Source: a virus. From it: a DNA stretch of 23,086 nucleotides. The notes below the pieces were generated by a model that saw nothing but the letters and a program-made list of their open reading frames with translations, ran no database searches and was not told the origin of the DNA. The first letter of the stretch is position 1. Each line of letters begins with the position of its first letter. Positions 1 to 23,086 of the stretch are shown in pieces. The translations under genes were made by a program, and so were the position numbers. Location: positions 1 through 23,086 of the IMG/VR virus record IMGVR_UViG_3300032241_003534. The stretch is one strand, 5' to 3'.

Positions 1-156
1 AAAGCTCATGTAATCGCGCTGGATATGCGCGACGGTGTATTGATTCTCGCGATCCATCGTGCGCATGAGACCGCGCAGGACCTGCGACGGGTCGGCGAGA
101 TTCTTCGCCGCCGCCTGGCCGTCACCGCTGATCTCGATGGAAAAGGATTCGCTCAT
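1..156 (-). CDS. Probable tail-completion / virion morphogenesis protein, N-terminal 52 residues only
   Basis: The gene starts at ATG 156-154 and runs off the left edge. Its start overlaps the stop of the connector gene as ATGA, so it is the next gene of the same head operon. The visible 52 residues include LRGLMRTMDRENQYTVAHI followed by a basic/aromatic stretch. Helical segments of this kind occur at the N-terminus of small tail-completion (HK97 gp10-like or Mu gpG-like) proteins. Position just after the head-tail connector supports this, but the family call rests on a short fragment and is tentative. Confidence 0.5.
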   Translation of the reverse strand, partial: MSESFSIEISGDGQAAAKNLADPSQVLRGLMRTMDRENQYTVAHIQRDYMSF

Positions 157-809
157 GTGAAGGAATAGCGGGCGAAATTATTGAGCGTGAGTTTGACGGC
201 CGGCGCGAGATCGAGGCCGGCGATGACTTCGGACGGCTGGCGCACGTTGCTGCCGACCTCGGTGATCTTGTCGCCGATCTTGTCCATGGCGTTCCAGACG
301 TTGCGGCATTGGGTGAGCCATGCCTGGATCAGATCGTAGGGCAACGCATTGGCACCGGCCGGAATCGTGTCCGGGTAACCGGCATCGCCGCTATCCAAGA
401 CCGGCCACCAAAAGCCGCCGGTGAAGGTGATGCGGACCTGCGCGTAATCGGGACCGACGTCATTGCCGTTCGGAAAAACGATGATGCCGGATTTAGTATC
501 GATGGTCTGAAGGATGTTCCACGGCGGCGCATCGAGCTGCTGCCAGCCGGTGGATTCGGCGAGCTTAAGTTCAACCAGGGAAACGGATTCAACTGGAAAG
601 CGGGAAAGCAAAAAACGGACGCGATCGGCGGCGAAGATTTCCTGCGCATTGACGGCGCGGTCAAATTTACGATTGCAGTAATTGGCGAACTGCGCGGCGA
701 CACCGAGGCCGAGCGTGGTAATGCGCGCATCAAAGTCCGTGCTGGTGACGAGCGCAGGCGCGAGCAGGTTCGCCTTCAGGGTCGCTAAGTTAGAGAAACC
801 GCAGTTCAT
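153..809 (-). CDS. Head-tail connector protein (phage gp6-like)
   Basis: This is a 218-residue protein in the slot after the major capsid gene where tailed phages carry the head-tail adaptor. The N-terminal half is helical (around LGVAAQFANYCNRKFDRAV). The middle has the strand-rich section with VRITFTGGFWWP, a pattern typical of gp6-like connectors. The C-terminal half has an amphipathic helix with ALPYDLIQAWLTQCRNVWN, also common in the family. It would sit under the portal and close the head for tail attachment. The start overlaps the upstream 44-aa ORF (ATGA) and its stop overlaps the next gene (ATGA). Family by pattern recognition; the general role is fairly secure from context. Confidence 0.75.
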   Translation of the reverse strand: MNCGFSNLATLKANLLAPALVTSTDFDARITTLGLGVAAQFANYCNRKFDRAVNAQEIFAADRVRFLLSRFPVESVSLVELKLAESTGWQQLDAPPWNILQTIDTKSGIIVFPNGNDVGPDYAQVRITFTGGFWWPVLDSGDAGYPDTIPAGANALPYDLIQAWLTQCRNVWNAMDKIGDKITEVGSNVRQPSEVIAGLDLAPAVKLTLNNFARYSFT

Positions 810-940
810 TTTTTAACGATGGTTGGCGCGGGTTGCGGCTTGGGTTGCGGTTTGGGAAGGGCCGCCACGGGACGCGGCTGCGGACGGGTGACAATTTCAC
901 GCGGACGCATCATCCGATCTCGTGGCGGCTGGTTTAACAT
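806..940 (-). CDS. 44-aa proline-rich small protein
   Basis: A short reading frame from ATG 940-938 ends in a TGA that overlaps the connector start as ATGA, the junction used throughout this operon. The product is basic and proline-rich, with a repeated K/R-P-x-P pattern (PKPQPKPQPAPT near the C-terminus) and no predicted fold. No Shine-Dalgarno is visible, and the stop of the preceding gene lies in the same frame 21 bases upstream. Function is unknown. The perfect overlap and lack of any other gene in the gap are the main arguments that it is translated. Confidence 0.5.
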   Translation of the reverse strand: MLNQPPRDRMMRPREIVTRPQPRPVAALPKPQPKPQPAPTIVKK

Positions 941-958
941 GGCTTTAAGGATGGTTAA

Positions 959-1642
959 CTATTGGGTTTGGCTGTCGTAATGCGCCGTGCCCGCAAGACG
1001 GTTGATGGTGGTGGCGACCGGCAGCGTGATCATCACCGGCCGGCCATAGTTGCCGACATAGATGGCATCCCCATCAAAGGCGTTGGTGCTGGCTGACACA
1101 TAACGCGAGACGGTGGATTGCCCCATCAGGTAGATGTCGCTGCCGACATTGGCTGAGACGCCCCAACCGCCGTTCGTGAGAACCACGTAACTTAGGTTGG
1201 TGGCGAGCACGCCGTTGGGTCCATAGAGGTTGTTCGCCGTGTTGGTCAGGTTGTTCACGGTATTGGTACCGCTGAACGCGAAGGCCAGCACGGTGCTGGT
1301 ATAACAGATGCCACCTTGCTGCAAGATCAACAGGCCGTTCGGCGCGAGGCCATTCGTACTGTTAATGAAGTTGGTCTGCGAGGTGGTGGCGGCGTTGGTG
1401 AACGTCTGGTAATACGCCGTGCTACCGGTGCTAAACTGAAGCAGACCGGCAGCGGTGGTGGTATCCCAGGAATAGGCGACGTCCACGACACGGATCTGCG
1501 AGTTCGCATCGGCCGGGAATAATACCTGGGCACCTACCGAGGAGTTGCCAGTGGCCGAGACGGTCTTGTAAGTGGGGAGATTGGCCAGGGCAGTTCCTGC
1601 CACCGCGCCGATCACCGCACCGAGGAGAAGTAATTTTTTCAT
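959..1642 (-). CDS. Secreted-type Asn/Thr-rich protein in the head operon
   Basis: The product is 227 residues from ATG 1642-1640 (a TTG two codons upstream is possible). It begins with two lysines and a hydrophobic run LLLLGAVIGAVAGTALA ending in an A-L-A site, which looks like a Sec signal peptide. The rest is rich in Asn, Thr, Ser and Gly with alternating hydrophobic residues, as in beta-rich decoration or fibre proteins. It lies between major capsid and connector, where head decoration proteins often sit. The leader before the ATG is A/T-rich and has no Shine-Dalgarno. I do not recognise the family. A decoration role is inference, and a signal peptide would be odd for a cytoplasmic virion part. 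Confidence 0.65.
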   Translation of the reverse strand: MKKLLLLGAVIGAVAGTALANLPTYKTVSATGNSSVGAQVLFPADANSQIRVVDVAYSWDTTTAAGLLQFSTGSTAYYQTFTNAATTSQTNFINSTNGLAPNGLLILQQGGICYTSTVLAFAFSGTNTVNNLTNTANNLYGPNGVLATNLSYVVLTNGGWGVSANVGSDIYLMGQSTVSRYVSASTNAFDGDAIYVGNYGRPVMITLPVATTINRLAGTAHYDSQTQ

Positions 1643-1664
1643 GTTCAATTTATTTTTATAGGTT

Positions 1665-1704
1665 GGATTTGGCGGCCGGCCACACGGCCGGCCGCCAGTG
1701 ATCC
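1665..1704. promoter_or_regulatory. Strong GC-rich hairpin just downstream of the capsid gene
   Basis: GGCGGCCGGCC at 1671-1681 pairs perfectly with GGCCGGCCGCC at 1686-1696 around a 4-base ACAC loop. One extra T-A pair and an outer GGAT/ATCC pair (1665-1668 with 1701-1704) extend it. It starts 7 bases after the capsid stop on the minus strand and is followed by A/T-rich leader rather than a T-run, so it is not a classical intrinsic terminator. Likely roles are a 3' mRNA stabiliser for the capsid message or a partial attenuator between capsid and the next gene. Confidence 0.6.
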
Positions 1705-1710
1705 GATGGT

Positions 1711-3189
1711 TTAGGCCGCAGCCGTCTGCAACGCAGACATGGCGTCGGGCGCGAGGGCCTCGACGTCGATGCGCTCGATGGCGCGCATGCCGATTTCGTC
1801 GGTGGCGAAGTAAACCTCGCGGCTGGTCTCGACGCGCGGCGTGCCGCGTTCGCCGAGATACCAGTAGGAGAGGTCACCAAAGAACGCCAGGTACGTGCTC
1901 ACCGCCGCCTTGGTGCTGTACGGCTGCATGACCGATACCCAATGGATCGGGAAGCCGTCGAGCGTGGCAGGCTGGTTGCCATTCTGGCGTTGATAGATGT
2001 AAGGGTTATTGATCGTATTGAACGTGACGAGCAACGCCTCCATGGTGGGATTTAGGTAATAGGCCGCATTGCCGGCCTGTAGCACCGCGCCGTTGGTCAA
2101 TGCCCGCATGGCGCGGAAGTCATTGATGGTGGCATCGGTCGGTTTGGTCTTGCCGGCCGCGAGCTGTTGAAGCTGCGGGGTATTGGCCGTGGCGGCGATG
2201 TACGGACCGACGCCCTTGATGTTGGCGTAGGTGCCGGTGCCGTCGCCCAGGAAGCCGGTGGTATCTTCCAGCGCGGCGAAACGGCGGCTGATATACCGGG
2301 CGATGAACTGACCGAACGGGATGAATGTGTCTTCCTCGATTTCGGACGGGATGCGGATGATGCCGCCGCATTTGTTCGCGGTGAAGGTGACGTTCTGCGC
2401 GGCGACCTTCTTTTCACCGAGCGCCTGGCTCATGCCAGCCGTGCCGACGCCAAGGAAGGTGAAGTTATCTTCACCGGGTTTCAATTGCGGCAGGTTCACC
2501 GTGCCGGCCCCGAGCGGGAATACGGTGGCGAACTGGCGGAACTGCCCGTACTTGTAAACAAGCTCGACGATCTGCGGGACATAGATCGTGGGCAACGGAA
2601 TGTCCGTGCTGGCGAGCGCGGCCTTTTCCACGCCGAGCCATTCAGCGCCCTTGGTCAAAGCTTCTTCAGCGGCACCGAATTTCTTCGCATCCCATTTGTC
2701 CTGGCGATAGGCGCAACCGATGTACATGCCGGCGAGGGCCAGCGCGCAGGAATCGGTCACGAACGCCTTATTGCCGACGTACCGGACACCGGTGTCGCCA
2801 TCACGCAACATCGATTGCTTGCGCAGCTTGCCGAGTTCCTTTTTCGTGGCGTCGTAGTCGTCGCCCAATTTCTTGAACAGCGTGGGCAACTGTTTGATGG
2901 CGGCAAAACCGCCTTCCGCCTTGGCGATGCCATCGAGTTCCTTGAAGAGCGTGCCGTAACCCTCGAACGATTTCAGGATGCCTTCAAACTCCTTGATCTG
3001 TTCGGGAGTCAGGACGGTGTTGTAACACATCGCCTGGTGTTTGCTCATGGCGATCTGGATCAGTTGGAACAGCCCGACGCCGACAGCGGCCGCACCGGGA
3101 TTCATGCCGAGCATCACGGCGCAGATGGCGAGCGCGATGACCGCCAGCAGCGCGAGCGTGTGGCGGAATTTTTTGAACATATTTTTCAT
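1711..3189 (-). CDS. Major capsid protein, HK97 fold, with a hydrophobic N-terminus
   Basis: The protein is 492 residues from ATG 3189-3187; upstream in-frame codons overlap the protease gene and are not used. Residues about 48-125 are helical and charged, like the scaffold-like delta domain of HK97 capsids. The rest contains patterns typical of the phage_capsid family: PTIYVPQIVELVYKYGQFR, an FLGDGTGTYANIKG loop, and a C-terminal strand section GTPRVETSREVYFATDEIGMRAIER. The prohead protease gene lies directly upstream, as is usual. Odd feature: residues about 10-47 are strongly hydrophobic after a KKFRH cluster, resembling a membrane or signal segment, which is not normal for this family. 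A start at M48 (ATG 3048-3046) would remove it. No Shine-Dalgarno is visible at either start. Confidence 0.9.
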   Translation of the reverse strand: MKNMFKKFRHTLALLAVIALAICAVMLGMNPGAAAVGVGLFQLIQIAMSKHQAMCYNTVLTPEQIKEFEGILKSFEGYGTLFKELDGIAKAEGGFAAIKQLPTLFKKLGDDYDATKKELGKLRKQSMLRDGDTGVRYVGNKAFVTDSCALALAGMYIGCAYRQDKWDAKKFGAAEEALTKGAEWLGVEKAALASTDIPLPTIYVPQIVELVYKYGQFRQFATVFPLGAGTVNLPQLKPGEDNFTFLGVGTAGMSQALGEKKVAAQNVTFTANKCGGIIRIPSEIEEDTFIPFGQFIARYISRRFAALEDTTGFLGDGTGTYANIKGVGPYIAATANTPQLQQLAAGKTKPTDATINDFRAMRALTNGAVLQAGNAAYYLNPTMEALLVTFNTINNPYIYQRQNGNQPATLDGFPIHWVSVMQPYSTKAAVSTYLAFFGDLSYWYLGERGTPRVETSREVYFATDEIGMRAIERIDVEALAPDAMSALQTAAA

Positions 3190-3217
3190 AGACGATTTAA
3201 TCAATGGTTGATGATTG

Positions 3218-3916
3218 TTATTTGAGGACAGAACGCAGTCCCCTCGCGAGTTGCAGCAGGTGCGCGTCATCAACTCCCGTGCCGGACGCGCTGCCAGTGG
3301 CGGCGGGAGTTTGCTTTTGGTCGCTGCAAAATTGTTGGAGATGCTCGATGACATTCTTGATGTCGGATTTGTTCAACGCGCCGGATTTCAGCGCGAGGCC
3401 GACCGTGGCGCCGGGATTGGCGGGGACGACGACGAGCGAGATTTCGAGCAGCTCGCAGGACGTGTAGGTCCGGACGGGCACGTCATTGGTCTTGCCGGTT
3501 TCCCATTCGAGCGGGATGAAGCCGACGCTCTGCGATTTGATGAAGCCGCCCTTGGCCATCTTGTAGGCCATCAGGCCCATCGGATTGTCCACGCAGAACT
3601 CGACGCGGTTCACGAGCTGGCCATCGATGACGTTCACGCTCTGCGCGCGACCGAGGATCTTCGCGATGCTGGAATAATCGTGGCAGTCCGGGATCACGGG
3701 ATTCGCGCGGAAGTTTTCCAACTGCCAGCCGTTCTGATCGATGGCCTCGTTGTAGCGGTCCACGCTGCCATCGCTGCCGATGAAGTCCATCACGGGCGCA
3801 TCGCCCGCGACATCCTTGACGGTGCACTTCATGCCGCCGCGCAAACCAGCCGCGCCGGTGTTGAGCGTGCAGATGCGTGCACCAAATTCTTTTTGCAGTT
3901 CGAGAAGTGTTTTCAT
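3218..3916 (-). CDS. Prohead protease (HK97-type, peptidase U35)
   Basis: The 232-residue product has the family hallmarks: an N-terminal strand section with MDFIGSDGSVDRYNEAIDQNGW, a PDCHDYS segment whose H79 fits the catalytic His, a KSQSVGF segment whose S130 fits the catalytic Ser, and the conserved ELLEISLVVVPANPGA strand. It would cleave the capsid N-terminal region and scaffold during head maturation. It sits between portal-MuF and capsid, the standard order. The C-terminal roughly 40 residues are low-complexity (Thr/Ser/Gly) followed by a short helix. The start overlaps the stop of the upstream 58-aa gene (ATGA). Confidence 0.9.
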   Translation of the reverse strand: MKTLLELQKEFGARICTLNTGAAGLRGGMKCTVKDVAGDAPVMDFIGSDGSVDRYNEAIDQNGWQLENFRANPVIPDCHDYSSIAKILGRAQSVNVIDGQLVNRVEFCVDNPMGLMAYKMAKGGFIKSQSVGFIPLEWETGKTNDVPVRTYTSCELLEISLVVVPANPGATVGLALKSGALNKSDIKNVIEHLQQFCSDQKQTPAATGSASGTGVDDAHLLQLARGLRSVLK

Positions 3917-4089
3917 TTTTGGTTAACAATTTTAACTGTCGGAAATTTCAATTTAGGACATTCCTTATGGTGCGTGCGAAACTCCTCAAGCTGCTGCGTC
4001 ACAAAAGTTCCATTACCGGATTTCGAGTTCACTTCGATGTCAGCGCCGCAGCAGCAGGTTTCTTTGACGGTTAACGTGTAATCACTCAT
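3913..4089 (-). CDS. 58-aa Cys/His small protein, possible zinc binder
   Basis: The ATG at 4089-4087 lies 8 bases inside the end of the portal gene and is preceded by a good AAAGGAG Shine-Dalgarno. The TGA overlaps the protease start as ATGA. The protein has C12-C-C-G near the N-terminus and H40-H41-x2-C44 near the C-terminus, a Cys/His spacing that could hold one zinc. Small proteins with a CxCG start and a late HxxxC are common in phages, but I cannot assign a named family. Its place between portal and protease is unusual for a metal-binding peptide. Function unknown. Confidence 0.65.
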   Translation of the reverse strand: MSDYTLTVKETCCCGADIEVNSKSGNGTFVTQQLEEFRTHHKECPKLKFPTVKIVNQK

Positions 4090-6433
4090 TGTGATCTCCT
4101 TTCTTCAAAAATTTCATGGTGCCGACGCCAAAGATTTTGAACGTGATGGATTTTTCGTCCTCGCCGGTTTTTTGCGCGGCGAGCTGGATGCACTGGCAGT
4201 TGATGATGTTCTCCAGACTCGCGCCCAGGGAATCATCACCGGGGAACATGAGCTGCTCGCCCATGACCTCGAACGGTTCATCCAGGGGAATCGGATCATC
4301 GATGTACGCTTCCTCGGCTTCGGCATGCGCGGGCCGGACATGCGGGCCATGCGAGGAGAGCCAGGATTTGTATTCGATGCCGGCATCATCCATCGCCTGG
4401 TGCCGGGCGGTGTTGTAGCCGATGTTCACTTCGGTCATGGCCACGCGCTTGGCCTCGGCATCGGTGAGATGGTTGAAAACGGATTTGACGCGGGCCGCGA
4501 GTTGCAGATGCGTTTCGCCTTCGGTGACACCTTCCTCCAACGAAGTGTTGAGCTGATCGCGCACGGTACCGCCGATGCCCATGATCTTCTGTTTGCGTCC
4601 GGCGAGATATTCCAGGACCCCTTTCGGCGGATACTTCCACGGGTCATCGTTGCCAATCTCGTCCATCAATTCGCTGCCCGCCGATTGCAGCAGCGCCTGC
4701 ATGGGCGATTGCAATTCATTGTTCAGCGAGTCGCCAAAGGCGTGCTGGTTAAAAATGATGTCGATCAGGCCACGAGCCGTGGCGGGCAATTGAAGCCTGC
4801 CAGCATCTTTTTCCAGATGCACTTCATCGAGCTTGGCCAAGACCTTGCCGCGATAGACGTTCAGCACCTTGCCGACCTTGCCCTTGAACAGATTCACCTG
4901 GGCTTTGCGCGCGGCGATGTGTTTCTTCCAGAGATTCACGACATCGATGCTCGGCTTGCGGATGAGCGGTTCGGCGGGATGTTTGATGCCGGCCAACAGT
5001 TTTTGCATCCGCAGGAAGGGATTCGACTTGGTCGCATCATCCGGATCATCGTCCGGCTCGGGTTCGTTCGGATCGGATTCGGAAGGCAATTGTTCCGCAC
5101 CGGCCTGCGCGGCATCCTGCAAGTTGAACGGGAGGAAACCTTTCTTGTACCAGGGCCGGTCGGGCAGACCGAGATCAAGGCTGACATTGATATCGGCCAC
5201 GGGCACGCCCATGGCGAACATCTTGGTGCCGGTATCCCAGCGGGTCCGGCGCGCGGCCTGCATGATCGGCAGCGAATCGATATCGAACCAACCGACATAT
5301 CCTTCATCAAACGACTTCACCACCGGATCAAAAGCCGCTTCGAGCCGCGAGCAAAGTGAACCGATGGTGGATTCGATGAATGAAACCTTGGCGGCATCGA
5401 GCGAACCGCCGGCACCGCCGTCATTCAGATCCGCCGTGAAGCCAGCGAGCGACTTCGGGACCTTGAAGATGGAGAAAATCTCATCCATCAGGAAACCGCG
5501 CGTCTTGATGAACTCCATATCCATCATCGTGAGCGTGGGTTTATTGACGGTGGCACCGCCGAAGAGGAACAGCGGGCGATCGGCGGTACCGGCCTTGCGC
5601 TTGCGTTCGTTCAAGGCGGCGACCATCTCTTTGCGCTGATCTTCCGTGAGCGTTTGTTCGGTGGTGACAATGACGCCGGTATCGGCGTTATTGACCCAAA
5701 GGCCCTTGAGGAACTGTTCACCGGCATAATCGGTATGAGCCGCCACGGAAGCGACGATCAATGGACTCATGCCGCGCCAATAGAGATAAGGATTCGGTGT
5801 GCGCGAATGTATGACTTCGCTCGGCAGCAGCATCTGCGACGGTACCGGAGTGAGCAGCGGGCTGCCGGTGTAACGCCAGCCGGTGAGGTCATAGCCGGTG
5901 ACCATGTGCCAGAACAATTCCGGAGCCAGGGCGATAAGCCGCTGGATGCGGGGATTGCGATCCGACAGATCCACGGGCTGATCAGCGGAATCCATTGGCA
6001 TCACGAAAAACTCGCCGCGCAGGGCAAACCAGGTGACAACCATTTCCCAGAACAACTGGCGGTCCATGCTCGGGTGAGGACGGTTGAACAGATCCACCAC
6101 GTCGCCACTTTCAAGGATATCGCCATTGAGTGCGCGTTTAATGAATTTCCTATGGGCGGGATCTGCCGAGCCGCGCAAGGCCCGGACGCGCCGGGCATTG
6201 TTACCGGAGACCTTCGAAATGCGGAAAGGTATCTTGGCGACTTCCTGGGCGATGATGGAGACGGCGACATAAACCCAGGCGGCCTGCGCGTAGGGGTTCA
6301 CCAGCTTGGTGCCCTTGGCATTTTCCTCGACGTCGGAGCCGCCCAGGAAGGATTGGATGTCCGGGGAGGCGTAGTTTTTGCCGGCCAAAGCATGGAAGGT
6401 ATCCCCGATCCGGGCAAAAAAGTGTTTAGCCAT
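4082..6433 (-). CDS. Portal protein fused to MuF-type minor head protein
   Basis: The 783-residue protein joins two head-gate components. Residues about 1-445 look like an HK97-type portal (phage_portal), with WVYVAVSIIAQEVAKIPFR, the VIHSRTPNPYLYWRGMSPL section and FKVPKSLAGF. An acidic Pro/Asp/Glu linker follows at about 446-467. Residues about 480-760 form a MuF domain, with MTEVNIGYNTARHQAMDDAG, WLSSHGPHVRPAH, FPGDDS and the closing NIINCQC motif. MuF proteins ride in the head near the portal, and some carry extra domains. A strong Shine-Dalgarno (AAGGAGGGAG) precedes the ATG. In Mu these are separate genes and the portal is of the DUF935 type, so the fusion and portal type differ from Mu. 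Confidence 0.92.
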   Translation of the reverse strand: MAKHFFARIGDTFHALAGKNYASPDIQSFLGGSDVEENAKGTKLVNPYAQAAWVYVAVSIIAQEVAKIPFRISKVSGNNARRVRALRGSADPAHRKFIKRALNGDILESGDVVDLFNRPHPSMDRQLFWEMVVTWFALRGEFFVMPMDSADQPVDLSDRNPRIQRLIALAPELFWHMVTGYDLTGWRYTGSPLLTPVPSQMLLPSEVIHSRTPNPYLYWRGMSPLIVASVAAHTDYAGEQFLKGLWVNNADTGVIVTTEQTLTEDQRKEMVAALNERKRKAGTADRPLFLFGGATVNKPTLTMMDMEFIKTRGFLMDEIFSIFKVPKSLAGFTADLNDGGAGGSLDAAKVSFIESTIGSLCSRLEAAFDPVVKSFDEGYVGWFDIDSLPIMQAARRTRWDTGTKMFAMGVPVADINVSLDLGLPDRPWYKKGFLPFNLQDAAQAGAEQLPSESDPNEPEPDDDPDDATKSNPFLRMQKLLAGIKHPAEPLIRKPSIDVVNLWKKHIAARKAQVNLFKGKVGKVLNVYRGKVLAKLDEVHLEKDAGRLQLPATARGLIDIIFNQHAFGDSLNNELQSPMQALLQSAGSELMDEIGNDDPWKYPPKGVLEYLAGRKQKIMGIGGTVRDQLNTSLEEGVTEGETHLQLAARVKSVFNHLTDAEAKRVAMTEVNIGYNTARHQAMDDAGIEYKSWLSSHGPHVRPAHAEAEEAYIDDPIPLDEPFEVMGEQLMFPGDDSLGASLENIINCQCIQLAAQKTGEDEKSITFKIFGVGTMKFLKKGDHNE

Positions 6434-6435
6434 GG

Positions 6436-6561
6436 TCAGACTCCCTCCTTAAAGCCGGTTTTGACCGCCTTAAACGACTTAAATAGCCGCCCTTGGTGCC
6501 AAGGCCGGCACATCGTGGCGGAAACGGCAAAATTGAAATGGTTTGTCATGGCAGTTTTCAT
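6436..6561 (-). CDS. 41-aa small basic protein between terminase and portal
   Basis: A short frame starts at ATG 6561-6559, overlapping the large terminase stop as ATGA. It ends two bases before the portal ATG, so its last codons contain the portal Shine-Dalgarno. The product is basic (RLFKSFKAVKTGFK near the C-terminus) with no motif. It may be a real peptide or serve mainly to carry ribosomes from terminase to portal. Coupling at both ends is the only evidence. Confidence 0.45.
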   Translation of the reverse strand: MKTAMTNHFNFAVSATMCRPWHQGRLFKSFKAVKTGFKEGV

Positions 6562-7877
6562 CCGATAACGGCGAACATTCCGGACGGTTTTTTCCCGGCA
6601 TGGAGGGCGAGGGCTTTGGCCCAGAACCGGTCGCAATGGGAATCGGCGGCTTCACCGACAAAACGGACGTTGCCGCTGGCGGTGGTTTCCTTTTTGATGC
6701 CGCGCAGATCGGCGCGCAGTTTGTCGTCCTTGGCGTAGCGCAAGGTCCGGTCTTCATGGGCGGCGCGAAGCGGGAAGGCCAGCTCTTCCTTGACCGGACC
6801 GGAAAAACGCACGGCCTCAACGCGTGAACCCCAGCGCCGGACCATCGTTTCGGCCATCTGCATACCGAGGCCGGTGGAATCGATACAGCAGCGGCGCACA
6901 TTCGGCAGGCGAAGCAATTGCTCCAGCTCCCATTCCTGCTCGGAAAAAGATTTGCCGCGCATCTCGATCCGCAGCCGTTCCCAAAACACGTCACCCATCT
7001 TTTCTTCGACATCGATGACCGAAAGGTCCGTGGTGCGCGCCACGTCGTAGCCGACGTAGAAAGTCCGCGAACGGTCCTCGGCAACATACTTAAAATCTTT
7101 TTTGGCGGTGTCATCCTCGCAGCCAGTGATCATCTCGTAAGTTATGAACGCGGAGGATTCATCTGCCGGGATGCAGCAGTATTCTTGCAGCCATTGTTCT
7201 TCGTCCAAACATTCGGCGCGTTGCCGGGCAAGCCAGGCTTCGCGCGTTTCGCTGCGGCCGGTCGCGGCGTTGATCTTCTCGACGATGCCCTGGTCAACGG
7301 CCGTCTGGATCGGGATGGTATGCAGCGACCAACCCATCTTGTTGCCGCGCGTCTTGATGTCCGTGATGATCTCATTGAACACGGTCTGCGAGCCGCGATG
7401 CGTGGAGATGATCGTCAGGGTACCGCCCCATTGCGTGACCGGCTTAGCCACGGCGTAAAGGCCACGCTGATCTTTGTGCAAGGCAAACTCATCCAGGATC
7501 ACGTGACCGCTCTTGCCGACGATGGCATCAGGATTCGAGCTGATGCAGTAAATGCAGACGCCGCTGCTGAATTTCAAAACATGCGCGGTGATGTTCTTGT
7601 CGTTATCAATGATGACCTCGCCCAAATCTTCCGCCGCGAATTTCAACACGCGTGCCCAGCGCTTGCAGTACAGCAAAAATTGTTTGGCCTGGATTTCGTC
7701 CCGGCTCATCACCCAGACATCGAGCTTGGCATCTTTCGGCGCAGCCAGGCGCACGGCCTTGTAACTCACGGCGTAGCTCAAACCGATCTGGCGACCTTTC
7801 TCGACGATCACGAGTAGCGAAGTGTCTTTGATGACCTTCGCCTGGTACGCCATGAAATATGTTTCGACTTTGGCCAT
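6558..7877 (-). CDS. terL: Terminase large subunit (Mu gp28-like)
   Basis: The start is ATG 7877-7875, overlapping the small terminase stop by one base (TGATG), giving 439 residues. The ATPase half has a lambda-style deviant Walker A with the lysine at the front (K27-G-R-Q-I-G-L-S34), Walker B VILDE at 126-130 within KSGHVILDEFAL, and a coupling motif TIISTHRG. The nuclease half shows the RNase H-like pattern GYDVARTTD with D278, then CCIDSTGLGMQ and a late DSHCDRFWAKALA. It would translocate and cut DNA into heads. The frame stays open upstream to 8438, but that part overlaps the small subunit in another frame and lacks terminase features. The protein is somewhat shorter than Mu gp28. Confidence 0.92.
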   Translation of the reverse strand: MAKVETYFMAYQAKVIKDTSLLVIVEKGRQIGLSYAVSYKAVRLAAPKDAKLDVWVMSRDEIQAKQFLLYCKRWARVLKFAAEDLGEVIIDNDKNITAHVLKFSSGVCIYCISSNPDAIVGKSGHVILDEFALHKDQRGLYAVAKPVTQWGGTLTIISTHRGSQTVFNEIITDIKTRGNKMGWSLHTIPIQTAVDQGIVEKINAATGRSETREAWLARQRAECLDEEQWLQEYCCIPADESSAFITYEMITGCEDDTAKKDFKYVAEDRSRTFYVGYDVARTTDLSVIDVEEKMGDVFWERLRIEMRGKSFSEQEWELEQLLRLPNVRRCCIDSTGLGMQMAETMVRRWGSRVEAVRFSGPVKEELAFPLRAAHEDRTLRYAKDDKLRADLRGIKKETTASGNVRFVGEAADSHCDRFWAKALALHAGKKPSGMFAVIG

Positions 7878-8431
7878 CAGAGCAATTTGAGTTCGGCTTC
7901 GATTTTCTTGAGGGTTTCCGGCGTGATGCCGCCCTTGGAAGTCTTCGCGGTTTCCAGCGCCTTCTGCGCACGGTCGTAAGCCGCCGCCTTCTTCTCCATC
8001 AACACAACCTTGCGCTGATCCAGATCGATCTGCGATTGCTTGAGGCGCAACCGCTCCGAATCCAGGACGGAGGCAAACGAGGTCGCGACGAGCTTCATCA
8101 TCTCCGGGTCCGCGTTCGCCTGGGTGGAGAGATTCAGGATCAGGACGCGCTGAAGCTTGATCAGTGTGTCGAGTTCCGGCGGTGGATTCGCACCGAACGA
8201 TTTCTCCACCGCCGCACATTGTTCCGCCCCGGACGCAATCTGCGCCAAAAGTTTTTCCTGCAAGCGCGAGGACCGCGCCGATTCCAAAAAGCGCGAGAGC
8301 GTGGACGCCGAACAGGTGACACCTTCCTCGCGCAGCCATGCGAGCATTTCGTCCAGGGTTTTGCCCTGGACATCCATGTCCATCAACGTCGGCTCGTGTG
8401 GATCGAGTTTCGATGCGATTTTTTTGCTCAT
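7877..8431 (-). CDS. terS: Terminase small subunit-like protein (Mu gp27-like, DUF3486)
   Basis: The 184-residue protein lies directly upstream of the large terminase. The first about 60 residues read as a helix-turn-helix region with LDEMLAWLREEGVTCSASTL followed by a basic turn, the layout of DUF3486 proteins such as Mu gp27. The remaining roughly 120 residues are long charged helices (for example SERLRLKQSQIDLDQRKVVL), consistent with an oligomerising coiled coil. It should recognise phage DNA and recruit the motor. The start ATG 8431-8429 is 17 bases after the previous stop. Confidence 0.85.
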   Translation of the reverse strand: MSKKIASKLDPHEPTLMDMDVQGKTLDEMLAWLREEGVTCSASTLSRFLESARSSRLQEKLLAQIASGAEQCAAVEKSFGANPPPELDTLIKLQRVLILNLSTQANADPEMMKLVATSFASVLDSERLRLKQSQIDLDQRKVVLMEKKAAAYDRAQKALETAKTSKGGITPETLKKIEAELKLL

Positions 8432-8448
8432 GGTTCATTGCGGCTCGT

Positions 8449-8697
8449 TCAAAGCTTGCGGGCCTGGTGAATGCCCTTGGTGGTCAAGGTCCAGGTGGTT
8501 TCGGAAAACTCGTCGCTCACACCTTCGCAAAAGCCTTCGCGCTCGACGGCCTTCAACGCATCCTCGACGTCCGACTTGGTGGGTTGACCAGGGCGAGCCA
8601 AGTTTTGCACCGCGCCAACCAGCGCGGACTGCGGCATGGGCAATCCGTCGCAGGCGTTGAGCGACAGCAAAATGAATTTTTTCAGTTGGGCTTTCAT
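8449..8697 (-). CDS. 82-aa winged-helix-like protein in the Mu gp26 position
   Basis: The small protein begins with an amphipathic helix (QLKKFILLSLNACDG). It then has a section resembling a wHTH: SDVEDALKAVEREGFCEGV followed by TTWTLTTKGIHQARKL, that is, a helix, a wing-like strand and a final helix. It lies between the gp25-like and gp27-like genes, the place of Mu gp26, whose function is poorly known. The start overlaps the stop of the preceding gene (ATGA). A DNA-binding or packaging accessory role is inference. Confidence 0.7.
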   Translation of the reverse strand: MKAQLKKFILLSLNACDGLPMPQSALVGAVQNLARPGQPTKSDVEDALKAVEREGFCEGVSDEFSETTWTLTTKGIHQARKL

Positions 8698-9152
8698 GGT
8701 TGGTTGCGTTTGGAAATTTCGGACATCTGGCCACGCAGCTCGCTGACCGCGCTCAAAACGTCATTGATGCGGTCATGGAGTTTTTCCCCACGATCTTCGC
8801 CCGCAGCCAGGATTTGCTGTTTGTCGTCATCCAGTTTGGTCAGCACATCCTGATTGGCTTTTTGCAGGGCAATGATGGCGTGTTCGGATTTTTCGACGCG
8901 GGCGGCGACCGGATCGAGCTTGAGGCGGTACTCCTTCAGCGCAGAATTTTTCTCGCGCATGATCTCGCCGCGCAGGGTCTTGACCATGTGTTTCAACTGA
9001 TCATCGAGCGGCGGCTTGGCACCGAAGGCTTTGTTGCCGGCATTCCAAATGGTCAGCAGCAATGCCACCACGAAAAGGAACGCGATCATGCCGGGCAACC
9101 AGCCCGTCAGTTTTTCCATCGGGATTTCGAGATCGGCAAAAATCGGTATCAT
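8694..9152 (-). CDS. Membrane-anchored coiled-coil protein (Mu gp25-like, DUF2730-like)
   Basis: From ATG 9152-9150 the product is 152 residues. One transmembrane helix spans roughly residues 16-37 (around WLPGMIAFLFVVALLLTIW). It is followed by about 100 residues of heptad-like charged helix (KLDPVAARVEKSEHAIIALQ, then KLHDRINDVLSAVSELRGQ). This architecture, one N-terminal membrane span plus coiled coil, fits DUF2730 proteins such as Mu gp25, and the downstream order (gp26, gp27, gp28-like) agrees. An inner-membrane spanin is the main alternative, since Rz proteins have the same outline. Both ends use ATGA overlaps. Confidence 0.75.
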   Translation of the reverse strand: MIPIFADLEIPMEKLTGWLPGMIAFLFVVALLLTIWNAGNKAFGAKPPLDDQLKHMVKTLRGEIMREKNSALKEYRLKLDPVAARVEKSEHAIIALQKANQDVLTKLDDDKQQILAAGEDRGEKLHDRINDVLSAVSELRGQMSEISKRNQP

Positions 9153-9367
9153 GCGTTTTTGTTGTAGAAAAATTTCGCGGCCATCTTGAGCACGCCGCCG
9201 TGCTGGATGCCGTATTCCAGGACCACACGCGCCCAGGCGTTGAACGCCTTCAGCTCCGTGCGCAGCCACAGGCATGCGGCACAGATCGCGGTCCAATTGA
9301 TCTCGACCTGCTGTTTCACCGCTTGCGCGGTATCGGCGGCTTGTTGGACTTGATTGGTATCGATCAT
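9149..9367 (-). CDS. 72-aa protein of unknown function in the lysis region
   Basis: The start ATG 9367-9365 overlaps the lipase stop, and its own stop overlaps the next gene; both are ATGA. Codons further upstream in frame belong to the lipase region. The product has an amphipathic N-terminus, a short hydrophobic patch (WTAICAACLWL) and a C-terminal helix ending in basic residues. The patch is too short for a convincing membrane span, so I do not call it a holin. No family recognised. Confidence 0.65.
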   Translation of the reverse strand: MIDTNQVQQAADTAQAVKQQVEINWTAICAACLWLRTELKAFNAWARVVLEYGIQHGGVLKMAAKFFYNKNA

Positions 9368-10110
9368 AAATTTTGGATGCGTTCCTGATACGCGGTGATG
9401 AAGTGATCGTGGATCAGCACTTCCTGCTGGTGGCGATACGCGGCATAGAGGCCGACACAATCAGACAGGATTTTAAAACCGAGCGACGGGTTGAAACAGG
9501 CAGCGCCTGCGGGCGTGATAAAAACTTCCTGACCGACATGGCGGTAACCCATCAGCACGCCGGGCGTGCGGGGCACGATGTCGTTTTGATTCACGATCCG
9601 GAAAGAACGGTCGCCGAGCGCGGCGTTGTAGATATCGCGGAAGGCAGAATTGCCCACACGCGGACAGCCGAAGGTGATGACGCCCGCGACCGGAAGATTC
9701 TTTTGCGAAAACGAAAACGCGGCCAGTGTGGCGAGTGAGCCGCCCAGGGAATGCCCGGTCAACCAGACCTTTGCCTGGGGATTCATGGCGAGATAGGTCC
9801 GCACCTGGCTGATCACCGCCACATTGACGGCGATGTAGTCTTCGAGAAAACCTTCGTGGACAAAAGCATCCTCGCGGCCGTCGAGGACCATCAGTTGCGA
9901 CATCCCGAATTTCGCGTCCTGGATAAAATCCTTTGCATGGCAGGAACCACGGAAGGCGACGACGATGCTGCCGTCATCTGCGAGCGTGACCAACGCGGCC
10001 GCATTCGTCGCCATATCGGTGATGAGATTGGTCGACGTGTAAGCGGCGGCGGCGAATTGCGCCAGCTCGCGGGCAAGCTGCCAGGAGAAATTTTTCGGGA
10101 GTTGGGTCAC
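9364..10110 (-). CDS. Class 3 lipase (alpha/beta hydrolase)
   Basis: The 248-residue protein starts at GTG 10110-10108. It has the lipase nucleophile elbow G119-H-S121-L-G-G preceded by the strand KVWLT. An Asp in QNDIVPR (D177) and a His in HDHFITAY (H236, or H234) complete a Ser-Asp-His triad in the order and spacing of lipase class 3. FGCPRVGNSAFRD after the elbow is also typical. No signal peptide is visible. Enzymes of this family cleave acyl esters of glycerolipids. It lies between a lipoprotein and the gp25-like gene, where phages usually keep lysis genes, and no peptidoglycan hydrolase is seen in the window. A role in disrupting host membranes at lysis is plausible but inferred. Confidence 0.88.
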   Translation of the reverse strand: MTQLPKNFSWQLARELAQFAAAAYTSTNLITDMATNAAALVTLADDGSIVVAFRGSCHAKDFIQDAKFGMSQLMVLDGREDAFVHEGFLEDYIAVNVAVISQVRTYLAMNPQAKVWLTGHSLGGSLATLAAFSFSQKNLPVAGVITFGCPRVGNSAFRDIYNAALGDRSFRIVNQNDIVPRTPGVLMGYRHVGQEVFITPAGAACFNPSLGFKILSDCVGLYAAYRHQQEVLIHDHFITAYQERIQNL

Positions 10111-10202
10111 AGAAAATTATTGGCCGGCGGCGTGGACGTTCCGCCGAAGCGGAATCCCAATCCTGCAACTTGCGCGAATTGCTTTTCGCCGCCGGCACTC
10201 AT
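10107..10202 (-). CDS. Possible 31-aa peptide ahead of the lipase
   Basis: An ATG at 10202-10200 (or GTG 10226-10224, giving 39 aa) opens a frame that closes with a TGA overlapping the lipase GTG as GTGA. The peptide is Gly-rich (QVAGLGFRFGGTSTPP). There is no Shine-Dalgarno. It may be a real peptide or a leader that couples lipase translation to upstream ribosomes. Evidence is limited to the overlap pattern. Confidence 0.35.
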   Translation of the reverse strand: MSAGGEKQFAQVAGLGFRFGGTSTPPANNFL

Positions 10203-10238
10203 GGTTTTGGTAGAATCGTTGCGCACGACTAATTTTGT

Positions 10239-10670
10239 TCAGTGACTTACCGGCGTGAGGTTATTGGCTGCGCCGGTCGTGGTATTGATGAGCGGATGTT
10301 CACCGCCGACTTCCGTGTTCACGGCGTTGGTGCCGCCGGTCGACATCGTCGTGGACATGGCCGCGTTGCCGAAGACGGCACTGTGACCGTTCGCTTCGTA
10401 GCTGCTGACCGTTTCAGGTATGATGGCCGCCGAGGCGTCCGTGGCGTTGGTGCCGTTCAGCCCGGTCGGAATCTTCATGTACTCGACCTGGTTGCGACCG
10501 ATGATCAGCTCATAGGTCTGGTTGGCGACGTTCTGGCCGATCTTGAGGCCCGTCTCCGTGACCGTGATCTTCGTCACGTCCTTGGTGTTGATGGCGGTGG
10601 CGCAGCCGGCGACAAAGCTGCCAACGGCAACGATGGCGGCGAGCGCGAGGACTTTCATGGTGTTTTTCAT
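10239..10670 (-). CDS. Small lipoprotein, Asn/Thr-rich
   Basis: From ATG 10670-10668 the product is 143 residues. A KNTMK start leads into a hydrophobic stretch and the lipobox VAGC, with Cys23 as the lipidation site. The mature part begins with a short strand-rich section (VTKITVTETGLKIGQNVANQ) and ends in a low-complexity Thr/Asn/Gly/Ala tail. It should be exported and anchored in a membrane, which implies a diderm-type lipoprotein pathway in the host. A lysis role (outer-membrane spanin subunit) or superinfection exclusion are both possible; there is no homology I can name. An 8-bp inverted repeat lies just before the start (10683-10690 and 10713-10720). Confidence 0.75.
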   Translation of the reverse strand: MKNTMKVLALAAIVAVGSFVAGCATAINTKDVTKITVTETGLKIGQNVANQTYELIIGRNQVEYMKIPTGLNGTNATDASAAIIPETVSSYEANGHSAVFGNAAMSTTMSTGGTNAVNTEVGGEHPLINTTTGAANNLTPVSH

Positions 10671-10691
10671 AGGCGATGGTTTATTGGTTGC

Positions 10692-10791
10692 GACAGCGCG
10701 CCACACGCGAACCAACCAATACGGGGAGGTAAACCGCTTTGAACTGTCCGTTAGCATGGCGCGCTGTCATTCGCCGATGAGCATGACAGCG
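10692..10791. repeat. Repeated GACAGCG motif in inverted copies
   Basis: GACAGCGCGCC at 10692-10702 is matched by its exact reverse complement at 10758-10768 (11 bp). A third copy of the core, ATGACAGCG at 10783-10791, pairs exactly with CGCTGTCAT at 10762-10770 (9 bp, 12-base loop). Three copies of GACAGCG in alternating orientation within 100 bases suggest a protein-binding array or alternative RNA hairpins. Confidence 0.55.
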
Positions 10792-10861
10792 ACCGGAAAA
10801 ACCACACGTTAGCGGCTAACGCGATTTTGGAAGGTGACGGGAGAGACCGGTTGAAATGCGA

Positions 10862-10889
10862 AAGGAGGCCAGCAAGTGCCGACCTCCTT
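10862..10889. terminator. Possible hairpin terminator downstream of the 30-aa gene
   Basis: AAGGAGG at 10862-10868 pairs with CCTCCTT at 10883-10889 around a 14-base loop. On the minus strand the hairpin is followed by TCGCATTTC, only a weak T-rich tail. It could end transcripts coming from the repressor group, or be a control hairpin. A second one (10807-10821) is followed on the minus strand by TGTGGTTTTT. Confidence 0.3.
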
Positions 10890-10949
10890 CGTGCGCCGCT
10901 ACTTAATCACGGCGAGCCGCCGTTTGCAATAATTTTCTATAACGACACT

Positions 10950-11042
10950 TTAATGCAGATGAATCAGCCCCCAGAGGATGAAGCCGGCGCACATGAGGAT
11001 CACCAGCCATTGCGGAGGGGCATCTGAGAAAGGATTTTTCAT
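10950..11042 (-). CDS. 30-aa single-span membrane peptide
   Basis: The ATG at 11042-11040 overlaps the stop of the upstream lipoprotein gene (ATGA). The peptide has a short polar N-terminus and one hydrophobic segment (WLVILMCAGFILWGLIHL) reaching nearly to the C-terminus. Membrane peptides of this size occur in phage lysis cassettes as holin-like or antiholin-like factors, and next to spanin-like lipoproteins. The assignment stops at single-span membrane peptide; function is not shown. Confidence 0.55.
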   Translation of the reverse strand: MKNPFSDAPPQWLVILMCAGFILWGLIHLH

Positions 11043-11527
11043 TGAGCGTGAAGCTTCAGCCAGTCTTCGGATTGCTGCTTAACGACAAAATTTTGCATGT
11101 GATAATCGGTGGGCCATTCTTTTTCTGCCTCGGCACGTATTCCGGCCATCACATCGGATGGAATTCCATTAACTGATGGAGCAAAGACTGGCATGGTTTT
11201 GACCCCAGCCCTGGCATTGATCGTCACGCACAAGTTAGAATATTGATTTTCCAGAACAGTCAAACGAGCTTCATCCACAGAAAGGTAGAGGGAATTAACA
11301 AGATTGGAGGCCGCGATGTCGGTCAAATTGGTATAGACCATCGCCAATGCCTGGGTGGACAAGATTTCAGTCGAGCGCCGGTTTTCATTCCGCTGATAAA
11401 GTTCGGTCACATTGCTCTCAAGCATTGTGATTTTTCCCTGCATCTCGGCGATGCGTGGGTCTGGTTGTTGTTTCCCGCAACCGGCGAGCAGCCCGATCGC
11501 GGCCAATGGGATGATGATATTTTTCAT
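11039..11527 (-). CDS. Coiled-coil lipoprotein, spanin-like outline
   Basis: The 162-residue product has a short hydrophobic start with lipobox LAGC (Cys17). A helical section follows (IAEMQGKITMLESNVTELYQ) that looks like a coiled coil, then a mixed C-terminal part ending in a Trp/Leu/Lys-rich helix. The ATG is two bases after the repressor stop, with the repressor's AGAAGGGG end acting as the ribosome site. Being cotranscribed with the repressor, it might be expressed in the lysogen and serve as an exclusion or surface protein. A two-component spanin subunit is the alternative. No family recognised. Confidence 0.7.
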   Translation of the reverse strand: MKNIIIPLAAIGLLAGCGKQQPDPRIAEMQGKITMLESNVTELYQRNENRRSTEILSTQALAMVYTNLTDIAASNLVNSLYLSVDEARLTVLENQYSNLCVTINARAGVKTMPVFAPSVNGIPSDVMAGIRAEAEKEWPTDYHMQNFVVKQQSEDWLKLHAQ

Positions 11528-11529
11528 TC

Positions 11530-12003
11530 TTACCCCTTCTTAACAGACTCGACCGCACGGTTCAAAATTTTGTTAGCAAGTTCATCCACGCGGGTATTGG
11601 GTGCCTGTCTGACGTAACTGATCCTAGTGCCTGATCCGGTCAGAATTTGGCGTAGGCTGTCCTTTATATTTTCCAGCTCGCGCTCGGCGGTCTCCGCCCG
11701 GATACGCCAGTGTTCATCCGCACCGCCTTCGCGCATCACCATCGCGCCGGTCTGACTCTGCACAAAACGGCGCATGGCGACCAATGTCATTTCGCGAGGA
11801 CTTCGTTTGCCTTTCAGGATGAGCGATATGGCTGCCGGTGAAATTTTTAATTCACGGGCGACATCAGAGGCCGAAATTTCGATGGCCTCCAGTTGCGCAA
11901 ATAGTTCACAGAACTCGACTTGCTCCGGTGTTTTAAAGTCGCTCACGGGATTTAACAAAGTTAAAGATTTTTCGTTGACATTTTTAACTATGTAAATTAG
12001 CAT
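11530..12003 (-). CDS. Phage repressor-like HTH protein
   Basis: The product is 157 residues if started at ATG 12003-12001. A helix-turn-helix lies at about 43-80 (SASDVARELKISPAAISLIL then KGKRSPREMT), followed by a likely coiled coil (about 100-120) and a C-terminal helix. It is divergent from the Cro/Ner-like gene, the classic immunity layout. The first about 20 codons overlap the operator-like sites, and a possible minus-strand promoter (TTGACA at 12011-12006) would begin the transcript near 11975. A shorter product from GTG 11946-11944 (138 aa) is therefore quite possible. No protease-type C-terminal domain is present, so induction would not be LexA-like. Confidence 0.8.
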   Translation of the reverse strand: MLIYIVKNVNEKSLTLLNPVSDFKTPEQVEFCELFAQLEAIEISASDVARELKISPAAISLILKGKRSPREMTLVAMRRFVQSQTGAMVMREGGADEHWRIRAETAERELENIKDSLRQILTGSGTRISYVRQAPNTRVDELANKILNRAVESVKKG

Positions 12004-12021
12004 AGTGTCAACCTAGTTAAA
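11951..12021. promoter_or_regulatory. Three operator-like sites, consensus TTTAAC-N3-GTTAAA
   Basis: The first site is a perfect palindrome, TTTAACAAAGTTAAA, at 11951-11965. The second is TTTAACTATGTAAAT at 11983-11997. The third is GTCAACCTAGTTAAA at 12007-12021. The centres are 32 and 24 bases apart, roughly three and two helical turns. The second and third overlap the early promoter, and the first lies inside the repressor reading frame. They fit repressor and/or Cro-like operators. Confidence 0.65.
11975..12003 (+). promoter_or_regulatory. Probable early rightward promoter
   Basis: A consensus -35 TTGACA at 11975-11980 is followed after 17 bases by TAGCAT at 11998-12003 (4 of 6 matches to TATAAT). 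The transcript would start near 12010, leaving about a 20-base leader before ATG 12030. Operator-like site 2 sits in the spacer, so repressor binding would block it. A second TTGACA on the minus strand (12011-12006) faces it and may drive the repressor, with a weak -10 (GTTAAA) at 11988-11983. Confidence 0.55.
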
Positions 12022-12029
12022 ACAATCGC

Positions 12030-12218
12030 ATGACCGCAGAAAAAAGTAAACGGAAATTTTTGAGGCAGCAGGCCGCTGGCGCGGGAATTTTCTCCATCGC
12101 TGAACTCGCGCGGCAAGCGGGTTGCAGCCGGCAGGCCGTTTACTTCGCGCTCGAAAAGCCGACCCGCTTCAAGCCGGTTCGTCGCCGCATCGAAAGTCTC
12201 ATCGGCCCAATCTCATGA
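12030..12218 (+). CDS. Cro/Ner-like HTH regulator
   Basis: The first early gene encodes 62 residues: a basic N-terminal tail and one helix-turn-helix (IAELARQAGCSRQAVYFAL, residues about 22-42) with a basic C-terminal part. Size, position and divergence from the repressor match the Cro or Ner slot of temperate phages. It probably binds the same operator region and turns down early and/or repressor transcription. The leader is short with no clear Shine-Dalgarno. Its stop overlaps the next gene (ATGA). Confidence 0.78.
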   Translation: MTAEKSKRKFLRQQAAGAGIFSIAELARQAGCSRQAVYFALEKPTRFKPVRRRIESLIGPIS

Positions 12219-12433
12219 ATGACTCCCTAACCATATTGTCGCGCCACGTTGCCGCCACGCTACCTGATTCGCTGATTCACCGTCGCGAGCTGCTCGTCGC
12301 GATGCGCAACTTACTCAAAGCCAGTCACCGGGCCTACAAGCCGATCAGTGACCAGATCGCGGCGATTGATGCCATCAGCCAGCTGCAAAACGAATTGCCG
12401 TTGCAGTTTCCGCTGGAAGGAGGGACGCGATGA
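12215..12433 (+). CDS. 72-aa early protein, all-helical, unknown
   Basis: The start ATG 12215-12217 overlaps the Cro-like stop, and the end overlaps the next ATG; both are ATGA. The product is helical, with RRELLVAMRNLLKASHRAYK and DQIAAIDAISQLQNELPLQF segments and no metal or nucleotide motif. A small dimeric accessory protein is possible. A GGAAGGAGGG Shine-Dalgarno for the next gene lies in its last codons. Confidence 0.65.
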   Translation: MNDSLTILSRHVAATLPDSLIHRRELLVAMRNLLKASHRAYKPISDQIAAIDAISQLQNELPLQFPLEGGTR

Positions 12434-12759
12434 AGTCATTCCGCGAAGCGATACGACGGGCTTTGACTGCGCCGTGTAGATTGAGCCTTGAGCCGTTTTT
12501 ACGCGCTGGCGAGCACCAAGTCCGGCGCACGGCCTGGGCACGGTTGCAAAACATCCTGGCGATCCTGAAGACTGGCGAGGCTTTCAATTCGACGAAGCTT
12601 GCAAAAATTTCGCGGGTTAGCACCAAGGCCATCAAGCGTGATGTGGCGTTTTTAAAAAAGCAGGGATTGAAAATCAATTTCGATTTCACAAAAAACTCTT
12701 ATCGGCTGATCGGGGAAATTCCTCCCAACTTTAAAATCATCACAGGAGGTGGCCAATGA
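12430..12759 (+). CDS. HTH_11-type winged-helix regulator
   Basis: The 109-residue protein has a basic N-terminal extension and then a DeoR/HTH_11-like winged helix at about residues 38-92: RLQNILAILKTGEAFNSTKL, KISRVSTKAIKRDVAFLKKQ, and a wing ending in NSYRL. The pattern S-T-K-A-I-K-R-D is the recognition helix typical of such proteins. It may be a second early transcriptional switch. Its start is set by an ATGA overlap. Confidence 0.72.
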   Translation: MKSFREAIRRALTAPCRLSLEPFLRAGEHQVRRTAWARLQNILAILKTGEAFNSTKLAKISRVSTKAIKRDVAFLKKQGLKINFDFTKNSYRLIGEIPPNFKIITGGGQ

Positions 12760-12947
12760 CATTTCCCCTGGCTGAATTTTTGCGGCAGTGCGATGCGGTG
12801 AAGGCCGGCGCGCTGGATGATTTGGATTGCAGCTCGCTTGCCTTGGTGCGCGAAGTCGTCGAGGGCACGCATCAGAAGGTCCGCAAATTACACACGGACA
12901 AATTCGTTCAACGGCAACTCGGCAAAACCAAAAAGGAGGAGAAATGA
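12756..12947 (+). CDS. 63-aa early protein, unknown
   Basis: ATG 12756-12758 is preceded by a strong ACAGGAGGT Shine-Dalgarno and overlaps the previous stop. The product has an acidic helical first half (DAVKAGALDDLDCSSLALVR) and a basic tail (QLGKTKKEEK). Nothing points to a function. Confidence 0.68.
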   Translation: MTFPLAEFLRQCDAVKAGALDDLDCSSLALVREVVEGTHQKVRKLHTDKFVQRQLGKTKKEEK

Positions 12948-13177
12948 AAACTGTCACCTGTGAATTTTACAGCGTATTCGCCGGCAGCACATCCGGTTTG
13001 GATGTCGTGCTTCTGGATGATCGCTTTCCTGAACGCCATGGAAATAGAGCTATCCATGTTCAAGCCACTTCGGTTTCTCCAGGCACGCGCGGCATGGTCG
13101 ATGTTTGGATTGGCCGGAGAGAGGCCCGACGCAAATTTCAATTGCGCTTGCGCAAAGCGAAAGCGGGTGCCGCATGA
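12944..13177 (+). CDS. 77-aa early protein, beta-rich with basic tail
   Basis: The start ATG 12944-12946 overlaps the previous stop and has AAAGGAGGAG upstream. The first about 55 residues alternate hydrophobic and polar residues as in beta strands (TCEFYSVFAG, DVVLLDD, VDVWIG). The C-terminus is very basic (RREARRKFQLRLRKAKAG), so nucleic-acid contact is possible. Not a known family to me. Confidence 0.62.
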   Translation: MKTVTCEFYSVFAGSTSGLDVVLLDDRFPERHGNRAIHVQATSVSPGTRGMVDVWIGRREARRKFQLRLRKAKAGAA

Positions 13178-13296
13178 AAATCTTTCTGAAGCCGCTCGGT
13201 GATGTCCGCACGCTCGGCACGATCCACGATTGGATTTGGGAAATTGTCGCTGTCGTGATTCTGGCCGTGATCTGGATCGGCTCCTTCTTCCTATGA
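13174..13296 (+). CDS. 40-aa single-span membrane protein
   Basis: ATG 13174-13176 overlaps the previous stop, and the TGA overlaps the next ATG. The C-terminal half is a hydrophobic helix (IWEIVAVVILAVIWIGSFFL) after a basic, polar start. A membrane peptide in the early operon could be a toxin-like, exclusion or host-takeover factor; no evidence favours one of these. Confidence 0.6.
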   Translation: MKIFLKPLGDVRTLGTIHDWIWEIVAVVILAVIWIGSFFL

Positions 13297-13742
13297 ACCC
13301 TACCGCACAGAACATGAGTCCGCTGGCCAAGATCGATGGCGTGGCCTTGCTCACGCGCAAGCCGATTGACTTGATCCGGGCGATGGCGGATGGCGGCGAC
13401 CTGGTCGAAGGGCGTTATCAATGGGTCTGGAATGTGGCGGTGAATCCGCAGGGGGAAATCCGCGATCTGCGTTTCTGGATCGGCGAGGTCCTGGCACCGA
13501 AGCGGCAGGCTCCGTTGGAGCTGGCGGAAGTGATCAAGTGTCTGTTGCCGGAAAACCGGCGTGACTTTCCAGCCGGCGAAGTGTGCGCGCTCTTGCAGGT
13601 GCGCCGGCCCACGTTGCTCGAATTACGCGAAGAGCTTCAGGGTCGGGAACGGGTGGGCAGCAATTTTTATCCGCGCGCGGGTCTGGTGAAATTTTTTACC
13701 ACGCGCTGGCTCGGCAAAAAACAACAAGGCGGAGCAGCGTGA
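13293..13742 (+). CDS. 149-aa early protein, unknown
   Basis: The start ATG 13293-13295 overlaps the previous stop (ATGA). The middle has QWVWNVAVNPQGEIRDLRFW, read as beta strands. The C-terminal half has FPAGEVCALLQVRRPTLLEL, which may be a helix-turn-helix, followed by a basic end. It could be a DNA-binding early protein, but no family is recognised. The tail contains the GGCGGAG ribosome site for the next gene. Confidence 0.66.
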   Translation: MNPTAQNMSPLAKIDGVALLTRKPIDLIRAMADGGDLVEGRYQWVWNVAVNPQGEIRDLRFWIGEVLAPKRQAPLELAEVIKCLLPENRRDFPAGEVCALLQVRRPTLLELREELQGRERVGSNFYPRAGLVKFFTTRWLGKKQQGGAA

Positions 13743-14026
13743 CGCTGCACTCAAATATGAAAACCATTTTTTCCAGAGGCACAGCGGCGAGCTACAAGGC
13801 GGGCAACGATCATATCCGCCACATCAACGAGGATCGGCGGCGGATGGATTTTGTGAAGGCGGTGTTGCGGAACGAGCACATCTACATCATGGAGCTTGAA
13901 GAGATGGAGCGCGTGTTCCTGGAACGCATCGAGGCCGACCACGACAAGACGGTCCCGGACATTTTTAGCGGCGACCGCAACATCATCGACAGCTTGCGTC
14001 GCCGGTTTGAAGGGAGGCTTAAATGA
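13739..14026 (+). CDS. 95-aa charged helical early protein
   Basis: The start is GTG 13739-13741 in a GTGA overlap with a GGAG site 5 bases upstream; an ATG six codons later (13757) has no such site. The product is strongly charged and helical (RHINEDRRRMDFVKAVLRNE, then IMELEEMERVFLERIEADHD). Coiled coil likely. Unknown function. Confidence 0.62.
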   Translation: MTLHSNMKTIFSRGTAASYKAGNDHIRHINEDRRRMDFVKAVLRNEHIYIMELEEMERVFLERIEADHDKTVPDIFSGDRNIIDSLRRRFEGRLK

Positions 14027-14250
14027 GCCTTAAACGTTTCACCGGTTTCCGTGGGGTCGCCTGCCTGGCCGAGGTGGGCAAGGTGCAATTCGTGCTGATC
14101 GCCAGCACGCCGAAAAAACTGGAAGCCGTGTACAACGCTCTTTTACCGAACGCGCCGGCCTTTGATCCGGCGATGTGCCAGAAGTCCGTAATGATTCAAT
14201 CCGCAGTTTTACCTGAAACCAGCCATGTCACAAAAACCAATCAGCCTTGA
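14023..14250 (+). CDS. 75-aa early protein, unknown
   Basis: ATG 14023-14025 overlaps the previous stop and follows GAAGGGAGG. The product has a strand-like start (FRGVACLAEVGKVQFVLIAS), a helix (KKLEAVYNALL) and an unstructured Thr/Pro/Gln end that overlaps the next gene by 26 bases. No recognisable family. Confidence 0.6.
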   Translation: MSLKRFTGFRGVACLAEVGKVQFVLIASTPKKLEAVYNALLPNAPAFDPAMCQKSVMIQSAVLPETSHVTKTNQP

Positions 14251-15052
14251 AGTTGTACCGGCGAAGCCGGAAATGAAATTGCCCGCCAAGATTCCGAAGC
14301 TTAAAGACGGGCAGGATGCCAAAGCGGCCGAACAGATCGGCTCGATGTTCCATGATGCGCAGATCGGAATGCGCAGGATCATCGCCCTCGGTATCTTCGC
14401 CTGGGAATTAAAGCTTGGTCAATTAAAGCATGGCGAGTTCGGCGCATGGTTGGCGGTTCACCGTCCCGAACTCGCCACACCACATTCAAAGACCGGCAAG
14501 CCGATGGCCAGTCGTGCGCTGCAAGGTCACATGGCCGTGACGAAGGGAGTTCTCAAGGATGCCGGTTATGATACGGTGAAGAAATTCCTCAACTTTGCCA
14601 AATCCGCAAACGATGCGGATTTGACCTCCGGACGGTTTTTGCTGATCGAAGAGAAGAAGGTTTCCGACGAGCTAAAGCCGTTACGTGAGAAAATCTGCGC
14701 GATGGTTGATGGCAAGACGGCGAAGCAGTTGAACCTTGAATATGTAAACATCGAGGACGATGAGGATTCCGAAGAGGGCACAGGGAAACGACGTGGAAAA
14801 GGACAGTTGCCCGGATCGAAAGGTTTGACGAAGGAGATGCGCGAAGCCGCCGAAGCGCGCAAGGAACAGAACCGCATCGACGAGCTGGAGATTGAGGTAA
14901 AGGAAATCACGAAGCGGCTGGAGCAAATTGCCGACGCCATGCATTTGGGCATGATGGAGACGAAGCTGCTCAAAAAGTTTACGGATGCAGCGGACGGCGC
15001 GAGCGGTTTTGCGAAGCGGACCATCGAAGCACGGAAGGGAGGCCAGTCGTGA
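14225..15052 (+). CDS. DUF3102-like early protein with C-terminal coiled coil
   Basis: The product is 275 residues. About 45-120 carry a helical repeat with ALGIFAWELKLGQLKHGEFG and SRALQGHMAVTKGVL, resembling DUF3102 proteins (a growth-control or ParB-associated helical family often found on phages and plasmids). Residues about 170-205 are acidic then basic and likely disordered. Residues about 210-250 form a heptad-rich helix (RIDELEIEVKEITKRLEQIA). It overlaps the previous gene by 26 bases and has no clear ribosome site. DNA-binding through the first domain is plausible; family match is tentative. Confidence 0.7.
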   Translation: MSQKPISLEVVPAKPEMKLPAKIPKLKDGQDAKAAEQIGSMFHDAQIGMRRIIALGIFAWELKLGQLKHGEFGAWLAVHRPELATPHSKTGKPMASRALQGHMAVTKGVLKDAGYDTVKKFLNFAKSANDADLTSGRFLLIEEKKVSDELKPLREKICAMVDGKTAKQLNLEYVNIEDDEDSEEGTGKRRGKGQLPGSKGLTKEMREAAEARKEQNRIDELEIEVKEITKRLEQIADAMHLGMMETKLLKKFTDAADGASGFAKRTIEARKGGQS

Positions 15053-15228
15053 AAGGTTACGCCTGGGCATTGTTGAACGCCGGCAACATCGAGTTGCCGG
15101 AGATCGGCGCGGAGCAGATCAACCGGCTGAAGAACATCGTCAAGCGCGAGGTCCGCGCCGCGCACAAGATCGGTCGCAAAATGCGCGACAGTGCGACCCG
15201 CACGGGCATGAAGGGAGGCCGGAAGTGA
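15049..15228 (+). CDS. 59-aa basic early protein
   Basis: GTG 15049-15051 overlaps the previous stop (GTGA), with AAGGGAGG 8 bases upstream. The protein is helical and rich in Lys and Arg (INRLKNIVKREVRAAHKIGR), ending KGGRK. It could bind DNA near the transposase, but this is only charge and location. The last codons hold the next ribosome site. Confidence 0.6.
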   Translation: MKGYAWALLNAGNIELPEIGAEQINRLKNIVKREVRAAHKIGRKMRDSATRTGMKGGRK

Positions 15229-15338
15229 ACGAAACTCAAGCTGCTGATTTAGTCAGGGCCGTTCAGCTTATTGCCTTTTGTGTCGGAATTATGACGTCCG
15301 TCATTATCGCGATTTTGCTCACATCAAATAAAAAATAA
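15225..15338 (+). CDS. 37-aa single-span membrane peptide before the transposase
   Basis: GTG 15225-15227 overlaps the previous stop (GTGA). The stop overlaps the transposase ATG as TAATG. One hydrophobic helix (AVQLIAFCVGIMTSVIIAIL) lies between a short acidic start and a basic end (SNKK), suggesting an N-out/C-in orientation. Function unknown; it may act mainly to couple transposase translation. Confidence 0.55.
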   Translation: MNETQAADLVRAVQLIAFCVGIMTSVIIAILLTSNKK

Positions 15339-17479
15339 TGATCTCCGACCTCTCAACCATATCCGGCACCGGCAACTTGCCGGCGGTTCCACATGGAACA
15401 GATTTGCGCGTGGCCATCGGCGAGACGGGTGCGCTGCAACCGGTGCGTGACGTGGCGAAATATCTCGCCGAGCGCGCCCCGCGTCCGGAGACGGCCGGCG
15501 AGGAAGGTCTGCTGATCACGTTGCCGGCGAAACTGCAACAGGAGGTCGAGGCGTTGGTCCGCGCCTGTAAATTTGTCGCCGATCTGGTGACTGATAAATG
15601 GAGTGTCCAGGCGGCGTGCAAGTACGTGATCGCGGGCAAAGCTTATGCGCGCTGGAATTGGAACCTGAACACCTTCCGCCAGAAGTTCGATCTTTGGTTT
15701 CAAAAGCGCGACTGGGTGGTACTGGTCAACTTTTCCAAAGCGCCGGCCTCGTGGCGGTCCCTGACCTCGACCAACATGCCCGAAGAGTTTCTGGCCTACT
15801 GCGAATCCAAGCTCGGCAAATTCGCGCGCGAGGACGGCAAACGCCAGGCGTTGCTCTCGATCCAGAAACATTGGCGGGTCGGTCGCGACGAGCAGGGCAA
15901 TGAATGTGCCGTGCCTGGCTACGAGGCGAAGTGGTCGAAGCGCGACCGCGAGAATCTGCCCGCCGGCTGGAGTTACTCAAACATCATGCGGCAGATGAAG
16001 AAGCGCGCGCGTGCGACGAAGGCCGTGCTGAAGATGTTGCACATCAGCGAATCCGCCGCCCGCGAGCTGTTGCCGCAGATGCTCGGATCGCGCGGCAAGC
16101 TCCGCTTCCTGGAGAAGATCACCTTCGACGACGTGCGCATGGACTGGCTCGTCTTCAATCCGGCGAGCGGTCAGGCCGAAGAGCTGTGGTTGCTCGTGGC
16201 CCGCGACGAGGCCACGGCGATGGTGCTCGGTTTCGTGATGCATCCACGCACGATCCGCGAGGACGGTACGGCGTCGAGCCTTGGTGCCCGGCACATGAAG
16301 GAGCTAGCGGCGTATATCCTCGAACGGTATCCGTTGCCGCCATATCCGGAGCATTGGATCGTTGAACGTGGCACGGCCACGCTCAAGGAAGCGGTCCAGG
16401 CCGCGCTCGGCGAGCTGCTCAATAACCGGATCAAGGTTCATTACACCTCGATGATCGGGGACCGGTCGGCGGTCGGTTATAAGGAAAAGGCCAAGGGCAA
16501 TTCACGCGGCAAGGCCAGTCACGAAGCGCACAACCGGCTTTTCCATACGCAGTTGAGTTTCGTCGAGGGTCAGACCGGCGCGGATTGGAGCATCCGGCCC
16601 GCTGATCTGGAAGCGCGCGTGAAGGAATGCCAGGCGATCCACGAATTTTCCAAGACGTTGCCGGAGAGCAAACGCGGCGAGGTCCGATGGCCGTTGCGGA
16701 CGCTGGCCCAGGCCCGCGTGATCATCGAGCAAATCTGCCATGACCAGAACTGCCGCGATAAACATGACCTCGAAGGCTTCGACCAGGTGATCGAGAGATG
16801 GACCGGGGAAAAATGGGAGGTCGTGGAGAGCGCACCGGTCGGTGCGGAATGTCGCGTGCGCAAGGAACGGCCCTACGAGCGGGCGATGAAGTTGATCCGC
16901 TCGGTGGAAAAATGGGACCGCATCTCGCCGCAGATCATCGTGAGCTTCCTCGAACACACGCAACGCTTTGAGGCGGTGGAAGAGAACGGCGAGATTCATT
17001 TTACGCACGAGGGGGCCATCCTGAAGTTCCGGCACAGCGGCGATCCGTTGCCGCCAGGAACGAAATGCCTGGTCTATCACCATCCGGCCACGCCGGAGTT
17101 TATCCACCTGACGACGGGCGACGGGCGGATTCTCGGCACCTGGGTGCAACGCGGTCGCGGCAATTTCCTGGATGCCCAGGCATTGGCCGAGGGAATGCGT
17201 TACACGCACGCGGCCCGCGAGGCCGCGAAGGCGACCGCTGCCGAGCTGGCGGCACCGCAACGGGCCAGCCTGGAAGAAATGCGGGCGCATAACGAACGGC
17301 TGAAAGACTTCGTGACCATCACGGACGCGCCGGATGCCGAAGGCTATCTGACCGGCAGCGCGGTCAGCGCGGCGCTCGGCACGGTGAAGCCGACCGCCCA
17401 ACACAACCAGCAGAATCCGCCGCCGCTCGAATCCGAGCCGGATTGCACCAATGACATTTTGTCCTCAGAGGACGTTTAA
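15338..17479 (+). CDS. MuA-like DDE transposase (replicative/integrative)
   Basis: The 713-residue protein has a MuA outline. An N-terminal DNA-binding section at about 85-145 includes ACKYVIAGKAYARWNWNLNT and QKRDWVVLVNFSKAP. The RNase H-like core runs at about 255-400, with FDD at 263-265 (D264 as first acid) and SHEAHNRLFH (E396 as last). Then come a beta-barrel-like section (about 500-620, with the short strands FIHLTTGDGRILGTW) and a long helical C-terminus that in MuA binds MuB and ClpX. The second acid aligns with E343 in HWIVERGTA, where Asp is the norm. Spacings of 79 and 53 residues resemble MuA. It would cut and join phage ends during integration and transposition replication. The start overlaps the previous stop (TAATG). 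Lack of Asp at position 343 is noted as a finding. Confidence 0.93.
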   Translation: MISDLSTISGTGNLPAVPHGTDLRVAIGETGALQPVRDVAKYLAERAPRPETAGEEGLLITLPAKLQQEVEALVRACKFVADLVTDKWSVQAACKYVIAGKAYARWNWNLNTFRQKFDLWFQKRDWVVLVNFSKAPASWRSLTSTNMPEEFLAYCESKLGKFAREDGKRQALLSIQKHWRVGRDEQGNECAVPGYEAKWSKRDRENLPAGWSYSNIMRQMKKRARATKAVLKMLHISESAARELLPQMLGSRGKLRFLEKITFDDVRMDWLVFNPASGQAEELWLLVARDEATAMVLGFVMHPRTIREDGTASSLGARHMKELAAYILERYPLPPYPEHWIVERGTATLKEAVQAALGELLNNRIKVHYTSMIGDRSAVGYKEKAKGNSRGKASHEAHNRLFHTQLSFVEGQTGADWSIRPADLEARVKECQAIHEFSKTLPESKRGEVRWPLRTLAQARVIIEQICHDQNCRDKHDLEGFDQVIERWTGEKWEVVESAPVGAECRVRKERPYERAMKLIRSVEKWDRISPQIIVSFLEHTQRFEAVEENGEIHFTHEGAILKFRHSGDPLPPGTKCLVYHHPATPEFIHLTTGDGRILGTWVQRGRGNFLDAQALAEGMRYTHAAREAAKATAAELAAPQRASLEEMRAHNERLKDFVTITDAPDAEGYLTGSAVSAALGTVKPTAQHNQQNPPPLESEPDCTNDILSSEDV

Positions 17480-17503
17480 ACCAACAACCAACAAGAGAGG
17501 TAT

Positions 17504-18601
17504 ATGCCAAAAAATACATGGACCCCAAATGCTGAACAGCGCGAGACGCTGATCAAGCTCAAGGAAGACTCCTGCAAAAACTACACGCTGTTTGTGCAGG
17601 AGTACGGGAACGACACCATCGGTACGCCGAGCAAGCTGTCGCAAATCCTGGACGCGCTCGATCCGGACGCGACGAGCTACTTCAACAAGATCGATGAGCC
17701 GGAGACGCTGATGGCGGATGTCACGGAGTTCGTGAAGGATTTGCCGCGCCAGAAGCGGGCGAAGTTTTCCATCGTGGAGACGGTGATCAAGCCGATCTCG
17801 ACCTTTGTGGCGACGGCCAAGGTGGCGCGCAGCCTGAAGAACGTGAAGACGGCGGAACGTTGCATCCAATACATCGGCCCGACCGGTTCCTCGAAGACGA
17901 CGCTGTTCAGCTATCTGCAAAAGGAGTTGAAGACGGAATTCACCGTTGCCCTGGTGAACTGCCGTGATTCCTGGCGGCCATCCTCGCGCGATCTGCGCCA
18001 GCGGGCGAAGACGGTCGTGCTGAAGGATATCTGCGACGGCCTGGGCGTTTACATTCCGGCCGAGTTTCGCCAGGCGAAGCCGGGCAGTGATCCGGATGTG
18101 AAGGATCAGATCAAGCTGGAGGCGGTGCCGGCGGTGGAAGACCTGCTGGTCGATGCGTTGCAAAAGCGCGTGTACTTCCTCTTCCTGGAGGAAGGTCGTT
18201 TCCTCCGGACGTACGCGATCAACCTGCTGATCGATCTGATGAACCGCACGAAGCTCGTAATGCTCATCACCAACACGCCCAAGGCCAATCAGGCGATGCA
18301 TCAATATTGCGCGGATGAATCCGACCAGCTCGACCGGCGCACGGCGGCGGTGATCAAGCCCGGTGTCGTGACCGTGGCGGATGCGGGGTTGTTTTTCGAG
18401 CCGGATCAGTTCGAGGATCGCGAGGCGGCGTTGGAGGTCATCGCACGGGCGGCCTCGGAGTTCGGCCATTTCAGTCTCATCAGTCGCGTGGCGAAACGCC
18501 TGGGCAAGACGACCAGCGCCACGTTGAAGGAAACGGAAGCGGCCATCACGGCGGCGAGCCGGCAGATGAACCGGAACAAAACCTTTGCCGAACGCGCCTG
18601 A
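17504..18601 (+). CDS. MuB-like AAA ATPase, transposition target activator
   Basis: The 365-residue protein directly follows the transposase with a good AGAGAGG ribosome site. It has Walker A G125-PTGSSKT132 and Walker B-like FLFLEEG with E229-E230. VYFLFLEEGRFLRTYAINLL followed by MNRTKLVMLI and a sensor-like ITNTP match the MuB/TnsC type. About 120 residues precede the ATPase core, similar to the N-terminal HTH plus linker of MuB. It should polymerise on DNA with ATP, pick the target and stimulate the transposase. The first Walker B acid is Glu rather than Asp. Longer than Mu gpB (312 aa). Confidence 0.9.
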   Translation: MPKNTWTPNAEQRETLIKLKEDSCKNYTLFVQEYGNDTIGTPSKLSQILDALDPDATSYFNKIDEPETLMADVTEFVKDLPRQKRAKFSIVETVIKPISTFVATAKVARSLKNVKTAERCIQYIGPTGSSKTTLFSYLQKELKTEFTVALVNCRDSWRPSSRDLRQRAKTVVLKDICDGLGVYIPAEFRQAKPGSDPDVKDQIKLEAVPAVEDLLVDALQKRVYFLFLEEGRFLRTYAINLLIDLMNRTKLVMLITNTPKANQAMHQYCADESDQLDRRTAAVIKPGVVTVADAGLFFEPDQFEDREAALEVIARAASEFGHFSLISRVAKRLGKTTSATLKETEAAITAASRQMNRNKTFAERA

Positions 18602-18604
18602 GTT

Positions 18605-18862
18605 ATGGGCCTGCCCGCTCCATCCCAAGGCCATTGGTTCTGTGACCACTGCGATGACATCGTTTTTATGTCATACGAGCGGACGGATCAGACCAATGTG
18701 CCTTGTCCGCGATGCGGGCGGCTGGCCTGTAATTTCATCCCGCGCAAGCTGGATCGGAAGACGCTGCCGAAGGATTGGTTCAATGCCATGCGCGAGCTGG
18801 TCGCCGCCAACGCCACGCCGGAACTACCGGACATGCGCCATCACACTCACATGCGGAAATAA
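18605..18862 (+). CDS. 85-aa zinc-ribbon protein
   Basis: The protein has two Cys pairs, C13-D-H-C16 and C34-P-R-C37, spaced as in a four-Cys zinc ribbon. A helical section (FNAMRELVAANATPE) and a His-rich C-terminus (MRHHTHMRK) follow. It begins three bases after the MuB-like stop and likely belongs to the same transcript. Such proteins may bind DNA, RNA polymerase or other proteins. No specific role is shown. Confidence 0.75.
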   Translation: MGLPAPSQGHWFCDHCDDIVFMSYERTDQTNVPCPRCGRLACNFIPRKLDRKTLPKDWFNAMRELVAANATPELPDMRHHTHMRK

Positions 18863-18880
18863 CCAAACAAAGGAGGTAAC

Positions 18881-19208
18881 ATGAGTCGAACTGCCAGAAA
18901 ATCGGAGCTGCAATTGCTCCAGGATCGGATTGAAAAATTCCAGCGGGAGAAATTCCCTGGGCAACCGCTCCACGCGAAGTTGCGCCACATGGGTCACGAG
19001 CTGACCGAACTGAAGCGCAAGCCGGATGATGAATTCGAGTGGGCCGATGTCTTCATCCTGCTCCTCGGCTGTGCGGCCGTACAGGGCTTCACCACGTCCA
19101 ATCTGATCGCGCTCGCGCACCGCGCACCGCAAGATGGACATCAACGACACGCGCAAGTGGTCCGCGCCGGATGCCCACGGCGTCTGCCACCACGAGGAGG
19201 AAGCATGA
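18881..19208 (+). pseudogene. MazG-like / DUF550 nucleotide pyrophosphohydrolase, frameshifted
   Basis: The first 80 or so residues match the MazG-like DUF550 pattern: LLQDRIEKFQREKF, HELTELKRKPDDEFEWADVF with the metal-binding E40-x2-E43...E53-x2-D56. The expected ending (KMDINDTRKWSAPDAHGVCH then HEEEA and TGA 19206-19208) is present but in another frame. A 7-bp tandem duplication GCGCACC at 19115-19128 causes the shift; with one copy the gene reads cleanly for 106 residues. As written, the frame instead runs on to 19465 as a 194-residue fusion with the next gene. Such enzymes hydrolyse (d)NTPs and often serve phages by altering nucleotide or alarmone pools. The catalytic core is before the lesion and could survive. 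A sequencing error cannot be excluded. Confidence 0.8.
19115..19128 (+). repeat. 7-bp tandem duplication GCGCACC x2
   Basis: Two perfect, adjacent copies of GCGCACC lie inside the MazG-like gene. Removing one restores A-H-R-K-M-D-I-N, the usual family continuation, and a TGA that overlaps the next ATG. A recent slippage event, phase-variation site or assembly error would all give this. Confidence 0.85.
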
Positions 19209-19465
19209 GCCTGCTCGAAGTCATTTCGCCAACGGCGGCACAGATACTATCCACAGGCATCACATGCGGTGCGTGCGGTCACTTCGACAGCGTCAGCGCA
19301 TTTTGCACCGGACAGCCGGACAAACAATATCAATGCCCGCATTGCAGACGGATCGAACGGATCGTGGACGATCCACCTACTCGAACTGCGACCGGCTTTG
19401 TCATGCCAGGCAAACGCCGCGTGGAATTTTTTAACACTAAACCAGTAACAAAAGGAAAAGTATGA
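19205..19465 (+). CDS. 86-aa zinc-ribbon-type protein
   Basis: The ATG 19205-19207 overlaps the restored MazG-like stop as ATGA. Cysteines occur as C22-G-A-C25 and C43-P-H-C46 with an extra C35 between them, fitting a four-Cys zinc ribbon. The C-terminus is basic and unstructured (MPGKRRVEFFNTK). Because of the frameshift upstream it may also be made as the C-terminal part of a fusion. The gene is the second ribbon protein in this cluster, after 18605-18862; function unknown. Confidence 0.65.
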   Translation: MSLLEVISPTAAQILSTGITCGACGHFDSVSAFCTGQPDKQYQCPHCRRIERIVDDPPTRTATGFVMPGKRRVEFFNTKPVTKGKV

Positions 19466-19674
19466 ATGCCATGAAAAAAGAAATCCGGCGCGAGATCAAA
19501 GAGCTACGCGCCAAGGCTTGTAAAATAATGAAGGACAGCGCCAAAGCTGCCAGCGAGCTGCAAAAAAACCGCCGGGAACTGGACCGTATGCAGGCGGCGC
19601 TCTTCAGTGGCAGCGGCAAACAGGTAGCCCGCGTCATGAAACGCGTTGCCATTTTGGAAGGGAGGCTCGCATGA
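19462..19674 (+). CDS. 70-aa basic coiled-coil protein
   Basis: ATG 19462-19464 overlaps the previous stop (ATGA) after AAAAGGAAAAG. The product is a long charged helix (KKEIRREIKELRAKACKIMK, then ASELQKNRRELDRMQAAL) with heptad-like spacing. It probably self-associates or acts as an adaptor. No family recognised. Confidence 0.65.
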   Translation: MNAMKKEIRREIKELRAKACKIMKDSAKAASELQKNRRELDRMQAALFSGSGKQVARVMKRVAILEGRLA

Positions 19675-20153
19675 GACCGGTCAAAGCCCTGGTGGATCGC
19701 GGCCTGGAAATTGTCGCGGATCAAGCCCGGCTCGATAAGGAGCTGAAGAAGATCGTCGCCGAGCTGGAGGCGCACGGCCTGAACAACGCCGCACAGCATG
19801 AAGACCTGGCGGATGCGGACCGCGATGGCAAACGCTGGTTTGCTAAAGGCTCGGAGCTTGAGGTGCCGATGATCTTCACGGCGGATAAGATCGTGAGCGA
19901 GTTCGTGTCCAAAAGTCCGAAGCGTGTGGAGATCGAGCAGGCGGCCGGTGATTTCTTCCGGCATTTTTTCAAACCGGTCAATGGCTTTGCCAATCTGTTC
20001 AAGGATGGCAAAAAGTTCCGCGCGCAAGCCCAGGAACTGCTCGGCGATAAAGCACCGGCGTTCATCACCGCCTGCCTCGCTCGTGGCAAGGACGGTCTGC
20101 CGAAGAGCGACATCAAAATCCAATGGGCCGATGCCAAGGAGGTGCAATCATGA
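19671..20153 (+). CDS. 160-aa early protein, unknown
   Basis: The start overlaps the previous stop (ATGA). The first about 45 residues form a helix (ARLDKELKKIVAELEAHGL). Then come a mixed section (DGKRWFAKGSELEVPMIFTA), a helical stretch with FFRHFFKPVNGFANLF, and an end rich in Lys and Asp (DIKIQWADAKEV). Position after the transposition genes and length recall Mu Gam, but the motifs do not match and I do not call it Gam. Unknown function. Confidence 0.65.
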   Translation: MRPVKALVDRGLEIVADQARLDKELKKIVAELEAHGLNNAAQHEDLADADRDGKRWFAKGSELEVPMIFTADKIVSEFVSKSPKRVEIEQAAGDFFRHFFKPVNGFANLFKDGKKFRAQAQELLGDKAPAFITACLARGKDGLPKSDIKIQWADAKEVQS

Positions 20154-20389
20154 GCGATGGTGATCAATCTATTTTTGATGCCAGGAACAAGATGCACGAG
20201 CGGGGCATCGTGATCGAACCGACGACACTAACCGGCTATTGCGACGATCTCGAAAAATGGGGCTGCGAACTTCTGGAGGATGAAGATGGTGAATTTTCCG
20301 TGATGAATCGCAATGGCGCTGTCACAAAACTTGAAAACACCAGCCGCTTTGCCGCCGCGTTTGAAGCTTGGCACCTGATGAAGCCATGA
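20150..20389 (+). CDS. 79-aa acidic early protein
   Basis: ATG 20150-20152 overlaps the previous stop and follows AAGGAGGT. The product is acidic with LTGYCDDLEKWGCELLEDED in the middle and an aromatic end (AAAFEAWHLMKP). Its stop overlaps the helicase start (ATGA). It might be a helicase partner by position, but nothing in the sequence shows it. Confidence 0.62.
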   Translation: MSDGDQSIFDARNKMHERGIVIEPTTLTGYCDDLEKWGCELLEDEDGEFSVMNRNGAVTKLENTSRFAAAFEAWHLMKP

Positions 20390-21831
20390 TCGAATCCGTC
20401 TCCAATCCGCTTGATCTGAAGCGTGGCCGTCGCCAGCGGGCGGCCACGCCTTCAGGTTCAGCGGACCGGTTGCCGCCGCATGATCTTCAGATGGAGATGG
20501 GCGTGCTCGGTTGCTGCCTGCTCGATCCGAATGAATGTATCGCGCAGTGCATCGAGGCGTTGAAGGACGATGGCAAGCTGGCGTTCTACGATCTGCGGCA
20601 TCAGACGGTTTATGAAACCCTCGTGGCGATGTTCGAGGCCCGGACGCCGATTGAACTGCTCACGGTGCAGCAGTATTTAAAGGATCGCGGCCTCCTGAAA
20701 CAGATCGGTGACTTCGCCTACCTAAACCAATTGCAAGACGCGGTACCGAGCGCGGCGAATCTTTCCTGGTATCTGGAAAAACTGCGTGACAAATATTTGC
20801 TGCGCCGGCTGGTGACGACGTGCAGCGGGATCGTCGGCAGCGTATTTGATTTTGAAGGCGACGTGGAAGGGTTGCTGGATGATTCGGAGAAATCTTTCCT
20901 GAAAATCGCGGAGAGCCGCGTGACCGGCCAGAGCCGCAAGATGGGTGACCTGGTGCATCACTCGATCACGATGGTTGAAAACTATTTTACGCGCCAGGGC
21001 GAGATCATGGGCATCCCGACCGGCTTGAAAGATTTTGACCGGATGACGGATGGGATGCACGGCGGTGAGATGCTTGTCTTTGCCGCCCGCCCTGGGATGG
21101 GAAAAACGTCGCTCGCTATGGGAATTGCCGAGCACGTGGCGCTGGAATTGCACCTTCCGGTGGGGGTTTTTTCCCTCGAAATGACGGCGGAATCTTTGGT
21201 CTTGCGCATGATGTGTTCGCGCGCGCGGGTGAATCTGCGGAACATCCGCGATGGCTATATGTCGCAGACGGATTTTCCGAAGCTGCAAAGGGCGGCTGAA
21301 GAGTTGCACCACGCGCCGTTGCACATCGTGGATCAAAGCGGTCTGTCCATCATGCAGGCCCGTGCGCGGGCGCGCCGGATGCATCAGCAGCATGGCATCA
21401 AGCTTTTCGTGTTCGATTATCTCCAACTGCTGACCTCGACCTCGCGCAAGGCGCAGGAGAGCCGGCAGGTGGAGATTTCAGACATCAGCGCCGGTCTCAA
21501 GGGACTGGCCAAGGATTTGAACGTGCCCGTCATTGTCCTGGCACAGCTCAACCGCGAGATCGAGAAGGACAAGGCCCGCAAACCGCGCCTGTCTGATCTG
21601 CGCGAGAGCGGCAGCATCGAGCAGGACGCCGATCTGGTGGGTCTGCTCTACAAACCGGAAAAGGATGATGAGGCCGACGCTCACGATGAGGAAGACGGCG
21701 AGCTGGTGAATCTGTTGATCGCCAAGCAACGCAACGGCCCGACCGGTGATATCAATCTGACGTTCCTGAAGCCGTACACGCGCTTTGAGCAGGCGAGCAA
21801 ATTCAGCAGGGAGGATGTGCCGGAAAGATGA
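20386..21831 (+). CDS. dnaB: Replicative DNA helicase, DnaB family, full length
   Basis: From ATG 20386-20388 (overlapping the previous stop) the product is 481 residues, the usual size of DnaB. An N-terminal DnaB domain (about 30-135: PPHDLQMEMGVLGCCLLDPN, YLEKLRDKYLLRRL) is followed by a linker helix. The RecA-like motor then has Walker A ARPGMGKTS (K240), VFSLEMTAES, Walker B LFVFDYLQLL (D344), the VLAQLNREIE switch and LRESGSIEQDADLVGLLY with the arginine-finger region. It unwinds DNA 5'-3' at a fork and would recruit primase. Mu itself uses the host DnaB, so a phage copy is notable in a transposable phage. All motifs look intact. Confidence 0.95.
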   Translation: MIESVSNPLDLKRGRRQRAATPSGSADRLPPHDLQMEMGVLGCCLLDPNECIAQCIEALKDDGKLAFYDLRHQTVYETLVAMFEARTPIELLTVQQYLKDRGLLKQIGDFAYLNQLQDAVPSAANLSWYLEKLRDKYLLRRLVTTCSGIVGSVFDFEGDVEGLLDDSEKSFLKIAESRVTGQSRKMGDLVHHSITMVENYFTRQGEIMGIPTGLKDFDRMTDGMHGGEMLVFAARPGMGKTSLAMGIAEHVALELHLPVGVFSLEMTAESLVLRMMCSRARVNLRNIRDGYMSQTDFPKLQRAAEELHHAPLHIVDQSGLSIMQARARARRMHQQHGIKLFVFDYLQLLTSTSRKAQESRQVEISDISAGLKGLAKDLNVPVIVLAQLNREIEKDKARKPRLSDLRESGSIEQDADLVGLLYKPEKDDEADAHDEEDGELVNLLIAKQRNGPTGDINLTFLKPYTRFEQASKFSREDVPER

Positions 21832-22361
21832 GCGCCAAAGTTCAAAAAATCGAGGACGTGAAGCTTCCGCTGGTCGGAAAGTTTTATTTGGTCCCATGCG
21901 TTGAGCGCCATCCCAAACAAACCATCCGGATTGATTTTTTGCCGGTCATCGGTGACTGGCATGAGGATAAGGACATCGGAACGCCGCAATATCACTATCA
22001 TTATGATGTGCGATTTTTTCCGGATTGGCTCATGGACCGATGGGTGCGTGGGCCGCATGGCGACGCGAGCGTGTTGGGCCGGATTCATAATTTTCGAGAC
22101 GATGAGCGCACGAAGCACACGCCTTTCCCCATTACCTACCGGCGTTTGAAAATGAAACGTGAGATGCCGATTTTCCCGAATGCATCCAACATCCAAGGTC
22201 CGTTGCAGAAACACTTCAAAGACCACAAATTGAAGTGTCACGTTTGTCCGCATCGCGGATTTTCCCTTGATGGTTTGCCGGTCGCGCCGGACGGTACAGT
22301 TGTCTGTAATGGCCATGGCCTGAAGTGGAGTCTCTTAACTGGAACGCTTGTCCCCCGATAA
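21828..22361 (+). CDS. Protein with C-terminal Rieske-type [2Fe-2S] motif
   Basis: The 177-residue product starts in an ATGA overlap with the helicase gene. Residues 140-163 read C140-P-H142-x17-C160-x2-H163, with RG after the first His and DGTVVC-NGHGLKWSL around the second pair. This matches the Rieske signature C-x-H-x(15-17)-C-x2-H and its surrounding context (HRG..., DG..VC..HG). The N-terminal about 120 residues have LPLVGKFYLVPCV, LPVIGDWHED and a His-rich HYHYDVRFF section. The domain ends only 14 residues after the last ligand, shorter than typical Rieske folds. It may bind an iron-sulfur cluster and act in electron transfer or oxygenase-like chemistry, or the ligands may hold zinc. 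A phage-borne Rieske-like protein is unusual. Confidence 0.72.
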   Translation: MSAKVQKIEDVKLPLVGKFYLVPCVERHPKQTIRIDFLPVIGDWHEDKDIGTPQYHYHYDVRFFPDWLMDRWVRGPHGDASVLGRIHNFRDDERTKHTPFPITYRRLKMKREMPIFPNASNIQGPLQKHFKDHKLKCHVCPHRGFSLDGLPVAPDGTVVCNGHGLKWSLLTGTLVPR

Positions 22362-22363
22362 TT

Positions 22364-23086
22364 ATGACCATCAATACCGCCCAACGCACGAGCATCATGA
22401 AGACCTGGGGCAAGGTCTGCAAGGATCGCGGCTGGAAGCAGAGCGACCGAACCTTGCGGTTGGCCACCTTCAGCAAACTCATTGGCCGGGAGATCGCTTC
22501 CACCGACGAGATCGAGCGCATCGATGAATGCACGAAGTTGATGAAGGAATTAAAGGCGATGCTCGGCGTGGATACCAACGCCGCGCGTGAGGCGGATAAT
22601 CTGTACATAAACCGGGCGCGGGTTTTGCGCAATGTGATTCTGACCGAGCTGATCCCATGCCTGGAGATTTACGTTGAGGACGTGCAGGGCTATATCACGG
22701 CCATCATGGAGGATAAAAATCGTTGGTGGAAAATCGAGCGGCCGGCGCGCGGAATGTCACTGATGGATTTGACTGCCGAGCCGGTCCGCAAATGGGACGA
22801 CAAGACGAAATCAATGCGCGAGTTTCCGAGCCAGTTGGATCAGATGGTTTACACGCTGTCGTCCTGCCTCAATGGCAGTGGTCGGGTTTACCGGGGCAAG
22901 AAATCGCGGCTCGGTTTCCGCGTTGCGGCCGGCCACAGCCTGCATGAGATGAAGATCAGGGCCGGCGTGCCGTGCGACTGCTCGGAGTGTGTTCGGGCGA
23001 AAGGAGTGATTACCGCACCGCAAGCTTTGTCTGATCTGGCCGATGCCATGCAGGCCAAACAAGAGGCGGAGTTGAAACCGTTTTAA
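22364..23086 (+). CDS. 240-aa protein, unknown, with C-terminal Cys cluster
   Basis: The gene runs from ATG 22364-22366 to a TAA at the very end of the window; the upstream stop lies two bases before. A helical first half (KTWGKVCKDRGWKQSDRTLR, then ERIDECTKLMKELKAML, and NRARVLRNVILTELIPCLEI) is followed by a mixed part with RWWKIERPARGMSLMDL and a late C-D-C-S-E-C cluster (C207-C212). The Cys cluster could bind metal. It is in the early operon, after the Rieske-like gene, and probably continues the same transcript. No family recognised. Confidence 0.7.
   Translation: MTINTAQRTSIMKTWGKVCKDRGWKQSDRTLRLATFSKLIGREIASTDEIERIDECTKLMKELKAMLGVDTNAAREADNLYINRARVLRNVILTELIPCLEIYVEDVQGYITAIMEDKNRWWKIERPARGMSLMDLTAEPVRKWDDKTKSMREFPSQLDQMVYTLSSCLNGSGRVYRGKKSRLGFRVAAGHSLHEMKIRAGVPCDCSECVRAKGVITAPQALSDLADAMQAKQEAELKPF

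Follow-up and report, generated by a model that had tools for sequence, protein, structure and literature searches.

Lipolytic enzymes in and around phage lysis

Lysis of Gram-negative cells is usually told as the work of holin, endolysin and spanin, while lipolytic lysis enzymes are known for mycobacteriophages. In phage Mu, the lysis cassette (lys gp22, gp23, gp24) precedes gp25–gp28. The Rz/Rz1 spanins serve the outer-membrane step of lysis in Gram-negative hosts and do so by fusing membranes, having no enzyme activity. LysB of mycobacteriophages Ms6 and D29 is a GxSxG serine esterase of the lysis cassette that acts on the outermost lipid layer (PMC6116114); this cutinase-like enzyme, encoded downstream of lysA, hydrolyses the ester bonds of mycolyl-arabinogalactan in the outer membrane of mycobacteria. 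The DUF1353 protein TtaP is a proven phospholipase A2 that carries no secretion signal, its close relatives are prophage DUF1353 proteins, and the other genes at its locus resemble prophage proteins and muramidases (PMC11525133). The Rhizomucor-type triacylglycerol lipases, finally, are secreted fungal enzymes with no link to phage lysis.

The phage lipase described here resembles each of these in part. Like LysB, it is a GxSxG enzyme of the alpha/beta-hydrolase fold found at lysis genes, but it is of the fungal class 3 type, is expected to meet a Gram-negative envelope of LPS and phospholipid, and occurs mostly without a known endolysin; mycolates are not expected in Verrucomicrobiota hosts. 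The sequence-only reading of this DNA had named LysB as an esterase precedent with a different envelope, which is apt for the concept of a lipolytic lysis enzyme and not for the sequence family. Like TtaP, it is a lipid hydrolase with no secretion signal, and in two related phages its slot is taken by a divergent DUF1353 relative; the folds are unrelated, however, DUF1353 proteins use a His/Asp mechanism, and no DUF1353 protein is present in our window. The Mu arrangement recurs in that the lipase also lies upstream of the gp25, gp26, TerS and TerL positions, with the differences that a lipase stands instead of a lysozyme and that the late genes diverge from the early operon. The likeness to Rz/Rz1 lies in the outer-membrane step proposed below and in the spanins that neighbour lipase homologues of marine phages; no spanin was recognized in the window. 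With the Rhizomucor-type lipases it shares sequence family and catalytic residues. Our literature search, made in open-access papers, found no description of this lipase and lysis arrangement.

A Mu-like phage of Verrucomicrobiota

The window, that is, the whole stretch of 23,086 bases analysed here, is the complete IMG/VR record IMGVR_UViG_3300032241_003534, a genome fragment of a Mu-like (transposable) phage of Verrucomicrobiota, the host group to which portal relatives in metagenome-assembled genome bins belong (uncultured subdivision 3, Pedosphaera, Verrucomicrobiales). Its late genes occupy the minus strand in the order capsid, protease, portal fused to a Mu F-like domain, terminase and then the lipase region; they extend only as far as head completion, without most of the tail genes or the far late end. 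The plus strand carries the early operon, with a MuA-like transposase (15338–17479; PHROG transposase, 7.3e-8), an AAA protein (17504–18601) and a full DnaB-type helicase (20368–21831), the last being unusual in a transposable phage. Early and late genes diverge from an HTH_3 regulator gene near position 12,000 (11530–12003, minus strand; early side to 23086), an arrangement from which Mu differs.

The genes around the lipase all lie on the minus strand. The large terminase subunit occupies 6558–7880 with an approximate start, the open reading frame listed for it (6558–8438) being over-extended, and the small subunit occupies 7877–8431, the position of Mu gp27, where a relative's protein matches the PHROG terminase small subunit at 8.5e-7. 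An 82-aa winged-helix-like protein conserved beside TerS (8449–8697) holds the position of gp26, and a 152-aa protein that combines one TM segment with a coiled coil (8694–9152), whose cluster takes in 24 of the compared open reading frames, holds that of gp25. The latter has no Pfam match to the Mu gp25 families, so that its earlier label ‘gp25-like’ is not confirmed by profiles and describes a position. Between it and the lipase lies a gene for a weakly hydrophobic 72-aa protein (9149–9367; best 17-residue Kyte–Doolittle mean 0.98), joined to the lipase stop by an ATGA overlap. On the other side of the lipase are a lipoprotein with a signal peptide and an FVAGC lipobox read directly from the sequence (10239–10670, its start inferred from Met30 of the listed open reading frame), a 30-aa protein with one TM segment (10950–11042) that overlaps the preceding lipoprotein gene by ATGA and was not found in relative G009, and a second lipoprotein with the lipobox LLAGC (11039–11527). 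The lipase had been placed between a lipoprotein gene and a gp25-like gene, of which the lipoprotein stands and the second neighbour does not, as the 72-aa frame intervenes; likewise, of two supposed membrane genes, the 30-aa one has its TM segment and the 72-aa one is only weakly hydrophobic. No holin was identified in the operon among these small proteins, which counts against the lysis model developed below.

That this region adjoins the terminase genes might suggest a virion protein, with the particle carrying the lipase and using it at entry. We consider this highly improbable, as the gene occupies the lysis slot upstream of TerS, outside the virion genes, and none of 36 lipases in that slot is fused to a virion protein.

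An intact class 3 lipase

The lipase gene (9364–10110, minus strand) begins with GTG and encodes 248 aa with the triad Ser121-Asp177-His236. The protein matches Lipase_3 (PF01764) in Pfam with an E-value of 2e-33 (115.7 bits, cut-off 22) and the PHROG esterase/lipase family at 1.5e-20, and a profile of the lipase with five relatives finds the triacylglycerol lipase entries 1tgl/4tgl at 3.6e-35, in an alignment that runs through GHSLGG and the catalytic Asp. All three triad residues are invariant in 78 of 78 phage lipases, 36 from the same slot and 42 from other phages. The sequence-only reading of a complete Ser121-Asp177-His236 lipase is thus borne out, the open reading frame being real, as is its remark that a signal peptide is missing: the N-terminus has neither a signal peptide nor a hydrophobic stretch. 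In Pfam only Lipase_3 and alpha/beta-hydrolase models match, and no wall-cutting domain is present. With the related Cutinase model (PF01083) the protein reaches 17.0, below the cut-off of 25.9, and, Lipase_3 being the best match, the features tested place the enzyme outside the LysB family. From its sequence, then, this is an intact class 3 enzyme under strong conservation, for which hydrolysis of lipid esters is predicted.

A conserved slot with interchangeable hydrolases

Relatives were gathered by their lipase and, against bias, separately by their portal. In 36 Mu-like phages the order is a secreted lipoprotein or OM-barrel-like protein, the lipase, a TM/coiled-coil protein, a winged-helix protein, TerS and TerL. 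The lineages of transposase, terminase and portal are shuffled around this slot, which indicates that the arrangement reflects more than the common ancestry of a single contig.

The gene upstream of the lipase nearly always encodes a secreted lipoprotein or an OM-barrel-like protein, and this might be read as an envelope-modifying or exclusion module, in which that protein and the lipase act on the host surface, for example in superinfection exclusion. Such a module seems very unlikely to us, the lipase having no signal peptide, the neighbouring secreted proteins being mutually unrelated and other phages having lysis genes next to the lipase. Across some 30 relatives the proteins that alternate directly upstream of the lipase comprise several lipoprotein families and OM-barrel-like proteins with an aromatic last residue. 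One of them, in relative G024 (L134:14055–14681), is a lipoprotein-like dual-specificity phosphatase, to which PTP-type Pfam matches were assigned by reading its sequence. Several phages carry an inserted gene for a D12-type adenine methylase just downstream of the hydrolase (L008 near 3130; L132 and L054 downstream of the lipase; L166:5731–6624).

The lipase is itself exchanged for other enzymes. Among the 14 portal-selected phages in which the slot is covered, nine carry Lipase_3, two a second alpha/beta hydrolase (L108, L158), two a DUF1353-like protein (L153, L160) and one, G004, no lipid hydrolase in that place, which counts against the lysis model. The second hydrolase is about 204 aa long and has a GHSNG elbow. 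It was found by a further scan in the slot of three more phages, five in all; it aligns with the lipase around the nucleophile elbow at 47% probability in profile–profile comparison. Its AlphaFold model is of low confidence with a partly confident core at residues about 56–136, and its best Foldseek match, phospholipase PlaB (E 0.016, TM-score 0.32), was too weak to be given weight; this model and its weak matches count against the lysis model as well.

The third type, a protein about 147 aa long, carries an HDxLY motif. It has no Pfam match to DUF1353 (PF07087) by sequence profile and, since its AlphaFold model (pLDDT 42.8) was too poor for use, we relied on profile–profile comparison with shuffled controls: hhalign links it to Verrucomicrobiota DUF1353 proteins at 91% probability, against 0.1–3.1% for 20 shuffles and 0.1–0.4% for unrelated families. 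By this profile–profile link it would be a divergent DUF1353 relative. The protein falls in a PHROGs ‘tail assembly chaperone’ family, a label that we think was carried along by annotation, because the only similar phage gene found, from a Colwellia phage, bears that name in just one of its two records and is listed as hypothetical in the second. Of the 194 Verrucomicrobiota genomes sampled, 31 have DUF1353 genes. Members of the 72-aa family are encoded after each of the three hydrolase types, in most cases overlapping by ATGA (after the other two types in L108, L166, L153 and L160).

Homologues beside lysis genes of other phages

Distant homologues of the lipase in other phages (loci L058–L107) have Rz-like spanins and endolysins among their neighbours. 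An i-spanin and o-spanin pair lies directly upstream of the lipase in seven loci (L067, L081, L087, L091, L103, L104, L105) and a GH24 lysozyme does so in nine (L077, L078, L095, L096, L098, L099, L101, L106, L107), most of the latter having a spanin pair farther on; these counts come from profiles built from the loci's own members, with identities taken from PHROGs and Pfam. In L069, which has a Mu-like terminase, the order is GH108 endolysin, lipoprotein, lipase, TM/coiled-coil, winged helix, TerS and TerL. Beside a known lysis cassette, the lipase occurs in addition to the endolysin and does not replace it.

Not every member of the family can be counted as a lysis gene: in Prochlorococcus phage P-SSM2 and Cylindrospermopsis phage Cr-LKS4 the homologue has no annotated lysis gene next to it. 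These two homologues tell against the lysis model and, together with the triacylglycerol lipases as nearest solved structures, would fit an auxiliary enzyme that breaks host lipids or storage fat down to fatty acids during infection, as a source of energy or to remodel membranes, and lies near the lysis module incidentally. Such a role is unlikely here, in our judgement, given the place between lipoprotein and TerS that is fixed in 36 phages, the exchange with other lipid hydrolases and the spanin and endolysin neighbours in other phages. A survey of 288 Verrucomicrobiota genomes gave 15 lipase matches, none of which (0 of 15) has phage neighbours within about 1.5 kb.

The search for peptidoglycan hydrolases

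Domain searches with Pfam and profiles found no peptidoglycan hydrolase in the window, in agreement with the earlier statement that it holds no lysozyme, amidase or transglycosylase, and Pfam searches of 65 window and early-strand open reading frames gave no endolysin among the matches listed (25 of 34 families). Because the window is a fragment with late genes to head completion, absence there proves little. We reject the view that an endolysin was merely cut off with the contig, since nearly complete late regions of relatives also show no recognized one. Lysozyme (PF00959), SLT (PF01464) and GH108 (PF05838) domains are missing from about 34 Verrucomicrobiota-type records (SLT from all 37 records searched), and matches to Phage_lysozyme and GH108 were confined to L077, L069 and L068, which are comparison phages. 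Among 178 late-strand open reading frames, mainly cluster representatives of 18 long contigs together with a small number of other loci, the only wall enzymes recognized by Pfam were NlpC/P60 (two) and DPBB_1 (one). In relative G006 (L019) the late region shows no recognized wall hydrolase up to a hybrid histidine-kinase frame (1–1764) with which the contig opens and which reads as host DNA, so that this contig seemingly carries the junction of an integrated copy. The same contig encodes an 854-aa probable tail protein (L019:7295–9859) that contains a GDSL lipase/acylhydrolase domain (PF13472, E 7.8e-9) and may be an esterase of surface polysaccharides.

These absences invite the reading that the lipase replaces the endolysin, lysis being achieved mainly by digestion of membrane lipids and the wall being cut by host autolysins or not at all. 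We regard this as rather unlikely. Pfam-based scans are blind to hydrolase families absent from Pfam; in known cassettes the lipase stands alongside an endolysin; and we know of no case in which lipid hydrolysis alone opens a cell with an intact wall. Moreover, six of 35 relatives have an NlpC/P60 domain, in the tail region far from the lipase, as in siphophage tail tips, and four of 37 encode on the early side a small secreted Rpf/SLT-like protein related to RpfC (E 0.003; IESGD...GEVSRFQI; G001 31261–31836, G015 25307–25627, G018 15870–16205, G020 33674–34003), possibly a cryptic wall hydrolase. Its presence in just four of 37 led us to reject it as the general endolysin. The suggested check of relatives for a lipase in place of an endolysin finds a known endolysin missing, a result qualified by these Rpf-like and NlpC/P60 proteins. 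The fullest form of the reading, that these phages encode no peptidoglycan hydrolase at all and that released lipases or phospholipases of three unrelated, interchangeable families are the main lytic enzyme in a Gram-negative-type host, we hold to be quite unlikely.

A proposed lipolytic step in phage release

Taken from sequence and gene order, the best explanation is that the enzyme is probably the lysis-module lipase of a Mu-like Verrucomicrobiota phage, released by a holin and attacking envelope lipids. The lysis-region reading is supported because the slot is conserved in 36 Mu-like phages, because non-homologous lipid hydrolases swap into it, because homologues in unrelated phages adjoin endolysins and spanins, and because the absence of known hydrolases extends to nearly complete relatives, including G006. 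These points uphold the earlier placement of the lipase in a lysis region; the stronger reading, replacement of the endolysin, is the less likely part.

We infer late expression, holin release, a phospholipid substrate and an outer-membrane target, all four. Made late and without a signal peptide, the lipase would be kept in the cytoplasm and let out once a holin, or a comparable small membrane protein encoded in its operon, had opened a lesion in the membrane. Once released, it would hydrolyse ester bonds of envelope glycerophospholipids and so contribute to dissolving membranes, and most likely it is the outer membrane that would be cleared and release thereby finished. The peptidoglycan step would probably fall to a protein not recognized here, and we think that a lipase with a cryptic endolysin is likelier than a lipase replacing one.

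This family of Mu-like Verrucomicrobia phages almost always has a lipid-splitting enzyme at the place of lysis and usually has no recognizable wall-cutter. The slot points to lipid digestion as an under-recognized part of phage escape and raises the question of whether the outer-membrane step of lysis may proceed by lipid hydrolysis. Three interchanging hydrolase families, together with endolysin and spanin neighbours, suggest a general lipolytic step in phage release which, if true, would give a role to many phage ‘lipase’ and DUF1353 genes.
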